64,000 nucleotides of DNA, from assembly GCF_000455365.1 (NCBI RefSeq), contig NZ_HG315684.1:764885-828884 (forward strand). Reading direction: 5' to 3'. The stretch comes from Halopiger djelfimassiliensis. GTDB lineage: Archaea > Halobacteriota > Halobacteria > Halobacteriales > Natrialbaceae. Shown here in pieces: positions 1-64,000 of this stretch; within the stretch, counting starts at the first letter, position 1; each line of letters begins with the position of its first letter. Both the position numbers and the translations under genes were made by a program. The notes under the pieces were generated by a model, which saw only the letters and a list, made by a program, of their open reading frames with translations, was not told the DNA's origin and searched no databases.

Positions 1-414
1 TGGCTCCGGCGCGGCGTTTACCGTATACCCCATCTCCCGCGCCCGCTCGAGGGCGTTTTTCAGCACCCGCCGCGGGTCGCCCTCGAACGGCTCACCCGTC
101 GACGTGTCGTACACGTCACAGATCATCCGGGCGGAGGCACCTTCCTCGCGCTCCCGCCACGGGAGGATCGCGAAGGTGTCCGGGTCGGGGACGAGCCGCA
201 TGTCCGACTCCTGAATCCGTACGAACCCCTCGATCGACGACCCGTCGAAGTAAATCCCCTCCGAAAAGGCCTTCTCGGCCTGCCGGGCCGGAACCGAGAC
301 GTTCTTTACCGTTCCCAAAATATCAGTAAACTGTAGTCGAAGGAAATCGATATCTTTCGCTTCGATCTCGTCCAAAACGGCCCGTTCGGAATCAGAGATG
401 TTTCCGCTTGTCAT
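1..414 (-). CDS. glnA: glutamine synthetase, N-terminal part (cut by window edge)
   Basis: Cytosolic enzyme that makes glutamine from glutamate, ammonia and ATP. The 138 visible codons start at the ATG complementary to 412-414. They carry the N-terminal beta-grasp domain of GlnA-type synthetases, including [16 protein letters not shown] and the strongly conserved [10 protein letters not shown] and [11 protein letters not shown] segments. The catalytic domain lies beyond the left edge. The gene is divergent from an Lrp/AsnC regulator with about 126 bases between start codons, a common arrangement for nitrogen control in haloarchaea. Regulation by that neighbour is inference. Confidence 0.96.
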
Positions 415-540
415 CTTTCTCGTCGTGCTATCCAAGTAACCACGCTACTAAAACCCTGCTGCTCCGAGCAATTCTTCTCTCCCTGCTCTGAAATTGTATA
501 TTCGTAAATTTCTAAAGGCCGGGATGAGTGGTTGCAATCG

Positions 541-1005
541 ATGACGTACGAAAATCTCGATGCGAAACTAGTAAATGCGCTTCTCGGCGACGGCCGTGCG
601 AGCCTCCGCAGTCTTGCTGAAGAGTTGGACGTCTCCGTCACGACGGTCTCGAATCATCTCTCCGATCTCGAAGAGCAAGGCGTCATCGAGGGCTACACGC
701 CCCGTATCGATTACGACGCGGTCGGCTACGACGTCACCGCCGTCATCCAGCTTCAGGTCGAAGGGAACGCGCTGCCCGATATTACGGACACGCTCCGCGA
801 GCACCGCCAGATGATCAGCGTCTACGAGGTTACCGGCGATTACGACGTCATCGCCATCGGCAAGTTCAGGGATACCGACGGGATGAACGAACAGATCAAA
901 ACCCTCCTTACGGACCCCGACATCAAGGCCTCCAACACGAGCGTCGTCCTCAACGCCGTCTCCGAGAACGAACAGTTCGAACTCGAGGTCGGCGAGGATA
1001 CCTGA
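541..1005 (+). CDS. lrp: Lrp/AsnC family transcriptional regulator
   Basis: DNA-binding regulator of amino-acid or nitrogen metabolism, 154 residues. Residues about 5-55 form the winged helix-turn-helix ([20 protein letters not shown]); the rest is the RAM/ACT-like effector domain with the [13 protein letters not shown] strand typical of the family. The ATG at 541 is preferred over an in-frame TTG at 532 because it fits the usual Lrp N-terminus and lies about 27 bases after an AT-rich TATA-like stretch. It is divergent from glnA, so control of glnA is likely but not shown. Confidence 0.93.
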
Positions 1006-1045
1006 TCGAGGTCCGTTCCGGTCGTCCGTTTTGCTCGCCGCGTTT

Positions 1046-2164
1046 TCAGGCGTAGTTGGCGACCCAGTAGGCAACATAGAGCCCGACGAGGACGACGCCG
1101 CCGCCGCGCGTTACGCGATTCCGCGCGAGCATTACCGTCACGACGAGCAGACAACCGGCGAAGAACGGCCAGTGGACCGAGAGTACCGCTCCGCCGGTAT
1201 CGACCGGATGGAGGAGCGCGATCAGGCCGACGTTCGCCGTCATATAAAAGACCGTACTTCCGACGACGTTTCCGACGGCGAGGTGCGGCCGTCCCTTTCG
1301 CACCGGTTCGACGGTGAGAGCCAGTTCTTCGATCGAGGCGATGAAACTCAACACCGTCGCCCCGAACGCAAGCCCCGAAATCCCGAACGCGACGAAAAGC
1401 CGCTCAGCGCTGGCCACGGTGAGCAACGAGCCAGCAGTTAGTCCCACGATCGAGAGAATCGCCACGCCGAGAGCGAACGTCCCGCTTCGCTCCTCGAGAT
1501 CGGGGACGAACTCGTCTGCATCCAGATCGAAATCGAGTGCAAGCGTCGGGATCACGGAGTCGTCACGATCCGTCCCCACTGTCTCCCCCTCGGTTGCGTC
1601 GGTGCTGGATGCCGTCGTGCTATCGGCCACCGGTTCCGTCCCGTCGTCCCTGCGATCCGTCTCGAGTGCCGCTTGTACCTCCTCGGAGCGCATGTACGCC
1701 GTCCTCGACCGACGTTCGTACCAGAAAATGGCTGCGAGCAGCGGCACGAACGCGGCGACGAGGAGCACCCCCTGCTGGAGGTCGATCGTTCCGCCGAGTG
1801 ACATCGCAAACGCCGGAATCGGGACGAACAACAGCATGAGCAGGTAGATCCGCGGTACGGCCGACTCGAAGGGAGCCACGAGGCCCGCGACCCCGACCCC
1901 GACCGCGAGGACGAACAGCGATTCGCCGAAGACCGTCCCGAGCGCGAGGTCGGGGAGCGCGACGAAAGCGGCGGTAAGCCCCAGCACGGCGTTCTCGAGA
2001 TCGACGCCGGCCAACAAGACTGCCAGAAAGAACCCGGAGATACCGAGCGAGACCGCACTCCGGGCGACCGCTTCGATGAACACCTCCACGCACCAGATCA
2101 CGAGGAGGACTCCAAGGAGAAACAGGACGAGAAAGAACGCGATCGGGAGTCCTGCCCCACTCAT
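1046..2164 (-). CDS. sodium/calcium exchanger-like membrane protein (CaCA superfamily)
   Basis: Predicted integral membrane cation antiporter of 372 residues with about ten hydrophobic helices in two halves, separated by a charged acidic loop near residues 150-225. The second half has the clearer alpha-repeat, with SFIASIEELALTVEPV and GNVVGSTVF. In the first half the canonical GNxxGSN is replaced by GTVFGESLF and the usual S-A-P-E segment by AGVDLEN, so ion specificity is uncertain. The start at 2164 (MSGAGLP) gives a short N-terminus directly before helix 1. A paralogue lies at 3189-4292 on the same strand. Confidence 0.8.
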   Translation of the reverse strand: MSGAGLPIAFFLVLFLLGVLLVIWCVEVFIEAVARSAVSLGISGFFLAVLLAGVDLENAVLGLTAAFVALPDLALGTVFGESLFVLAVGVGVAGLVAPFESAVPRIYLLMLLFVPIPAFAMSLGGTIDLQQGVLLVAAFVPLLAAIFWYERRSRTAYMRSEEVQAALETDRRDDGTEPVADSTTASSTDATEGETVGTDRDDSVIPTLALDFDLDADEFVPDLEERSGTFALGVAILSIVGLTAGSLLTVASAERLFVAFGISGLAFGATVLSFIASIEELALTVEPVRKGRPHLAVGNVVGSTVFYMTANVGLIALLHPVDTGGAVLSVHWPFFAGCLLVVTVMLARNRVTRGGGVVLVGLYVAYWVANYA

Positions 2165-2255
2165 AGGTACCGCCACGACGGTCAGGCACTTAGTTCGCCG
2201 ACCGTGGCGTCCGACACCCATCGGTCGTCGCGTTGAGGAACGGATCGTCTCGGCG

Positions 2256-3130
2256 CTACAGCAACGCCGAAAGGGAGGCCGACGACAGTGCGAACGCGAT
2301 CGACTGTCCGCCGAGCAGCAACATTCCCCCGAAGATGCCGCAGCCGGAAACGCGTTTTTGCAGTGCCGTTTCCGCTCGATCGATGGTCCCGGATCCGGAA
2401 GCGCGACCGCGGCGTGGCGTCCCGATGACGGTTACCGGCTCGTCCGCGGGAACGAACGCCTCGCTGATCGAGAGTCGCTTCCCTCTGGCGTCCGGATCGG
2501 GAAGCGCAGTTCGGGTCCGGAGCAACTCGGTTACGGAGTCGGGAAGCGCATCTCCGGGGCGGCCGAGACGCGATCCGACGCGCTCGAGAACACGCAAAGC
2601 CGGTCGTCGTCGAGCCGTACCGTGCCGTCCCCGGACGTGAAAGCGGTACTGCGCACCTCGCTTGCGAGGCTGTCCCAGACGTGTCGACCCTCCAGCGTCC
2701 GGCGCTGCTGGACGAGCCAGTCGACGTATACGGCGGATCGACCCGTGACCAGCGTTCGAACGTCGACATCGCCCGGCCGGGTCGGGGTCCCGGAGGTGGC
2801 GACGAGATCGCCGTCGGCGGTCGGCGAGACGCGTTCCGGCGGTCGATACGCCGCTCGAGTGACCAGTCGGTGCGTCTCGAGCGAGGCGATGGCGATCAGA
2901 CAGAGGGCACCTCCGACGGCCCACAGGTCACCGTCGCCGATACCCGCGCCGGCGAGAACGGGGAGGGAGATCCACACGGGGACGAGAAGAGACCGACCCA
3001 GTCTGCGGTCCCGGTGACGCCCGTCCGCCGGGCGAGTTGCTCGACCGTGGGTGACTCGAACCGGGCGGTTCCGTACGCGATAACCACTGTCAGTACGAGA
3101 AACGCGAACAGGAGCCGATATCCATGACGT
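2256..3130 (-). pseudogene. frameshifted GIDE-domain-like membrane protein
   Basis: Three reading-frame pieces run head to tail on this strand. The first (to about 2995) has one hydrophobic helix, then VEQLARRTGVTGTADWVGLF. The second (about 2995-2550) has two hydrophobic stretches followed by RTLVTGRSAVYVDWLVQQRR and VRLDDDRLCVF. The third (about 2550-2256) has LPDSVTELLR, ISEAFVPADEPVTVIGTPRR and a final hydrophobic helix. The order resembles haloarchaeal GIDE/MULAN-type (BAM domain) membrane proteins. Two frame changes and the lack of a good upstream start suggest inactivation. The flanking genes are intact. The family call rests on motif resemblance only. Confidence 0.62.
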
Positions 3131-3188
3131 CTTCGGTACCGGGACTGTCACTTCCACCCGAAAGCGTACCGTTTCCCGACGGACTAGC

Positions 3189-4292
3189 TCAGAGCGGGTC
3201 AGGGATCGGGACGCCGCCGAAGACGAGGATGGCGACGAGCCAGTAGCCGACGTAGAGTCCGGCGAGGGCGTAGCCGTGTCGCCGCCGGAGCCGTCCGGTC
3301 GAAATCGCGTATGCGGCGACGGCAGTCAGGAGGATCACCGCGGGAAGGTGAAAGACGAGCACGTCCCGGGGGACGACGACGTCGGCGACGAACGCGATAA
3401 CCCCGACGTTCGCGGTAACCGAGAAGATCACGCTACCGATGACGTGTCCGATGCCGATCTCCGGGACGCCCCTGCGTACCGGTTCGAGCGTCAACAGCAG
3501 GTTTTCGAACGTCAACACGATCGTCAGGATCGTCGCGCCGAAGACGGTGTGTTCGATCCCCCAGGTCTCGGCGATCACCGCCGAACTCGTCTCGAGGAGG
3601 ATCGACCCCGCGACGAGGCCGAGCAGTGCGACCAGCGACAGTCCGATCCAGAGGGCCCCTTCGTACGCGCGACCTGCGACGAACGCGTCTTCCGGGATGT
3701 CCTCGAGGACCGCCCGGTTATCGACGTCGCCGATACTGAGTTCGTCGATCGGGACGCCGCCGTCGGCCTCGATCCGTGCCGCGATCTCCGAGTCCCTGAA
3801 AACGGGGACGTCCCGCCGAAACTCCCGGGAGATGATATAGCCGAAGAGGCCGACGAAGACCGCGGTCAGTGCAAGCCCGTGGCCGAACGTGAGCGTGCCG
3901 ACGAAGACGAACGGGAGCAGCCCCAGCGGTGACACCACGAGGAGAAGCAGATAGTCACGCGGGATCTCGACCGGGAACGGTTTGTAGACGGCCGCCGCAG
4001 CCAGTGTGATCCCAGTAATCGCGAGCGCGGTTCCCAGTGCGGTCCCCAGCGCCACCTGCTCGAGGCCGCCGGCACCGAACACGAGCGCGACGGCTGTGTC
4101 GTCGAACTCGAAGCCGGTAAAGACGATCGCCAGCCCGAATATCGACACCCCGAGACCGAGGGCCGCCCGCGTGAGGTAGCTGATGAGTTTCTCGACGCTG
4201 TAGGTCAAAACGACAGCGCCGACGAGCAGGAGTACGTACGCCAGCCACATCCCCCGGTCCTCGACGAACGCCTCGATGAGGGCTTCCACCAT
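3189..4292 (-). CDS. sodium/calcium exchanger-like membrane protein (CaCA superfamily), second paralogue
   Basis: Membrane antiporter-like protein of 367 residues with two hydrophobic halves and a central acidic cytosolic loop around residues 155-200. It shares LEPVRRG and the TANVGVIAF segment with the paralogue at 1046-2164. The second alpha-repeat reads TFENLLLTLEPV and GHVIGSVIF, with the usual GN replaced by GH. The first repeat has GTALGTALA instead of GNxVGSN. The start at 4292 (MVEALIEAF) is chosen; an upstream in-frame ATG at 4319 would add nine residues. The substrate cation cannot be stated. Confidence 0.78.
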   Translation of the reverse strand: MVEALIEAFVEDRGMWLAYVLLLVGAVVLTYSVEKLISYLTRAALGLGVSIFGLAIVFTGFEFDDTAVALVFGAGGLEQVALGTALGTALAITGITLAAAAVYKPFPVEIPRDYLLLLVVSPLGLLPFVFVGTLTFGHGLALTAVFVGLFGYIISREFRRDVPVFRDSEIAARIEADGGVPIDELSIGDVDNRAVLEDIPEDAFVAGRAYEGALWIGLSLVALLGLVAGSILLETSSAVIAETWGIEHTVFGATILTIVLTFENLLLTLEPVRRGVPEIGIGHVIGSVIFSVTANVGVIAFVADVVVPRDVLVFHLPAVILLTAVAAYAISTGRLRRRHGYALAGLYVGYWLVAILVFGGVPIPDPL

Positions 4293-4402
4293 GCCACCTC
4301 GAACGTGAACAGGTACCATATAACCATCAAGCCGTGCATACGATTCCGTGGGAGGAGTATACACGGCGGTTCCCGCGACTCGCTTCGGTCGGCCGCGTTC
4401 GA

Positions 4403-4693
4403 TCACGAGCGACTCGGCTCGTCGTCGACCGGGTCCGCCTGTAACACGAACGTCCGTTCCGGCGGCGGAGCGATCCGTAACTCGATGGCTGCGGTCAGTT
4501 CGTAGTACTTCCGGTTACCCCGCATGTACCACTCGACTAGCCCGGCGTCCTCGAGCGTCGAGAGATGGTGGGCAGCGGTTTTGCCGTCCGTCCCGGTCGC
4601 CTCCGCGAGTTGCGAGACGTACTTCGGCTCGCGGGAGAGTTCGTGAAGGATCTCGAGTCGCGTCCCGTTTCCCAGCGCCGCGATGAGCGACAT
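4403..4693 (-). CDS. winged helix-turn-helix regulator (ArsR-like)
   Basis: Small DNA-binding protein of 96 residues. Residues 4-75 form an ArsR-type winged helix (ALGNGTRLEILHELSREPKY, then TGTDGKTAAHHLSTLEDAGLVEW and a wing with RKYYELT). No metal-binding CxC motif is visible, so the effector is unknown. It lies 110 bases upstream of the second exchanger gene on the same strand and may be co-transcribed with it. It is divergent from the amphi-Trp gene. Confidence 0.86.
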   Translation of the reverse strand: MSLIAALGNGTRLEILHELSREPKYVSQLAEATGTDGKTAAHHLSTLEDAGLVEWYMRGNRKYYELTAAIELRIAPPPERTFVLQADPVDDEPSRS

Positions 4694-4806
4694 GGGGGCG
4701 TCTTCGCCGTCGCTCCCAAGAAGGATTTCGACGGGGTCGCCATTGCGCGTCCGGCGTTAGTGACTGCTGATGTACTTTTAACACCACCTGTGTCAAACGT
4801 TGGCTT

Positions 4807-5109
4807 ATGACGGACAGAGTCAACGTCCCGGAAGACAGGACTCGGGAGCGCCGAACGATCACGGACGGGGTTTTCGAGCGGGAGGTGTATCTCTCCCGGG
4901 AGGAAACCGCGGCGTTTCTCCGAACGCTCGCCGACCGGATCGAGGCCGATACGACGATCACGATCGCCGGTTCGGAGTGGGAGATCCCGTTCGAGTACCG
5001 CGAGCCGATCGAGGTCGAGATCGAGTTCACGAAACGGCGCGACCGGGAACTCGAGATCGAACTCGAGTTCGAGGAGCCGGACGGCCAGTCGGACCTGTCG
5101 GTGCGATAG
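4807..5109 (+). CDS. amphi-Trp domain-containing protein
   Basis: Acidic 100-residue protein. Residues 20-85 match the amphi-Trp domain pattern: an alternating charged/hydrophobic C-terminal region with GSEWEIPFEYREPIEVEIEF, preceded by LSREETAAFLRTLADRIEAD. The family's biochemical role is not established. A TATA-like ACTTTTAAC lies about 30 bases before the ATG, so the transcript is probably leaderless or nearly so. Confidence 0.82.
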   Translation: MTDRVNVPEDRTRERRTITDGVFEREVYLSREETAAFLRTLADRIEADTTITIAGSEWEIPFEYREPIEVEIEFTKRRDRELEIELEFEEPDGQSDLSVR

Positions 5110-5145
5110 AGCGATCGTCTCGCGTCGCCGTCGGCCGCAGCCACG

Positions 5146-6492
5146 TTACTCGACGGCGAGCACACCACCCTGTGCGAGCGCGGCGCGGAGGGCATGCCAG
5201 TCGTCGGGAGTGTGCCACCCCCACCCCCGTTTCCGAACGGCGTCGCTGCTCCCGAACCGCTCGCTTGCCAGTCGGAACGTCCGGACGACCCGCTCGGGGG
5301 ACTCGTTCGATCGAGCCGCGATCGCCGAGACCGCCGCATCCGCCGCGGCCGGCGCACGCGTCGCCGTCGCCCACCCAGCCGTCGTCGCGGCGAGGAACCG
5401 CTCGAGTCGCGACCGATCGCGGTCGCGCTGTACTGCTTCCCGCGTCGTGATCAGCGTCTGTCCGTAGGCCGGGTACTGATCGGCGAGGGAAACGACATCA
5501 ACCGAGTGCCCGTCCCGAGCCAACCGTCGAGCGTCCGGGACCATCCCGGTCACGACGTCGACGGTGCCCGCCCGGAGCGCGTCCCGTTCTTCGCCGTCCA
5601 GTTCGACGACCTCGACGGCGTCGCCGACGTCGGCCTGCTCGAGCAGGAGCCGACCGAGCAACGCCGTCTCCGTCGCGTGTGGCGTTCCGAGCCGCCGTCC
5701 CCGGAGTTGTTCGATGCCCTCGAAAGGTTCGCCGAACGCCTCCCGGGTCGTGTAGAGGACGACCGTCGACCGCTGCAGGAGGACGGCGACCGGGACGATC
5801 GCCAGCCCGCGAGCGCGTTCGTAAAGCACCGTCGCCGCTCCCGCGACGCCGACGTCGACGTCGCTTTCCGCGACGGCCCGTGCGGCGGCACTCGAGCCGG
5901 CGTAGGTCCGGAAGTCGATGGGAGTCTCCGCCGCGGAGCCGTCCGTTTCGGCGGCAAACAGCGGCAGGTGGAACCCGTTCGGTCGCCAGTTGAGGCCGAC
6001 GGTGATCCGATCGCCAGCCGGATCCGCTTTGCTGGTGGGGTTCGATCGGCGCTCGTCGCCTCGCGTCTCGCGGTCGCCGTCGGCCTGCCCGTCGGTCGGT
6101 ACAGGCCCTTCGTCGCCCGGTTCGTCGAAGCGGAGTCCCTGCTGGAGGAGCCGCGTTGCGTGCCAGTTGTCAACGCGCCGTATCGTTTCCTCCCGCGGAG
6201 CGACCGCGTGCCAGGCGGTCGGCGGCCGGCCCGGCGTCGCCGTCTCGACGGTCGTTCGATCGATCACCGCCGTTCGCTCGAGTCGACGCAGACACTCCCG
6301 CGTGGCGGTTCTGCTGAGTCCGGTCCCGATGTGGATCGCGGTCAGGGTCGCCGTTCGATCGAACGCGTCGGCCTCGAGCCGTCCCAGCAAGTAGGCGAGA
6401 ACCCGCGCGGCGTCCTCGCCGAGTCCCGTCGAGAGCCGGTCGACCAGCCGCTGGTCCTCGTCGGTGAGGACGGGGAACTCCCGGATGTCCAT
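5146..6492 (-). CDS. winged-helix / NMT1-THI5-like substrate-binding fusion regulator
   Basis: A 448-residue protein with no signal peptide. Residues about 8-100 form a TrmB/MarR-like winged helix (TATLTAIHIGTGLSRTATRE, CLRRLERTAVID). Residues about 165-448 resemble NMT1/THI5/SsuA-type periplasmic-binding domains, starting ITVGLNWRPNGFHLPLF, with GVAGAATVLYERARGLAIVP and LRGRRLGTP. A solute-binding fold behind a DNA-binding domain in the cytosol suggests a ligand-sensing transcription factor, perhaps for a thiamine pyrimidine precursor or a sulfonate. No transporter genes are adjacent. The start at 6492 is preferred; a GTG at 6510 is also possible. Confidence 0.78.
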   Translation of the reverse strand: MDIREFPVLTDEDQRLVDRLSTGLGEDAARVLAYLLGRLEADAFDRTATLTAIHIGTGLSRTATRECLRRLERTAVIDRTTVETATPGRPPTAWHAVAPREETIRRVDNWHATRLLQQGLRFDEPGDEGPVPTDGQADGDRETRGDERRSNPTSKADPAGDRITVGLNWRPNGFHLPLFAAETDGSAAETPIDFRTYAGSSAAARAVAESDVDVGVAGAATVLYERARGLAIVPVAVLLQRSTVVLYTTREAFGEPFEGIEQLRGRRLGTPHATETALLGRLLLEQADVGDAVEVVELDGEERDALRAGTVDVVTGMVPDARRLARDGHSVDVVSLADQYPAYGQTLITTREAVQRDRDRSRLERFLAATTAGWATATRAPAAADAAVSAIAARSNESPERVVRTFRLASERFGSSDAVRKRGWGWHTPDDWHALRAALAQGGVLAVE

Positions 6493-6553
6493 CGGTTCAT
6501 CGTCCCACACCCAGTCGCATAAAGTCGAAGCCGCCTCCGAAACTCGTCGACGG

Positions 6554-6694
6554 TCACCGGACGTACAGGACCGTCGCTCCGAGAACGAGAAACCCGAGGC
6601 CCCACCACAGCGAATCGCCCGGCAATACCTTCAGGACGAGCGTGACGATCCCCGTCGTAAACAGCGACCAGCCGAACGTCGTTCGATAGGTCAT
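6554..6694 (-). CDS. small two-helix membrane protein
   Basis: Predicted 46-residue membrane protein starting MTYRTTFGW. It has two hydrophobic segments (SLFTTGIVTLVLKVLP and LWWGLGFLVLGATVLYV) separated by a short polar turn. Such short proteins are frequent and conserved in haloarchaea, but no function can be assigned. The start at 6694 is chosen because the longer frame upstream has no hydrophobic or conserved content. Confidence 0.6.
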   Translation of the reverse strand: MTYRTTFGWSLFTTGIVTLVLKVLPGDSLWWGLGFLVLGATVLYVR

Positions 6695-6877
6695 GCTCGT
6701 GGTACGGCGGCCGCGCAAATAGGTCATTTGTGTGTCGTCTATCGGGTGAGTCACGAGCGCTGACCGTAGCGGGGCAGCCAAGCGTCGCCACTCGAGGTCG
6801 ACTGCAGCAAAAATTCGGATCGTCGAACGGGCGATTCGAGTCGGAAGCGGCCAGTGTGGTGGGGCTGGCAGCCGGCG

Positions 6878-8542
6878 TTACATCATGCCGCCCATGCCGC
6901 CGCCCATGCCGCCCATGCCGCCGCCGGGCGCTCCGCCTTCTTCCTCTTCGCCCTTGTCGGTCGAGAGGTCGCCGGCGGAGATGATGTCGTCGATTTTGAG
7001 CACGAGGTTGGCGGCTTCGGATGCGGAGGTGACGGCCTGCTCTTTGGCGTGGGCCGGTTCGACGACGCCGGCCTCGAAGGTGTCCTCGACGTCGTTCGTG
7101 AAGACGTTCAGGCCAGCCGTGACGTCGTCCTCGTCGTGAGCCGCACGCAGGTCCACGAGCGTGTCGATGGAGTCGAGGCCGGCGTTCTCGGCGAGCACGC
7201 GCGGGACGAGCTCGAGCGAGTCGGCGAAGGCCTCGACGGCCAGCTGTTCGCGACCCGAAACGCTGTCGGCGTAGTCGCGCAGCCGCGAGGCGAGTTCGAC
7301 CTCGATCGCACCGCCGCCGGCCAGCACGCGGCCGTCGGAGACGGTCTGGGCGACGACGTCGAGCGCGTCGTTGACGCCGCGCTCGAGTTCGTCGACGACG
7401 TGGTCGGTCGAGCCGCGCAGCAGGAGGGTGACGCCGTGGGCGTCCTCGCCTTCGACGTAGAACAGTTCGTCTTCCTCGTCGCGGGTGACGTCACCGAAGC
7501 CGAGGTCGTCCTCGCTTGCGCCCTCGAGGTCGGAGACGACCGACGCGCCGACGACCTCCGAGAGGAACTCGAGGTCGGACTTCTTGGCGCGGCGGACGGC
7601 GAGGATGCCTTCCTTGGCGAGGTAGTGCTGTGCGAGGTCGTCGATGCCCTTCTGGCAGAAGACGACGTCCGCACCGAGGTCGGCGATGTGGTCGACCTTC
7701 TCGCGGAGCTGTTTCTCCTCGCGGTCGAGGAACTGCTGGAGCTGGTCCGGGTCGGTGACCGAAACCTCGGTGTCGATGTCGGTCTCCTCGACCTCGATGG
7801 CCTCGTTCAGCAGCAGGATGTCGGCGTCCTCGGCCGAGCGGGGCATGTTGTCGTGGACGGGGTCTTTGTCCACGATGCCGCCCTCGAGCAGGTCGGACTC
7901 GCCGACGCCGCGGCCGGTCTGGGTCTCGATGTTGAGGAACTCGAGGTCGACGACGTTCTCGCCGTTCTCGTCCTCGACGGTGACCTGTCGGACGGCCTCG
8001 ACGATAAGCTGGGAGAGGTGCTCCTTGTTGACCTCGGTGCCCTTGCCGGTCATCGAGGTCTCGGCGACCGAGCGCAGGAGCTGTTCGTCCTCGGTGTCGA
8101 CGTCCTGCGCGATGTCGTCGATCTCCTCGCGGGCCTGCTCGCTGGCCATGTGGAAGCCCTTGATGATCGCCGTCGGGTGAATGTCCTGTTCGAGGAGCTC
8201 CTCGGCGTTCTTGAGGAGTTCACCGGCGATCGCGACGGCCGTCGTGGTGCCGTCGCCGGCCTCGTCTTCCTGTGTCTCGGCGACCTCGATGATCATCTCG
8301 GCCGTCGGGTTGTCGATGTCCATCTCCTGCAGGATGGTGACGCCGTCGTTCGTGATGGTGACCGATCCCATCGAGTCGACGAGCATCTTGTCCATCCCCT
8401 TCGGACCGAGGGTGGAGCGGACGGCCTCGGCGACTGCACGGGCCGCGCTGATGTTGTAATCCTGCGCGTCCTTGTCCTTGACGCGCTGGGACTCCTCGCT
8501 CATTACGATCATCGGCTGTCCCTGCTGCATTCGCTGGCTCAT
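6878..8542 (-). CDS. thsA: thermosome (group II chaperonin) subunit
   Basis: ATP-dependent cytosolic chaperonin subunit of 554 residues that folds proteins inside a double-ring cage. Signature motifs are present in order: [20 protein letters not shown] and [14 protein letters not shown] at the N-terminus, [16 protein letters not shown] with the catalytic aspartate, the apical region in the middle, and [16 protein letters not shown] toward the C-terminus. The tail is the GGMGG repeat ending MM, usual for haloarchaeal thermosomes. The start at 8542 ([10 protein letters not shown]) is chosen over a GTG-like extension. A TATA-like TACTTTTATG lies about 30 bases upstream. Confidence 0.96.
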
Positions 8543-8817
8543 AGTCAGCCGAACCATTGATTGTCCTTCTACATAAAAGTACCGCTACGTGTCCCACTGC
8601 CCGAACCCCCCAGAACGATCGGATGGGCGGAAAACTACGGTAATGCGCGGGTATTCGGATCAGACGGTGGGAACGAGTACCACCCGTACGGACGGTTCGG
8701 AGCACGGGAATACCCGTCATTTTTAAGTACGATCACGGTTTCCGCGTCGGGAACCAGCTCGAGCGCAGCTTCGTGCAAAGCCGACAGGATTAATCCCGTC
8801 TCCGTGAACCGTCGGGT

Positions 8818-9747
8818 ATGACGCTCTCGAATCGACGCGTACTGGTGACCGGCGGCGCGGGGTTCGTCGGCTCGCATCTCGCCGAACGCCTGTGTGTGGA
8901 CGGGGCCGACGTGACCGTCGTCGACGATCTATCGAACGGGGACCGCGATCGCGTCCCCGACGGGGCTGCCTTCGTCGAGGCCGATCTCACGACCGCCGGT
9001 GCCCTCGAGGGCCACCTCACCGACGTCGATCTCGTCTTCCATTTGGCGGCGTCGAAACACGTCGATACGGATCGGCCCCACGGTCAGTTCGACGACAACA
9101 CGCGGATGACCCGTAACCTGCTCGAGGCGATGGCCGACGCGGACGTCTCCGAACTGGCCTACACGTCATCCTCGACGGTCTACGGGGAAGCGCCGCGGCC
9201 GACGCCGGAGGATTACGCCCCGCTCGAACCGATCAGCGCCTACGGCGCGAGCAAACTCGCCGACGAGGCGCTGCTTTCGGCGCGCGCTCACAGCCACGGG
9301 CTGACGGTCTGGAACTTCCGGTTTGCGAACGTCGTCGGCCCGCGCCTTCGCGGCGCGGTGATTCCGGACTTCATCGAGAAGCTGCAGGCCACCTCCGACA
9401 GCCTCACCATCCTCGGGGATGGCCGACAGGAAAAGTCCTACCTGCACGTCGAGGACTGTCTCGACGCCATGCTTCACGTCGTTGCCCACGCCGACGACGC
9501 GATGAACACCTACAACCTCGGGACGCGCACGACGACGTCGGTCGATCGGATCGCCACCATCGTCGCCGACGAACTGGACGCCGATCCCGACCGCGAGTAC
9601 ACCGGCGGCGAACGCGGCTGGACCGGCGACGTACCGAAGATGCGCCTTTCGATCGAGAAGCTCTCGGCGGTAGGGTGGGAGCCGTCGCTGTCCAGCGACG
9701 AGGCCGTGCGACGAGCGACCCGCGAGATCCGCGACGAACTGCGCTGA
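8818..9747 (+). CDS. NAD-dependent epimerase/dehydratase (extended SDR, sugar-nucleotide type)
   Basis: Extended short-chain dehydrogenase of 309 residues, likely acting on UDP- or dTDP-sugars in the cytosol. It has the Rossmann motif VTGGAGFVGSHLAERL at residues 9-24, DDLSNG for NAD ribose binding, the catalytic Ser-rich YTSSSTVYG and the YxxxK pair in SAYGASKLADE near residue 142. The length suits the UDP-glucose 4-epimerase family, but the exact sugar cannot be read. It is followed by lipid-linked glycan genes, which fits a role in sugar supply. It has no copy of the palindrome found before its neighbours. Confidence 0.88.
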   Translation: MTLSNRRVLVTGGAGFVGSHLAERLCVDGADVTVVDDLSNGDRDRVPDGAAFVEADLTTAGALEGHLTDVDLVFHLAASKHVDTDRPHGQFDDNTRMTRNLLEAMADADVSELAYTSSSTVYGEAPRPTPEDYAPLEPISAYGASKLADEALLSARAHSHGLTVWNFRFANVVGPRLRGAVIPDFIEKLQATSDSLTILGDGRQEKSYLHVEDCLDAMLHVVAHADDAMNTYNLGTRTTTSVDRIATIVADELDADPDREYTGGERGWTGDVPKMRLSIEKLSAVGWEPSLSSDEAVRRATREIRDELR

Positions 9748-9811
9748 TCGGAACGTCAGATGACTAACGAAACCGGCCGGGAGAACGTTCGTCGTTGCCG
9801 CCACGCCGTGT

Positions 9812-9827
9812 TTTAGGTGGGCTTAAA
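9812..9827. promoter_or_regulatory. palindromic operator, site A
   Basis: TTTAGGTGGGCTTAAA, an inverted repeat with one mismatch to the block consensus. It overlaps a TATA-like CTTAAATAT centred about 27 bases before the flippase ATG at 9852, so bound protein would block transcription initiation. The TTAGG half-site resembles DtxR/IdeR-type metal-regulator sites. Confidence 0.6.
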
Positions 9828-9851
9828 TATCTGGGGCGAGAGGCCTCGCAC

Positions 9852-11027
9852 ATGAGCGATGGGGGTGGACGATCGGGGTCGGGGGAAGCCGGTGACCGAT
9901 CGGCTCCGGCGAACGCCGACGCGGAACCAACGGGCGGATTCGCCGGGGTCCTGACCCGACGGCGACTGACCATCGGGGGGACGATACTCGTGATACTCGG
10001 CCTGATCGTCGCCGTCCGGGAGGTCGACGGTCGGGCCGTCGCCGCCGAGGTCTCGAGCGCCGATCCGCTTTTCGTGGCGGCCGCCGTCGCCGTCTACGCC
10101 ATCTCGTGGCCGCTCCGGGGCCGTCGATACCGGGACGTGCTGACCACGATGGGCCATCGCAACGGAACGGCGTTTCTCACGCTTGCGGTTTTCGTAAGCC
10201 AGACGGCGAACCTCGCGATCCCGGCGCGGATCGGCGACGCCGTCCGCGCGTACGTCGTCAATACTCGAGCGGTACCCTACACCGCGGGGTTTGCGTCGCT
10301 GGCCGTCGAGCGAGTGTTCGATCTGGCGACGATCGCGGTGCTGGCCGGGGCGGCGACGGCGTGGCTCGTCGTGGGGGGCGACGCGACTCCGCTCCGGATC
10401 GCCGCCGAAACGGGGGGTGCACGAACCGCCTTCATCGCGGCCGCGGTCGTCAGTACCGCGACCGTCGGCGTCGGGGTCGTCGTGGTAACGTCCGCGCGTA
10501 TCGATCACGGACTCGGGACGCGACTCCGGGCGTTCGCCGACGGTTCGCCCCGACTCGAGGCCCTCCTCGAATCCGTCCTCGGGTTCGTCGGGGACGTACA
10601 ACTGGTCGCTCGTCAGCCGCGGGCGCTGGCGTCGATCGGCGGAACGAGCCTGCTCGTCTGGACGCTCGACGTGCTCACCGCGGTGCTCGTACTCGCGGCG
10701 CTGGAAAGCGGACTCACGTTCGGCTCCTCCCTCGCGGTCGGGACCCTCGCAGTCAGCGTCGGCAATCTCGCGAAGGTGTTGCCGCTCTCACAGGGAGGCG
10801 TCGGCCTCTACGAGGCTGCCTTTACGGCGCTCGTCGTCGGTCTCACCCCGGTCGGCCCGAGCACCGCGCTCGCGGCCGCGATCGTCGATCACGCGCTGAA
10901 AAACGGAGTAACGCTGGTCGGCGGTGCCGGCGCGGTCACGGCGCTTGGCATCTCGCTGTCCGACGCAGCCGAGGAATCACGAACCGCACGGGATACCGGC
11001 AACTTTTTAGGTTCGCCTAAAAGATAG
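9852..11027 (+). CDS. flippase-like membrane protein (UPF0104 / lysylphosphatidylglycerol synthase TM family)
   Basis: Integral membrane protein of 391 residues with about eight or nine helices and a disordered polar N-terminus of about 35 residues. The SQGGVGLYEAAFTALVVG segment near the C-terminus and SQTANLAIPARIGDAVRAYV are hallmarks of the LPG synthase TM-region/UPF0104 family. Archaeal members are proposed to take part in flipping polyprenyl-phosphate sugars for glycosylation. The ATG at 9852 follows operator site A. The 3' end overlaps operator site B of the next gene. Its role with neighbouring glycosyltransferases is inference. Confidence 0.82.
   Translation: MSDGGGRSGSGEAGDRSAPANADAEPTGGFAGVLTRRRLTIGGTILVILGLIVAVREVDGRAVAAEVSSADPLFVAAAVAVYAISWPLRGRRYRDVLTTMGHRNGTAFLTLAVFVSQTANLAIPARIGDAVRAYVVNTRAVPYTAGFASLAVERVFDLATIAVLAGAATAWLVVGGDATPLRIAAETGGARTAFIAAAVVSTATVGVGVVVVTSARIDHGLGTRLRAFADGSPRLEALLESVLGFVGDVQLVARQPRALASIGGTSLLVWTLDVLTAVLVLAALESGLTFGSSLAVGTLAVSVGNLAKVLPLSQGGVGLYEAAFTALVVGLTPVGPSTALAAAIVDHALKNGVTLVGGAGAVTALGISLSDAAEESRTARDTGNFLGSPKR
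11006..11021. promoter_or_regulatory. palindromic operator, site B
   Basis: TTTAGGTTCGCCTAAA, a near-perfect inverted repeat that ends 13 bases before the ATG at 11035. It overlaps a TATA-like CTTTTTAG and also lies inside the last codons of the upstream flippase gene. Confidence 0.72.
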
Positions 11028-11034
11028 CGGAGCA

Positions 11035-12201
11035 ATGAGTCAGGATATCTGCGTTATCGTTCCGACGATCAGGGAGTACGAGTGCATGCGCTCGTACTTC
11101 GAGAACGCCCGCGAGCACGGGTTCGATCTCTCGCGACTCCACGTCGTCCTCGTGACCGAGGACTTCTGTGAGACCGACGCGATGGAACGGATGCTCGAGG
11201 AGGAAGGCGTCTCCGGCGAAGTCTTCGACGGGAGTCGGCGCGAGGAGTGGTACGCCGACCACGGGATCGCGGAGTACGGCCACGTCGTTCCGGCAGCCAG
11301 TCACGCCGAGACGAGTTTCGGCCTGCTGTATATGTGGGCCAACGACGAGTTCGACTACGGCTTTTTCATCGACGACGACACGCTGCCGCATTCGGATGTG
11401 GACTTCTTCGGCACGCACATGGAGAACCTCGGGTTCGCGGGCGAGATAGAATCGGTCTCTTCCGACGAGAACTGGGTCAACGTCCTCTATCAGAACGCCG
11501 ACGAACACGGCCTCTACCCGCGCGGGTATCCCTACTCCGCGATGGACGAGACGGTCGAGACCGGAACGACAGAGATCGCCGCCGGCGAGGTCGTCGCCTC
11601 GCAAGGGCTGTGGACCAACGTTCCCGATCTGGACGCCGTGCGCATCCTCATGGACGGCGATCTCGAGGGACAGGCCCAGACCCGAACGTCGCGGGACGAC
11701 TTCGGCGACGATTTCGTCGCCGCGCGGGGCAACTACCTCACCGTCTGCTCGATGAATCTCGCCTTCCGCCGGGAGGTAATTCCCGCCTTCTACCAGTTGC
11801 CGATGGACGACAACGAGTGGGAGGTCGGCCGCTTCGACGACATCTGGTCGGGCGTCTTTCTCAAGCGAGCCTGTGACGTCCTGGGCAAGCGCATCTATAA
11901 CGGCGACCCGTTGTGTGAGCACAACAAGGCCCCGCGGAGCACCTTCGACGACCTCAACAACGAGGTTCCGGGTCTCGAGCTCAACGAACACCTCTGGCGT
12001 GTCATCGACGACGTCGGCTCCGACGCCGACACCTACGCCGAGGTCTTCGAGGCGATGGGGCGGGAACTCGCCCGCGGTGACTGGGAGGCGTACAACAACG
12101 GTGCGTTCTTCAACTACGTCGGCGACCATATGCTAGATTGGCTCGAGTGTTTGTCTAAAATACAATCTCAAGACAATAGAAAAGTAACAAAACCATCGTA
12201 A
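11035..12201 (+). CDS. RGP-type glycosyltransferase / UDP-sugar mutase-like protein (alpha-1,4-glucan-protein synthase family)
   Basis: Soluble protein of 388 residues of the reversibly glycosylated polypeptide family. It starts ICVIVPTIREYECMRSYFEN and has the metal/sugar-nucleotide acidic motif GFFIDDDTLP near residue 120. Other landmarks are VVASQGLWTNVPDLDAVR, AARGNYLTVCSMNLAFRREV and EVGRFDDIWSGVFLKR. Plant relatives interconvert UDP-arabinopyranose and UDP-arabinofuranose. The archaeal substrate is unknown. The last codons and the following 60 bases are AT-rich compared with the rest of the block. It has its own operator (site B) and is followed by the iron transporter under site C. Confidence 0.82.
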   Translation: MSQDICVIVPTIREYECMRSYFENAREHGFDLSRLHVVLVTEDFCETDAMERMLEEEGVSGEVFDGSRREEWYADHGIAEYGHVVPAASHAETSFGLLYMWANDEFDYGFFIDDDTLPHSDVDFFGTHMENLGFAGEIESVSSDENWVNVLYQNADEHGLYPRGYPYSAMDETVETGTTEIAAGEVVASQGLWTNVPDLDAVRILMDGDLEGQAQTRTSRDDFGDDFVAARGNYLTVCSMNLAFRREVIPAFYQLPMDDNEWEVGRFDDIWSGVFLKRACDVLGKRIYNGDPLCEHNKAPRSTFDDLNNEVPGLELNEHLWRVIDDVGSDADTYAEVFEAMGRELARGDWEAYNNGAFFNYVGDHMLDWLECLSKIQSQDNRKVTKPS

Positions 12202-12231
12202 TCTCGCCGCTCAAATCGTCAATTATAAGTT

Positions 12232-12247
12232 TTTAGGTTTGCCTAAA
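12232..12247. promoter_or_regulatory. palindromic operator, site C
   Basis: TTTAGGTTTGCCTAAA lies exactly between a TATA box (TTATAAG, 12223-12229) and the ATG at 12254. In a leaderless haloarchaeal promoter this is the classic position for a repressor site. Confidence 0.8.
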
Positions 12248-12253
12248 CAAGAT

Positions 12254-13414
12254 ATGAACGACGACAGTGGTGTCCATACGTTTTCACGGCGGAACGCGCT
12301 GCGGCTCGGGTCCGCGTTCGGCGTTGCGTCGCTCTCGGGCTGTCTGGGGCTGTTCGGTGACGATCAAGACGCCGAGATTCCGGCGCTCTCGGAGTTTCGG
12401 GGCTCCGGGGCGCTGGCGGACGGCCGCCCCGCACCGGAGGGACCCTCGATCGAAGACCTTCCCGACCTCTCTGGCGACCTCGCGCTCTATATCGGCGGTG
12501 GCGAAGGCGGCATCTATTACGATTTCGTCGAGATGCTGCAGGAGTTCTACCCCGACTTCGAGGTCCACCCCCACGATACCGACTCGGCGTCGCTTGCCCA
12601 GACGATCGTCGAGGAGGTCGACGCCGGGGCGGCACAGGCCGACGTGTTCTGGTCGATCGACGCCAGTTCGCTCGGATATGTGGCCGAAAACGACGCCTAC
12701 GAACCGCTGTCGGACGAGACCGTCGACACGGTTGCAAACGATCAGTTCGTCGGCGACGACAACGCCTGGGCGGGCGTCGCTGGTCGTGCACGCGCCGTCC
12801 CGTACAACACTGAACAGCTGAGTGCGTCGGATATTCCCACCACCGTCCAGGAGTTCCCGGAAACGGGCGATCTCCAGGGGACGATGGGATGGGCACCGAC
12901 CTACGGCGCGTTCAAGTCGTTCGTAACGGCCATGCGCCTGCTCCGGGGCGAAGACGAGACCCGGCAGTGGCTGGTCGACATGCGGGAGGCCGGTACCGAA
13001 CAACACGCCAACGAATACGTCGTTTCCCAGTCGGTTGCCAACGGCTCTCTGGGTGCCGGATTCGCCAATCACTACTACGCGATGCGCGTCAAGAACCAAC
13101 ACCCCGACGCGCCGATCGACCTGGCGTTCACCGAAGGCGACGCCGGGGCGTTGATCAACACCGCCGGTGCGCTGAAAATCAAGGGCACCCAGCGGGGCGA
13201 ACTGGTCGACGATTTCGTTCGCCACCTGCTGTCCGCGGAAGCACAGGAGTACTTCGCGACGCGGAGCTTCGCCTACCCGATGATCGAGGGCGTCAACCCG
13301 GTCGGCGGCCTGCCGTCGATCGACGAGCTGAGTCCGCCGGACATCGACCTCGCGGAGCTAGCGAACCTCGAACCGACCCTGAAGCTGATGGACGAGGCCG
13401 GCGTGTCGGGATGA
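12254..13414 (+). CDS. iron(III) ABC transporter substrate-binding lipoprotein (FbpA-type)
   Basis: Exported solute-binding protein of 386 residues. The N-terminus has a twin-arginine signal (RRNALRLGS) followed by a lipobox ending SLSGC, so it should be folded, exported by Tat and lipid-anchored outside. The body matches FbpA/Fe(III) binding proteins (LALYIGGGEGGIYYDFVEML, AQADVFWSIDASSLGYV, NHYYAMRV). The C-terminus has TAGALKIKGTQRGE and AQEYFATRSFAYPMIEGV. The ATG at 12254 is 7 bases after operator site C, which argues for iron-dependent repression. Its stop overlaps the permease start (ATGA). Metal specificity is family inference. Confidence 0.88.
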   Translation: MNDDSGVHTFSRRNALRLGSAFGVASLSGCLGLFGDDQDAEIPALSEFRGSGALADGRPAPEGPSIEDLPDLSGDLALYIGGGEGGIYYDFVEMLQEFYPDFEVHPHDTDSASLAQTIVEEVDAGAAQADVFWSIDASSLGYVAENDAYEPLSDETVDTVANDQFVGDDNAWAGVAGRARAVPYNTEQLSASDIPTTVQEFPETGDLQGTMGWAPTYGAFKSFVTAMRLLRGEDETRQWLVDMREAGTEQHANEYVVSQSVANGSLGAGFANHYYAMRVKNQHPDAPIDLAFTEGDAGALINTAGALKIKGTQRGELVDDFVRHLLSAEAQEYFATRSFAYPMIEGVNPVGGLPSIDELSPPDIDLAELANLEPTLKLMDEAGVSG

Positions 13415-15018
13415 CGATCCGACGGCGGATCGCGGATGCGACCGACGGTGACGGCGGCGACAGTGTCGTCGACGTCGGTCTCAGCCTGCTCGCCGCAGCC
13501 ATCGCAGCCGCATTGGTACTCCCCCTCGCCTGGTTGGTCGTCGACGCCGTCGCGCTCGGAGGCCGGGCGCTCGAGTTAGCCGTCGCTCCGCGCACCCTCG
13601 ACGTGTTGGTCCGTAGCGTCGCTCTCGTCGCGGTCGTCACCGGCGCGAGCGTGGTTCTCGGCGTTCCGCTCGCGCTTTTGACGGTTCAGGGGGACGTCCC
13701 GTTTCCCCGGTTTTGGACGGTGTTGGCCGCGTTACCGCTCGCGGTCCCGAGCTATCTCGGCGCGTTCGCGTTCGTCTCGGCGTTCGGTCCACAGGGCGAA
13801 CTCGCCGATCTTCTGGAACCGCTCGGCGTCGAATCGCTCCCGTCAGTGTACGGGTTCGCCGGTGCGGCGTTCGTGTTGACGCTGTATACCTACCCGTACG
13901 TGTTCCTGACGACCCGGGCGTCGTTGCTCTCGCTCGACGGGTCGCTCGTGGAGGCCGCGCGGACGCTCAACTCCGGCCGGTGGGAGGCGTTTCGACGCGT
14001 TACGCTCCCGCAGATCCTCCCGGGGATCACCGCCGGCGCGTTGCTGGTCGCGCTGTACGCGCTCGCTGACTTCGGGACGCCGAACATCATGCGGGTCGAG
14101 GTGTTCACCCAGTACATCTACGCCCGGTACCACGCATTCGACCGCGGGTACGCCGCGTTGCTGTCGTTGCAGTTGTTGACCGTGACGGTGATCATCCTCG
14201 CGATCGAGTCCCGGATCGGCGCCGACGATTCGGGTGCCTACGAAAGCGGCGGCCATCGCGGGACTGCCGACCTCGGTCTCGGGCGCTGGCGATACCTTGC
14301 GCTGTTGCTCCCGACGGCCGTCGCCCTAGTGGCGATCGTGCTACCGATCGCCATCTTCGGAATGTGGCTCGTCTCGGGCGGTCCCGGCTATCAGGGCAGC
14401 CGACTGGCCTTCGACTGGGAGTACGGGATCAATTCGGCGTACGTCGCATTGCTTGCCGCGGCCGCTTCGATCCTCGTCGCCTTGCCGATCGCGATCGTCT
14501 CGGCGACGTCCGACTCGCGGCTGGCGGCGCTGGCCGACCGCGCGCCGTACATCGGCTACGCGACGCCGGGGATCGTGCTGGCGATCGCGTTGCTCAGTTT
14601 CAGCCTCGACGTGTTGCCGGCGATCTACAAGACGGTGCCGTTGCTCGTTTTCGCCTACGTCGTTCGGTTCATGCCACAGGCGATCGGCTCGATCCGAACG
14701 TCGACGCTACAGGTCGATCGCCGGCTCGTCGAAGCGTCACGCACGCTCGGCCGGTCGCGCCTGCGCACTTTTCGGGCGGTGACGCTGCCGCTGATCCTGC
14801 CGGGAGTGGCGGCCGGCGCTGCGCTGGTGTTTCTCACGACGATGAAGGAACTGCCCGCGACCCTGCTGTTGCGTCCGCTGGGGTTCGAAACGCTCGTGAC
14901 CTACATCTGGCGGGTCGAGGAGGCCGGCCTCTACGGGCAGGCGGCGGTCCCGGCGCTCGTCCTCGTCGTCGTCTCCGGCCTGTCGATGGCCGTGATGCTC
15001 GCACAGGAGGGACGATGA
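13411..15018 (+). CDS. iron(III) ABC transporter permease (FbpB-type, two fused membrane domains)
   Basis: Membrane permease of 535 residues with about twelve helices in two tandem domains. Each half carries an EAA loop for contact with the ATPase: EAARTLNSGRWEAFRRVTLP near residue 180 and EASRTLGRSRLRTFRAVTLP near residue 440. The duplicated layout is typical of FbpB. Translation is coupled to the binding protein by a 4-base overlap. No ATP-binding subunit gene follows; the next long gene is a membrane glycosyltransferase. The ATPase must come from elsewhere or is missing. Confidence 0.9.
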   Translation: MTIRRRIADATDGDGGDSVVDVGLSLLAAAIAAALVLPLAWLVVDAVALGGRALELAVAPRTLDVLVRSVALVAVVTGASVVLGVPLALLTVQGDVPFPRFWTVLAALPLAVPSYLGAFAFVSAFGPQGELADLLEPLGVESLPSVYGFAGAAFVLTLYTYPYVFLTTRASLLSLDGSLVEAARTLNSGRWEAFRRVTLPQILPGITAGALLVALYALADFGTPNIMRVEVFTQYIYARYHAFDRGYAALLSLQLLTVTVIILAIESRIGADDSGAYESGGHRGTADLGLGRWRYLALLLPTAVALVAIVLPIAIFGMWLVSGGPGYQGSRLAFDWEYGINSAYVALLAAAASILVALPIAIVSATSDSRLAALADRAPYIGYATPGIVLAIALLSFSLDVLPAIYKTVPLLVFAYVVRFMPQAIGSIRTSTLQVDRRLVEASRTLGRSRLRTFRAVTLPLILPGVAAGAALVFLTTMKELPATLLLRPLGFETLVTYIWRVEEAGLYGQAAVPALVLVVVSGLSMAVMLAQEGR

Positions 15019-15022
15019 GCCG

Positions 15023-15085
15023 ATGACGACCGACCCGTCCGCTCGTACCGGCGGTCGATCCCGTTCCCGAGCCCACGACCGATGA
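15023..15085 (+). CDS. possible 20-codon mini-ORF between permease and glycosyltransferase
   Basis: A short frame starting ATGACGACCGACCCG, 4 bases after the permease stop, that ends overlapping the next start codon (ATGA). It is polar and arginine-rich, with no recognisable domain. Its place is where an ABC ATPase gene would be expected, so it may be a relic or simply coupling sequence. Whether it is translated is unknown. Confidence 0.22.
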   Translation: MTTDPSARTGGRSRSRAHDR

Positions 15086-17094
15086 ACCGACGCGCGTGGC
15101 AATCGGCGGTCGCCGCCCTCGCTCTCGTCGGAGCCGTCGCCGTCTGGCTGCTCGCGACGCGGGTGTTTCCCTATCACTCGCTCAACCACGACGAGGCCGT
15201 CTACCTCCAGCAGGCGGCACTGTTGCTCGAGGGACAGCTGGTTCTCGAGCCGCCGCTCGAGGAAGTCTTCCGGCCGTGGTTTTTCGTCGAGGACGGCGGG
15301 CGGCTCTACCCGAAGTACGCGCCCGTCCCCGCGGCGATCTTCGCGCTGGGCGAACTGCTCGGGGCGGCCCGACTCGCGCTCGCGGGAACCGCCGCCGCCG
15401 TCCTCGCGCTCGTGGCCGCGGTCGTCCGCGAGACCTTCGACCGCCGGACCGGGCTCACGGCCGCCGCGATCGTGCTGTGTTCGCCGCTGTTTGTGATCGA
15501 ATCGGCCGTCTTCCTGCCGTACGCGCCGACGGCGATGTTCAATCTGGCGTTCGCGTACTGCTATTTGCGGGCCGACCGAACGAACGACCGCCGCGTTGCG
15601 GGGCTGGCCGGCGTGGCCATCGGGATCGCCTTCTTCGCACGACCCTACACCGCGGTGTTGTTCGCCGCACCGTTTATCGCCCACGCGTGCTGGACGCTCA
15701 AGCGGAACCCCCGAACGGCGCTTCCGAGACAGGCCGCGACCGCCGCCTTCGGGATGGCCGGCGTCGCGCTTGCACTGGCCTACAACGCCGCCGTGACCGG
15801 GTCGCCGCTGCTGTTTCCCTACGAGGCCTTCGCACCGCGGGACGGTCCCGGGTTCGGTCATCGCCAGATCCTCAGCCACGAGGCCGAGTACACCGTCGGG
15901 TTGGCCCTGCGGTCGAACGCCCTCGTGTTGGAACGGTTCGTCATCGACTGGATCGCGGGCGGACTTTTCGGCGGGATAGCGGCCGCCGTCGGGTTCGTCG
16001 TCGCCGTCCGCCGCGGGCTCTCGCCCCGCCAGAGCGTCCTCGCCGGACAGGTCCCGTCGATCGTCGTTGGGAACGTCTTCTTCTGGGGCAACTTCAACAT
16101 CCTCGGCGACCTCGAGCGCGCCGGCGACGGCCTGATCGCTACCCACGGCCCGTACTATCACTTCGATCTCCTGTTGCCGGTCGCGGCGTTTGCCGCCGTG
16201 GGCGTGCTGGCGATCGCCGCCGTCGCCCGCCGAACCGCCGACCGGAACCTGTCGCCGGAGCGCGCACGCGTCGTCCTCGTCGCGGCGTTGCTCGTGAGTT
16301 CGCTCGCGCTGGGCGGCGTGACGGCGACGAGCCTCGACGAAACGATCGATCGAAACGCGGCGGCGACCGACACCTACGAGCGGGTCTACGAACCGCTCGA
16401 GGACGGGACGGACGATCCGTCCGTCGTCTTCCTTCCGACGCCGTACGGCGAGTGGCTCAATCATCCGTTCCAGCCGCTGCGCAACGATCCGGACTTCGAC
16501 GGGAAGCGGGTGTACGCCCTCGACGAGCGCCCGTTCGCCGTCGTGGACGAGTACCCGGATCGATCCCTGTACCGACTCGCGTACCGCGGGACCTGGACGC
16601 CCACCGCCGGATCTCCACAGGCGTCACGCCTCCAGCGGGTCGAACACGTTTCCGGGGCCGAGCTCGCGTTCAACGCGACCATCGGCGTCCCTCCGGGGAC
16701 GGAAAGCCTGACCGCGACCGTCACGGCCAACGGGACGAGTGCCACCTACGTCGCCGAGAACGTCACCGACCGGTCGACCGTTCGGCTGACGGCCACCGAC
16801 GATCGGTTGCGGGTAACCGGGACGAACTGGAACGCCGACGAACCGCTCTCCCTCGCGGACCGAGAGGACGTTCGACTGACCGTGTTCGTCGACCGGGGTC
16901 CCGGGCGCAGTTTCAGCTACCGGTTCGAGTTGCCGGTTCGAACGACGGGCGGATCGGTTCGGGCGCTGACGCCGCGGATCGAACGGTGTAGCGCGATTCG
17001 TAACTGCGGCGGCGAAGCGGCGTACGTTCCCGACAGCGCGCCACGGAACACGTTCGTTCGAACCGAGCTCGATGCGTCGAACGCCGACGGCTAG
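15082..17094 (+). CDS. GT39/ArnT-like membrane glycosyltransferase
   Basis: Protein of 670 residues with about ten to eleven helices in the first 430 residues and an extracytoplasmic C-terminal domain of about 235 residues. The first external loop has HSLNHDEAVYLQQAALLLEG, with the acidic D-E pair typical of GT-C enzymes that use polyprenyl-phosphate-linked sugars. It would act at the outer face of the membrane, moving a sugar from a lipid carrier to a protein or glycan. It is the last gene of the apparent operon starting at 12254. Donor and acceptor are unknown. Confidence 0.75.
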   Translation: MNRRAWQSAVAALALVGAVAVWLLATRVFPYHSLNHDEAVYLQQAALLLEGQLVLEPPLEEVFRPWFFVEDGGRLYPKYAPVPAAIFALGELLGAARLALAGTAAAVLALVAAVVRETFDRRTGLTAAAIVLCSPLFVIESAVFLPYAPTAMFNLAFAYCYLRADRTNDRRVAGLAGVAIGIAFFARPYTAVLFAAPFIAHACWTLKRNPRTALPRQAATAAFGMAGVALALAYNAAVTGSPLLFPYEAFAPRDGPGFGHRQILSHEAEYTVGLALRSNALVLERFVIDWIAGGLFGGIAAAVGFVVAVRRGLSPRQSVLAGQVPSIVVGNVFFWGNFNILGDLERAGDGLIATHGPYYHFDLLLPVAAFAAVGVLAIAAVARRTADRNLSPERARVVLVAALLVSSLALGGVTATSLDETIDRNAAATDTYERVYEPLEDGTDDPSVVFLPTPYGEWLNHPFQPLRNDPDFDGKRVYALDERPFAVVDEYPDRSLYRLAYRGTWTPTAGSPQASRLQRVEHVSGAELAFNATIGVPPGTESLTATVTANGTSATYVAENVTDRSTVRLTATDDRLRVTGTNWNADEPLSLADREDVRLTVFVDRGPGRSFSYRFELPVRTTGGSVRALTPRIERCSAIRNCGGEAAYVPDSAPRNTFVRTELDASNADG

Positions 17095-17187
17095 GCTGTG
17101 ACGGTCCGACCACGAACCGCAGGGGACGGCGCACGGCGATCGGAGCCGCCGGCAGCGTCGCAGGTGTCGAGGCCACACCCGTGCCGT

Positions 17188-17925
17188 TCAGCGGAACCGT
17201 TCCTCGAGACTGACTTTGACGATCGATTTCGCGATGGCGGTCCCGCCGCGGATCGGATCGAGTTTCGTCTCCCCGGCGCGCTCGCGGTACTCGATCGGGT
17301 GCTCGCGCACGTCGTAGCCCCGCATCAGCGGTCGGATCAGCAGTTCGGCCGAGAGGCCGGTGTTCTCGGTCCACTCGATGGACTCGACGACCTCGCGGCG
17401 GTACGCGCGCATGCCCGTGGTTGTGTCGTGGACGCGAGTCCCCATCAGGACGCTGGCGATAGCCGCGAAGGCATGGTTGCCAAAGCGGTTGAACGCCGGC
17501 ATCGCGTCGGCCCCGTGGTAGAGGCGGTCGCCGCTGACGACGTCGTACCCGTCGTTGATCAACTCGAGGAACTCGGGCAACTGCTCCATGGGATAGGTGT
17601 CGTCGCAGTCGGTGGTGACGACGATCGGTCGATCCGGCTCGAGGATCGCCGCGCGGACGGCGACGCCGTACCCCTGAGGGCGCTGTTGGATCACCGTCGC
17701 GCCGTGCTCGCGGGCGATTTCCGGGGTCCGATCCGAGGAGCCGTCGACGCAGACGACTTCGGCCCGGCCGTCGGTGACGGCCTCGATGTCCTCGAGGACG
17801 GTGCCGATCGCTTCCTCCTCGTTGTAGGTCCCCATGACGACGCTGACGTCGTCGAAGGTGTACTCGGTGTCGGTCGGTTTCTCGCCACTCCCAGTCGCGT
17901 CCGCACTAGTGCCTCCGTCGCTCAT
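17188..17925 (-). CDS. glycosyltransferase family 2, polyprenyl-phosphate sugar synthase-like (DPM1-type)
   Basis: Cytosolic GT-A enzyme of 245 residues. Motifs include VSVVMGTYNEEEAIGTVL, AEVVCVDGSSDRTPEIA, QQRPQGYGVAVRAAI and the metal-binding TTDCDDTYP. The C-terminal part has HDTTTGMRAYRREVVESIEW and EYRERAGETKLDPIRGG, as in dolichol-phosphate mannosyltransferases and AglJ-like proteins. No membrane helix is seen, so it belongs to the soluble DPM1 class. It probably loads a sugar on a polyprenyl phosphate. The promoter has operator site D. It is convergent with the GT39-type gene. Confidence 0.88.
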   Translation of the reverse strand: MSDGGTSADATGSGEKPTDTEYTFDDVSVVMGTYNEEEAIGTVLEDIEAVTDGRAEVVCVDGSSDRTPEIAREHGATVIQQRPQGYGVAVRAAILEPDRPIVVTTDCDDTYPMEQLPEFLELINDGYDVVSGDRLYHGADAMPAFNRFGNHAFAAIASVLMGTRVHDTTTGMRAYRREVVESIEWTENTGLSAELLIRPLMRGYDVREHPIEYRERAGETKLDPIRGGTAIAKSIVKVSLEERFR

Positions 17926-17957
17926 CGACGGCCCTTTCGGCCGTCCGGACTTATGTG

Positions 17958-17973
17958 TTTAGGTTTGCCTAAA
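17958..17973. promoter_or_regulatory. palindromic operator, site D
   Basis: TTTAGGTTTGCCTAAA, identical to site C. On the minus strand it lies immediately upstream of an ACATAA TATA-like element, about 28 bases before the GT2 start at 17925. It would cover the TFB recognition element rather than the transcription start. Confidence 0.72.
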
Positions 17974-18034
17974 CCTCACGTCTCCGGTCGTGAAACCGCA
18001 GTGACAGGGCGTTTCGCGGATCGGTATCTCGACG

Positions 18035-18274
18035 TCAGTTCGACCGTTCGTCCGGGTGCCGGGGAGCCGTCGCGTCGTACCGCCTGTAGAGGACCACGAA
18101 CGCCGCAAACACGACGACGGTTCCGACAGCCGTGCCGATCCAGCCCGGGTACGGAACGCCGAGTGCCACGAAGAAGTTACCCACTAGATACGCGGCGACC
18201 GACATCGTCACGATAACCGCCAGCCCCAGCGCGAACCGCGTCACCGGGTTCGCCTCGATCGGATTGCGAGTCAT
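18035..18274 (-). CDS. small two-helix membrane protein
   Basis: Protein of 79 residues starting MTRNPIEANPVTRFALG. It has two hydrophobic helices (FALGLAVIVTMSVAAYLVG and WIGTAVGTVVVFAAFVVLY) and a charged tail. It resembles conserved haloarchaeal small membrane proteins without known function. It lies between the GT2 gene and the GMC oxidoreductase and has no palindrome before it, so it may not belong to the regulon. Confidence 0.65.
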   Translation of the reverse strand: MTRNPIEANPVTRFALGLAVIVTMSVAAYLVGNFFVALGVPYPGWIGTAVGTVVVFAAFVVLYRRYDATAPRHPDERSN

Positions 18275-18343
18275 ACCGGAACGTCGTGTCAATCGGCCAT
18301 AAGCCTTGCCGCGTCACTCCCCCTCAAGTACGGGAAGGGCGGG

Positions 18344-19987
18344 TTACGAGAGCGTCTCGCGGACGTGATCCGCGGCTTTCAGCGCGAGCGCCGCGATCGT
18401 CAGCGTCGGGTTCATCGCGCCGCCGGTCGGGAAGACGCTGCTCGAGGCGATCCAGCAGTTCTCGAGGTCGTGGGTGCACAGATCGGGACCGACGACGCTC
18501 TGGGTCGGATCCGCCCCCATCCGAGTCGTTCCCATGTGATGGTAGGCCGGCCCGGTGTCGTCGGGACCGACCTGCCACGTGATCTCCGCGCCCAGTTCCC
18601 CGAGGATCTCCCGCTGGATCTCGGTGACGCGTTCGATCGTTCGCAGCGCTCGGTCGTCGACCGTCCAGTGAACGTCCGGAACGGGGTTGCCCCGATCGTC
18701 CGTTCGGTCGGGATCGAGCGCGACGTAACTGTCCTCGCGGGGGAGTTGTTCGACCAGCGCCCCCATGCCGATGTGGTTGCCGTACTCAGACCGGAGGCGC
18801 TCGAGTAACTCGTCGCCCCAGTCGTCGCCGGTCAGCGCCATCTCGACCGGCGAGGGACCGTCGTAGTTGAAGAACTCGAGTTTGAACGGGGCGTACTCCT
18901 CGTCCGCTTCGTCGTAGAACTGGTGGGACTCGCTGGTGAGAAACCCGACGTGATTCTGTCGGGTCGGTTCGTCGATGACGCCGCCGGTCCCCGCAAAGAG
19001 GTGATCCATGAAGAACCGACCGACGAGACCGCTCGAGTTGGCCAGCCCGTCGGGATAGTCGCTCGAGTCCGAGAGCAACAACAGCCGGGGCGTCTCGACG
19101 CCGCCGCAGGCGACGACGAAGGCGTCGGCCGACTGTCGGCGGTTCCGATCGTCGGGGGTGGCGTAGACGGCCGCTTCGATCGCGTCGGCGTCGTGCTCGA
19201 GGTGCTGGACCGGGGCGCGGTCGATCACCGTCGCCCCCTTCCGTTCGGCCCGTTCGACGTGGACCGTCGCGTCGTACTTCGCGCCGGACGGACAGACCGG
19301 CTGGCAGGTGCCGTAGCCGACGCACGCGCTCCGCCCGTCGTAGGTCTCGGAGTTTCGAGCGTTCGGAACCGAGTGCATCGCGATCTCGAGTTCCTCGCAG
19401 GCCTCGGCGAACAGCGAGTCGCTGTAGGACGGCGGGAACGCGGGCAGCGGATGCGGTTCCTCGCGGGGTGGCGCGAACGGGTTGTCGTCGGCCCCGGCGA
19501 CGCCGAGTTCGCGTTCCGCGGCGGCGTAGTACGGTCGGAGCTCCGCGTAGTCGATCGGCCAGTCGACCCCGACGCCGCGGGCGCTGGCCGAGTTGAAGTC
19601 GTCCTCGTGGAGACGCATCACCATCCCCTGCCAGTGGAGCGTCGAGCCGCCGACGCCCTTGGCGCGGGCGTGGTTCAGCGGGTAGAACCGGTCGTCGTTC
19701 GAGTTCGTGTAGGCGTCGCGTTCGCCGTCGCCGTCCCAGACGTCCGGGCGGCTGTAGGCTGGCCTGATCGCGCGTTCCTGCCGCGAGCGCCGATCGTCGG
19801 GGTCGAACCGCGGTCCGGCCTCGAGGATCACGACCTCGTACCCGGCCTCGGCCAGCCTGTCGGCGACGATGCCGCCCGCTGGTCCCGCGCCGATCACGCA
19901 GACGTCGGCGTCGTCGACGGGAGTGCGATCGACGGCTGCGTCGGTCGCCGTTCCGGCGGTTTCGGCCGGCGGACGACTCCCGCTCAC
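18344..19987 (-). CDS. GMC family FAD oxidoreductase (gluconate/glucose dehydrogenase-like catalytic subunit)
   Basis: Flavoprotein of 547 residues that oxidises an alcohol, probably a sugar or sugar acid. The FAD site CVIGAGPAGGIVADRLAEAG is near residue 31 and the GMC C-terminal domain has GTTRMGADP and FPTGGAMNPTLTIAALALKA. A cysteine cluster, ACVGYGTCQPVCPSG (CX5CX3C), lies near residue 215. Related FAD-glucose dehydrogenases bind a small iron-sulfur cluster in such a region; this is inference here. It has no signal peptide of its own. Its start overlaps the stop of the Tat-signal partner by 4 bases, so it is probably exported in complex with that protein. Confidence 0.88.
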   Translation of the reverse strand: MSGSRPPAETAGTATDAAVDRTPVDDADVCVIGAGPAGGIVADRLAEAGYEVVILEAGPRFDPDDRRSRQERAIRPAYSRPDVWDGDGERDAYTNSNDDRFYPLNHARAKGVGGSTLHWQGMVMRLHEDDFNSASARGVGVDWPIDYAELRPYYAAAERELGVAGADDNPFAPPREEPHPLPAFPPSYSDSLFAEACEELEIAMHSVPNARNSETYDGRSACVGYGTCQPVCPSGAKYDATVHVERAERKGATVIDRAPVQHLEHDADAIEAAVYATPDDRNRRQSADAFVVACGGVETPRLLLLSDSSDYPDGLANSSGLVGRFFMDHLFAGTGGVIDEPTRQNHVGFLTSESHQFYDEADEEYAPFKLEFFNYDGPSPVEMALTGDDWGDELLERLRSEYGNHIGMGALVEQLPREDSYVALDPDRTDDRGNPVPDVHWTVDDRALRTIERVTEIQREILGELGAEITWQVGPDDTGPAYHHMGTTRMGADPTQSVVGPDLCTHDLENCWIASSSVFPTGGAMNPTLTIAALALKAADHVRETLS

Positions 19988-20505
19988 GCGTCCGGCCCCC
20001 GCTGATAGGTGGTGATCCCGCCTGCGTACCCCTGCGGGTTCTCGAGACCGACCAGTTCGCCGCCCGTCGGCGAGGCATACAGCGCCAACAGGAGTTCGTT
20101 GACGACGTAGTACCGCACCCGCTCGGCGGTCGTCCCCTCGGGGTCCTCGTCGGCGTCATCCGCGCCCACGTTCCGGAGGACCTGCTCACGGTCCGCGGCC
20201 GGCAGGGCCGCGAACCGGTCGTCGTACCACACCGCCGCGTTGTCGTCGAGGGCCGCGACCGCCGCGGCGACGCCCACGGCGTGGTCCCGGTCGGTGAGTC
20301 GACCCTCGAGGAACGCCTCGACGAACGTCGCCGTGCCGGAAACCTCGCTCGGGTAGACGACCTCGGCGGCCGCGACCAGCGTTTCGCGGAGCCGTTCGAT
20401 GTCGATCGGTTCGGACCCGGGCGGGGCCACACAGCCCGACAGCGTCCCCCCACCGACCCCGAGCGCGGCCAGCGCGGCGACCGCGTCCCGTCTGGTCAGT
20501 TCCAT
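19984..20505 (-). CDS. gluconate 2-dehydrogenase subunit 3 family protein (Tat lipoprotein)
   Basis: Small partner of a GMC dehydrogenase, 173 residues. The N-terminus has a twin-arginine signal (TRRDAVAALAALGVGG) followed by a lipobox ending GTLSGC. The rest is helical, with EVVYPSEVSG, as in gluconate 2-dehydrogenase gamma subunits. In this enzyme class the small subunit carries the export signal for the flavoprotein. No cytochrome c subunit gene is nearby, so the electron acceptor is unknown. Operator site E lies 8 bases before its ATG. Confidence 0.86.
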   Translation of the reverse strand: MELTRRDAVAALAALGVGGGTLSGCVAPPGSEPIDIERLRETLVAAAEVVYPSEVSGTATFVEAFLEGRLTDRDHAVGVAAAVAALDDNAAVWYDDRFAALPAADREQVLRNVGADDADEDPEGTTAERVRYYVVNELLLALYASPTGGELVGLENPQGYAGGITTYQRGPDA

Positions 20506-20513
20506 GGCCCCGG

Positions 20514-20529
20514 ATTAGGCGAACCTAAA
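20514..20529. promoter_or_regulatory. palindromic operator, site E
   Basis: ATTAGGCGAACCTAAA (reads TTTAGGTTCGCCTAAT on the minus strand). It sits between a TATATG box (20531-20537) and the ATG at 20505, the same layout as site C. Confidence 0.78.
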
Positions 20530-20551
20530 CATATATTCGTTGGAACGGCCC

Positions 20552-21301
20552 TCAGACCGGTTCGATCAGCGACGGGTCGTCCGTCGACGGGTCGTTCACC
20601 GCCGTCGACACCGGATACGCATGCATTTCGTCGGCCGAATACGGCTCGAGGAGGCCGTCCGGATCGTCGGCCGTCAGCCACTCCCGTTCGGACTCGGGAT
20701 CGAGAACGACGGCCATCCGGTGGTGAAGCTCCGCGACGAGATCGTTTGGCTCGGTCGTGACGACGGTGAACGTCTCGAGCGCGCCGGACTCCGGTCCGTC
20801 GTCGACGCCGCCGCCGAACGCGTCCAGCCCGGTCTGGGTCGTCTCCGGTTCCCACCGTTCCCACAGGCCGGCCATCGCGAACACCCGGTCGTCCTCGAAG
20901 GTGACGCGATAGGGTTGGTTCCCCGCGTCCGTCTCGACCCACTCGTAGAACCCGTCAGCGAGGACGAGACACCGCCCCGCCGACGGCGTATCGCGCGCTC
21001 GTTCGCTCGAGTCGGGCGACCACCGCGGCCGTTCGTAGGCCGCCCGAAAACTCGGCTTCTCGGCGAGGGTGTCGGCCCGGGCGTTGATGAGTCCCCCGCT
21101 GTCGTCGTCGGCCCACGACGGCACCAGCCCCCACTCGAGGTGCCGGACCGTATCAGGGGCCGCGTCGGTGATCACCGGGAGCCGTTGGCCCGGGGCCATG
21201 TTGTACCGCGGACACGTCAGCTCCGCGTCCGGCGGCACCCGGACGCCGAACCGCTCCTCGAGTTCGTCCCGTTCGACGACCAGCGTGTAGCGACCGCACA
21301 T
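20552..21301 (-). CDS. SOS response-associated peptidase (SRAP / HMCES-YedK type)
   Basis: Protein of 249 residues that in known relatives crosslinks to abasic sites in single-stranded DNA. It starts MCGRYTLV, placing the catalytic Cys at position 2 after Met removal. The other signature residues are present: YNMAPGQ, LINARADTLAEKPSF, LADGFYEW (Glu) and HHRMAVVL (His). The start at 21301 is forced by the need for Cys2. Several Asp/Glu-rich insertions are consistent with a halophile. It lies just beyond the metal-linked block and shows no operator. Confidence 0.93.
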   Translation of the reverse strand: MCGRYTLVVERDELEERFGVRVPPDAELTCPRYNMAPGQRLPVITDAAPDTVRHLEWGLVPSWADDDSGGLINARADTLAEKPSFRAAYERPRWSPDSSERARDTPSAGRCLVLADGFYEWVETDAGNQPYRVTFEDDRVFAMAGLWERWEPETTQTGLDAFGGGVDDGPESGALETFTVVTTEPNDLVAELHHRMAVVLDPESEREWLTADDPDGLLEPYSADEMHAYPVSTAVNDPSTDDPSLIEPV

Positions 21302-21413
21302 ACGCGGCCCATCGGTCGGCAGATCCAAATCGTTGTCCGCTCGCTACCGGAATCGCTGCTCAACTCCCGTTCACCGAGTAGTCGCCGCTCGCGGTATTGC
21401 TCGCGGCAGAAGA

Positions 21414-21494
21414 CGCCAGGACTGGGATTTGAACCCAGAATCCCAAAGGGAACACGCTTTCCAGGCGTGCGCCTTACCGTTCGGCCATCCTGGC
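21414..21494 (-). tRNA. tRNA-Ser (anticodon GGA)
   Basis: On the minus strand the acceptor stem GCCAGGA pairs with TCCTGGC, followed by the G discriminator expected for serine. The anticodon arm is CACGC-CTGGAAA-GCGTG, with anticodon GGA. A long variable arm (TCCC-TTT-GGGA) and the T arm TGGGTTCAAATCCCA complete a class II tRNA. No CCA is encoded and no intron is seen. Confidence 0.95.
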
Positions 21495-21534
21495 TCGAGT
21501 CATCCTTACCACGTCCGTCGTTTAACTCTTACTT

Positions 21535-21795
21535 TTACCGGCGACCGCCGTGTGACTCGCTTTCACCCGACGCGCGCCGAGCGCTCCAGTCGGCGATTCG
21601 ATGCTCGAGGGCGTAGGCACCGATCGCAGTGGCGACGCCGACGAGTCCCGCGACGGCCCCGCCCTGTGCGATCGTCACCGGCGGCTCGGCCAGCAGGGTA
21701 TACCCCTGCGCGAGGACGAGAAACGTCATCGCGCCCCCGAGTCCCCACAGCAGGGCGGATTTGACCCGCGGCGTCAGAACGCCGCCGGCACCCAT
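21535..21795 (-). CDS. small two-helix membrane protein
   Basis: Protein of 86 residues with two hydrophobic helices (SALLWGLGGAMTFLVLAQGY and AVAGLVGVATAIGAYALEH) and a basic, histidine-containing tail. It is followed on the same strand by tRNA-Ser and preceded immediately by ridA (one base apart), so it is probably co-transcribed with ridA. No family function is known to me. Confidence 0.65.
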   Translation of the reverse strand: MGAGGVLTPRVKSALLWGLGGAMTFLVLAQGYTLLAEPPVTIAQGGAVAGLVGVATAIGAYALEHRIADWSARRASGESESHGGRR

Positions 21796-21796
21796 C

Positions 21797-22177
21797 TCAC
21801 TCGAGCGTCGCGACGGCTTCGATCTCGACGCCGACGCCTTTGGGGAGGGCGGCGACCTCGACGGCGCTGCGGGCCGGCGGCTCGTCGTCGAAGTAACCGC
21901 CGTAGGTGTCGTTCATCTCCTCGAAGTCCTCGATATCGTCGAGGAAGACAGTCACCTTGAGCACGTCGCCGGCGCTTGCACCCTCCTCCTCGAGGATCGC
22001 TACGAGGTTGTCGAGCGCCTGCTCGGTCTGGCGTGCGATGGACTCGTCGTCGAGCAACTCGCCGTCGGGCGTCATCGGGATCTGGCCGGCGGTAAACAGG
22101 AGGTCGCCGTTAGTGGTCGCCTGACTGTACGCGCCGACCGCGGCGGGTGCCGCGTCGGTTTCGGTGACACGTTTCAT
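21797..22177 (-). CDS. ridA: RidA family reactive imine/enamine deaminase
   Basis: Cytosolic 126-residue protein of the YjgF/YER057c/UK114 family that hydrolyses 2-aminoacrylate and 2-iminobutanoate released by PLP enzymes. Conserved segments are AVGAYSQATTNGDLLFTAGQ, TVFLDDIEDFEEMN, and PPARSAVEVAALPKGVGVEI with the catalytic Arg. The length is typical. Threonine deaminase, the main source of its substrate, is encoded about 2.7 kb upstream on the same strand, with cydAB between them. Confidence 0.95.
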   Translation of the reverse strand: MKRVTETDAAPAAVGAYSQATTNGDLLFTAGQIPMTPDGELLDDESIARQTEQALDNLVAILEEEGASAGDVLKVTVFLDDIEDFEEMNDTYGGYFDDEPPARSAVEVAALPKGVGVEIEAVATLE

Positions 22178-22245
22178 ACCCGGTGCATGTATCCGGCCCC
22201 GCTTAAAGCTACAAGATCCGCCCTCGAGCCGCGTGGCCGGGGCCG

Positions 22246-23235
22246 TCAGTACCCCTCGGCCTCGACGGGTCCCGAAAACGTCGAGTACAGTACCGCGAAG
22301 TAGACACAGACCAGCGGCACGAGGAAAGCCGCGGCCGCGGTCAACAGCCGGAGTGCGGGCGTGGAGATGGCGGCATCGGCCGCGGTGAGTCCGGTCGCGG
22401 GATCGAGCGTCGGGTACAGCAGGGCCGCCACGAGCGCGATCAGCGCGTAGGTCGTCCCGCCGGCCGCGAGGAACGCGGCGCGGTCGCGCTCCCGGCGGAC
22501 GGCCACGACGTACACCCCGGCGAACGCACCGAGGACGGCGACGAGCGAACCCGGGAGCGGCTCGAGCAGGGCCGTCCGAATCGCGGGCCGGGCGGCAAGC
22601 GCGAGGAGGGCCAACGCGAGCGTCAGGAGGAAGGCACCGAGGGCGTACAGCCCCCACGTTCGGGCGTCGGCCGCGAGCGAGCCGTCGGTTTTCATGGCGA
22701 GGAACGCGCCGCCGGTGACGACGGTGAGCGCGACGACGGCGAGGCCGACGATCACGGTCGCCGGCGCGTCGGTGACGGTCGTCCCGAGCAGCCAGTTGCC
22801 GACGAACGTCCCGAGCAACAGCGGGGTCGCCACGCTGCCGAGGACGAAGGCCCGACCCCACCAGCGCTTCCAGGTCCCGTCGTCGCGCTGTTCGTAGAAT
22901 TCGGGCGCGAGACCCCGACAGATGAGCGCCACGAGGACGGCAAAGAGCAACAGGTAGTGACGGCTGAACAGGGCCGCGTAGACGGCCGGAAACGCCGCGA
23001 ACAGGCCGCCGCCGAAGACGACCAGCCACACCTCGTTGCCGTCCCAGAAGGGACCGATCGCCGCGAGGATGCGCTCGCGCTCTTTCTCGTCGGTCCGGGT
23101 CGCAAACACCGCGCCGGCCCCGAAGTCGAAGCCGTCGAGGAAGAGAAACGTCGCGAGGAACCCGAACACGATGCCGACCCACAGCGTCGGCAGATCGATC
23201 GGCAACGCGAACGCGACGGGAACGATCTCAATCAT
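22246..23235 (-). CDS. cydB: cytochrome bd ubiquinol oxidase subunit II
   Basis: Membrane subunit of a bd-type terminal quinol oxidase, 329 residues with about eight or nine helices. It starts with the family pattern LPTLWVGIVFGFLATFLFLD then GFDFGAGAVF. PFWDGNEVWLVVFGGGLFAAFP is the characteristic CydB sequence near residue 55. Its start overlaps the end of cydA by 8 bases, so the two are translated together. No cydX-like small subunit is visible after it. Confidence 0.95.
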   Translation of the reverse strand: MIEIVPVAFALPIDLPTLWVGIVFGFLATFLFLDGFDFGAGAVFATRTDEKERERILAAIGPFWDGNEVWLVVFGGGLFAAFPAVYAALFSRHYLLLFAVLVALICRGLAPEFYEQRDDGTWKRWWGRAFVLGSVATPLLLGTFVGNWLLGTTVTDAPATVIVGLAVVALTVVTGGAFLAMKTDGSLAADARTWGLYALGAFLLTLALALLALAARPAIRTALLEPLPGSLVAVLGAFAGVYVVAVRRERDRAAFLAAGGTTYALIALVAALLYPTLDPATGLTAADAAISTPALRLLTAAAAFLVPLVCVYFAVLYSTFSGPVEAEGY

Positions 23236-24685
23236 CGTCGGGCACCTCCGGTTCCGGACTCGAGACCCGCTCGAGGTCGGGTCTCGAGTCCGTCGCGTCG
23301 ATCGACGGGGGGCCTGCGGCGACGAGTCGCCGGAGGACGTAGCCGTAGCCGACGAGCAGACCGGTATAGAGGACCGCGAAGCCGACCAGCGTCAGCGTCG
23401 CCTCGGTGCCGGTAAGCCCGGGCGAGACGCCGTCGTCGGTTCTGAGCAGCCCCTGGACGACCCACGGCTGTCGGCCGACTTCGGTGACGACCCAGCCGGT
23501 TTCGACGGCCAGAAAGCCAAGCGGGGCGGAGCCGACGAGCGCACGGTGGAGCCGACGGTTCGAGAACAGGTCGCCGCGTCGCCAGCTGTACGCGCTCCAG
23601 CCCGCCAGAACGACGAACCAGACGCCGAGCAACACCATGGCACGAAACGCCCAGAAGACGACCGCGACCGGCGGCGTCCCTTCGAACTCGTCGAGTCCCG
23701 CCACCGCGTGTGACGGATCGCCGCCGCTGGCGAGGATCGACGCGAGCGCCGGCACGTCGAGGGTCCAGAGGTTCTCCGCACTGGGGTCGGTAAGCGCGCT
23801 CGGATCGGTCGGAACCGCAAGCAGGTGTAACGCGGCCGGCGCTTCGGTCTCGTACTGGGCTTCCATGGCGGCGAACTTCTGTGGCTGGGTGTCGGCGACG
23901 TGGCGTGCATACGAGTCGCCGTGGACGACCTGAAACGGCGCAGTCACGAGGAGGACGACCAGCGCGATCTTGAGCGTGGTTCGCCAGAAGCGGGCGTCCC
24001 CGCCGGCGTCGGCAGCCGGCGCTGCGTCCGTACTCGAGGAGTCGTCGCCGGATCGGGCGACGAAGTACGCCGCGACGCCGGCCATAAACAGGGCAACCGA
24101 GAGGACGGCCGCGGACTGCATGTGGACGAACATCCAGGGGAATCGCGGGTTCAGGTACGCGGCGACCGGATCGACGAGGGTCACGACAGGCTGGCCGTTC
24201 GCCCGCGCGAGTTCGTAGCCACGCGGGGTTTGCATCCACGAGTTGGCGACGAGGATCCAGACCGCCGACAGCCACGTCCCGAGGCCGACCGCGATCGCCG
24301 AAACCAGATAGAGCGCGTCGCCGACCTTCTCGCGGCCGAAGACGAAGATCCCGAGGAACGTCGCCTCGAGGAAAAACGCCATCATCCCCTCGGCGGCCAG
24401 CGGTCCGCCGAACAGTTCGCCGGCAAACGTCGCAAACGCCGCGAAGTTCGTCCCGAACTCGAACTCGAGGACGAGTCCCGTGACGGTGCCGACGACGAAA
24501 CTGACCGCGAAGATCCGCGTCCAGAACCGACGCTGGCGTTCCCAGAGCGGGTCCGACGATCGGATCGACTTCCACGTGAAGTACACGAGAAAGGGTGCAA
24601 GTCCCATCGTCATCACGGGAAAGACGATGTGGACGATGGTCGTGAGCGCGAACTGGAGTCGACTGGCGAGGGCTGGATCGACCAT
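23228..24685 (-). CDS. cydA: cytochrome bd ubiquinol oxidase subunit I
   Basis: Haem-carrying subunit of a high-affinity oxygen reductase in the cytoplasmic membrane, 485 residues. It starts MVDPALASRLQFALTTIVH, with the early haem-ligand histidine. EFGTNFAAFATFAGELFG and AEGMMAFFLEATFLGIFVFG carry conserved glutamates of the haem b595/d site. ETGWVVTEVGRQPWVVQGLL is the signature of the second half. The Q-loop is of the short type. It likely supports respiration at low oxygen, which is relevant in brines where oxygen solubility is poor. Confidence 0.96.
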   Translation of the reverse strand: MVDPALASRLQFALTTIVHIVFPVMTMGLAPFLVYFTWKSIRSSDPLWERQRRFWTRIFAVSFVVGTVTGLVLEFEFGTNFAAFATFAGELFGGPLAAEGMMAFFLEATFLGIFVFGREKVGDALYLVSAIAVGLGTWLSAVWILVANSWMQTPRGYELARANGQPVVTLVDPVAAYLNPRFPWMFVHMQSAAVLSVALFMAGVAAYFVARSGDDSSSTDAAPAADAGGDARFWRTTLKIALVVLLVTAPFQVVHGDSYARHVADTQPQKFAAMEAQYETEAPAALHLLAVPTDPSALTDPSAENLWTLDVPALASILASGGDPSHAVAGLDEFEGTPPVAVVFWAFRAMVLLGVWFVVLAGWSAYSWRRGDLFSNRRLHRALVGSAPLGFLAVETGWVVTEVGRQPWVVQGLLRTDDGVSPGLTGTEATLTLVGFAVLYTGLLVGYGYVLRRLVAAGPPSIDATDSRPDLERVSSPEPEVPDDD

Positions 24686-24833
24686 GGTGTATCCGGGCAG
24701 CGTGCCCGCTTACGGATAGGAACCCGACGTTTGACGGGACCACGTCGATTCTCGAGCGCTGGGAACCGGTTGCGGCGTTGACGACGGGGCCGGCCCTATC
24801 GGACGGGGGATACCGGCCGATCCACGGCGACGA

Positions 24834-26045
<1,212 letters not shown>

Positions 26046-26217
26046 ACGATCGACTATTCGGCTCGTACCGTAAGACTGTCGGGAACGGCCGGACCGATCG
26101 AATCGGTCCTTCCGTCTTCCCCAACAGGGATGTGCTGGTGTGGACAGCACGACAGGGAATACAGGGAATGCACGGCGTGCGACGTGCGAGTATAGAGGGG
26201 GACGCTGAGTATATAAA
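26046..26217 (-). promoter_or_regulatory. ilvA promoter and long leader
   Basis: On the minus strand a clear TATA element (TTTTATATAC, about 26209-26217) lies about 170 bases before the ilvA start, predicting a leader of about 140 bases. The leader contains repeated short words (two copies of ACAGGGAAT at 26151-26169, read on the plus strand, and a related ACAGGGATG nearby). This is unusual where most neighbours look leaderless. No attenuator peptide could be made convincing. Confidence 0.4.
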
Positions 26218-26295
26218 ACCCATCCCTCCGCGGCGAAAGTGAAATCGACAGACTGCGTCGACTTCGATCGGCGTCTGACGCCCGGCGGACGGCCG

Positions 26296-26697
26296 TCATT
26301 CGGGGCACCGTACCACGACGTCGGGTCGAGTCACGTGCCGCCGAACGCGGTCCCGAAGCGACGATCCGGCGGGCCAGTCGACGGGCGCGTCCACCTCGAG
26401 TCGGTCCGGATCGCCGACGTACGTCCAGACCCGTCCGCCGTCGGCTCGAGCGACTGCGATTCGCACGTAGAGTCCGTCGTCGACGCCCTCGTATCGATCG
26501 AGTCGTTCGAGCCCCGATCGGTCGACCGAAAGCAGCCGTCCGTCGACGCACCCGCCGGGTGCGAGCGTCGGGTATCGGCCCTCGACGCGGTGCAGTCCCT
26601 CGAGGGTCGCCGATCCGGCGACCGCGGCCCCGGACGCGCCGAGCACGGCGTCGACTCGCTCCGGGTCGGTCAACGTTCCGTACACGAAGACCTGCAC
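26296..26697 (-). CDS. gamma-glutamylcyclotransferase-like (AIG2/GGCT fold) protein
   Basis: Small soluble protein of 133 residues. The N-terminal MQVFVYGTLTDPERVDAVLG is the substrate-binding YGTL motif of the GGCT fold. ERLDRYEGVDDGLYVRIAV contains the catalytic-type Glu. The length is normal for bacterial and archaeal members. Some members act on gamma-glutamylamines or gamma-glutamylcysteine; haloarchaea use gamma-glutamylcysteine, so that substrate is attractive but unproven. Confidence 0.88.
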   Translation of the reverse strand: MQVFVYGTLTDPERVDAVLGASGAAVAGSATLEGLHRVEGRYPTLAPGGCVDGRLLSVDRSGLERLDRYEGVDDGLYVRIAVARADGGRVWTYVGDPDRLEVDAPVDWPAGSSLRDRVRRHVTRPDVVVRCPE

Positions 26698-26811
26698 GGT
26701 CGTCCGTCCGATCCGTCGATACTTTTCGGTTGTGCCGTCGATCCGGCACCGACGCTTTCGGTCCCGTTCGTCACCGGACGCAAAACAGCGTCAAAGCGAC
26801 TCGTTCGGGGT

Positions 26812-27963
26812 CTACGACCGATCCTCGAGCGGAACGAACTCCCGGTTCTCGGGGCCGGTGTACCGTGCTCGCGGTCGAATGAGGCGGTTGTCCTCCTGGT
26901 ACTCGAGGACGTGAGCAATCCAGCCGCCGACGCGGCTCATCGCGAAGATCGGGGTGTACATGTCGATCGGAATGCCGAGCTGGTAGTAGACGGAGCCGGA
27001 GTAGAAATCGACGTTCGGGGCGATCCCCTTCTCGACGAGACCTTTCTCCTCGGTGAGGTACTGTTCGATGGTGGTGGTGTACTCGTACCACTTGTCCTCG
27101 CCGTTCTCGGCGAGTTCCCGGCTTCGCTCCTGAAGGATCTTCGCCCGTGGATCCTTGACGTTGTAGACGCGGTGGCCGAAGCCGGGAATGCGACGGCCTT
27201 CCTCGGTCGCCTGCTCGACCCACTCGCGGTGGTCGAGGTCGCTCTCGTCGATCTCCATGAGGATCTCCATGACGTCCTGATTTGCGCCCCCGTGCAGCGG
27301 TCCCGAGAGGGCGCTGACGCCGCCGGTGACGGCGCTGTAGATGTCGGCCATCGTCGAGCCGATCACCATCGCGGTAAACGTCGAAGCGTTCAGTCCGTGA
27401 TCGGCGTGCAGAATCAGCGCCTGATCGAAGGTTTCGGCCGCGATGTCGTCGGGTTCCTCGCCGGTCAGCATGTACAGAAAGTTCGCCGCAAGCCCGAGAT
27501 CCGGGTGGGGATCGACCGGCTCCTCATCGAGTCGATAGCGCTCGAACGCCGCGAGCGCGGTCGGGATCTTGGCGGTGATGCGCCGACCCTTGCGCAGCGT
27601 CGCCTCGAGATCGTCCGGTTCGGCGTCGGACTCGGGTTCGGTGGCCGAAAACATCGACACCGCAGTCCGGAGCGCGGCCATCGGTTTCTCGTCGGCCTCG
27701 GCGAGCCGTTCCATCGTCGCCAGCACGTCCTCGCTGACCTCGCGTTCCTCGTCTATCGAGTCGGTAAACTCGGCGAGTTCCGCCTCGGTCGGGAGGTGTC
27801 CGTGCCAGAGGAGGTACACGACCTCCTCGTAGCTCGCGCCGCGGGCGAGATCCTCGATCGGATAGCCCCGATAGATCAATCGCCCCTCGTCACCGTCGAT
27901 CGAGCTGAGTTCGGACTCTGCGACTAAGACACCCTCCAGCCCTTTCTTGAGGTCGGCTGCCAT
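26812..27963 (-). CDS. citZ: citrate synthase
   Basis: TCA-cycle enzyme condensing oxaloacetate and acetyl-CoA, 383 residues. It starts MAADLKKGLEGVLVAESELS, then GRLIYRGYPIEDLA, the opening pattern of type II-like archaeal/bacterial citrate and methylcitrate synthases. Catalytic histidines are in LHADHGLNASTF and PLHGGANQDVMEIL. GFGHRVYNVKDPRAKIL and the Asp-containing PNVDFYSGSVYY also match. The start at 27963 removes an unrelated N-terminal extension. Confidence 0.96.
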   Translation of the reverse strand: MAADLKKGLEGVLVAESELSSIDGDEGRLIYRGYPIEDLARGASYEEVVYLLWHGHLPTEAELAEFTDSIDEEREVSEDVLATMERLAEADEKPMAALRTAVSMFSATEPESDAEPDDLEATLRKGRRITAKIPTALAAFERYRLDEEPVDPHPDLGLAANFLYMLTGEEPDDIAAETFDQALILHADHGLNASTFTAMVIGSTMADIYSAVTGGVSALSGPLHGGANQDVMEILMEIDESDLDHREWVEQATEEGRRIPGFGHRVYNVKDPRAKILQERSRELAENGEDKWYEYTTTIEQYLTEEKGLVEKGIAPNVDFYSGSVYYQLGIPIDMYTPIFAMSRVGGWIAHVLEYQEDNRLIRPRARYTGPENREFVPLEDRS

Positions 27964-28212
27964 ACTGTGAGATTTTCGTGGGCGATGGAAAAGTATTGTC
28001 GTTTGGTCGCTGTTACCGGTCAATGTGTGAGATTTCGTCGCCGATTTTCGTTTCTCTTTCCGAACAGTTGTTTTGCCACGATGAAACCCGGTGTTAGTTC
28101 ATCATCATCGATTTCTCGCTATTCGACCGGATTATCTGACAAGACCTCGATCGGTCACGACGATAACTGACCGAACCGATATCCTGTCCGCTGTCGTCGA
28201 GCGGGCGCGACG

Positions 28213-28866
28213 CTACGACTCGAGGATCGCGTCCATGAGTTTCGTCTGGGCGGCCGCCAGATGTTCGGTAAACGTCGAGCGCGCAACGCCCAGCTCTTCG
28301 GCGACGTCGGTGGCGTTTGCGCCCTTGGGATACTCGAAGTATCCCATCTCGTGGGCCGTCTCGAGGATCTCCCGCTGTCGCGCGGTCAACGCTTCCCGAT
28401 CGACGATGACGGGATCGGACGAGTCGTCCTCGTGGTCCTGCGTGAGGTCTTCGACGAGCACGCCGTCGAACCGTTCCCGGAGGTCGTCGACGATCTCGGC
28501 AATCTCCTCGAGTTCGACGGTGCGAAACGACAGGAGCAACGACCCCTCCTGTGCCCGCACGGACGTGATCGGCGTTCCCGTTTCCTCGACGATTTCACAC
28601 GCGCAGTCGCCGGTACTCTCCCGCTCGAACCGATACACCGACTCCCGTTCATTTGTCTGTACGGGTGTCAGTTCGGGGTCGGCGGAGGTTTCACCCTCGA
28701 ATGCGGCGTCGCCGGGGATGCCGAACTCCTCGACCACGGTTCCGCCTTCGGCGGTCGACCGTGTTCGGCTCACCGAATCGATGGGTTCGTCGACGGTCGC
28801 CGAGACGTCGGCGACTGGACACCGGACCGGATCGTCGACCACGACGGTCGCGCGAAAGCCTGACAT
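28213..28866 (-). CDS. Bat-type helix-turn-helix regulator (HTH-10 family)
   Basis: Regulator of 217 residues. The C-terminal 55 residues are an HTH-10 domain (ALTARQREILETAHEMGYFE, then ATDVAEELGVARSTFTEHLA), named after bacterio-opsin activator. The N-terminal 150 residues resemble the sensor part of haloarchaeal single-component Bat-like proteins, with several cysteines (DDPVRCP, GDCACEI) that could be redox or metal sensitive. Flanking genes are citrate synthase and sepF, with no obvious target. Confidence 0.9.
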   Translation of the reverse strand: MSGFRATVVVDDPVRCPVADVSATVDEPIDSVSRTRSTAEGGTVVEEFGIPGDAAFEGETSADPELTPVQTNERESVYRFERESTGDCACEIVEETGTPITSVRAQEGSLLLSFRTVELEEIAEIVDDLRERFDGVLVEDLTQDHEDDSSDPVIVDREALTARQREILETAHEMGYFEYPKGANATDVAEELGVARSTFTEHLAAAQTKLMDAILES

Positions 28867-29049
28867 ACCAGTAGCTACAGACGCAGGGGCTATAACTCGA
28901 CCCAGGAATTCCCGGACCGTGAAAACACCGCACAGCCATTCGGTGTCGTTCCGACCAGTAGCGACCGACCGGGGGTCGGCACGGTCAGGGAATCGATAGC
29001 TGGACGCCCGGAACGCTCGAGCCGTCGAAAAAGGGAGAAGGTGATCCGG

Positions 29050-29415
29050 TCAGACCTGCTGGCCGAGTTTCTCGCGGCTGATCCGGACGCCGGTCGGCGT
29101 GATAATCATCTGGTCGTCGCCCTTCCGGACGATGTCGCCGTCGACCTCCTGGGCGACCTGGCGGAGTTCGTCGACGATGTGCTCGACGGTGCTGTCCTCG
29201 GTTCGCAGACGGGTGATATCCGCGATGACGATGTCGCCGTCGTAGACGGCGTCTTTGATGTCGATCGCGTCCGCCTGATTATTCACTTCCGCGATATGTA
29301 CCTGCATCGCTGCTGCGTCGGCTGAACTCGCCGATACGTCGTCGAGATCCAGTTCGACGTACTCCTCGGCAGTCCGGGACTGCCCCCCGCCGAGAATCTT
29401 GCTCATAAGTCCCAT
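29050..29415 (-). CDS. sepF: archaeal cell division protein SepF
   Basis: FtsZ membrane anchor of 121 residues. The N-terminus (MGLMSKILGG) is a short membrane-targeting segment, followed by an acidic linker. Residues 40-121 are the SepF/CdvB-independent division core with VYDGDIVIADITRLR and DGDIVRKGDDQMIITPTGVR. An alternative ATG at 29406 would remove three residues. SepF is essential for FtsZ-based division in haloarchaea studied so far (family knowledge). Confidence 0.92.
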   Translation of the reverse strand: MGLMSKILGGGQSRTAEEYVELDLDDVSASSADAAAMQVHIAEVNNQADAIDIKDAVYDGDIVIADITRLRTEDSTVEHIVDELRQVAQEVDGDIVRKGDDQMIITPTGVRISREKLGQQV

Positions 29416-29587
29416 TGGCGTTATCCACCGCCGCCGTCAGTATAGTTCTTACGTCAGACACCTTCCGTAATCGAAACGTGTCCGCTTGCTGTCCGAAGCG
29501 ACGAATCGGCCGTCGGTCCCCGGTCCGGACCGCGAGGCCTGCCGGTGGCGACTGGTTTTTCCTCTCGGAAACCGATTCTTCCGACCG

Positions 29588-30358
29588 ATGACGGTTAGCC
29601 TCTGCGTCCACGAGGAGTACGAAACCGACGACGGGGAACGCCACGAGCGATTCGGCGTCGCGGTGACGACACGTCTCCCCGGTGTCGGGACGCTCTGTCC
29701 GTTCGTCAGCGAACACGGTGCCGTCGCGACCCAGAGTCTGGTCAACGTCGACCTCGGCGAGCGCGGGATCGAGTACATCGAGGACGGACTGGCGATCGAC
29801 GACGCACTCGAGGCGCTGCTCAACGCCGACGACGGCGCACCACAGCGGCAACTCCACGGCGTCGACGCCGACGATACCTTCGCGTTCTCCGGGGCGGCGT
29901 GTGTCGACTGGTTCGGCCACCGCGAGGGCGACCACTACACCGTCGCCGGAAACATGCTCACCGGCCCGGCCGTACTGGAGGCGACCGCGGACCGGTACGA
30001 AGCGACGGCCGTCCACGGGACGACCGACCGGTCGACCGGCCCGGGCGGCGTCGACGGTGCGGTCGAAACCGACCCCCTCGCGAAACGCCTGATCGATGCG
30101 CTCGGGGCGGGTCATCTCGAGGGCGGTGACAAACGCGAGGAACTGCCCGTCCAGAGCGCGGCGGTAGTCGTCGAGACGACCGAATCCCACCCCGTCGAAC
30201 CGCCGTACAACGACTTGCGGGTCGACGCGACCGAGACCCCGATCGCGGACCTGCGCGAGACCTACGGCCTCGCGTTGCAGGGATACGCGGACACGCTCGC
30301 CCGGTACGAAGGAGCATACGAGGCCGACTCGCTGGACGAAACCGGCGAAACGACGTGA
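29588..30358 (+). CDS. DUF1028 family protein (Ntn-hydrolase-like fold)
   Basis: Soluble protein of 256 residues. Family features are the early FGVAVTTRLPGVGTLCPFVS and GAVATQSLVNVDLGERGIEY region, GNMLTGPAVLEATADRY, and the later VETTESHPVEPPYNDLRVDA. DUF1028 proteins adopt an Ntn-hydrolase-like fold, but the reaction is not established. An acidic insertion of about 35 residues sits before DPLAKRLIDAL. It is divergent from sepF and convergent with the PUA gene. Confidence 0.82.
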   Translation: MTVSLCVHEEYETDDGERHERFGVAVTTRLPGVGTLCPFVSEHGAVATQSLVNVDLGERGIEYIEDGLAIDDALEALLNADDGAPQRQLHGVDADDTFAFSGAACVDWFGHREGDHYTVAGNMLTGPAVLEATADRYEATAVHGTTDRSTGPGGVDGAVETDPLAKRLIDALGAGHLEGGDKREELPVQSAAVVVETTESHPVEPPYNDLRVDATETPIADLRETYGLALQGYADTLARYEGAYEADSLDETGETT

Positions 30359-30428
30359 TTCCTCGACGACGAAGAATCGGTGGCCCCGGCGACGGGCGGT
30401 CACGCCGCGAGACGCTCGCGGTCCGCGG

Positions 30429-30908
30429 TCACCCGGTAAACTCGTAGAGGTCGTCGCCGACGTGATGCAGCGAGTCGACGACCTTCCCCTCGTCGCCGGC
30501 CATCTCCGAGCCGTCGACGCGGGCACGACCGACCGCGAGCACCTTGCCGTGGGACTCCTCGGCGATGACGACCAGATCATCCGCCGAGATGTCGTCGGTC
30601 GCCTCCGTGATCCCCGGGCGCATCACGTCGGCCCCATCGCTGACGAACGAGACGGCCCCGGCGTCGACGGTCACCAGCCGTCGATCGGGGTCGTAGGCGT
30701 TGGCACCACGAACCGTGAGGAACGGTTTCTCGTCGAAGTACGCGACCTGTGGCTCGCCGTCGATGAGGACGACGATCCAGTCCATGTCTTCGAACTCGAC
30801 CCGCTCGTAGGCGTTGCCGCCCGGCGAGACGCCGAGTTTCTCGGCGAGATCGTCCTCGAGATCCGAGACGGCATCACTGCGGAGGTGATGGCGAGACTTG
30901 ACCTGCAT
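30429..30908 (-). CDS. PUA domain RNA-binding protein
   Basis: Protein of 159 residues. The N-terminal half starts MQVKSRHHLRSDAVSDLEDD, similar to the pre-PUA domain of MCT-1/Tma20-like archaeal proteins. Residues 75-155 form a PUA domain (RLVTVDAGAVSFVSDGADVM, RPGIT, VVIAEESHGKVLAVGRA). It likely binds tRNA, rRNA or translation complexes. The start at 30908 is chosen; a longer in-frame extension is not conserved-looking. Confidence 0.88.
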   Translation of the reverse strand: MQVKSRHHLRSDAVSDLEDDLAEKLGVSPGGNAYERVEFEDMDWIVVLIDGEPQVAYFDEKPFLTVRGANAYDPDRRLVTVDAGAVSFVSDGADVMRPGITEATDDISADDLVVIAEESHGKVLAVGRARVDGSEMAGDEGKVVDSLHHVGDDLYEFTG

Positions 30909-31030
30909 GTCCGGCCCAACGGCCGGTCGAGAGATAAAAGGCCCGTTCCCCGACCGCTCGGACAGACAGACAGTGGTTTCGGTCGAAACACGTGCCAATC
31001 GATAAGTAATAGCACGATGTCGGATGGGGT

Positions 31031-31321
31031 ATGTGGCCTTCCCGGAACCGGACTGAGACGGTCACGTGTCTCGCCTGTGGCGATCAGGTTCCCCGGTCGA
31101 TGGCCCGCGAGTACGACAAGTACGGCGACCGCTGGGACCGCGAGGACAAAGCATTCGAACACCTCTGTAAGTCGTGTCACGGCGACCTGTGTCACCACCC
31201 GCGCGACGAACTCGAGGAGTTGCTCGTGGAACTCGACGCCGGCGAGACGGGGCAGGATGCGTTCCTGTACGGCTATCTTTCGACGGTGGAAGAACGGTAC
31301 GGGACACTCGAGGAACGATAA
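31031..31321 (+). CDS. small zinc-finger protein
   Basis: Protein of 96 residues with two CxxC-type pairs, VTCLACGDQVPR at residues 11-22 and HLCKSCHGDLCHHPRDELE at about 43-61, giving a possible zinc-ribbon plus extra Cys/His ligands. The acidic C-terminus is helical. It resembles conserved haloarchaeal zinc-finger proteins without assigned function. It is convergent with the ABC exporter permease, one base between stop codons. Confidence 0.78.
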   Translation: MWPSRNRTETVTCLACGDQVPRSMAREYDKYGDRWDREDKAFEHLCKSCHGDLCHHPRDELEELLVELDAGETGQDAFLYGYLSTVEERYGTLEER

Positions 31322-31322
31322 C

Positions 31323-32114
31323 CTAGAGGTCGCTGGTGGCGAACCGGCGGACGCCGAGAGCGGGGGCGAACAGACACCACCCGAGCAGGACAGCGCTGCC
31401 GAACGCCGCCAGCCGTCGATCGGCCCCGTCGCCGACGAGGACTTCGATCACTCGTTGATAGGCAAGCGTCGGCGAAAGGAGTCGGACGTACGCGGCCCAC
31501 CACGGCTCCTGAGCGGCCGTTTCGAAGCCGTTGACGACGTATTCGATGCCGCCGGGGACGAAGTACCATCCGAACACGAAAAGCAGGAACACGACGAACG
31601 CACAGACGGACGCCCACGTCTGTTCCCGCGTGAACGCGGACAGACAGATCGCTATCGCGACGAAAGCGAGCCCGAGACCCGCGGTCGCGACGAGAAACCC
31701 CACCAGTTCCGCGGCGGCCAGCTCGACACGAAAGACCAGCGTGACGAGCACGGCCGCCGCGACGCCCGCGACGATCGAGACCGCGAGGATAGCATACCGA
31801 CCCAGATAGGTCCCGATGACGATGTCGGTCCGATCGTGTGGCATGCCCAGCAGGAGGGCCAACTGGCCGTTTGCCCGCGGTTTGACGATCGCCGCGTAGG
31901 AGAGCATCAACCCGACTGCGGGGACGAGCAACATACTGACGAGCATGAGGCGTTCGACGAGAGCTGCCGGCTGGGCGGTCCCGCTCCGTGCCTGATTAGC
32001 ATGAAGGGACGCGATGAGTCCGAACACCAGCACGAACATCGCGGCGTTCGTGTGCAGTTGCCGGTTGCGGAGCGCGTCACCGATCTCCTTTCGAGCGATC
32101 GATCGCCAACTCAT
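31323..32114 (-). CDS. ABC-2 type transporter permease
   Basis: Membrane protein of 263 residues with six predicted helices. It starts WRSIARKEIGDALRNRQLH, the usual N-terminal pattern of NosY/ABC-2 permeases in haloarchaea. KPRANGQLALLLGMPHDRTD is a characteristic cytosolic loop. Together with the ATPase gene, which overlaps it by 4 bases, it forms an exporter whose substrate is unknown. Confidence 0.88.
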   Translation of the reverse strand: MSWRSIARKEIGDALRNRQLHTNAAMFVLVFGLIASLHANQARSGTAQPAALVERLMLVSMLLVPAVGLMLSYAAIVKPRANGQLALLLGMPHDRTDIVIGTYLGRYAILAVSIVAGVAAAVLVTLVFRVELAAAELVGFLVATAGLGLAFVAIAICLSAFTREQTWASVCAFVVFLLFVFGWYFVPGGIEYVVNGFETAAQEPWWAAYVRLLSPTLAYQRVIEVLVGDGADRRLAAFGSAVLLGWCLFAPALGVRRFATSDL

Positions 32115-33019
32115 CGTGAACCCCCCGTGTAGGAGACGAACACTTCCTCGAGCGAAGCCTCGCCGGTCGTAAAGTCCCGAACCGTACCCCCTGCGGCCCT
32201 GATCTCGTCGAGTACCGTCAGTTTCGCGTCGGTCGTACAGGCGACCACGAGGCTGCCGTCGCGCTCGAGGACTGACGAGACGCCCTCGAGTTCGCTCACG
32301 GCGGATGCGATCTCGGCGGGATCGTCGACCAGTTCGACCCGCAGCTCCGCGTCGGCGTCGACCGCCCCGCGGAGCCCGTCGATAGTGTCGACGGCGACGA
32401 GTTCGCCTGCTCGCAGGATGGCGACGCGGTCGGCGACCACCTCGACCTGTTCGAGAATATGACTCGAGAAAAAGACGGTCGCACCGCGATCGCACTCCTC
32501 GCGGACGATCTCGCGCATGCGTCTGACGCCGTGTGGGTCGAGACCGGCCGACGGTTCGTCCAGGATCAACAGGTCGGGAGTCCCCACGAGCGCCATCGCC
32601 AGCGCGAGTCGCTGGGCCATTCCCTTCGAGTAGTCGCGGGCCGGCCGATTCGCGACGTCCTCGAGCCCGACGCGTTCGAGGAGCGTGTCGGGATCGTCGT
32701 CGGCATCGTTGGCTTCGATCGCGTACTCGAGGTGTTGCCGGCCGGTCATCGTCTCGAACGGGGCGAATCCCTCGGGGAGAATGCCGACCCGTTCCCTGAC
32801 GGCGACGGGATCGGCGGTGACGTCGTGGCCGAGAACCTCGACCGTTCCGGACGACGGATGAGTATAGTGTAACAGGATATCGATCGTCGTCGACTTGCCG
32901 GCACCGTTGGGACCGAGAAAGCCGAACACTTCGCCGCCGTCGACGGTGAGATCGATCCCGCGCAGGGCGTGTATCCGACCGAACCGCTTCGTGACGTTCC
33001 GGAGGGCGATCGCCGTCAT
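32111..33019 (-). CDS. ABC transporter ATP-binding protein (ABC-2 exporter type)
   Basis: Cytosolic ATPase of 302 residues. It has Walker A in FLGPNGAGKSTTIDILL near residue 38, a Q-loop (GILPEGFAPFETMTGRQ), the signature DYSKGMAQRLALAMALVG and Walker B LLILDEPSAGLDPHG. The last 85 residues form the regulatory extension seen in CcmA/NatA-like proteins. It precedes and overlaps the permease gene. A strong AT-rich promoter element (AATATATATTATG) lies just upstream. Confidence 0.94.
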   Translation of the reverse strand: MTAIALRNVTKRFGRIHALRGIDLTVDGGEVFGFLGPNGAGKSTTIDILLHYTHPSSGTVEVLGHDVTADPVAVRERVGILPEGFAPFETMTGRQHLEYAIEANDADDDPDTLLERVGLEDVANRPARDYSKGMAQRLALAMALVGTPDLLILDEPSAGLDPHGVRRMREIVREECDRGATVFFSSHILEQVEVVADRVAILRAGELVAVDTIDGLRGAVDADAELRVELVDDPAEIASAVSELEGVSSVLERDGSLVVACTTDAKLTVLDEIRAAGGTVRDFTTGEASLEEVFVSYTGGSR

Positions 33020-33136
33020 GCCCTAAGTTTCGCGTCCCAAACATAATATATATTTACAAACCGTTCGATTCGGGGGACACGATTCCCGCTCCCGTATCCC
33101 GACACGACTTTCACCCTCACGTCCGTACCCTTCGTC

Positions 33137-34441
33137 ATGAGCGACGATGCCGACGCACAGGCCGACGCCGGTACGGCCGAAGGCCAGGGACCCGTCGAGA
33201 TCTCCGAGGACCTCGCGCGCCACCTCGAGAACAAGCGCGAGGAACTGTTCGAGAAGTTCGAGATTCCGGACGCCTTCCCCCCGGAAGTACTCGAAGAGGC
33301 CGAGGAACGCACCGAGGACGTCCAGTCCGAAATCACCGAGGAGATCGACGACCGCGAGGATCTCCGGGACCTGACGACCTGGACGACCGACCCGATCGAC
33401 GCGCAGGACTTCGACGACGCGCTCTCGGTCGAGGAACGCGAGGACGAGTACGTGCTTTGGGTCCACATCGCCGACGTGACCCACTACGTCAACCCCGAGA
33501 CGGCGATGTGGGACGAAGCCGTCGAGCGCGGGAACACGGTTTACCTGCCCGGCTACACCCTCCACATGCTGCCGCCGGTGCTCGCCGAGACCGTCTGTTC
33601 GCTCGTGCCTAACGAGGAACGGCTCGCCCACACCGTCGAGATGCACCTCGACAAGGAGACGCTCTCCTACGAGACGATCGACATCTACAAGTCGGTCATC
33701 GAATCCGACGAGCGGCTCACCTACACGCAGGCCGAAAATCGGCTCGAGGACCCCGACGCCCCGCTGCACGAGGAGAACAAACTGGTATACGAGCTGGCCG
33801 AACGGATGCACGAACAGCGCAAGGAGGACGGCTCGCTCGTCCTGAACCCGACCCGTGACCGCGCCCACACCATCATCGAGGAGTGTATGCTGAAGGCCAA
33901 CAAGGCCGTCACGCACGAACTCATGTGGAACCGGGGCGTCGAGGCGATGTACCGGGTCCACCCCCAGCCCAGCCCCGACGAGTGGTCCGAAGCCCTCCAG
34001 GAGATTCAGGATCTGGATGGCGTCTCGATTCCCGGCGAGGCATGGGACGACCCGCGGAAAGCGGTCAACGCGACGCTCGAGGAAGCGCCCGGCCGCCAAC
34101 TCGACAAGATCCAGTGGGCGGTGATGAAAGTGATGCCCCGTGCACGGTACATGAACGACCCGTTCGGCGGCCACCACGCGCTGAACTTCGAGATTTACGG
34201 GCACTTCACGAGCCCCATTCGGCGGCTCAGCGACCTGATCAACCACTGGATCGTCTACAAAAACGACGTGCCGGAGAACCTCGTGGAACTCTGTGATCGC
34301 GCCAGCGACAAGCAAAAAGCCGCCGAGCAGTGCGAACGCGAGTACAAACAGTTCCTCGAAGAGGTCGGCCTCGATCCGATGGCGGTCAACAACCGCGGGA
34401 TCGAAGTGGTCGACGAGAGCGAGGCCGAGAAGACGCTGTAG
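33137..34441 (+). CDS. rnr: RNase R family exoribonuclease (RNB domain only)
   Basis: 3'-5' exoribonuclease of 434 residues, much shorter than bacterial RNase R. The RNB catalytic motif is complete: TTDPIDAQDFDDALSVEE carries the metal-binding aspartates. YVLWVHIADVTHYVNP and LPPVLAETVCSLVPNEERL follow, and the C-terminal HFTSPIRRLSDLINHWIV is present. No cold-shock or S1 domain is visible, as known for haloarchaeal RNase R. Haloarchaea that lack the exosome depend on such an enzyme for RNA decay (family knowledge). Confidence 0.94.
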   Translation: MSDDADAQADAGTAEGQGPVEISEDLARHLENKREELFEKFEIPDAFPPEVLEEAEERTEDVQSEITEEIDDREDLRDLTTWTTDPIDAQDFDDALSVEEREDEYVLWVHIADVTHYVNPETAMWDEAVERGNTVYLPGYTLHMLPPVLAETVCSLVPNEERLAHTVEMHLDKETLSYETIDIYKSVIESDERLTYTQAENRLEDPDAPLHEENKLVYELAERMHEQRKEDGSLVLNPTRDRAHTIIEECMLKANKAVTHELMWNRGVEAMYRVHPQPSPDEWSEALQEIQDLDGVSIPGEAWDDPRKAVNATLEEAPGRQLDKIQWAVMKVMPRARYMNDPFGGHHALNFEIYGHFTSPIRRLSDLINHWIVYKNDVPENLVELCDRASDKQKAAEQCEREYKQFLEEVGLDPMAVNNRGIEVVDESEAEKTL

Positions 34442-34465
34442 CCGGCGGAACGCGAAACCGATCGC

Positions 34466-35008
34466 TCACCGCGACAGCGGTTTCTCGTAGACGTGCTCTT
34501 CGATTCCATCGCCGAGATCCGTCTGCCGGGTTGTTTGCCGCTCGAACCCACGGGATTCGTAAAACGAGATTCCGACTTCGTTGTCCGCGAGGACGGAGAG
34601 GCGAAGACGATCGAACGTGCCCGCGGTTTCGGTCTCGAGACGCTCCAGTAGCGCGGTTCCCGTGCCGTCACCCCAGCGGTCCGGATGGACGTAGAGTCGC
34701 ACCAGATAGCCGACGGAAGCGTCCTCCGGCCACGGAACGACGTGGGCGAAGCCGCGGCAGCCGGTCCCGGACATACCGGTCTCGGCCTCCCGGAGCGGCG
34801 CGCCGGCGACGAGGAAGACGGCGTCGTCGCGGCCGCCGGCCTCGTCGATCGACGACTCGAGGTCGTCGATCGCGTACCACTCGTCGACGACGTCGTCGAC
34901 CCGCTCCGCGCCGAGGATGCCGTCGTAGGCGGCGTGCCAGCTTTCCCGTGCCGTTTCATGAACGGCCCAGACGTCGTCGGTCGTCGCCTGCCGTACGTCT
35001 CGAGTCAC
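34466..35008 (-). CDS. GNAT family N-acetyltransferase
   Basis: Acetyltransferase of 180 residues. Motif A for acetyl-CoA is YLVRLYVHPDRWGDGTGTAL near residue 105, followed by LLERLETETAG. The C-terminal LSVLADNEVGISFYESRGFE is a typical GNAT motif B. Early residues (RESWHAAYDGILG) are frequent in haloarchaeal GNATs. The acceptor substrate is unknown. Confidence 0.9.
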   Translation of the reverse strand: MTRDVRQATTDDVWAVHETARESWHAAYDGILGAERVDDVVDEWYAIDDLESSIDEAGGRDDAVFLVAGAPLREAETGMSGTGCRGFAHVVPWPEDASVGYLVRLYVHPDRWGDGTGTALLERLETETAGTFDRLRLSVLADNEVGISFYESRGFERQTTRQTDLGDGIEEHVYEKPLSR

Positions 35009-35120
35009 GCGTCCGTCGTATCACCGGACCAACCAAAAGCCTGTTGCTGGCCGCTGAGCGGTCCCGACACGGCGCGGGTCGAGAGACGGATTCGAAACCC
35101 GAAGCCGTCGACGAACGGGA

Positions 35121-36578
35121 CTACAGCGACGGCTCCCGAGAGCTGGCTCCGACGCAGTGCTGTCGATCCCCGAGTTCGGCACACGCCTCCCTGATGAGAC
35201 CGTCGAGGATCTCGGGCGTCGTCGGGTGATACGCACGGTTGGGGAGATCGCGGACGTCGAGTCCCAGTTCGACGACGACCTGCATCGTCTTTGCCATCAC
35301 GTCGGCGTGGAGGTGCAGGCCCTGATACCCCAGCACGGCCCCCGTCTCGGCGTTGACGACCAGCGTCGCCCGCCCTTCGGGGTGGTTTTTCGTCCGGAAC
35401 ACGCCGTCGGACGCTGCCTCGCGGGTGACGACGAACGTCTCCATCCCCGACTCCGCGGCCGTCCGCGGCGTGTGGCCGATCCGGACGAACGGAGTGACGC
35501 CCAGCCCCGAAAAGATCACGTGGTGTGGGACGTTGACGTAGGGTTCACACCCCTCGCCGCGGGAGTGGGAAACGATGTTCTCGGCGGCCGCGAACCCCTG
35601 TTCTTTGGCCACGTGGAGGATTGGCTCGCGGCCGTTCGCGTCGCCGACGACGAACACCCGCCCGTCGTCGGCCGCCTGCATCGTCGGCTCGACCCAGCGG
35701 TCTCCGGGCTCGAGTCGCGTCTGCTCGAGTCCAAGCCCGTCAAGGGCAGGGCGTCGGCCGGTGAAACAGTAGAGTTGCTCGGCCTCGAGCGCCCGTTTTT
35801 CCCCTGCCTGTTCGACGACCAGCCGAACGCCGCCGTCGTCGGTCTGCTCGAGGTGCTTTTCGTCGGCGTTCGTCAGGATCTCGATCCCGAACCGATCGCG
35901 GTAGAGGTCGAGGATCGAATCGCCGTAGGCCGGTTCCAGTTCCTCGAGCGGCCGGTCGTCGTGTTCGATGACTGTGAGGTCGACGCCGCCGACCTCGCTC
36001 AGGTACGGCGCGAGTTCGAGTCCGATGTAGCCAAACCCCATGACGATCCCGGTCTCGGGGAACTCGGTCGCGTCCAGTACGTCCGCGCTGGTCTCGAACT
36101 CGACTGCGTCGATCCCCGGTATCGTCGGGACCGACGGCACCGAACCCGTTGCGACGACGACGTACGACGGCTCGAGCCGTCGATCGCCGACCGCGAGCAC
36201 CCGGTCGTCGACGAACCGCGCGGTTTCGTGTACGAACTCGACGCCGTCGTTCTCGGCGAGTTCGTGCACGTGACGCCGGCGGTGTTCGGCGAACCCGGAT
36301 ACGTGGTCGTCCTTTCGGGCGACGACCGCCTCGGGATCGATCTCGGGAGCACCCGTCAGCCGGTCGTCGTGGCGCGCCTGATAGCGGTGCTGTCCGGCCG
36401 AGAGCACGTCTTTGGAGGGCATACAGCCCCGGAGAATACAGAGCCCGCCACCCGGATCACCGTCGTCGATCAGCGTCAGTTCGAGGTCGTCCGCGAACTC
36501 GTCGGCCCGCTCGAGGAGTTCGTCGGCGACGGCAACACCTGCGCTGCCGTACGCGCCGACGATGGCGACGTGGACCAT
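35121..36578 (-). CDS. dihydrolipoyl dehydrogenase-like NAD(P)/FAD disulfide oxidoreductase
   Basis: Flavoprotein of 485 residues of the pyridine nucleotide-disulfide oxidoreductase class. The N-terminal dinucleotide site is VAIVGAYGSAGVAVADEL, with a less usual GxxGSxG. The redox disulfide is in GGLCILRGCMPSKDVL near residues 49-54. VMGFGYIGLELAPYL is the NAD(P) site, and VFVVGDANGREPILHVAKEQ closes the FAD domain. The C-terminal dimer domain has ETGAVLGYQGLHLHADVM. The usual catalytic HPT near the C-terminus is replaced by YHPTTPEIL, which retains the His-Pro. No E2/E3 operon is adjacent, so the true substrate is open. Confidence 0.85.
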   Translation of the reverse strand: MVHVAIVGAYGSAGVAVADELLERADEFADDLELTLIDDGDPGGGLCILRGCMPSKDVLSAGQHRYQARHDDRLTGAPEIDPEAVVARKDDHVSGFAEHRRRHVHELAENDGVEFVHETARFVDDRVLAVGDRRLEPSYVVVATGSVPSVPTIPGIDAVEFETSADVLDATEFPETGIVMGFGYIGLELAPYLSEVGGVDLTVIEHDDRPLEELEPAYGDSILDLYRDRFGIEILTNADEKHLEQTDDGGVRLVVEQAGEKRALEAEQLYCFTGRRPALDGLGLEQTRLEPGDRWVEPTMQAADDGRVFVVGDANGREPILHVAKEQGFAAAENIVSHSRGEGCEPYVNVPHHVIFSGLGVTPFVRIGHTPRTAAESGMETFVVTREAASDGVFRTKNHPEGRATLVVNAETGAVLGYQGLHLHADVMAKTMQVVVELGLDVRDLPNRAYHPTTPEILDGLIREACAELGDRQHCVGASSREPSL

Positions 36579-36646
36579 ACGCGGTGGACGACCCGAACGC
36601 AAAAAGACGTTGTCCGATCGTGGCCGGACGACGCAGGCGAGAACCG

Positions 36647-37957
36647 TTAGTGCTGGAACCGTGCGAGCAGTCCGGCGAGCGAAACGGCGATCACGGCGAC
36701 TGCGACGCCGAATCCGGGCACGGTGTCGCTCGAGCCCTCGTCGGATTCCCCGCCGTTGTCCTCGGTACTGGAGCCGTCACTGCCGTCGGAACCGTCGGTC
36801 GTGTCGTCACTCGTTCCGTCGTCACTCGAGTCGGAATCGTCCGTTCCGTCGTCGTACGAACCGTCGTCACTCGTCCCGTCGTCGCTTCCATCGCTTGCGC
36901 CGTCGTCACTGCCGTCGATCGTCGCCGTTCGCTCGGAGAAGTGATTGATCGCGACGTACACCGTCGCTTCACCCTCCGCTTCGGCCGTGTTGGCGACCTT
37001 GTAGGCCGATCGATCGCCGCCGATCGCACTCTCGAGTTCGCTTTCCGAACTCGCCTCGACGGCGGCCTCGCCGTCGACCGTGACCTCGATATCCTCGAGA
37101 CTGCCGACGGCCTCCTCGGAGACGGTGGTCATCACGATCGCTCCCTCGTGGACGGCGCGATCGATGGTCACTTCGACCGTGCTCTCGGCCGTGTGTGCGA
37201 CCTCGGCGCTGGTCTCCTCGCCGAAGGTCGCCGCGTCGGCGACCGCCTCACCGTCGCGGGTCTCGACGTGGATGTCGGCTGCGGCGGTCCCGTCGGCGAT
37301 CAGTTCCTCCTCGTATTCGGCGTCGCTGTCGCGTTCGCCGTCGCCGTAGGCGCGGAACGTAAGCGTCGCGTCCTCCTCGAGTTCGGCGACGACGTTCCCG
37401 TCGTCGTTGACGGTCACCTCGCCGTCACCCGCAACGAGGAAGACGCCCTCGTGCGTGTCGGTTGCGACGCGGACGGCGTCGCCGTCGGTTTCGGCCGCCG
37501 CGTCGGCGGCGACTTCGGCTTCGACGTACTGGCCGTCGCCGTCGCTTTCGACGATCAGCGTTCCGCGTTCGGTGTCGTGAGCCGACAGCGTCGCGCCGCT
37601 TTCGGCCTCGACCTGTGCGCTCGTCTCGGCCTCGACGCCGAGTGACAGCCCCGCACCCTCGAGCGCTGTCAGCGCACCGAGTTCGATCGAGGCGTCGGCA
37701 TCGATGCCCGCAGCGGCGTCGGCCTCGCTTTGGGACTGCACTTCGACCGAGGAGAACAGTTCCTCGCCGCCGACCTGATAGTCGGTGATGGCGTTGCCAT
37801 CGACCGCGAAGTCAACGTGTGCGCCGGCGTACGCCTCGCTACTCGTACTCGATTCTCCTGCAGCCGATGTCGACGTCGCTGCACTGACTGGCGCGGCCGC
37901 TCCGACGACGCTCGTGGCCACGAGCAGTGCAACGAGTACTGGGGCTGTTCGATTCAT
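36647..37957 (-). CDS. PGF-CTERM-anchored secreted surface protein
   Basis: Exported protein of 436 residues. A Sec-type signal (APVLVALLVATSVVGAAAPV) is followed by an alanine- and acid-rich, beta-rich body. A low-complexity Ser/Asp/Gly linker spans about residues 330-405. The extreme C-terminus is VPGFGVAVAVIAVSLAGLLA then RFQH, a PGF-CTERM sorting signal processed by archaeosortase A in haloarchaea. The function of the body is unknown. A second in-frame ATG at 37984 would extend the N-terminus by nine residues. Confidence 0.85.
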   Translation of the reverse strand: MNRTAPVLVALLVATSVVGAAAPVSAATSTSAAGESSTSSEAYAGAHVDFAVDGNAITDYQVGGEELFSSVEVQSQSEADAAAGIDADASIELGALTALEGAGLSLGVEAETSAQVEAESGATLSAHDTERGTLIVESDGDGQYVEAEVAADAAAETDGDAVRVATDTHEGVFLVAGDGEVTVNDDGNVVAELEEDATLTFRAYGDGERDSDAEYEEELIADGTAAADIHVETRDGEAVADAATFGEETSAEVAHTAESTVEVTIDRAVHEGAIVMTTVSEEAVGSLEDIEVTVDGEAAVEASSESELESAIGGDRSAYKVANTAEAEGEATVYVAINHFSERTATIDGSDDGASDGSDDGTSDDGSYDDGTDDSDSSDDGTSDDTTDGSDGSDGSSTEDNGGESDEGSSDTVPGFGVAVAVIAVSLAGLLARFQH

Positions 37958-38075
37958 TGCGTTCGGTGCTGCTGATTCCAGCATAAAACACGTTCTGGCA
38001 AACCCGTCCAAATGACGGGTCGGCCCCACCCCCACGGATCACGCCTCGCTGACGGACCCCGGCGGCGGCAGTCGC

Positions 38076-39029
38076 TCAGCGGGAAATGTCCGCGCCGCGT
38101 TCTTCGATAACTCGCTCGACTTCGTCGGCGGTCACGAGCGCGGCATCACCCGGAATCGTCCGCTTGAGCGCCGCCGTCGCGGCGGCGTACTCGAGGGCGT
38201 CCGAGACGTCGTCGCCCTCGAGTCGGCGGGCGATGAACGCGCCGGTGAACGCGTCACCGGTACCGATCGGATCGACGGTGTCGGTGTCGTAGGCGTCGTG
38301 GTCGTGAACGACGCTGTCGTGCCAGGCGAGCGCGCCCTCGTCGCCGCGTGTGACGACGACGGTCGTGAAGTCGTACTGGGAGCCGAGCTTGTGGGCGAGC
38401 TGGCGCGGGTCGCCTTCGAAGCCGAGGACCGTTCGGGCGTCCCTGGCGGCGATCACGAGCACGTCGATCCCGGGGAACAGTTGTGTAAGCGTACTCTCGG
38501 CCTCCTCGGGTGACCAGAGCTTGCGCCGGTAGTTGAAGTCGACGGCCGTCGTCGTCCCCCCCTGTCTGGCCGCCTTGAGCATCTTCGCCGTCGTATCCCG
38601 GAGCGTCGACGAGAGTGCGGGCGTGATTCCAGTGGTGAAGAACACGCGTGCGTTCTGGATCCGATCGATGTCGAACTCACGGGCTTTGGCGGTCGTGAAA
38701 GCGGTGTCTTCCCGATCGTAGATGACGTTCGATCCGCGCGGGGAGCCACCCTGCTCCAGGTAGTACGTCCCCTGCCGGCCGCGGTGACTCCAGACGACGT
38801 CGGTCTCGATCCCGGCCTGTCGGAGTTCGCCGACGGCCCGGCGGCCGAGGGGCGTCTCCGGAACCTTCGAGAGCCACGTCGCGGGCGTGCCGAGGCGCTG
38901 GGCTGCGATCGCGACGTTACTCTCCGCACCGCCCGCGTGAACCTCGAACTCGTCGGCCGTCTCGAGTCGCTGCGCCCCCGGCGGCGAGAGCCGGAGCATC
39001 GTCTCGCCGAACGTGACGAGATCGCTCAC
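38076..39029 (-). CDS. kdgK: 2-keto-3-deoxygluconate kinase (PfkB family)
   Basis: Sugar kinase of 317 residues. PfkB signatures are VHAGGAESNVAIAAQRLGTP near residue 30 and VDPIGTGDAFTGAFIARRL near residue 255, with the catalytic Asp. The substrate region with RQGTYYLEQGGSPRGSNVIY matches archaeal KDG kinases of the semi-phosphorylative Entner-Doudoroff pathway, the main glucose route of haloarchaea. Exact specificity (KDG versus KDGal) is not readable. Confidence 0.9.
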   Translation of the reverse strand: MSDLVTFGETMLRLSPPGAQRLETADEFEVHAGGAESNVAIAAQRLGTPATWLSKVPETPLGRRAVGELRQAGIETDVVWSHRGRQGTYYLEQGGSPRGSNVIYDREDTAFTTAKAREFDIDRIQNARVFFTTGITPALSSTLRDTTAKMLKAARQGGTTTAVDFNYRRKLWSPEEAESTLTQLFPGIDVLVIAARDARTVLGFEGDPRQLAHKLGSQYDFTTVVVTRGDEGALAWHDSVVHDHDAYDTDTVDPIGTGDAFTGAFIARRLEGDDVSDALEYAAATAALKRTIPGDAALVTADEVERVIEERGADISR

Positions 39030-39126
39030 GGTCCGGCCCCCCGCTCCCGAACGGTGCGCTGTAGCTCGCTCATAGTTCGGCTATGGAACGCTCGCGGTAT
39101 AAGTTGTACTGGTAGCTTCACTTTCG

Positions 39127-40227
39127 TTAACTACCCCGATCCGCGTTCGTACTCCCGGAACGCGGTTCACGTCCGGCGTTTTGCAGCCCGTCCCCCACGT
39201 TGGCTGACAGGAAGGCCGCACCGTCGTCCCGATCGCACTCGATCCCGATGTCGAAGGCGGCGAGCAACTCACAGCTCGTCTCGACGTGCTCGGTCGGCTC
39301 CGGAATCCGTATCCGTCCGCCCGCGAGCGCGAGGAACGCGAGCAACTGATCGGCCATGTGTCGATCGATCGGCGCGGCCCGCTCGAGGAATCGATTGGCA
39401 GCGTCCGCGGCGGTTTCGCCGACGCGTTCGGCGGGCGTCCCACGCTCGCCGAGGGCGGTGAACCCGGCGATTCCGGTCCCGTGATCGACGCGGATCGCGA
39501 TCGCGGAGCCGGGCGACGGGGTCGCCACGGTCGTCTTCCGGCGTTCGACGGTCTCGAGCGATCGGTCCTCGAGAGCTAGCCGTTCGATCGCACCGCCGGC
39601 CTGTCGGGTTGCGACGTTCCGATCCGACAGCGCGGCCGCCGCCGTCGAGTAGAGCCGGACGGACTCGAGCGGCCCGCGTTCCGCGAGATCGATCGGTTCG
39701 ATCCGCGAGGGGGCAAGGTGTAGCGTCGCTCGACCGCCGCCGTCCGGATAGAAGCCGCGGCGGTCGACCTCGCAGGCGGCGACGAGTCCGAACCGCCGCA
39801 GCAAGGGTAGCTTTACGTGCCGAGCGTAGTCGATCGGGGGCGACCACTTGACGTCCGTGCCGCCGGTGACCGTAAGCGATAGCGGCGACTCGAGGACCGT
39901 CGCCAGCGGCATCACGGCGTCGAAAAGCAGCGTGATGCTCCCCGCGGTGCCGATATCGACGGCGTAATCGCCGCCCTCAATCGTCCGCCGCCCCGGATCG
40001 AACGCGACGGTCTCCGCCCCGAGTTCGGCACCCGAGACGGCAGCATCACAGAGCTGGGCCATCGTCTCGAGGACCGCGAGGTGCTGGTGGCGAAGACCCG
40101 GCGTCGAGCGGTTCCCGCGGACGTTCTCGATGCGAACCGGTTCGTTCCGGAGGGCGGCGAGTGCGAGTGCGGTCCGCAGGAACTGGCCGCCGGCGGCGGA
40201 GCCGTCGAGTTCGCGCGTGGCCGTCAT
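39127..40227 (-). CDS. rtcA: RNA 3'-terminal phosphate cyclase
   Basis: ATP-dependent enzyme of 366 residues that turns RNA 3'-phosphate into a 2',3'-cyclic phosphate. The N-terminus LDGSAAGGQFLRTALALAAL is the RtcA signature, followed by RIENVRGNRSTPGLRHQHL. DIGTAGSITLLFDAVMPLA, FYPDGGGRATLHL and the C-terminal DRHMADQLLAFLALAGG with the active-site His complete the family pattern. The start at 40227 gives the usual length. It lies between kdgK and mutL. Confidence 0.95.
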   Translation of the reverse strand: MTATRELDGSAAGGQFLRTALALAALRNEPVRIENVRGNRSTPGLRHQHLAVLETMAQLCDAAVSGAELGAETVAFDPGRRTIEGGDYAVDIGTAGSITLLFDAVMPLATVLESPLSLTVTGGTDVKWSPPIDYARHVKLPLLRRFGLVAACEVDRRGFYPDGGGRATLHLAPSRIEPIDLAERGPLESVRLYSTAAAALSDRNVATRQAGGAIERLALEDRSLETVERRKTTVATPSPGSAIAIRVDHGTGIAGFTALGERGTPAERVGETAADAANRFLERAAPIDRHMADQLLAFLALAGGRIRIPEPTEHVETSCELLAAFDIGIECDRDDGAAFLSANVGDGLQNAGREPRSGSTNADRGS

Positions 40228-40325
40228 ATCGGCCCGTAGCGGTTCGACCGCCGTACCGTTACCGGAGTCGCCGCTCCATCGAGTGGTTCCACGTGATCGA
40301 ATCGGCCGCGGCTTCGGACGCCCCG

Positions 40326-42413
40326 TTAGCCCCCGTGGCCCGGGTAATCCCGCTCGAACCGCGCTTCGATCTCGCTGCCGTCGATCCGGACGATCACCGG
40401 ACGGCCGTGCGGACAGGCGTAGGGGTTCTCGCAGTCGTCGAGCGCGGCCAGCAGGTCGACGACCGACCCCTCCGTCAGCGACGTGTTCCCCGTGATCGAG
40501 GGGTAACAGGCCAGATCCCCGAGGAACTCGTCGGCCAGCGCATCGACGGTCTCGGCACCGGCCTCCCGATCGCCCTCGATGAACGACGTGAGAACGTCAC
40601 GCAGCCGATCCGGCTCGAGGGTCTCGTCGAACACCGCGGGGACGGTCGTCACTGCGACCGTCCGGTCGTCGATCCGGTCGGCGTAAAACCCGAGCCGGGA
40701 CAGGGCCTCGCGGTACTCCTCGAACGCCTCGGCTTCGGCCGCGGTCAACTCGAGTTCGACGGGATCGGCAAGCGCCTGTGCGGCGGCGTCGTCGGAAACG
40801 GCCGCCTGCAGGCGCTCGTAGTTGACCCGCTCGTCGGCCGCGTGCTGGTCGACCAGCGCGAGGCCGTCGTCGGTTTCGCACACGAGATAGGTGTCGTCGA
40901 GCTGGCCGAGCACCCGCAGCGGCGGCAGCGAGTCGAACGCCGTCTCGTCGCCCGTTACGCTGTCTCCGTCGAGCGTCCGCTGTTCGGTCGCGACGTCGAA
41001 CTTGCGGTCCGGATCCCGGTTCGGCGCGTCCGTTCCCCGTCGGCTCGAGTCGTCGGTCCCCGTGGATTCGGGTCCCGACTCGTGTGCGTCCGCACCCGGC
41101 GTCCCGTCGTTCCCGCGCGAACGGTCGGCCGTCGTCTCGGATTCGTCGCGTGGCTCGCGCGAGCCGGTTCGATCCGCGGAGCCGGGGGCCGATCGGTCTG
41201 CGTCGCTCGGGTCAAGCGCCGGTTCGGCCGTCGAGTCGGTACTCGAGGGCTGCGGTTCGCCCGCGGAGACGGGAGCGCCGCCGTCGCGCCCCGACGCGTC
41301 GTCGGTCGGTCGCCCGCCGGCTCGGGACCGCGGCTCGACCCGCGTTTCGCCCGGTGCCGACCGACCGCGGGGCGCACGCGAGCGCAGCAGGCCGTGCTCG
41401 AGCAGCGCTGATTCGACGGCGGCGTCGACCTGCCGGCGGACCGCGTCGTCGTCGTCGAACCGCACTTCCCGCTTTCGCGGGTGAACGTTTACGTCGACGG
41501 CGTCGCCGGGAACGTCGAGAAAGAGGACGACGAAGGGGTACCGATCGCCGCCCAGCTGCGTGCCGTAGGCCCCCATGATCCCCTCGCGGACCGCGTCCGA
41601 CGCGACAGCGCGCCCGTTGACGTAGGTCGCGAGGTACTCCCGACTCGAGCGGTTGGTCTCGGGGTGGGAGACGAGTCCGGAGACGGACTCGAGCGGCCCC
41701 GGTGGGAGGTCGTCGCCGTCGGCCTCGACGGCGATCATCGACGCGGCGACCTCGCGGCCGTACACCGAGAGGACGGCGGCCTGCAGGTCGCCCTGACCGG
41801 TCGTGGCGAACACCTCCCGGCCGTCGTGGCTCAGCGAGACCGCCACGTCCGGGTTCGCGAGCGCGTACCGGGTGACGACGCGGTTGACGTGGGCGAACTC
41901 GGTCGCCGTCGTCTTGAGGAACTTCCTGCGGGCGGGCGTGTTGTAAAAGAGGTCCTCGACCTCGACGGTGGTCCCCGCCGGACAGCCGGTCGGTTCGACG
42001 CTCGTTACCTCGCCGCCCTCGTAGACGAGTTCCGTCCCAGCGCCGTCGCTCGCCTGCGGCCGGGAACGGATCGTCATCCGCGAGACCGAACCGATGGTGT
42101 GCAGGGCCTCGCCCCGAAAGCCTAACGTGGCGACGCCGGACTCGAGATCCTCGAGTCCGTCGATCTTGCTCGTCGTGTGCTGGCGAACGGCGGCGCGGAC
42201 GTCGGCCTCGGTCATCCCGTGGCCGTCGTCGGCGACCCGGAGCAGTTCGGTCCCGCCCTCCTCGACGGTGACGTCGACGCTCGAGGCGTCGGCGTCCAGA
42301 CTGTTCTCGACGAGTTCCTTGACCGCGCTGGCCGGCCGTTCGACGACCTCGCCGGCGGCGATTCGGGCGACGGTGTCCTCGTCTAACTGGTGGATGTCGG
42401 TGTCGTTCGTCAT
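40326..42413 (-). CDS. mutL: DNA mismatch repair protein MutL
   Basis: Mismatch repair ATPase of 695 residues. The GHKL site is complete: ASAVKELVENSLDADASS, RVADDGHGM and TLGFRGEALHTIGSV. A disordered, charged linker spans about residues 330-480. The C-terminal domain has DQHAADERVNYE, matching the DQHA(X)2E(X)4E endonuclease motif, plus CPHGRP and FERD near the end. It should therefore be a nicking MutL, as expected in organisms without MutH. mutS lies about 2.4 kb upstream on the same strand, separated by three genes. Confidence 0.96.
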   Translation of the reverse strand: MTNDTDIHQLDEDTVARIAAGEVVERPASAVKELVENSLDADASSVDVTVEEGGTELLRVADDGHGMTEADVRAAVRQHTTSKIDGLEDLESGVATLGFRGEALHTIGSVSRMTIRSRPQASDGAGTELVYEGGEVTSVEPTGCPAGTTVEVEDLFYNTPARRKFLKTTATEFAHVNRVVTRYALANPDVAVSLSHDGREVFATTGQGDLQAAVLSVYGREVAASMIAVEADGDDLPPGPLESVSGLVSHPETNRSSREYLATYVNGRAVASDAVREGIMGAYGTQLGGDRYPFVVLFLDVPGDAVDVNVHPRKREVRFDDDDAVRRQVDAAVESALLEHGLLRSRAPRGRSAPGETRVEPRSRAGGRPTDDASGRDGGAPVSAGEPQPSSTDSTAEPALDPSDADRSAPGSADRTGSREPRDESETTADRSRGNDGTPGADAHESGPESTGTDDSSRRGTDAPNRDPDRKFDVATEQRTLDGDSVTGDETAFDSLPPLRVLGQLDDTYLVCETDDGLALVDQHAADERVNYERLQAAVSDDAAAQALADPVELELTAAEAEAFEEYREALSRLGFYADRIDDRTVAVTTVPAVFDETLEPDRLRDVLTSFIEGDREAGAETVDALADEFLGDLACYPSITGNTSLTEGSVVDLLAALDDCENPYACPHGRPVIVRIDGSEIEARFERDYPGHGG

Positions 42414-42641
42414 CGTGGCGTCTCACCCCAAGGCGACTCGAGCGGTTCCACGTCGCGCTCGAGTCACGGTCACTGTTCGTCTAGGACGGCGGCATCGGGA
42501 TAGTACTTGCGTGTTTTCATCCCGCCGGACTCGAATTCGGTCCGGACTCGCGTCGGACACCGCCGGGAGCGACGGGCGAGACGGGGGAAGCCGATCGCGC
42601 GTATCGGTTACTTTTTTGATGTGAGACGGCGATGCGTTCGT

Positions 42642-43517
42642 ATGGATCGGCCCGCCGACCGTCGCCTTCAGAGCCGGATGGGCCTCGCCCTCGCGCTCAC
42701 GCTCGTGGGCTACGGTGTGCTTCTCTGGTTCGTGTTCGCGCTGTTGCCCCCGACCGCGGCACTGGTGACGTGTGGCGTCTTCGTGATCGTGCTGGTTGCC
42801 GCCATTACACAGGCCGATCGCATCGCCTACTGGGCGACGAAAGCGATCGCCATCGATCGCGACCAGTATCCGCTGGTGGACGATATCACCGACCGACTGG
42901 CGCGACAGGCGGATACGCCGAGACCGCCGGTCGCCGTGATCCCGTCGGCCGAAGCGAACGCCCTCTCGGCGGGAACGGGCGATCGGACGGTCATCTGCGT
43001 GACGACCGGCCTCCTGAAGGCGCTGGACGAGGACGAACTCGAGGCGGTGCTCGCACACGAACTCGCCCACCTCAAGAACAGCGACTCCACCGTGATGACC
43101 GTCGCCGGCTTCCCGATGACCGTTGCCGCCATCGGCCTCTCGACGGCCGGCCGAACGTTCCGTTCCACGTCGATCCTGATCGGCGTCCCGTTCTGGATCG
43201 GGCTGTATCTGCTGTTCGTCGCCGTTCCGATATACGTCGCCAGCCTCCCGGGAACGCTCGCGCTGTCGCGGTACCGCGAGTACGCCGCCGATCGGGGGGC
43301 CGTCGCGATCACGGGCGATCCGTTCGCCCTCGCGAGCGCACTGGCAACGCTTCATTCGGAATCGTCCCCGTCCGACACCGATCTCCGGTCCGTCGCCGCG
43401 TTCAACGCCTTCTGTACCGTCCCGACCGACTCGATGTTCCCGGTCGCGACGCATCCGCCGACACACAAGCGGATCGAACGGCTCCGAACCGAGTTCGTCG
43501 ATCGGGAACTGCGCTAA
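42642..43517 (+). CDS. M48 family membrane metalloprotease (HtpX-like)
   Basis: Membrane zinc protease of 291 residues for quality control of membrane proteins. Two N-terminal helices (LALALTLVGYGVLLWFVFAL and the following one) are followed by the zinc motif LEAVLAHELAHLKNSDST near residue 145, then two more helices. The third ligand is in YREYAADRGAVAITGDPFAL. The C-terminal HPPTHKRIERL is typical for HtpX. The ATG at 42642 is chosen because the long upstream extension is polar and unconserved. Confidence 0.92.
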   Translation: MDRPADRRLQSRMGLALALTLVGYGVLLWFVFALLPPTAALVTCGVFVIVLVAAITQADRIAYWATKAIAIDRDQYPLVDDITDRLARQADTPRPPVAVIPSAEANALSAGTGDRTVICVTTGLLKALDEDELEAVLAHELAHLKNSDSTVMTVAGFPMTVAAIGLSTAGRTFRSTSILIGVPFWIGLYLLFVAVPIYVASLPGTLALSRYREYAADRGAVAITGDPFALASALATLHSESSPSDTDLRSVAAFNAFCTVPTDSMFPVATHPPTHKRIERLRTEFVDRELR

Positions 43518-43616
43518 CTGGACTCGCCTCTCGACCGCAACGAACGGTTTGCTCGTCGCCTCCCGCCTCGAGCGACCGGCGAGAATCGCGTCGGGTTCGG
43601 ACGGCCGTCCGCTCGG

Positions 43617-44417
43617 TCACTCGAGACCCAGGTCCTGCGACATCGAGTTGCCGGCCCGCGGAACGCCCTTGACGGTGAGCGTTTCGCCGGTCATAAACGA
43701 GGCGGCGGGGCTGGCGAGAAACTGCACGACGTCGGCGATCTCTTCGGTGTGGCCGACGCGTCGATCCGTCTTCTCTCGTGACGGCATATCCTCGCTTCGG
43801 ATACCGAGAGTCTTGGCGACGCCGGGCGTCTGGATCAATCCGGGAGCGACGCAGTTGACCCGCACCCCGTCGTCGGCCCACTCGACGGCGAGCGTCTCCG
43901 TCAGGCGAATGATCGCCGCTTTCGCCGCGCTGTAGTGGCTCTCCCCCGGCGCAGCGTGCTGGCCGTTGACGCTCGAGAGGTTGATGATCGACCCCCCGTC
44001 GCCGTCGCGCATGACCTCGCCGGCCAGTTGGGTGCAGTGGACGGTGCTGGTGAGGTTGAGATCGATGATCGTCTCCCAACCGTTGGCCGAGATGTCCTCG
44101 AAGTTCGCGACGAACTCGCCGCCGGCGTTGTTCACGAGGACGTCGACGCCGCCGAACGCGTCGACGGTTTCGTCGACGAACGAGCGGACCTGCTCGCGTT
44201 CGCGGACGTTGCACTCGACCGCGAGGGCTTCACCGTCGGCGTCGGCCGCCTCGTTGATCGCCTCGGCGACCGGGCCGATCCGATCCATCGATCGGGAACA
44301 GATGGCCACGTTCGCCCCGCTGGCTGCGAGCGTTTCCGCGATCGTGCGGCCGATACCCTGGCTTGCGCCCGTGACGATGGCGGTCTTTCCAGCCACGCCG
44401 TAGTCTGGTTGGCGCAT
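43617..44417 (-). CDS. SDR family NAD(P)-dependent oxidoreductase
   Basis: Classical short-chain dehydrogenase of 266 residues. Cofactor motif AIVTGASQGIGRTIAETL near residue 13, VLVNNAGGEF, catalytic Ser in IINLSSVNGQHAAPGESH, and YSAAKAAIIRLTETLAVEWA with the YxxxK pair. The C-terminal FLASPAASFMTGETLTVKG is typical of 3-oxoacyl reductase/glucose dehydrogenase-like SDRs. The substrate is unknown. It lies between the protease and mutS without sign of co-function. Confidence 0.92.
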   Translation of the reverse strand: MRQPDYGVAGKTAIVTGASQGIGRTIAETLAASGANVAICSRSMDRIGPVAEAINEAADADGEALAVECNVREREQVRSFVDETVDAFGGVDVLVNNAGGEFVANFEDISANGWETIIDLNLTSTVHCTQLAGEVMRDGDGGSIINLSSVNGQHAAPGESHYSAAKAAIIRLTETLAVEWADDGVRVNCVAPGLIQTPGVAKTLGIRSEDMPSREKTDRRVGHTEEIADVVQFLASPAASFMTGETLTVKGVPRAGNSMSQDLGLE

Positions 44418-44618
44418 CGTCCTCCGTGTGGGTTCCGTCAGCGCATAGTGTTACCGATACAAACCGAACTGCTCGAGAAACCGTACAGTGTACACGCGAT
44501 TCGGAAAACAGCCAACAACGAATACGGCGGTGTCTCGAAACCGGCGGGACCACCCAAACGGTCTTCCGAAGCAACGACGTTATCTCCCGACGCGCGAAGC
44601 GGTTCCAAGACACTACCC

Positions 44619-44825
44619 ATGAGCACGTATACGATCGAGGTCCCCGACGGGCGAAGCGAGCGGGAGCGAGAACGCGGTATTCGCGTCGTGTGCGACGAAC
44701 ACGGCGAACACCAGGAGTTTCAGCCGGGCTACCGCAGCGTCGCGTTCTACTGTGACGGCTGCGGGTTCGAGGTCGAGATCGGCCTCCACGACGACGACTG
44801 GCGGGACTGGGGCGAGCGGTGTTGA
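44619..44825 (+). CDS. small cysteine-containing protein (possible zinc finger)
   Basis: Acidic protein of 68 residues starting MSTYTIEVPDGRSERERERG. Cysteines occur in RVVCDEHGEH, FYCDGCGFEVEI and the C-terminal GERC, which could make a single zinc site. It ends 20 bases before the mutS stop codon on the opposite strand. It resembles conserved haloarchaeal small proteins of unknown role. Confidence 0.68.
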   Translation: MSTYTIEVPDGRSERERERGIRVVCDEHGEHQEFQPGYRSVAFYCDGCGFEVEIGLHDDDWRDWGERC

Positions 44826-44845
44826 GAACGCGTCCCGGAATCGGT

Positions 44846-47473
44846 TCAATCCTCGAGTCGCTGTTGTAGCTGTTGAACCTTCGTGACGAGTTCGATCGGC
44901 GGAGTCGTGTTTACGTCCAGCGCCGCGAGGTCGTCGAGGACGGCCTTCGCCTCGGGATCGATCCGCTCGTCGGCTCCGTCCGTCTCGCCGCCGTCGGCGT
45001 TGGCCCGGCCGCGGAACTGGCCGCTCGAGAGATCGAAGACGGTCTGGACCGGGTCGCTCGAGCCGCCCTTCGCTTCGATGGCCTTCTCCTCGCGCAGGCG
45101 CTCGAGGACGTCCCGTGCGCGGTCGACGACTGGATCGGGAACGCCGGCCAGATCCGCAACGTGGATACCGTAGGAGCGGTCGGTCGGCCCGTCCCGAACC
45201 GTCCGGAGGAACGTGACCTCGCCGTCGCGTTCGTCGGCCGCCACGTGGACGTTGGCGACGCGGGGCAGGTTCTCGGCGAGACCGGTCAGCTCGTGGTAGT
45301 GTGTGGCAAAGAGGGTCTTCGCCCGCACTTCGTTGTGAAGATACTCCGTCGCGGCCCACGCGATAGAGATCCCGTCGTAGGTCGCCGTCCCGCGGCCGAC
45401 CTCGTCGAGGATCACCAGCGAGTCCTCGGTCGCGGTATGGAGGATGTTCGAGAGTTCGCTCATCTCGACCATGAACGTCGACCGCCCCTGTGCGAGTTCG
45501 TCGAGCGCACCGACGCGCGTGAAAATGCCGTCGACGAGGCCGATCTCGGCCTCCTTCGCGGGGACGAAGCTCCCGATCTGCGCCAGCAGGACGATACAGG
45601 CCACCTGGCGCATGTACGTCGATTTCCCGGACATGTTGGGGCCGGTCACGACGAGAAAGCCCCGCTGTTCGTCCAGTCGGACGTCGTTGGGGACGAACTC
45701 CGTCGTCTGCTCGACGACCGGGTGCCGCCCCTGCTCGATCTCGAGGCGATCGCCGCGGTGCAGGTCGGGCTTGATCCACCGATTTTCCGCCGCGTGGGTG
45801 GCGAGACTCGCGAGGACGTCGACGGTCGCGAGCGTCCGGCCGACATCCTGCAGCAGCTCGGCCCGCTCGGCGACCGTCTCGCGGAGTCCCTCGAACAGTT
45901 CGTACTCGAGTTCGCCGCGTCGTTCCTCGAGGCGCAGTACCTCCCGCTCTTTTTCCTCGAGTTCGTCGGTCGTGAACCGTTTCGAGTTCTTGAGCGTCTT
46001 GATCTCCTCGTAGTGGTCGGGGACGCCGTCGGCGGCGGACTTGCCGACCTGAATGTAGTAGCCGTCGGTCTTGTTCCGGTCGACGGTGACATGCGAGAGG
46101 CCGTGCTGGCGCTTTTCGCGCTCGGCGAGGGTGTCGAGCCACTCCCTGAGTTCCTCGTGGCGGTCGATCACCTCGTCGAGTTCGGCGTCGTACCCCCGCT
46201 GGAAGAGCTCACCCTGAGTCACCGTCGACGGGGGTTCCTCGACGATGGCGTCGGCGAGGGTTTCGCGGAGGGTTCGCGCGGCCTCGCGGTTCGGCCGCTC
46301 GACGATCTCCGCAAGCGGCGACGCCGCGAGGTCCGGGTTCGAGTCGACGATTTCGACCAGCGTCGGCAACACGGCGAGGGTCTCCCGGACGGCGAGAAGG
46401 TCACGCGCGTCCGCGCTTCCGTGGGTCGCCTTCGAGGCCAGCCGCGCGAGATCGTACGCGTCGTCGAGGGCGTCCCGGATTTCGTCGCGGGCAAGCGCCG
46501 CGGACGACAGCGCCGCGATGCTCTGCTGACGCGTCTCGAGCGCTCCGATCGATCGCTGCGGGCGCTGGAGCCACTCCTTCAGCAGGCGGCCGCCGGCGCT
46601 CGTCTCGGTGTGATCGATCGTCTCGAACAGCGACCCTTTGCGGTCGCCCTGCATCGTTTCGGTGAGCTCGAGGTTGCGCTGGGTGGTCGCGTCCAGCGTG
46701 ACGTGTTCGTCGCCGTGGTGGGCCTGAACCCGCGTCATCGACGCGAGCACGCCGGCACCGGTCTCCTCGACGTAGGAGAGCACCGCGCCGGCGGCCGCGA
46801 TGGCCGGGTCGGCGACCGAGAGCCGGTCGACGGTCTCGCCGCCGAACTGCTCGCGGACCGTATGAGCGGCGCGTTTGGGCGCGAACGCCTCCGTCTCGTG
46901 CAGGGTAAGCGTCGCGTCGACGCGCTCGCGAACCCGACCCAGCAGGTCGTCGTCGGTTCGAACCTCGGGTCCCGGCAACACTTCCACCGGGTCGAAGCGA
47001 TAGAGTTCGGTCAGCGCCTCGTCGCCGTCCGCGGCGTCCGCGACGAGGAACCGACCGGTCGTCACGTCGGCGAACGCGAGCCCGTAGCCCGAGGCCCCGC
47101 CGTCGACGACCGCCGCGAGATACTGCGCGTCGGCGTCGCTCGTCTCGAGCAGGGTCCCCGGCGTCACGACGCGAACGATCTCGCGCTCGTGTCCGCCGTC
47201 GGTCTCGTACTGGTCGGCGACCGCGACCCGGTAGCCACGTTCGACCAGCGCTTTCAGATAGGGCGTGAGGTCGTCGACCGGCACGCCGGCCATGGGGTAC
47301 GACGACCCGTGCGAAGACTTCTGGGAGACTTTCAGGTCGAGTTCCTCGCTGACGATTTCGGCGTCCTCGCCGAAGAACTCGTAGAAATCACCACACTGCA
47401 TCGTCAGCAGTTCGGCGTCGGTGTCCTCCTTGAGCGAGAAGAACTCGCCGACGATCCCCGTCGCCTCGGTCAT
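44846..47473 (-). CDS. mutS: DNA mismatch repair protein MutS
   Basis: Mismatch recognition ATPase of 875 residues, full length for MutS1. The N-terminal mismatch-reading motif is in LLTMQCGDFYEFFGEDAEIV (Phe-x-Glu). The ATPase has VTGPNMSGKSTYMRQVACIV (Walker A), SLVILDEVGRGTATYDGISI (Walker B) and TLFATHYHELTGLAENLPRV. A C-terminal helical tail ends in QQLQQRLED. The start at 47473 (MTEATGIVGEFF) fits the family. With mutL nearby it forms a complete MutSL system; there is no MutH or beta-clamp gene here. Confidence 0.97.
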   Translation of the reverse strand: MTEATGIVGEFFSLKEDTDAELLTMQCGDFYEFFGEDAEIVSEELDLKVSQKSSHGSSYPMAGVPVDDLTPYLKALVERGYRVAVADQYETDGGHEREIVRVVTPGTLLETSDADAQYLAAVVDGGASGYGLAFADVTTGRFLVADAADGDEALTELYRFDPVEVLPGPEVRTDDDLLGRVRERVDATLTLHETEAFAPKRAAHTVREQFGGETVDRLSVADPAIAAAGAVLSYVEETGAGVLASMTRVQAHHGDEHVTLDATTQRNLELTETMQGDRKGSLFETIDHTETSAGGRLLKEWLQRPQRSIGALETRQQSIAALSSAALARDEIRDALDDAYDLARLASKATHGSADARDLLAVRETLAVLPTLVEIVDSNPDLAASPLAEIVERPNREAARTLRETLADAIVEEPPSTVTQGELFQRGYDAELDEVIDRHEELREWLDTLAEREKRQHGLSHVTVDRNKTDGYYIQVGKSAADGVPDHYEEIKTLKNSKRFTTDELEEKEREVLRLEERRGELEYELFEGLRETVAERAELLQDVGRTLATVDVLASLATHAAENRWIKPDLHRGDRLEIEQGRHPVVEQTTEFVPNDVRLDEQRGFLVVTGPNMSGKSTYMRQVACIVLLAQIGSFVPAKEAEIGLVDGIFTRVGALDELAQGRSTFMVEMSELSNILHTATEDSLVILDEVGRGTATYDGISIAWAATEYLHNEVRAKTLFATHYHELTGLAENLPRVANVHVAADERDGEVTFLRTVRDGPTDRSYGIHVADLAGVPDPVVDRARDVLERLREEKAIEAKGGSSDPVQTVFDLSSGQFRGRANADGGETDGADERIDPEAKAVLDDLAALDVNTTPPIELVTKVQQLQQRLED

Positions 47474-47540
47474 GTGCGGTGACTGTCCCTCCACCGCTAA
47501 AATGCTGCGGGTTCCGCGGTGGAAGTGGTCGCCGCGCGGC

Positions 47541-47870
47541 TCAAAACAGCACCCCGCCGAGGGGGACCGACTCGTCCGGTTCGACGAGCACCGGATACCC
47601 GTCCTCGTCCGGGACGCCGACGGTCAGCGCTTCTGACTCGAAACCCGCGATCCGGACGGTACCGAGGTTCGTCGCACACAGCACCTGTCGTCCCTCGAGT
47701 TCGTCGGGGTCGTAGTGGTGTGCAAGCTGTGCGGCCGACTGGACCTCGCCGTGGTCCTCGCCCAGATCGATCCACAGCTTCGTCAGCTTCGGCTTGTTCG
47801 CCTCGGGAAACGGTTCGGCCGCCAGTACTTCTCCGACGCGGATCTCGGCGTCGAACGGACTCTCGACCAT
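47541..47870 (-). CDS. tRNA-binding OB-fold protein (CsaA / MetRS beta-like)
   Basis: Protein of 109 residues with the EMAP-II-like OB fold: DAEIRVGEVLAAEPFPEANK, LTKLWIDLGEDHGEVQSAAQ, LEGRQVLCATNLGTVRIAGF and a final VPDEDGYPVLVEPDESVPLG. It matches stand-alone tRNA-binding domain/CsaA proteins. It may bind tRNA or act as a chaperone-like protein. It follows the LLM gene by about 48 bases on the same strand. Confidence 0.9.
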   Translation of the reverse strand: MVESPFDAEIRVGEVLAAEPFPEANKPKLTKLWIDLGEDHGEVQSAAQLAHHYDPDELEGRQVLCATNLGTVRIAGFESEALTVGVPDEDGYPVLVEPDESVPLGGVLF

Positions 47871-47918
47871 GGTGGCCGCTATCGTTGAACGGACGGATAA
47901 GCCGTCGGGTTCCGGGAC

Positions 47919-48899
47919 CTACGCGAGCAACTCGTCGGCCAGCAGCGAGAGGCTCTCGTCCTCGTCGTCGGCCGCGTCGGGAACCACCAGCATGACCTCT
48001 TCGAGGCCGACTTCGGCGTACTCCGCGAGTCGTTCGCGTACTTCCGCCGGGGTCCCCGTGGGTGCCGTCTCGAGGTACCCCGCGAGGAAAAACTCCCGCG
48101 GCTCCGCGGGCTCGTTCGGCAGGAACGCGTCGACGAACCGCTCGCGCTTCGCTTCGGCCGCGTCGGTCGTCTCGCCGACGAAGACGAACAGTTCGGCGGA
48201 CTTGCGGATCTCGTCGTATCGCTCCCGGCTCCCGCAGTGTCCCCGCAGGACCTCGAGTTTCTCGGCGACTCCCTCGGGTTCGAGGGTGCCGTAGTTCCAG
48301 CCGTCGGCGAGTTCGGCGGCGTACCGCAGGGTGAACTCCTCGCCACCGCCGCCGATCCAGATCGGCGGGTAGGGGTCCTGCACGGGCTGGGGCTGGCAGA
48401 AGGCGTCCTCGAGTTCGATCTCGAGGTGTTCGCCGTCGTGGCTGTAGGTCTCGTTCGTCCACAGCCCCCGGAGGATCTCGACGGTCTCCGCGAGCCGGCG
48501 GAGCCGCTCGGCCGGCGGCTCCCGGAACTCGTAGCCGAACCGGTCGTACTCGTCGGCGTACCACCCCGCGCCGAGCCCGAGTTCGAGCCGGCCATCGCTT
48601 ACGTGATCGACCGTCGTCGCCATCTTCGCCAGCAACGCGGGATGGCGGTACGACTGGCTCGTGACGAGCGTCCCGACGCGAACTCGCTCGGTCGCCTCGG
48701 CGACGGCGCTGAGCGTCGTCCACGCCTCGTGGGTCGCCCGGCGCGGGTCGCCGATCCACGACTGGAAGTGGTCCTCGAGCCACACCGCGTCGTACCCCAG
48801 CGACTCGGCCCCAAGCGCCGTCTCGCGGACCGTCGCGACGTCGGTCCCGTACTGCGGGAGGACGACGCCGACGCCCAGCCCGGCAGCAGGCGCGGTCAT
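47919..48899 (-). CDS. LLM class flavin/F420-dependent oxidoreductase
   Basis: TIM-barrel oxidoreductase of 326 residues related to luciferase and F420-dependent enzymes. Motifs are GVGVVLPQYGTDVATVRETA, GYDAVWLEDHFQSWIG, RVGTLVTSQSYRHPALLAKM and GRLELGLGAGWYADEYDRFG. PPIWIGGGGEEFTLR is the usual phosphate-binding strand. The start overlaps the thiDN stop by 4 bases (ATGA), so it is co-translated. The substrate is unknown; the operon position hints at a link to thiamine or another cofactor. Confidence 0.92.
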   Translation of the reverse strand: MTAPAAGLGVGVVLPQYGTDVATVRETALGAESLGYDAVWLEDHFQSWIGDPRRATHEAWTTLSAVAEATERVRVGTLVTSQSYRHPALLAKMATTVDHVSDGRLELGLGAGWYADEYDRFGYEFREPPAERLRRLAETVEILRGLWTNETYSHDGEHLEIELEDAFCQPQPVQDPYPPIWIGGGGEEFTLRYAAELADGWNYGTLEPEGVAEKLEVLRGHCGSRERYDEIRKSAELFVFVGETTDAAEAKRERFVDAFLPNEPAEPREFFLAGYLETAPTGTPAEVRERLAEYAEVGLEEVMLVVPDAADDEDESLSLLADELLA

Positions 48900-50257
48900 T
48901 CGCTCACCTCGTCGGCGAGCGCCAGCGTCCGCTCGGCCAGCGCCTCGGGATCGGTCGCGACGAGTTTCGTCATCGCTTCCTTCCCGACCTCGCCGCGGTC
49001 GACGACGGCGACCGGTGGCTCCTCGCGGCCTTCGAAGGCCTGCCGGGCACCCCACCCCATCGTGCTCCCTTCCGTCGCTTTGACGGCCGCCGGTTCGTCA
49101 GCCCGATCGTACTCGGCGACCGGCCATCCGAAGCCCTCGAGCGCGTCCTCGACGGCCTCGTCGAACCGGCAGTTGACCGCAAACCGGAGGTCGGGGTGGT
49201 ACTCCCGCGCTTCGAGGAGAAAGCGGGCGACGTGGCTCGAGGCTCCGAACCGGACGCCGCGGTTGGGGTGGACCCCGGAGAACGTCCGCGTGATCCGCCC
49301 CTCGACGGCCGCGGTCTCGGCGACGGACTCGGCGTAGGGGGTCGCGCCGACGACGTTCATGCCGACTTCGGGCACCAGCGCCGAGACGTCGGCCTCGACG
49401 AACCGATCGACGACCGCCTGTACTTCCTCGGCGGTCAACTCGCGGGTCGCCTCGTTTCGCAGTTCGACGGCGTGGTTGACCGCGCCGTGTCCCTGCCCGA
49501 CGTCGTAGTAGTATCGGACCGCGCGCGCGAGGAAGTCCGTCGCCCCTTCGACGGCGGTCTCGAGCGCTTCCCCCTTCGCGAGCCGGGCCGCGATCGCAGA
49601 CGCGAGCGCACAGCCGGAGCCGTGGGTCGCGTCGGTCCCGACTCTGGGGTGTTCGAACGCCCGGACGCCGTCGTCGGTGACGAGCACGTCCCGGACCGTC
49701 TCGCCCGGGACGTGGCCGCCCTTGATCAACGCCGCGTCGACGCCGGTCTCGAGGATCGCCTCGCCGGCGTCTCGAGCGCTCTCGGCGTCGGTGACCACGA
49801 TATCGGTCAGCACCTCGGCCTCGTCGGCGTTCGGCGTCGCCAGCGTCGCCTCGGCGAGCAGTTCCTCGTAGGCCCGCTCGGCTTCGGGCTCGAGCAGTCG
49901 ATCGCCCGAGGTCGCGACCATCACGGGGTCGACGACCAGCGGGAACTCGAACTCGACGGCATGGTCCCTGACGGTCTCGATGACCTCGGTCGTCGCGAGC
50001 ATGCCCGTCTTCGCGGCCCCGACCTCGAAGTCGCCGGTGACGGCCTCGAGCTGGGCCGCGATCTCCTCGATGGGAAGCACGAACGAACTCTCGACGCCGC
50101 GGGTGTGCTGGGCGGTGACGGCGGTGATCGCCGACGTCCCGAAGACGCCGTGGGCGGTCATCGTCGCGAGGTCAGCCTGGATTCCGGCACCGCCGCCGGA
50201 GTCGCTTCCCGCGATCGTCAGCGCGACGGGACGAGCATCGGGTGCTGGCGTTCGCAT
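48896..50257 (-). CDS. thiDN: bifunctional HMP kinase/HMP-P kinase and thiamine-phosphate synthase (ThiD-ThiN)
   Basis: Fused thiamine biosynthesis enzyme of 453 residues. Residues 1-260 are ThiD, with [45 protein letters not shown] and [20 protein letters not shown]. Residues 285-453 are the ThiN domain ([56 protein letters not shown]), the archaeal replacement for ThiE. The start at 50257 is the first ATG before the ThiD core. It forms an operon with the LLM gene. No TPP riboswitch was recognised in the 160 bases upstream. Confidence 0.95.
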
Positions 50258-50420
50258 GGTCGTGGGTATTCCTTGGTTGTACAAATCGATGATGGTCGGG
50301 CGCGCTCCGAAGACGATGCGTCCGACACTCCGCACCCACATAAACGCCGAGTACTGCCGATCGAACGGCGCTCGTCGCTTGCGAACTCGGCAGCGCGGCC
50401 GCGCCGCTCGTTCCGCGGTC

Positions 50421-51425
50421 CTACTCGCCGGAGAGGGCGGCGTACGCGCCCCACGACTGATCGACGCTCGGGTGCTCGAGTCGCTCGCCGTCGACGACGA
50501 CGCCCGTTCCCGCCTCGACGCGACCGATGTCGGCGACGGTGCCGCGGTCCTCGAGCGCCGCGGTCACGTCGTCGACGCCCGCGGGATCGACCGCGATCGC
50601 GAGCGATCCGCAACTGGTCGCGGCCCACGGATCCATCTCGAGGACTTCACACACTTCCCGGACGCCGGGTCGCATCGGGACGGCGTCCCGGTCGATCGAA
50701 AACCGGACGCCGGCCCCGTCGGCCATCTCGTTGAGCGCGCCCGCCAGACCGCCCTCCGTCACGTCGTGCATCGCCGTGACCGGTCCCGATGCGGCGGCCG
50801 TGAGGGCGTCGCGCACGCAGTGGACCTCCTCGAGTCGGTCCTGTGCGTCGGCGAGGACGTCGTCGGGGAGGTCGATCCGGTCGGGAAACAGCGTGCTCAG
50901 GAGGCCGACCGCCTCCACGGCGGGACCGGTCGTCAGGAGGAGCCGATCGCCGACGCGCGCCCCGTCGGGTCGGACGATCGCGTCCGGGTCGCCAACGCCC
51001 ATCGCGGTCGCCGCACCGACCCACGGATGGGACGGATCGGAGTAGCGGGCCGTATGCCCCGTGACCACCGCAACGCCGAGGTCGCGACACGCCGCGTGCA
51101 TCGTCTCCCAGACGGTCGCGAACTCCTCGTCGGTCATCGACTCGGGGAGCGTGAAACAGATCGAGAGGTGCGACGGCGGGACCCCGCTGACGGCCACGTC
51201 GGCGAGCACGAGATCGAGGGCGAACCGCGCCGCGCGCTCGAGCCCCAGCGACGGGAGGATCGACAGCGGGTCGGTCGCGGTCACAAGCGCCTGCCCGCCG
51301 ATCTCGAGGACGCCGAAGTCGACGCCGTGCTGGGGGCCGACGACGACGTCATCGCGGTCGGCACCGAGGTTCGGCGCGATCCGTCTGTCGAAGAACTGCC
51401 GGTCGATCTTTCCGAGATCGCTCAT
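50421..51425 (-). CDS. AIR synthase-related protein (HypE/ThiL-like fold)
   Basis: Protein of 334 residues of the PurM/HypE/ThiL/SelD superfamily. The N-terminal half has [20 protein letters not shown] and [20 protein letters not shown], with acidic metal-nucleotide residues. The C-terminal half has [20 protein letters not shown], as in HypE. HypE's carbamoylated C-terminal Cys is absent (ends AALSGE). No hydrogenase genes are present. It lies upstream of thiDN but separated by 163 bases. The reaction is unknown. Confidence 0.85.
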
Positions 51426-51638
51426 TGGCGACCTATCCAACTGACCGCCTTTAGGCGTGCTGATCCGCGAGTCCACCGGTCGCAAGGCGACCACACCGCC
51501 GACTCGAGAGCGGTGGGTCGGAACCGTTCGCACGGCGATCGCCGATAGTGTAACTGGAAAGGAGCACATCTCAGCAGAAATGTAACCACGAATGATTTCT
51601 GGAAACAGTGAAACCGATTCCGGGCGAAACGGGCGTGA

Positions 51639-52742
51639 ATGGCGCACCAGCCCCGATCGGCGGTCGATTCCGACCTCGAGTTTTCGGTCCGCGAGTTCGC
51701 GGGTGCGTTAGGGGATTCGGTTACCGTCCTCCCGTTGCTCGTCGCGCTCGGGGCGACGACGAGCGTCTCGCTGCCCCACGTCCTCGTCGGGTTCGGCGTC
51801 TTCCAGATCGTCTGGGGGCTGTACTACGGCCTTCCGCTGTCGGTCGAGCCGATGAAGGCGCTGGTGGGGCTGGCGATCGTCGGCTCGCTTTCCTATCCGG
51901 AACTCGCCGCCGCCGGGTTGCTCGCGGGCGTCGTTTTGCTCGTCGCCGGGCGACTCGGGGTCGTCGGCCGGCTCCAGCGCGTCGTCGGCGAGCCGGTCGT
52001 TCGCGGCGTCCAACTCGCGGTCGCCCTGCTGTTGTTCGAGGCGGCCGTCGACCTTTCGGCCGGGAACCCGCCCGTCGCGGCGGCCGGACTCGCCGTCGTC
52101 GCCGTCCTCGCGCTCGTCGGCGTTCGCCACTCGAGCGCGCTGGTCGTCCTCGCACTCGGCGCGATCGCGGCCGTCGCGGCGGCTGGCGTTCCGACGCCTC
52201 GAGCGCCCGAACTCGCGGTGTTCCCCGCCGGATCGCCGACCCTTTCCGCGGCGGCGCTCGAGGGGACCGTCGCCCAGCTCGGCATGACGGTCGGCAACGC
52301 CGCGATCGCGACGGCGCTGCTGTGTGGCGACCTCTACGATCGGGACGTCTCCGCGGACGCGCTCTCGAAGAGCATGGGCGTCACCTGCCTCGCGGCGGTT
52401 CCGATCGGCGGCGTGCCGATGTGTCACGGCAGCGGCGGCCTCGCCGGGAAGTACGCCTTCGGCGCGCGAACCGCCGGCGCGAACGTCCTGCTCGGACTCG
52501 GCTACCTCGCGCTTGCGCTTGTCGCCGCCGGATCGGTGCTCGCCGCGTTCCCGGTGGCCCTGCTCGGGGTCTTGCTCGTGGTCATCGCCCTCGAGTTGGC
52601 GCGAGCGGCGTTCGACCCCGTCTCCGGCCGCCGGTCGCTCGCGTTCGTGCTCGGCGTCGGCGTCGTGGGGCTGGCCGTCAACGTCGGCGTCGCGTTCGTC
52701 CTCGGGGCCGTCCTGTTTCGGGTGCTCGCTCGAGCGGAATAG
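51639..52742 (+). CDS. putative sulfate/molybdate transporter (MOT1 family)
   Basis: Membrane protein of 367 residues with about ten helices. Two repeats carry the family motifs: EFAGALGDSVTVLPLLVALG near residue 18 with GLYYGLPLSVEPMKAL, and GTVAQLGMTVGNAAIATALL near residue 210 with CHGSGGLAGKYAFGARTAGA. These match the MOT1-type molybdate transporters. It is divergent from the AIR-synthase-like gene with 213 bases between starts. Molybdate over sulfate is family inference. Confidence 0.88.
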   Translation: MAHQPRSAVDSDLEFSVREFAGALGDSVTVLPLLVALGATTSVSLPHVLVGFGVFQIVWGLYYGLPLSVEPMKALVGLAIVGSLSYPELAAAGLLAGVVLLVAGRLGVVGRLQRVVGEPVVRGVQLAVALLLFEAAVDLSAGNPPVAAAGLAVVAVLALVGVRHSSALVVLALGAIAAVAAAGVPTPRAPELAVFPAGSPTLSAAALEGTVAQLGMTVGNAAIATALLCGDLYDRDVSADALSKSMGVTCLAAVPIGGVPMCHGSGGLAGKYAFGARTAGANVLLGLGYLALALVAAGSVLAAFPVALLGVLLVVIALELARAAFDPVSGRRSLAFVLGVGVVGLAVNVGVAFVLGAVLFRVLARAE

Positions 52743-52771
52743 CGCGAACGGCCGTGTCCGCATCCCCGCGG

Positions 52772-53239
52772 CTAGGCCTCCGGATCGGATTTTTCCGCCC
52801 CCTCGAGGCGGGCGCTCATCCACCCGCCGACGAACCCGCCGAGCTGTCCGATCACCAGCAGGGTGAGCGCCAGAATAACGAAGGTGGTGACGGCCGCTCC
52901 CGCCGAGAGCAGCGCCATCAGCCGCCGGTCACCGACGGCGTCGACGAGCTCCGGATAGTTCCACAGCTCGAGCACCGTCGTCCCGGTGCGCCAGACGAGG
53001 ATCGGAGCCCCACCGACGACCGCGGTTACCGCGCCCGCACGAGCGCTTTTTTCCGAGCGGTCCCTGTAGAGATACCCCGAAAAGACGCAGGCGACGAACA
53101 GGGGGATCGACCAAACGGGATCGGAATTCAGAATCCAGCCGCCCCCGATCGCAAGCGGGAGCAAAGCGAGCCCGAGGTAGATCGCAGTCCGGAACTGTCC
53201 GTCCCGCAAGTCGTGTCGGACGTTCTGCAGCGGGCTCAT
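52772..53239 (-). CDS. DUF5518-like membrane protein
   Basis: Membrane protein of 155 residues with four predicted helices. FVACVFSGYLYRDRSEKSAR and GAVTAVVGGAPILVWRTG match the general pattern of haloarchaeal DUF5518 proteins (glycine-rich helices with a conserved GYL-like turn). The C-terminus is acidic and cytosolic. It is convergent with the MOT1 gene. Function unknown; the family call is tentative. Confidence 0.7.
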   Translation of the reverse strand: MSPLQNVRHDLRDGQFRTAIYLGLALLPLAIGGGWILNSDPVWSIPLFVACVFSGYLYRDRSEKSARAGAVTAVVGGAPILVWRTGTTVLELWNYPELVDAVGDRRLMALLSAGAAVTTFVILALTLLVIGQLGGFVGGWMSARLEGAEKSDPEA

Positions 53240-53408
53240 ACGTAGGTTATTTTACACCTCGTGGGTTAATTCTTTTGTCACGGCCTGCGGCCGGTATTCG
53301 TCCGTTCGTTACGCTCGTCCACCGCTCCGAAACGGGGAACGCGAGCGAGCCCGGCGGGACGACTCGAGAGGCGCGGGCCTTTTCTCCGCCGCCTGCGAAG
53401 GACCGCCG

Positions 53409-53528
53409 ATGCCAGCGAGCTGGGCCGACCTGTTCGATCGCGGCGGAAGCTACGACGTGGATCTCGAGGCCGTCCGGGCGGCGGCCGACGAACTGTCGAC
53501 GGAGACGGAGGCGACCGACGATGCCTGA
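53409..53528 (+). CDS. 39-residue small acidic protein, coupled to a PIN-like gene
   Basis: Starts MPASWADLFDRGGSYDVDLE and continues in a helical acidic tail. It is too short to appear in standard gene scans. The stop overlaps the start of the following PIN-like gene by 8 bases, which implies coupled translation. The well-formed start, overlap and haloarchaeal codon use support it as real. Its role could be as partner or inhibitor of the PIN-like protein (inference). Confidence 0.6.
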   Translation: MPASWADLFDRGGSYDVDLEAVRAAADELSTETEATDDA

Positions 53529-53994
53529 CCGACCGAACCCGACCCGCGTCGTCGCCGATCCCGCGGTGCTCGCGGCCGACCTGCTCGTCGGCGGGGACGC
53601 CCGCGCGGCGCTGGATCACGTCCGCCGGCATTCGTGGGTCGACCTCGTCGCGAGCGATCCGCTACTCGAGCGGACGGAACGGCTCGTTACGACGCTCGCC
53701 GACGCCGAACTCGCGGCCGATCACCGGGCGCGGCTCGAGGCCGAACGGGTTCCGGTCGACCACCCCGAGGGGGATCATCCGGCGCTCGCGTCGGCCTACC
53801 GCGGCGAGGCTGCACACCTGATTTCGGACGACGAGTCGCTCACGTCGGCGAAGGCGGGCCTTACGTTACAGCCGCGGGTTTCGGTCAGCGTCAGGCCGCC
53901 GGACGCGTTCGCCCGGCTGTTCGATCCCGAAAGCCTCTACGAGGCCGTCGAAGGCGGTGAGTATCCGGGTCCAGACTGCGATCCGCGCGCCTGA
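53521..53994 (+). CDS. PIN-like domain protein
   Basis: Protein of 157 residues. It has the alternating pattern of a PIN-like fold with acidic residues at expected places: RVVADPAVLAADLLVGGDAR near residue 10, WVDLVASDPLL, DHPALASAYRGEAAHLISDD near residue 82, and a C-terminal domain PPDAFARLFDPESLYEAVEG. PIN proteins are often Mg-dependent RNases; catalytic competence cannot be judged because one or more canonical acidic positions are ambiguous. It overlaps the upstream 39-residue gene by 8 bases. Confidence 0.65.
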   Translation: MPDRPNPTRVVADPAVLAADLLVGGDARAALDHVRRHSWVDLVASDPLLERTERLVTTLADAELAADHRARLEAERVPVDHPEGDHPALASAYRGEAAHLISDDESLTSAKAGLTLQPRVSVSVRPPDAFARLFDPESLYEAVEGGEYPGPDCDPRA

Positions 53995-54047
53995 CCGGCG
54001 GGCCGGCCGGTTCGTCCGGTCGTTCGCCGTCGGAAGCAGAAGTATAC

Positions 54048-54290
54048 TCAGTAGTCTTCTCGCGGGTCTTCGACCAACTCGTAGAGCCCGCCACGGTTCA
54101 ACTGTTTCACCCAGCCGGCGTTTTTCAGGTTTCGGAGCGCATATTCGACCTGTCCTTTGTCGAGTTCCGACCGCTCTCGAACGTACAGCGGATTTACCCG
54201 GCCCCATGGCTCGTCCGCTCCACGACCTTCTTTGAACAACTCGAGAACGATTTCCTCACGTTCGGTCGGAGTGTAGTTCTCGTTGACCAT
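54048..54290 (-). CDS. small winged-helix DNA-binding protein
   Basis: Protein of 80 residues starting MVNENYTPTEREEIVLELFK. Residues 5-75 form a winged helix with RVNPLYVRERSELDKGQVEY as the probable recognition region, then ALRNLKNAGWVKQLNRGGLY. The in-frame extension upstream to 54404 needs a TTG start and overlaps the promoter, so the ATG at 54290 is preferred. A TATA box and a perfect palindrome lie about 80-95 bases upstream, which suggests autoregulation. Confidence 0.75.
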   Translation of the reverse strand: MVNENYTPTEREEIVLELFKEGRGADEPWGRVNPLYVRERSELDKGQVEYALRNLKNAGWVKQLNRGGLYELVEDPREDY

Positions 54291-54366
54291 TCGTGTACGT
54301 GTGACCGTTCGTACAGCATAATCCCTAGCCAACTGCTCCGCGTTTCGCTGCCCTATCTGCTGGGCA

Positions 54367-54381
54367 CTTTGCTTAGCAAAG
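54367..54381. promoter_or_regulatory. perfect palindrome in the winged-helix gene promoter
   Basis: CTTTGCTTAGCAAAG: two 7-base arms around one base. It lies between the TATA element (TTATATAG, 54385-54392) and the predicted start of the leftward transcript near 54361. This is the position expected for a repressor site, possibly for the winged-helix protein itself. Confidence 0.55.
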
Positions 54382-54414
54382 AAATTATATAGGATTCCAC
54401 TCAACTTGGTGTTA

Positions 54415-54571
54415 GGAGCGCGGGTATCCTAGAGAAGGACCGGAGGTGATGGCTCCGACCCCGCGCTTCGGCACGCAACCGAAGCATGCGAATAACGAAA
54501 CCCGCCGGACTTCAGCATTCCGGCACGACTTCGAGTATCGATGTGCGAACTACCAACTCCAGATACATCGA
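54415..54571 (+). ncRNA. candidate structured non-coding RNA
   Basis: This gene-free stretch (54291-54618) holds several perfect inverted repeats. GCGCGGG (54418-54424) pairs with CCCGCGC (54460-54466) and encloses two hairpins, TCCT/AGGA (54427-54439) and CGGAG/CTCCG (54441-54457), whose loop reads GTGATGG. Then come GCTTCGG/CCGAAGC (54465-54485), GCCGGA/TCCGGC (54504-54524) and TCGATGT/ACATCGA (54538-54571). The TATA element at 54385-54392, read rightward, predicts a start near 54415, exactly before the first stem. No known RNA class was recognised. The 3' end is undefined. Confidence 0.42.
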
Positions 54572-54618
54572 GTATTACCGCCTCAGTCGAGGAGTTCTCT
54601 CGGTAGGAGGGACTGACG

Positions 54619-54945
54619 ATGGCGACTGACGAAGCGTGGGAACAACTGGCCCGTCGAACCGCCAGCCGGTGCGTGTTCGCCGAACTCGAGGCCGTCAACG
54701 CCGCGACGGATCGACTCGCCCGAAAGCTGGAGAGCGGCGAGGAGCTTACGAGCGAAGACCTCGCCCGGTTTCGCCGGTCGCTCCGGGCGCTGCAAGCCGT
54801 CGTCGAAGGCGAGGTGACGGCGGTCGTCGACGGCACCGATCCCTACGAACGGGCGTTCGGCCACGTTCCCTACGGGGTTTTCTGCGACTATCTGGGCGTC
54901 TCGCTCGAGCAACTGGCCGCCCTCGAGCGCGAGGGGACCCGCTGA
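54619..54945 (+). CDS. conserved-looking helical protein of unknown function
   Basis: Acidic 108-residue protein, predicted all-helical, with RCVFAELEAVNAATDRLARK, DLARFRRSLRALQAVVEGE and GHVPYGVFCDYLGVSLEQLA. Strong haloarchaeal codon use supports it. It lies between the candidate RNA and the ITPase gene (convergent). No family is recognised. Confidence 0.68.
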   Translation: MATDEAWEQLARRTASRCVFAELEAVNAATDRLARKLESGEELTSEDLARFRRSLRALQAVVEGEVTAVVDGTDPYERAFGHVPYGVFCDYLGVSLEQLAALEREGTR

Positions 54946-54981
54946 GACGGGACCCGCAACCGGTCGTCCGGCTCGAACCCC

Positions 54982-55530
54982 TCAGTGCTGGTCCGCGTAC
55001 CACTCCGCGAACTTCGCCAGCGCCCGGCCGCGGTGTGAGATGGCGTTCTTCTCCTCGGTGCTCATCTCGGCCATCGTCTGCCCGTTGTACTCGAAGATCG
55101 GATCGTAGCCGAACCCGCCCTCGCCGCGGGGCGCGACGATCGTGCCGGCGACCGATCCCTCGAAGGTCTCGACCCCGTCCTCGTCCGCGTACGCGAGCAC
55201 CGTCCGGAACCGGGCGCGCCTGTCGTCCTCCTGCTCGACGAGCCGCCAGAGCCGCTCCACGCCGACGGTATCCTCGACGTACGCCGAATAGGGGCCGGGG
55301 AACCCGCCGAGCGCGTCGACGAACAACCCCGCGTCGTCGACGAGGACCGGTTCCGTATCGCCGAGCGCCTCGAACGCCTCGCGCGCGCCGTGGGCGGCGA
55401 CGTCCGCGAGCGAATCGCTTTGAATCTCGGTGTAGTCGTACTCGACCTGATTGACGGCCGTGATCCCCTCGAGGTACGCCTCGGCCTCGCGGGCCTTGCC
55501 TTCGTTACCGGTGACGAACCGAAGCAGCAT
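54982..55530 (-). CDS. rdgB: XTP/dITP diphosphatase (RdgB/HAM1 family)
   Basis: House-cleaning nucleotide pyrophosphatase of 182 residues that removes deaminated purine triphosphates. It starts MLLRFVTGNEGKAREAEAYL. EPVLVDDAGLFVDALGGFPG has the metal-binding aspartates, and GGFGYDPIFEYNG and the C-terminal KNAISHRGRALAKFAEWY (SHR motif) complete the pattern. The start at 55530 excludes a long unrelated extension. Confidence 0.95.
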   Translation of the reverse strand: MLLRFVTGNEGKAREAEAYLEGITAVNQVEYDYTEIQSDSLADVAAHGAREAFEALGDTEPVLVDDAGLFVDALGGFPGPYSAYVEDTVGVERLWRLVEQEDDRRARFRTVLAYADEDGVETFEGSVAGTIVAPRGEGGFGYDPIFEYNGQTMAEMSTEEKNAISHRGRALAKFAEWYADQH

Positions 55531-55586
55531 GTGCGAGGCGGGGTGCTCCGGGCGAATATAGCCGTCGGTTGTCCGGCAGAACCCGG

Positions 55587-55900
55587 TCAGTCGTAGCGCA
55601 CGTTCCACGGCCACGGCAACAGATCGGCAACGCTCTGTGTCGCCAGAACCCCGTCGTCGGACACTGAAACGGTGCCGTCGGAATGTGCGTCGTCGACGAT
55701 AAACCCGGACTGATCTTCGTGACCGGTCCGTGTCCGACCGACCAACTCGTCCGATCCGAACCGTTCGGTCGCCTCGAGTTCCCGCCGTTCGCCCGGTTCG
55801 AGCGTCAGGGTTTCGTCGACGATCGTCTCGTCGCCGGTCAGTTCGGCGTGGATCTTTCGGGAAGGTAAAGCGATAGTTTCGCGTCGTCGGTCCCGGCTCG
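55587..55900 (-). pseudogene. remnant of a short secreted-type or beta-rich protein gene
   Basis: The 392-base gap 55531-55922 has no intact gene. On the minus strand an open frame without a start runs from about 55856 to the stop at 55587, reading KIHAELTGDETIVDETLTLE, then PGERRELEATERFGSDELVG and ending LLPWPWNVRYD. In another frame just upstream is AKLSLYLPE. The two could join by a frameshift. The look is that of a decayed beta-sandwich protein. No promoter or start codon is evident. Confidence 0.33.
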
Positions 55901-55922
55901 AGCCGGGACCCGTCGCGCGACC

Positions 55923-56573
55923 TCAGAGGACGAGTCGGTCGACGACTCGTTGCTGGGCCTTCCGGAGGTGTTCGGAGGCGGTCCCCGGCGCACAGTCCAG
56001 TTCGGCCGCGACGTCCTCGACGCTCGCCGTTCGCGGGACCTCGAAATAGCCGAGTTCGCGGGCCACCCGAAGCGCCTCCCGCTGGCGGTCCGTCAGCGAC
56101 GCCTCCTCCGGATCGCCGCCGTCGTACTCCCCCACCTGTTCGACAGTTACGTCGATTCCCGACGGAACCTCCTCGGTCGCCCGCCGCAGGTCCGCCGACT
56201 CGCCGACAAGCGAGAACCGGACCGTCCAGTCGGACCGATACTCGACCGGCGGCAGCGGGACGAGACTCCCCTGTGAGAACGTCTCGAGCAGCCGGTTGCC
56301 CACGTCGTCGGGCACGTCGCGAACGTAGACCGAAAACGATCGGTCCCCCAGCCGCGTCAGTTCGGCGCTCCGGACACCAGTGTACGACTCGAGTGCCGCT
56401 TCGTAGGCATCCATATCCCCGACGACGTGGAAGATAAACGCGTACTCGTCCGACCCCGCGAAGTTGCCGTGGACCATCCGGTAGGAGTCGAACGCGTCGC
56501 TGTCGGCGACGAACCGATGCATCGGGTGGATCGTCTCGGCGTCGTGGCCGAGGGTGAGCCGAACGGTCTTCAT
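55923..56573 (-). CDS. Bat-type helix-turn-helix regulator (HTH-10 family)
   Basis: Single-component regulator of 216 residues. The C-terminal HTH-10 domain is SLTDRQREALRVARELGYFE, then VEDVAAELDCAPGTASEHLR. The N-terminal 150 residues (starting MKTVRLTLGHDAETIHPMHR) look like the sensor domain found in DmsR/Bat-like haloarchaeal regulators. It is divergent from nuoCD with 82 bases between start codons, making that gene the prime candidate target. Confidence 0.9.
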   Translation of the reverse strand: MKTVRLTLGHDAETIHPMHRFVADSDAFDSYRMVHGNFAGSDEYAFIFHVVGDMDAYEAALESYTGVRSAELTRLGDRSFSVYVRDVPDDVGNRLLETFSQGSLVPLPPVEYRSDWTVRFSLVGESADLRRATEEVPSGIDVTVEQVGEYDGGDPEEASLTDRQREALRVARELGYFEVPRTASVEDVAAELDCAPGTASEHLRKAQQRVVDRLVL

Positions 56574-56655
56574 GGCCGGACGTTCGCACTCGCACATAAA
56601 TAGCCTAGCGCGTGGCGCAGAATCGACTCCCGGGGACCGTGCGAACGGACTCAGT

Positions 56656-58317
56656 ATGGACCCATCGTCGGAACTCGCGTCATCGTCGGCGCGAGCGGAT
56701 GCAAAAGTCGGTCTCGACGGCTTGCTCGAGGAGTACGCGATCGGCCGCGACGACCATCTGAACGCGCCCGCGTTCGTGGTCCGGCCGGACGACGTCCGAG
56801 CGGTCCTCTCGACGCTCCGGGACGAGGCCTGTTTCGATCACTGCGCCTGCGTCACCGCCCAGCAGTACCCGGACCGGTACGAGACGATCTATCACCTCCG
56901 GTCGTACGACGACGCGACCCGCGAGGTCAGCGTCGTCGTCCCGACGCCGATCGACGATCCGCGAAGCGAGTCCGCAGCCCCGGTCTACGGGACGGCCGAC
57001 TGGCACGAGCGCGAGGCCTACGACCTCATCGGCATCGAGTACGCGGGCCATCCAGATCTCCGGCGCATCCTTCTGCCCGAGACGTGGCAGGGCCACCCGC
57101 TGTCGAACGACTACGATCAGCACACGCCACAGGTCGTCACGCTCACCGAGCACGCGAACCCGATCGCGGGCGACAAGCGCGATCCCGAGTCGGAGACGAT
57201 GTTCCTGAACATCGGCCCCCATCATCCGGCGACCCACGGGGTCATGCACGTCAAGGCGGTGCTTGACGGCGAGACCGTCGTCGATGCCGAGCCCGACATC
57301 GGCTATATGCACCGCTGTGAGGAACAGCTGTGCCAGCAGGGAACCTACCGCCACCAGATCATGCCCTACCCCGACCGCTGGGACTGGGTTTCCTCGGGCC
57401 TGTTAAACGAGTGGGCCTACGCCCGGACGGCGGAGGAATTGGCGGGCATCGAGGTCCCCGAGTACGCGCAGGTCGTCCGCACGATGGGCGCCGAACTCTC
57501 CCGAATGGCTTCTCACTTCATCGCGGTCGGCACGTACGCGCTCGACGTCATCGGGGAGTTCACGGCGGCGTTCATGTACGCCATGCGCGACCGGGAACTC
57601 GTCCTCGATATTCTCGAGGACCTGACCGGTCAGCGGATGATGTTCAACTATCTCCGGCTGGGTGGGGTGGCGTGGGATCTACCCGAACCACGCGGGGAGT
57701 TCGTCGAGACCGTCAGGGACTTCCTCGACGGGCTTCCGGCGAAGATCGAAGAGTACCACGACCTGCTCACGCAAAACGAAATCTTCCAGCTTCGCGTCGT
57801 CGACACCGGCGTACTGGACCCCGAAGTCGCCAGACAGTACGGCTGTACGGGACCCGTCGCCCGCGGCTCGGGAATCGACTACGACCTCCGGCGCGACGAT
57901 CCCTACGGCTACTATCCGAACCTCGAGTGGGACGTCGTCACCGAGTCGGCCGGCGACAACTACTCGCGGCTGCTCGTCCGCATGGGGGAGCTCGAGGAGT
58001 CGGCGAAGATCGTCGAACAGTGTCTCGACCTGCTCGAGGACTGGCCCGAGGCCGACCGCGAGATCCGGGCGAACGTCCCGCGGACCCTCAAACCCGATCC
58101 CGACGCGGAACTCTACCGGGCCATCGAGGGGGCGAAAGGCGAACTCGGGATCTACATCCGGTCGGACGGAACCGACACGCCCGCGCGGTTCAAGATCCGG
58201 AGCCCCTCGTTTTCCAACCTCTCCGCCCTGCCCGAGATCAGCCGGGGCGGCTACGTCGCCGACCTCATCGCGTCGATCGGCAGTCTCGACTGTATTATGG
58301 GCGAGGTCGATCGCTAG
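56656..58317 (+). CDS. nuoCD: NADH-quinone oxidoreductase subunit C/D fusion, stand-alone
   Basis: Peripheral-arm subunit of complex I-like (Nuo/Fpo) enzyme, 553 residues. Residues about 20-165 are NuoC (AAPVYGTADWHEREAYDLIG, then HPDLRRILLPETWQGHPLSN). Residues about 185-553 are NuoD (NIGPHHPATHGVMHVKAVLD, DIGYMHRCEEQLCQQGTYRH, GELGIYIRSDGTDTPARFKI). The C-terminal Gly-rich ISRGGYVADLIASIGSLDCI, then MGEVDR, is complete. No other nuo genes lie within the window on either side. It is either a second copy or a relocated gene. It is divergent from a Bat-type regulator. Confidence 0.94.
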   Translation: MDPSSELASSSARADAKVGLDGLLEEYAIGRDDHLNAPAFVVRPDDVRAVLSTLRDEACFDHCACVTAQQYPDRYETIYHLRSYDDATREVSVVVPTPIDDPRSESAAPVYGTADWHEREAYDLIGIEYAGHPDLRRILLPETWQGHPLSNDYDQHTPQVVTLTEHANPIAGDKRDPESETMFLNIGPHHPATHGVMHVKAVLDGETVVDAEPDIGYMHRCEEQLCQQGTYRHQIMPYPDRWDWVSSGLLNEWAYARTAEELAGIEVPEYAQVVRTMGAELSRMASHFIAVGTYALDVIGEFTAAFMYAMRDRELVLDILEDLTGQRMMFNYLRLGGVAWDLPEPRGEFVETVRDFLDGLPAKIEEYHDLLTQNEIFQLRVVDTGVLDPEVARQYGCTGPVARGSGIDYDLRRDDPYGYYPNLEWDVVTESAGDNYSRLLVRMGELEESAKIVEQCLDLLEDWPEADREIRANVPRTLKPDPDAELYRAIEGAKGELGIYIRSDGTDTPARFKIRSPSFSNLSALPEISRGGYVADLIASIGSLDCIMGEVDR

Positions 58318-58405
58318 GCCGCTCGAGCGACCGGCGACCGTGGTCGCCCCTCGGAACGAGAACCCGACGGAGACGGTGCCGCCGGAGAAACGGAAAACGG
58401 AGTCG

Positions 58406-58693
58406 TCAGTCGTCGCCGTCCTCGTCGACGATGACTTCGACGGGTTCGTCCTCTGGCTCTTCGCTTCGGTCCGTCCCGCCCTGTTCCTGCTGCCAGAGGA
58501 GCGCTCCCGCGACGAGGACGACGATCCACGACCGCCAGTTGGCGAGGTTCAGGGTGTAGCCGACGCCGAAGGGTTTCTCGACGAGCATCCCTTCGCCGGG
58601 CTGCCAGTACGCCGAGAGCATGCGGCTGATGCTCGGTCGTTCGAAGTTGTACGGTACCCCGAGAATCTCACCGGAGGTCGGCTTCTCTGCCAT
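58406..58693 (-). CDS. DUF5808-like small membrane protein
   Basis: Protein of 95 residues starting MAEKPTSGEILGVPYNFERP, then SISRMLSAYWQPGEGMLVEK, the beginning typical of haloarchaeal DUF5808 proteins. One membrane helix (WIVVLVAGALLWQQ) is followed by a very acidic tail. Function unknown. Confidence 0.78.
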   Translation of the reverse strand: MAEKPTSGEILGVPYNFERPSISRMLSAYWQPGEGMLVEKPFGVGYTLNLANWRSWIVVLVAGALLWQQEQGGTDRSEEPEDEPVEVIVDEDGDD

Positions 58694-58788
58694 GCGCGGT
58701 GATACGTTCTCCCCTGATATGAGTATTGTGTGCTCGACTCGACGCCCGAAATTTCACCCCCGGGTCGCCGTCGCCCCGACGCGGCCGC

Positions 58789-59418
58789 TTACCGACCGGC
58801 GTCGAGCGCGACTGCAAGCCCCGCGATCAGTCCCTCCCGCATCGTCTCGAGGGCCATGCTCGGTTCGCCCTCGTCTCGAGCGGCCGCCTGCGCGTGGGAG
58901 AACGGCACGTGAACGAACCCCGTCCGGAACTCGTGGGCGGTCGTCTCCGCGAGGTGACGGCCGGTGTACAACAGATCGTTACAGAGGTGCGTCCCGGCGT
59001 CGGTCGACAGCGCTGCCGGAACGCCGGCTTCCCGCATCGCTGCTTTCATCTCCCGGAGCGGCAGCGTCGCGAAGTAGGCGTTGGGTCCGTCAACGGCGAC
59101 CGGTTCGTCGACGACCGTCCGGTCGTCGTTGTCCGGCGTCCCCGACGCGGACGTATCGCGACGGTTGATTCCGACCCGCTCGAGCGAGAGCGTGTGCCGA
59201 CCGGCGGCCAGTCCGAGTCCGCAGACGATCTCGGGATCGTACGCCTCGACATATTCCTCGAGTCGTTCACCGGCACGGTCGAACGCGACGGGGAGTTCCT
59301 CGCCGGCGACTGCGGCGTCGCCGATCGTCGTGCCGTCGAGCGCCAGCGCGAGTCGTCGCGCCGAATTGATCTCGAAGTCGCCGAACGGTTCGTATCCGGT
59401 GACGAGAACGTCGCTCAT
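58789..59418 (-). CDS. pcp: pyroglutamyl-peptidase I (peptidase family C15)
   Basis: Cytosolic cysteine peptidase of 209 residues that removes N-terminal pyroglutamate. It starts MSDVLVTGYEPFGDFEINSA. Catalytic residues appear in DAGTHLCNDLLYTG (Cys) and TGFVHVPFSHAQ (His). The Glu-containing loop around GLGLAAGRHTLSLERVGINR matches the family. The start at 59418 gives the normal length. Confidence 0.92.
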   Translation of the reverse strand: MSDVLVTGYEPFGDFEINSARRLALALDGTTIGDAAVAGEELPVAFDRAGERLEEYVEAYDPEIVCGLGLAAGRHTLSLERVGINRRDTSASGTPDNDDRTVVDEPVAVDGPNAYFATLPLREMKAAMREAGVPAALSTDAGTHLCNDLLYTGRHLAETTAHEFRTGFVHVPFSHAQAAARDEGEPSMALETMREGLIAGLAVALDAGR

Positions 59419-59564
59419 CGGTCGATCCTCGAACCGTCGTCGCAAGAGTCCCCCGATTTCGTCGGCCCGACTCGAATCCGACGGCTCGCGTGCTCGCACG
59501 GGGTCATAAACCGGTCCGAGATATGCGGCACAACCGTTTCGTCGTCGCCCCCGACCGATTCGGT

Positions 59565-59786
59565 ATGAAACGAAACGCCGGCGGAGACGATCGCATCGTA
59601 CGCGGCGTCCTCGGTATCTGGCTGGTCGTGACGGCCGGTGCCGCCTACCGGGACGGCAAGCGCGAGCGCGGCGCGCTCGCGGGCATCGCCGGAGCCGGAC
59701 TGCTGTGGAACGCGGTCACGGGCTTTTGCGGCGGGAACTACTTGCTCGGGGTCGATACGACGACGGACTCCTGTTCAGTCGAGTAA
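59565..59786 (+). CDS. DUF2892-like small membrane protein
   Basis: Protein of 73 residues starting MKRNAGGDDRIVRGVLGIWL. The N-terminal arginine motif, first helix (GVLGIWLVVTAGAAY), second helix (GALAGIAGAGLLWNAVTGFC) and late C-x-L-like motif resemble the inner-membrane DUF2892/YgaP C-terminal family. Function unknown. It is convergent with the Kae1-Bud32 gene. Confidence 0.75.
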   Translation: MKRNAGGDDRIVRGVLGIWLVVTAGAAYRDGKRERGALAGIAGAGLLWNAVTGFCGGNYLLGVDTTTDSCSVE

Positions 59787-59854
59787 CGGTGCCGCGAGTT
59801 CGAGCGCGTGCCGAATGCTGACCACCGACACCCTCGTCGTGGCCTCGGTCGAGG

Positions 59855-61486
59855 CTATTCCCCGTCGTCGTTGACGTACCGGCCGCGCCCCTCGATGTCC
59901 CGCAATCGCTCGAGGACCCGCTCGTCGCCGACCTCGCGGTACCCCTCGCGGACGGCCGCCCGCAGGGGCTCGGGGTCGTCGGCGGTGCCGACGAGGCTCT
60001 GATCGAAGACGTGGACGTCCATCGCGTAGTCCTCGACGTGATCGGTGTGGTAGCCGAGGCCGAAGTCGATGAGGAAGGTCCTCTCCGCGTTCACCCTGAC
60101 GTTTCGGGTCGTCGGATCGCCGTGGACGAACCCGGCCCGGTGAAGCCGCGCGAGGTGACGGCCCACGTCGCGAACCCGCTCGGGCGACAGCGCCCCACGC
60201 AGGTCCCGATCGCCGACGTACTCGAGAGCCAGTCGGGCCTCGGTCGGATCGACGTCCGACAGGACCGGCGTCGGAACCCCCTCCTGCCGGGCGAGAGACG
60301 TCAGCCGGGCCTCGAGGCGCGTTCGTTCGGTTCGCAGACGCTCGTCGAGTTCGGGATGGCGGTAGCGCTTTCGCCGTCGGTGCTTGGTGACCCGTCCGGC
60401 GTCGGGTTCGAGGGTGACGAGCGCTTCGGCACCCCGGACGCGGCCGTCGTCACGGCCGAGCGCGAGCGACGACTCGTCCGATCGCCAGGTGACCGGCACC
60501 TGATCGGGCCGGTAGTCGGGATCGACCCGCGACTCCTCGAGCGGGACCGTCTCGCCGGCCGCGTACATCTTCGCGCCAAGAACGGCGATCATGCCGGCGT
60601 TGTCCCGTAGGAATCGGGGTTCCGGCGCGTGAAAGTCGGCACCGCGCTGGTCGCACATCTCCGCCAGCATCTCCCGAAGCCGGGCGTTCTGGCCGACGCC
60701 GCCGCCCAACACCAGTTCGTCGCTGCCGGTCAGCGAGAGCGCCCGCTCGGACACCTCGGTGAGCATCCCGAAGACGTTCTCCTGCAGGGAGTAACAGATG
60801 TCCTCGACCGCAACGCCGTCGTCGTACCGCTGCTTTGCGGCGCTCATGATCCCCGAAAACGAGAAGTCCATCCCCTTGACGACGTAGGGAAGGTCGACGT
60901 ACTCGCCGTCTTCGGCGGCCGCCTCGACCTTCGGCCCGCCGGGGTGTGACCAGCCGACGTGCCGGGTGAACTTGTCGATCGCGTTGCCGACGCCGGTGTC
61001 CATCGTCTCCCCGAGCACGCGATACCGCCCGTTGCGGTAGGCAAGCAGGTGGGCGTTCGCGCCGCTTGCGTTCAGACAGACCGGCGCGTCGAAGCCGGAG
61101 GTGTGGCGGCCGATCTCGAGGTGGGCCACCATGTGGTTGACGCCGACCAGCGGGACCGAAAGCGACTGGCTCAGCGCCCGCGCGGCCGTCCCGACGACCC
61201 GAAGGCAGGGGCCGAGACCGGGACCCTGCGAGAAGGCGACGGCGTCGACCGGCGGCTCCGTCCCGGGACCGTCGTGGGTATCACGGGCGTGCTCGAGCGC
61301 CCGCTCGACGACTCGCGGCACGGCGTCGTGCATGTGTTCGGCGGCCTCGCGCGGGTGAATGCCGCCGCTGTCGGGCTGGTAGGCGTCCGTCTCGATAACG
61401 ACGTCGTCGGCTCCGGAATCGTACACCGCCGCGCTGGCCGCCCACGCGGTGCCTTCGATCCCAAGAACGCGGATGTCAGTACTCAC
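59855..61486 (-). CDS. fused Kae1-Bud32 (tRNA threonylcarbamoyladenosine synthase / kinase)
   Basis: KEOPS complex core, 543 residues. Residues 1-330 are Kae1: SQGPGLGPCLRVVGTAARAL, the metal histidines in GVNHMVAHLEIGRH, and ELVLGGGVGQNARLREMLAE. Residues 335-543 are Bud32, a small atypical kinase with LEYVGDRDLRGALSPERV, FVHGDPTTRNVRVNAERTFL and IDFGLGYHTDHVEDYAMDVH. It makes t6A37 in ANN-decoding tRNAs. The likely start is GTG at 61486 (VSTDIRVLGIEGTAW); an upstream ATG frame at 61507 is less typical. The fusion is standard in haloarchaea. Confidence 0.95.
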   Translation of the reverse strand: MSTDIRVLGIEGTAWAASAAVYDSGADDVVIETDAYQPDSGGIHPREAAEHMHDAVPRVVERALEHARDTHDGPGTEPPVDAVAFSQGPGLGPCLRVVGTAARALSQSLSVPLVGVNHMVAHLEIGRHTSGFDAPVCLNASGANAHLLAYRNGRYRVLGETMDTGVGNAIDKFTRHVGWSHPGGPKVEAAAEDGEYVDLPYVVKGMDFSFSGIMSAAKQRYDDGVAVEDICYSLQENVFGMLTEVSERALSLTGSDELVLGGGVGQNARLREMLAEMCDQRGADFHAPEPRFLRDNAGMIAVLGAKMYAAGETVPLEESRVDPDYRPDQVPVTWRSDESSLALGRDDGRVRGAEALVTLEPDAGRVTKHRRRKRYRHPELDERLRTERTRLEARLTSLARQEGVPTPVLSDVDPTEARLALEYVGDRDLRGALSPERVRDVGRHLARLHRAGFVHGDPTTRNVRVNAERTFLIDFGLGYHTDHVEDYAMDVHVFDQSLVGTADDPEPLRAAVREGYREVGDERVLERLRDIEGRGRYVNDDGE

Positions 61487-61621
61487 GGCTCGAGGGAATA
61501 GCTGCAACGTGGTTCGGAAGCCACGCGCCGGTCGGTCCGGAACGCGGTCTCCGTGTGAGTTTCGGGTTCGTGGGGGCGGTCACGATGTGCTGTCGCCGGT
61601 CGGCACATCGCCACATCGCCG

Positions 61622-61756
61622 TTACTCCCACTCGGTGTAGCTACACTTCCCGCAGTGTTTCCGGTCGCCGTGATCGGCGAGGAAGACGTCGCCACAGCGG
61701 GGACACTGTTCGCCCTCGGTGCTTCCGTCGTCGCCGTAGTGGTCGTAGCGAGCCAT
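61622..61756 (-). CDS. rps27ae: ribosomal protein S27ae
   Basis: Protein of 44 residues starting [11 protein letters not shown]. Two CxxC pairs ([10 protein letters not shown] and [10 protein letters not shown]) form a zinc ribbon. One base separates its ATG from the stop of rps24e upstream, so the pair is an operon, as in other archaea. Too short for many gene finders. Confidence 0.95.
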
Positions 61757-61757
61757 G

Positions 61758-62075
61758 TTATGCCTCCTCCGCTTCGGCGTCCGCGTCGGCCTCCTCGGCT
61801 CCGATCTTGTTGCGCTCGAGCATGTGATCCTGCTCGACGTCGCGGGCGTACTCGGCGCTCTCGTAGACTTTGGCCTCGCCGACCGTCTTGCGCATCCCGA
61901 ACTTGGTATCGAGGGTGCGGACGACGACCTCGTCGGCGTCCTTGTTCAGCTTCGCCGCGAGACTGTCACGGACCTGCAGACGCTCGGGGGTGGCGTCCTC
62001 GTGGGTGAGTTCGAAGGTGACGTCCGTGCGATGCAACATTGGGTTGTCCTCTTCCGAGACGATGTCGACGTCCAT
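61758..62075 (-). CDS. rps24e: ribosomal protein S24e
   Basis: Small-subunit protein of 105 residues starting [40 protein letters not shown] and [20 protein letters not shown] are the S24e signature. The C-terminal tail is acidic, as in halophiles. A TATA-like CTTTTAGT lies about 40 bases upstream. Confidence 0.96.
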
Positions 62076-62269
62076 GATATCACTCAGTTACCCTACTATC
62101 CCCTTGTCGCGACTAAAAGGATTTCGAAGCCGGGCACCCGTTCGGCGATATCCGCCGCAGCACGGTTCCGATGTGTCGGTGCGATAGGGTTCCAGAACCC
62201 GGACTATGCACCCATCTGCTCGTGAAACCCCGGTCGGACCCAGACGGCAAGGTACACGCCGACGACCGC

Positions 62270-62562
62270 GTGAACCGCTACGGGCGCGGTGGCCCGTGGC
62301 TTCCCGTGGATTAGTCGGACACGCCCGTGACACCATCGGCGTGGTGACCTTTGGCGGTGTCTTGGGTCACGGTCGGCTGGTTCACACAGCCCGATGCCTG
62401 CCGTCGCAACTTCCGCACAGTGGGAAGCGTGTTGAGAGCAGGCACATTCCTCTCCAGTTTCACCAATCCCTTCTTGACGATGTTGATTGCCACGGTCCGG
62501 TCAGCATGGTCTTGGCGGCCACACTCCACGCACTTGAATCGCTTCTTGTTCCGGTTTGCACG
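62270..62562 (-). pseudogene. TnpB (IS200/IS605-type OrfB) 3' remnant and element right end
   Basis: Only the C-terminal part remains, ending at the stop at 62311. It reads ANRNKKRFKCVECGRQDHAD, then RTVAINIVKKGLVKLERN, the zinc-finger/RuvC end of TnpB (second Cys pair; the Ala-Ile-Asn-Ile of the RuvC III helix is kept). The 5' part is missing, replaced abruptly by the left end of the IS6-like element. Downstream, about 62270-62310 holds GC-rich repeats resembling the right end of haloarchaeal TnpB elements, where a guide RNA scaffold may be encoded. Nuclease function is lost. Confidence 0.72.
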
Positions 62563-62579
62563 GGCGCTGTTCAGATAAG
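62563..62579 (+). repeat. IS6-like left inverted repeat
   Basis: GGCGCTGTTCAGATAAG. It cuts directly into the TnpB remnant. Confidence 0.8.
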
Positions 62580-62615
62580 GTCTGAAAAGCGAGGCGGTCA
62601 GAATTCTAGGTGTCC

Positions 62616-63253
62616 ATGCCAGAACCCAGCCGCCTCACCGGCTCTAGTACCGGGATTCAATTAGATTTTGTGGAGCGTGAGGCGACACCGCGCGAGCTAA
62701 TGCGACTGAGTATCCAGCTCCATTTGTCTGGATTATCAGTTTTGGATACTGTTTCTGTCTTAGAGAGATTCGGTGTCAAACGAGCACGATCGACGATCCA
62801 TAATTGGGTGCAGAAAGCCGATCTACAGCCGACAGCTGATAAACAGCCGGATCACGTTGCGCTCGACGAAACCGTGATCCAACTCGATGCTCAGCGCTAC
62901 TGGCTGTACGCGGCTATCGATCCCGAAACGAACGAATTCCTCCACGTCAAGCTCTATTCAACGCGTACAACCGCACTTACTGAGATGTTTCTCCGCGAAC
63001 TGAGAGAGAGAAACACGACGTCGAAGATGCCGTGTTTCTCGTCGATTCAGCACCATGGCTCAAAGCGGCACTCCACAATCTCAGCCTCCGATTTCGCTAC
63101 GAAAAACACGGAAATCGGAACGCTGTCGAACGTCTCTTTCAAGAGATAAAACGACGCACCTCTCAGTTTGGAAACTGCTTCAGAAACGCCGGTCCGGCAA
63201 CTGCAGAAACATGGTTGCAGAGCTACGCATACTGCTGGAATCAGCTAATCTGA
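62616..63253 (+). pseudogene. IS6 family transposase, frameshifted
   Basis: DDE transposase in two frames. The first part (62616 to about 63005) has an N-terminal HTH (LSVLDTVSVLERFGVKRARS) and the first Asp in HVALDETVIQLDAQRYWLYA. The second part (about 63005-63253) has the second Asp in AVFLVDSAPWLKAALHNLSL and the Glu in RNAVERLFQEIKRRT. The break is in a GAGAGAGAGA tract (63002-63011); removing one GA unit restores LRELREKHDVEDAVFLVDS. All three catalytic residues are otherwise intact. A programmed shift is possible but not usual for this family. Confidence 0.88.
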
Positions 63254-63261
63254 ACAATGCC
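63245..63261 (-). repeat. IS6-like right inverted repeat
   Basis: CTAATCTGAACAATGCC on the plus strand. The transposase stop codon (63251-63253) lies inside it, as in compact IS6 elements. Confidence 0.8.
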
Positions 63262-63320
63262 CCCTCGCTCCGCCAATTGACTTATGAGGGTCCTCTGCGA
63301 CAGGACAAACCGATTTTGTG

Positions 63321-64000
63321 ATGAACGGCAGGATCCGGCGGACGCTCGAGCGCGTTTGCGCAGTCGCCGTCTCGCCGGTGGCGCTCGTCGGAGTCGGGCT
63401 GCTCGGCCTCGCCGGCTCGTACGCGGCAGTGTTCGGCGGCGCTCCGGAGGTCCTGTCGTTCGAACTGTTCCTGCCGACGGTGGCCGGACTCGGGCTCGTC
63501 CGGTACGGGACGCGAACCCGCGAACCCGACCACGACCGCGACCATCGCCGAACGGAGATCGTTACCGCCTGCGCGCTGGGTCTCGGCGCGTTGAGTACGC
63601 TCTTTTGTTTCTGGGTGCTGTTGCTCGTCCGGCTCAGAACCGGCGTCGCCGGCAGCTTCGCACAGCCGTCGATGAGTGCGCTGAGTGCCGGCACAGCTGT
63701 TGGCGCTCTCCTCGGCCACGTCTACGTCGAACGCACCCGATATCACCGGACGAACGAGCGGCTCACTCACGCCGTCAACGCTTCGAGGGATGGCATCGCG
63801 ATCATCGTCGACGCTCACCACGTCTACGTCAACGACGCCTACGCAGGCCTCTACTCGCTCCCCGACGGCTCGGCGCTCGAGGGACGGCCGTGGACCGACC
63901 TGTACACGACCGAGTCCCGGGCCAGCATCGAACGGGAGGTCATCCCCGCCCTTGCCGAACGAAACGTCTGGCGCGGGACGCTGACCGGAAAGCGAACCGA
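63321..64000 (+). CDS. membrane PAS-domain sensor protein (probable histidine kinase), 5' part
   Basis: An open frame without a stop runs off the right edge, at least 226 codons. The N-terminus has about four membrane helices (VALVGVGLLGLAGSYAAVFG; LFLPTVAGLGLVRYG; IVTACALGLGALSTLFCFWV; a fourth near 63680). Then a PAS domain begins: LTHAVNASRDGIAIIVDAHH, VYVNDAYAGLYSLPDGSALE. This is the architecture of haloarchaeal multi-PAS histidine kinases; the kinase domain would lie outside the window. The ATG at 63321 follows the IS element by 59 bases, so its native promoter may have been replaced. Confidence 0.8.
   Translation, partial: MNGRIRRTLERVCAVAVSPVALVGVGLLGLAGSYAAVFGGAPEVLSFELFLPTVAGLGLVRYGTRTREPDHDRDHRRTEIVTACALGLGALSTLFCFWVLLLVRLRTGVAGSFAQPSMSALSAGTAVGALLGHVYVERTRYHRTNERLTHAVNASRDGIAIIVDAHHVYVNDAYAGLYSLPDGSALEGRPWTDLYTTESRASIEREVIPALAERNVWRGTLTGKRT

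Follow-up and report, generated by a model that had tools for sequence, protein, structure and literature searches.

We examined a window of 64,000 nucleotides from Halopiger djelfimassiliensis (NZ_HG315684.1, positions 764,885 to 828,884 of the forward strand), in which a block of carbohydrate and iron-transport genes is interspersed with copies of a palindrome, TTTAGGNNNNCCTAAA. Profile searches, comparisons with solved structures and a motif scan identified the following features.

8818–9747 (+), NAD-dependent, GalE-like sugar-nucleotide epimerase (PF01370, E 7.8e-54), found beside the cluster in 27 of 68 full-length loci
9812–9827 (no strand), palindrome with one mismatch, 24 nt before the UPF0104 gene
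9852–11027 (+), UPF0104/LPG_synthase_TM flippase-like membrane protein (PF03706, E 4.3e-41; TIGR00374 over cut-off), in 37 of 68 loci
11006–11021 (no strand), exact palindrome 13 nt before the RGP gene, inside the end of the UPF0104 gene
11035–12201 (+), GT75/RGP-like enzyme (RGP) of a haloarchaeal subfamily (PF03214, E 1.2e-17; MtdL structure 7yua, E 6.2e-24)
12232–12247 (no strand), exact palindrome 6 nt before the FbpA gene
12254–13414 (+), FbpA-type ferric-binding lipoprotein, a substrate-binding protein (SBP) with an RR motif, a lipobox and an HYY dityrosine (7w3w, E 7e-45)
13411–15018 (+), FbpB-type fused ABC permease (PF00528, two stretches)
15082–17094 (+), predicted GT-C (GT39-like, PMT_2) lipid-linked-sugar transferase (GT39) with an extracellular DUF7846 domain (PF13231; PF25230, E 4.7e-43)
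17188–17925 (−), soluble DPM1-like GT2, a dolichyl-phosphate hexose transferase (DPM; NF041391, E 5.2e-125, over cut-off; archaeal DPMS 5mlz, E 6e-13)
17958–17973 (no strand), exact palindrome 32 nt before the DPM gene
18344–19987 (−), catalytic subunit (GMC) of an FAD sugar dehydrogenase with a C-x5-C-x3-C 3Fe-4S motif (glucose dehydrogenase 6a2u, E 7.6e-86)
19984–20505 (−), gluconate-2-dehydrogenase subunit 3-type small subunit carrying the Tat signal (PF13618, E 1.6e-8)
20514–20529 (no strand), palindrome with one mismatch, 8 nt before the small-subunit gene

A preliminary description, made from the sequence alone, had listed the epimerase, an RGP-type UDP-sugar mutase-like enzyme, a soluble GT2, a flippase-like protein and a GT39-type enzyme in a consistent order of action, most of them sharing the palindrome or an operon with an Fe(III) importer. 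This observation holds, as all of the named genes are present, although the order of action is not the gene order and the DPM gene is convergent on the other strand. Two additions are needed. The GMC oxidoreductase and its small subunit, which had not been mentioned, belong to the set and have their own palindrome, and this sugar dehydrogenase is one of the most tightly co-inherited parts. The FbpC ATPase is missing here but lies elsewhere in the genome behind the same palindrome.

The palindrome occurs 5 times in the window against 0.17 expected (0 of 100 shuffles reached 5), always within 9812–20529, and precedes five units. In the whole genome it occurs 24 times, against 2 for the reversed control. 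The same signal precedes five Peripla_BP_2 siderophore-binding proteins, a diaminobutyrate aminotransferase of the siderophore-pathway type and the separate FbpC-type ATPase. The genome also contains two strong PF01325 (DtxR-family) genes, but any binding of their products to the palindrome is inferred. The palindrome lies at siderophore and ferric uptake genes, as for the FetR/SirR/Idr/TroR iron regulon of haloarchaea (a ‘ferR regulon signal’, credited to Leyn and Rodionov 2015, is cited in PMC11349517), and the set described here includes a lipid-linked glycosylation and sugar oxidation module.

We next asked whether the genes co-occur beyond this strain, a test that had been set beforehand, and found that they decisively do. 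In 80 haloarchaeal loci from many genera, RGP and the FbpA-type SBP are present in all and GT39 in 79. A palindromic box lies 12–38 nt before RGP in 78 of 80 loci, before the SBP gene in 72 of 79, before the DPM gene in 48 of 66 and before the small-subunit gene in 46 of 58; 276 of 294 boxes fall inside the cluster span, and a scrambled control gave 0. By contrast, no box precedes the epimerase in any of 29 loci, which rejects it as a member of the regulon. A 79-aa two-helix ORF between the GMC and DPM genes gave no hit in the 80 loci and was rejected as a part, and a search for further conserved unknown genes in the cluster returned only the FbpC ATPase, in 22 loci. Of ten plasmid hits, seven are Halobaculum and one is Salarchaeum, so the cluster can be plasmid-borne.

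The phylogenetic profile is all-or-none. DPM (NF041391 over cut-off) and DUF7846 are present in 35 of 35 RGP-positive and 0 of 35 RGP-negative genomes (Fisher p 2e-20, ignoring ancestry), and 13 further genomes agree. The GMC subunit is present in 30 of 30 against 0 of 30 at 64% identity or more, and the small subunit in 29 of 30 against 0 of 30 over the family cut-off, with contrasts inside four genera of the sample (g7, g9, g16 and g36). In eight genomes in which the GMC and small-subunit genes lie apart from the cluster, the box is retained. Among the 124 other genomes of the phylum sample, no DUF7846 was found outside haloarchaea. Three RGP-negative genomes have a close FbpA without the module, two of them with the permease alongside, so FbpABC does not need it, and one genome (G104) has a 55% identical dehydrogenase without the glycosylation genes and without a box.

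The GT75-like enzyme keeps 10 of 12 functional residues of the characterized mutase MtdL, including the DDD motif, Arg159 (the set retained includes the glycosylated Arg), Asp195, Arg257, Asp260 and His287, but the active-site residues Asp87 and Gln229 are replaced by His90 and Met240, which are invariant in 19 haloarchaeal homologues, and we classify the protein as GT75-like rather than as a mutase. Mutation of D87 abolishes MtdL mutase activity (PMC9937993). FbpA resembles solved ferric-binding proteins and has a tyrosine pair for Fe(III), with HYY in 80 of 80 loci. The predicted GT39 structure (pLDDT 86) matches ArnT, AglB and EmbB, evidence that concerns the fold only, and N35, D37, E38 and K78 are nearly invariant; the DUF7846 domain is predicted to be all-beta and had no PDB match at E ≤ 0.001. 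The GMC subunit has the catalytic His/Asn and the 3Fe-4S cysteine motif (46 of 47), and the small subunit has the RR motif in 59 of 59; no multihaem cytochrome c subunit was seen among the conserved genes of the loci.

These parts resemble several known systems. Three-component extracytoplasmic glycosylation, including the bacterial pentofuranose systems with GT136 (PMC11127046), likewise has a GT2 that charges polyprenyl phosphate, a membrane flippase candidate and a GT-C enzyme with an extra extracellular domain, but the present set is archaeal, has a GT75-like partner instead of PRPP-based or DprE enzymes, and is coupled to predicted iron-box control, FbpABC and a surface sugar dehydrogenase. 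In the Haloferax AglD–AglR–AglS dolichyl-phosphate-mannose branch of N-glycosylation, a dolichyl-phosphate monosaccharide is also made inside and transferred outside, and UPF0104 homologues of about 610–690 aa, as in AglD-type GT2–UPF0104 fusions, exist in other families; here the GT2 and UPF0104 are separate, the transferase is different and iron control is predicted. The importer shares the FbpA sequence, dityrosine and fused permease with FbpABC/HitABC, but its ATPase is encoded elsewhere in this genome and it always lies beside glycosylation genes in RGP-positive genomes. The dehydrogenase shares its GMC subunit with a 3Fe-4S motif and its Tat-signal small subunit with bacterial FAD-glucose and fructose dehydrogenases, from which it differs in the lack of a multihaem cytochrome c subunit at the locus and in its iron box. 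We found no earlier description of this combination in the open literature searched, which did not include the 2015 regulon study.

On this basis, we propose with moderate confidence that the locus is an iron-repressed haloarchaeal module that makes and oxidizes a sugar on the outside of the cell, together with a ferric importer. In this view, a DtxR-family repressor would sit on the palindromes and block the promoters when iron is sufficient, and the promoters would open together when iron is short. RGP would prepare or hold the nucleotide sugar (possibly as a furanose), DPM would put the sugar on dolichyl phosphate, a flippase (here UPF0104) would turn it outward, GT39 would transfer it to an extracellular acceptor and the Tat-exported dehydrogenase would oxidize it. 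FbpA would bind Fe(III) and import it with FbpB and the ATPase encoded elsewhere, and most likely the oxidized surface sugar presents Fe(III) to FbpA or keeps it soluble. Our computations establish the gene identities, the shared control signal and the co-inheritance, whereas each reaction is inferred from family membership, repressor binding and low-iron expression are inferred from sequence alone, and the sugar, its acceptor and the benefit for iron uptake rest on inference only. Two points sit uneasily with the model: UPF0104 is absent from many loci, and an Fe–S enzyme is an odd thing to induce when iron is scarce. In Haloferax volcanii, HVO_1859 (UPF0104, +11.6) and HVO_0655 (GalE family, +12.7) rise under iron starvation (PMC11349517), but they could not be shown to be the cluster’s orthologues, and the only close UPF0104 homologue in each of two genomes of one related genus is a fused protein of about 610 aa; we therefore do not use these data as proof.

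The earlier interpretation, an iron-stress-induced extracellular glycan or glycosylation, is partly supported: an iron-box-controlled lipid-linked-sugar pathway joined to an Fe(III) importer is supported, whereas a metal-binding polysaccharide as the product, mutase activity of the RGP homologue and a flippase role for UPF0104 are not established, and the epimerase lies outside the regulon. A bolder possibility, which we regard as tentative, is a glycan-based iron acquisition system in which haloarchaea answer iron starvation by attaching a dolichyl-phosphate-delivered (perhaps furanose) sugar to a surface acceptor and oxidizing it in place to an Fe(III)-binding keto- or acid sugar that hands iron to FbpA; DPM, flippase and GT-C would then also be the first archaeal O-glycosylation-type pathway.

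Other readings are less likely. GT39 might glycosylate the FbpA lipoprotein itself, or other iron-uptake lipoproteins, in a dedicated O-glycosylation of the importer, with the dehydrogenase trimming or marking that sugar. FbpA and GT39 are always neighbours, covary (rho 0.84, a result that also speaks for the main reading) and exist as two matched alleles in Natrialbaceae (about 46% between classes), while RGP, DPM and GMC stay at 85–87%; PMT-like and ArnT-like folds would fit, and archaeal O-glycosylation enzymes are unknown (PMC8241124). However, the covariation may mean only that the SBP–permease–GT39 operon is exchanged as one piece, no conserved Ser/Thr-rich stretch follows the FbpA lipobox, FbpA functions elsewhere without the module and a dedicated sugar dehydrogenase is not needed for such a role. 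Somewhat less likely still is that iron starvation remodels the surface glycan (S-layer, glycolipid or exopolysaccharide) for reasons other than iron capture, with the dehydrogenase feeding electrons to a respiratory chain short of iron. Respiratory complexes do fall, and many unrelated proteins rise, under iron starvation in Hfx. volcanii (PMC11349517), and the dehydrogenase resembles respiratory FAD-glucose/fructose dehydrogenases, but a role apart from iron uptake leaves the linkage of FbpA to RGP in all 80 loci unexplained.

It is also conceivable, but improbable, that the dehydrogenase works as a DprE1-like oxidase on the dolichyl-phosphate sugar, so that the sugar is epimerized on its carrier before transfer, as in mycobacterial arabinan synthesis. 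The co-inheritance of the dehydrogenase with DPM and GT-C, the match of GT39 to EmbB/EmbC and the precedent of lipid-linked pentofuranose (PMC11127046) favour this idea, but the cluster has no DprE2-like reductase and GMC is a different enzyme family from DprE1. A chance neighbourhood of unrelated genes, for which nothing speaks beyond the generic individual annotations, is refuted by the perfect co-inheritance, the boxes retained on unlinked parts and the different surroundings of the cluster in different families.

About four fifths of the sampled haloarchaeal genomes (232 of 292) carry the RGP gene, and wherever it was checked the rest of the module came or went with it. Haloferax volcanii, a genetic model, gives hits to RGP, DPM, DUF7846 and the small-subunit family, so the module can be tested at once. 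It names concrete enzymes for the unsolved problem of archaeal O-glycosylation, a pathway that ‘remains to be elucidated’ (PMC8241124). Lack of iron probably reshapes the haloarchaeal cell surface, and the module would be a link between iron supply and extracytoplasmic glycosylation in archaea.

We first examined the gene content of the window. The preliminary description, which had pointed to genes for sugar-nucleotide, lipid-linked sugar and iron-uptake proteins sharing, apart from the epimerase, a palindrome or an operon, holds, and all of the genes it named are present and intact. Still within its coordinates, but not discussed in it, are a GMC oxidoreductase and its neighbour. From left to right, the block comprises:

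8818-9747, GalE-like epimerase
9852-11027, UPF0104/LPG_synthase_TM protein
11035-12201, GT75/RGP homologue (RGP)
12254-13414, FbpA-type lipoprotein
13411-15018, fused FbpB-type permease
15082-17094, GT39/PMT_2 protein with a C-terminal DUF7846 domain
17188-17925, on the other strand, GT2 that exceeds the NCBIfam cut-off for 'dolichyl-phosphate hexose transferase' (DPM)
18344-19987, GMC oxidoreductase
19984-20505, gluconate-2-dehydrogenase subunit 3-type protein with a Tat signal (the small subunit)

A 79-aa two-helix ORF between GMC and DPM (18038-18274, minus strand) had no relative in 80 loci. Outside the block, the gene at 5146-6510 (minus strand) has a putative N-terminal winged-helix-like region joined to an NMT1/THI5-like domain, and looks like a ligand-sensing regulator rather than a transporter subunit.

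The palindrome TTTAGGNNNNCCTAAA occurs at 9812 (one mismatch), 11006, 12232, 17958 and 20514 (one mismatch), whereas 0.17 occurrences are expected. It lies 24, 13, 6, 32 and 8 nt before the starts of UPF0104, RGP, FbpA, DPM and the small subunit, respectively, which fits a repressor covering the promoter or start, although binding is inferred from sequence alone. The genome contains 24 such sites, compared with 2 for the reversed pattern, and encodes two strong DtxR-family genes. Genes behind other sites include five Peripla_BP_2 siderophore-binding proteins, a diaminobutyrate-2-oxoglutarate transaminase of the kind that opens siderophore clusters, and an FbpC-type ATPase 37 nt from its site, which supplies the subunit that the importer in the window lacks. 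Some other sites precede genes with no obvious iron role. At two further loci of the same genome (L012:2080-3880 and L009:2020-3531), palindromes also sit near a gene pair whose second member weakly resembles an SMC-related protein and before a DUF5059-plastocyanin protein; the SMC-like protein Sph3 of Hfx. volcanii rises 17.7-fold at low iron (PMC11349517), which may be the same theme.

We next asked whether the block is conserved. RGP is found in 232 of 292 sampled genomes of the class, in 57 of 77 genera. In 18 loci from several families and in 80 named loci, RGP always lies with FbpA, and in 79 of the 80 it also lies with the GT39 gene; the permease, DPM, small subunit, GMC, UPF0104 and epimerase are present in 63, 60, 54, 44, 37 and 27 of 68 full-length loci, respectively, and the outer neighbours differ between families. 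The box is found before RGP in 78/80 loci, before FbpA in 72/79, before DPM in 48/66 and before the small subunit in 46/58. GT39 and GMC, which are downstream in their operons, have none (0/81 and 0/48), and neither does the epimerase (0/29). Of 294 boxes in 1.6 Mb, only 18 lie outside the cluster span, and a scrambled pattern gives 0. In the Halobaculum plasmid examined, the whole module is plasmid-borne, beside a Gfo6 sugar dehydrogenase and other sugar genes, and several other Halobaculum plasmids and one Salarchaeum plasmid carry RGP (NZ_CP090372.1 and other Halobaculum plasmids; Salarchaeum plasmid NZ_CP042240.1). A second cluster-type RGP copy, 63% identical to that of the window and without a box, occurs in one genome (G217 C2:34068, locus L157) besides the boxed one on contig C1. 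Another genome (G010) has a second GT75 gene of the plant/bacterial RGP type (L015:1492-2472, minus strand; 452 bits to PF03214, compared with about 60-70 for cluster-type RGP) beside a glycosyltransferase, probably an independently acquired gene.

Inheritance of the module is all-or-none. In 35 RGP+ and 35 RGP- genomes from 44 genera, DPM (over its cut-off) and DUF7846 both occur in 35/35 RGP+ and 0/35 RGP- genomes, and 13 further genomes agree for DUF7846. Fisher's P is about 2e-20, although this test ignores shared ancestry; four genera (g7, g9, g16 and g36) contain both states. The dehydrogenase at 64% identity or more occurs in 30/30 RGP+ and 0/30 RGP- genomes, and the small subunit in 29/30 and 0/30 over the family cut-off. 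Family-level PF13618 hits of a longer, high-scoring type occur in both groups and are a different protein. One RGP- genome (G104, locus L161), the only one seen with a related dehydrogenase pair, holds a 55% relative of the dehydrogenase and, for the small subunit, a sub-threshold match. In eight genomes the dehydrogenase pair lies far from RGP, up to megabases away, and still has the box in front, whereas in G104 it has none. This argues for joint function rather than linkage alone.

Pairwise identities of FbpA and GT39 correlate at 0.84, compared with 0.32 for FbpA and RGP. In Natrialbaceae there are two FbpA-GT39 types (46% identical between types) on an otherwise uniform background of RGP, DPM and GMC (85-87% between types). 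Either the operon is exchanged as a block or the two proteins are matched to each other. FbpA of RGP- genomes is mostly a 33-38% paralogue, but three such genomes have a 47-51% FbpA without the module.

To assess what the enzymes may do, we compared them with characterized proteins. The RGP homologue aligns with MtdL, a GT75 GDP-sugar mutase. Ten of twelve functional positions are identical, including DDD, the glycosylated Arg and the metal-binding His, but Asp87 is His90 and Gln229 is Met240, both invariant in 19 haloarchaeal sequences. Given that mutation of Asp87 abolishes MtdL mutase activity (PMC9937993), we describe the protein as GT75-like, with an unproven reaction. The GT2 has no transmembrane segment by hydropathy in nearly all copies and matches archaeal dolichol-phosphate mannose synthase. 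The GT39 model (pLDDT 86) matches AglB, ArnT, EmbB/EmbC and PMT enzymes, all of which take sugars from polyprenyl carriers, whereas DUF7846 is modelled as an all-beta domain without a confident match. FbpA matches solved ferric-binding proteins and keeps the HYY tyrosines in 80/80 loci. GMC matches bacterial FAD-glucose and fructose dehydrogenases over its whole length, with the 3Fe-4S Cys motif, and the small subunit would export it by the Tat route, as in those enzymes.

Each protein family is known, and each gene has an automatic name in public records. We found no paper joining them, although some of the genes may already be listed as iron-regulated in the two most relevant regulon studies, which this search did not cover. 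The iron-starvation proteome of Hfx. volcanii reports an 11.6-fold rise of a UPF0104 protein and a 12.7-fold rise of a GalE-type protein, but these could not be matched to the cluster.

The gene identities, the shared palindrome and the co-inheritance are shown by computation, whereas repressor binding, the individual reactions and any benefit for iron supply are inferred. The preliminary interpretation, an iron-stress-induced extracellular glycan or glycosylation such as a metal-binding polysaccharide, is partly supported. That the product helps to capture Fe(III) is an inference from the constant linkage to FbpA and the chemistry of oxidized sugars, and glycosylation of FbpA itself, general surface remodelling and DprE1-like action on the lipid-linked sugar remain possible. 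The simplest reading is a three-component extracytoplasmic glycosylation system of the type described for bacterial pentofuranoses (PMC11127046), differing from it in its archaeal form, in surface oxidation of the sugar and in being under iron control.
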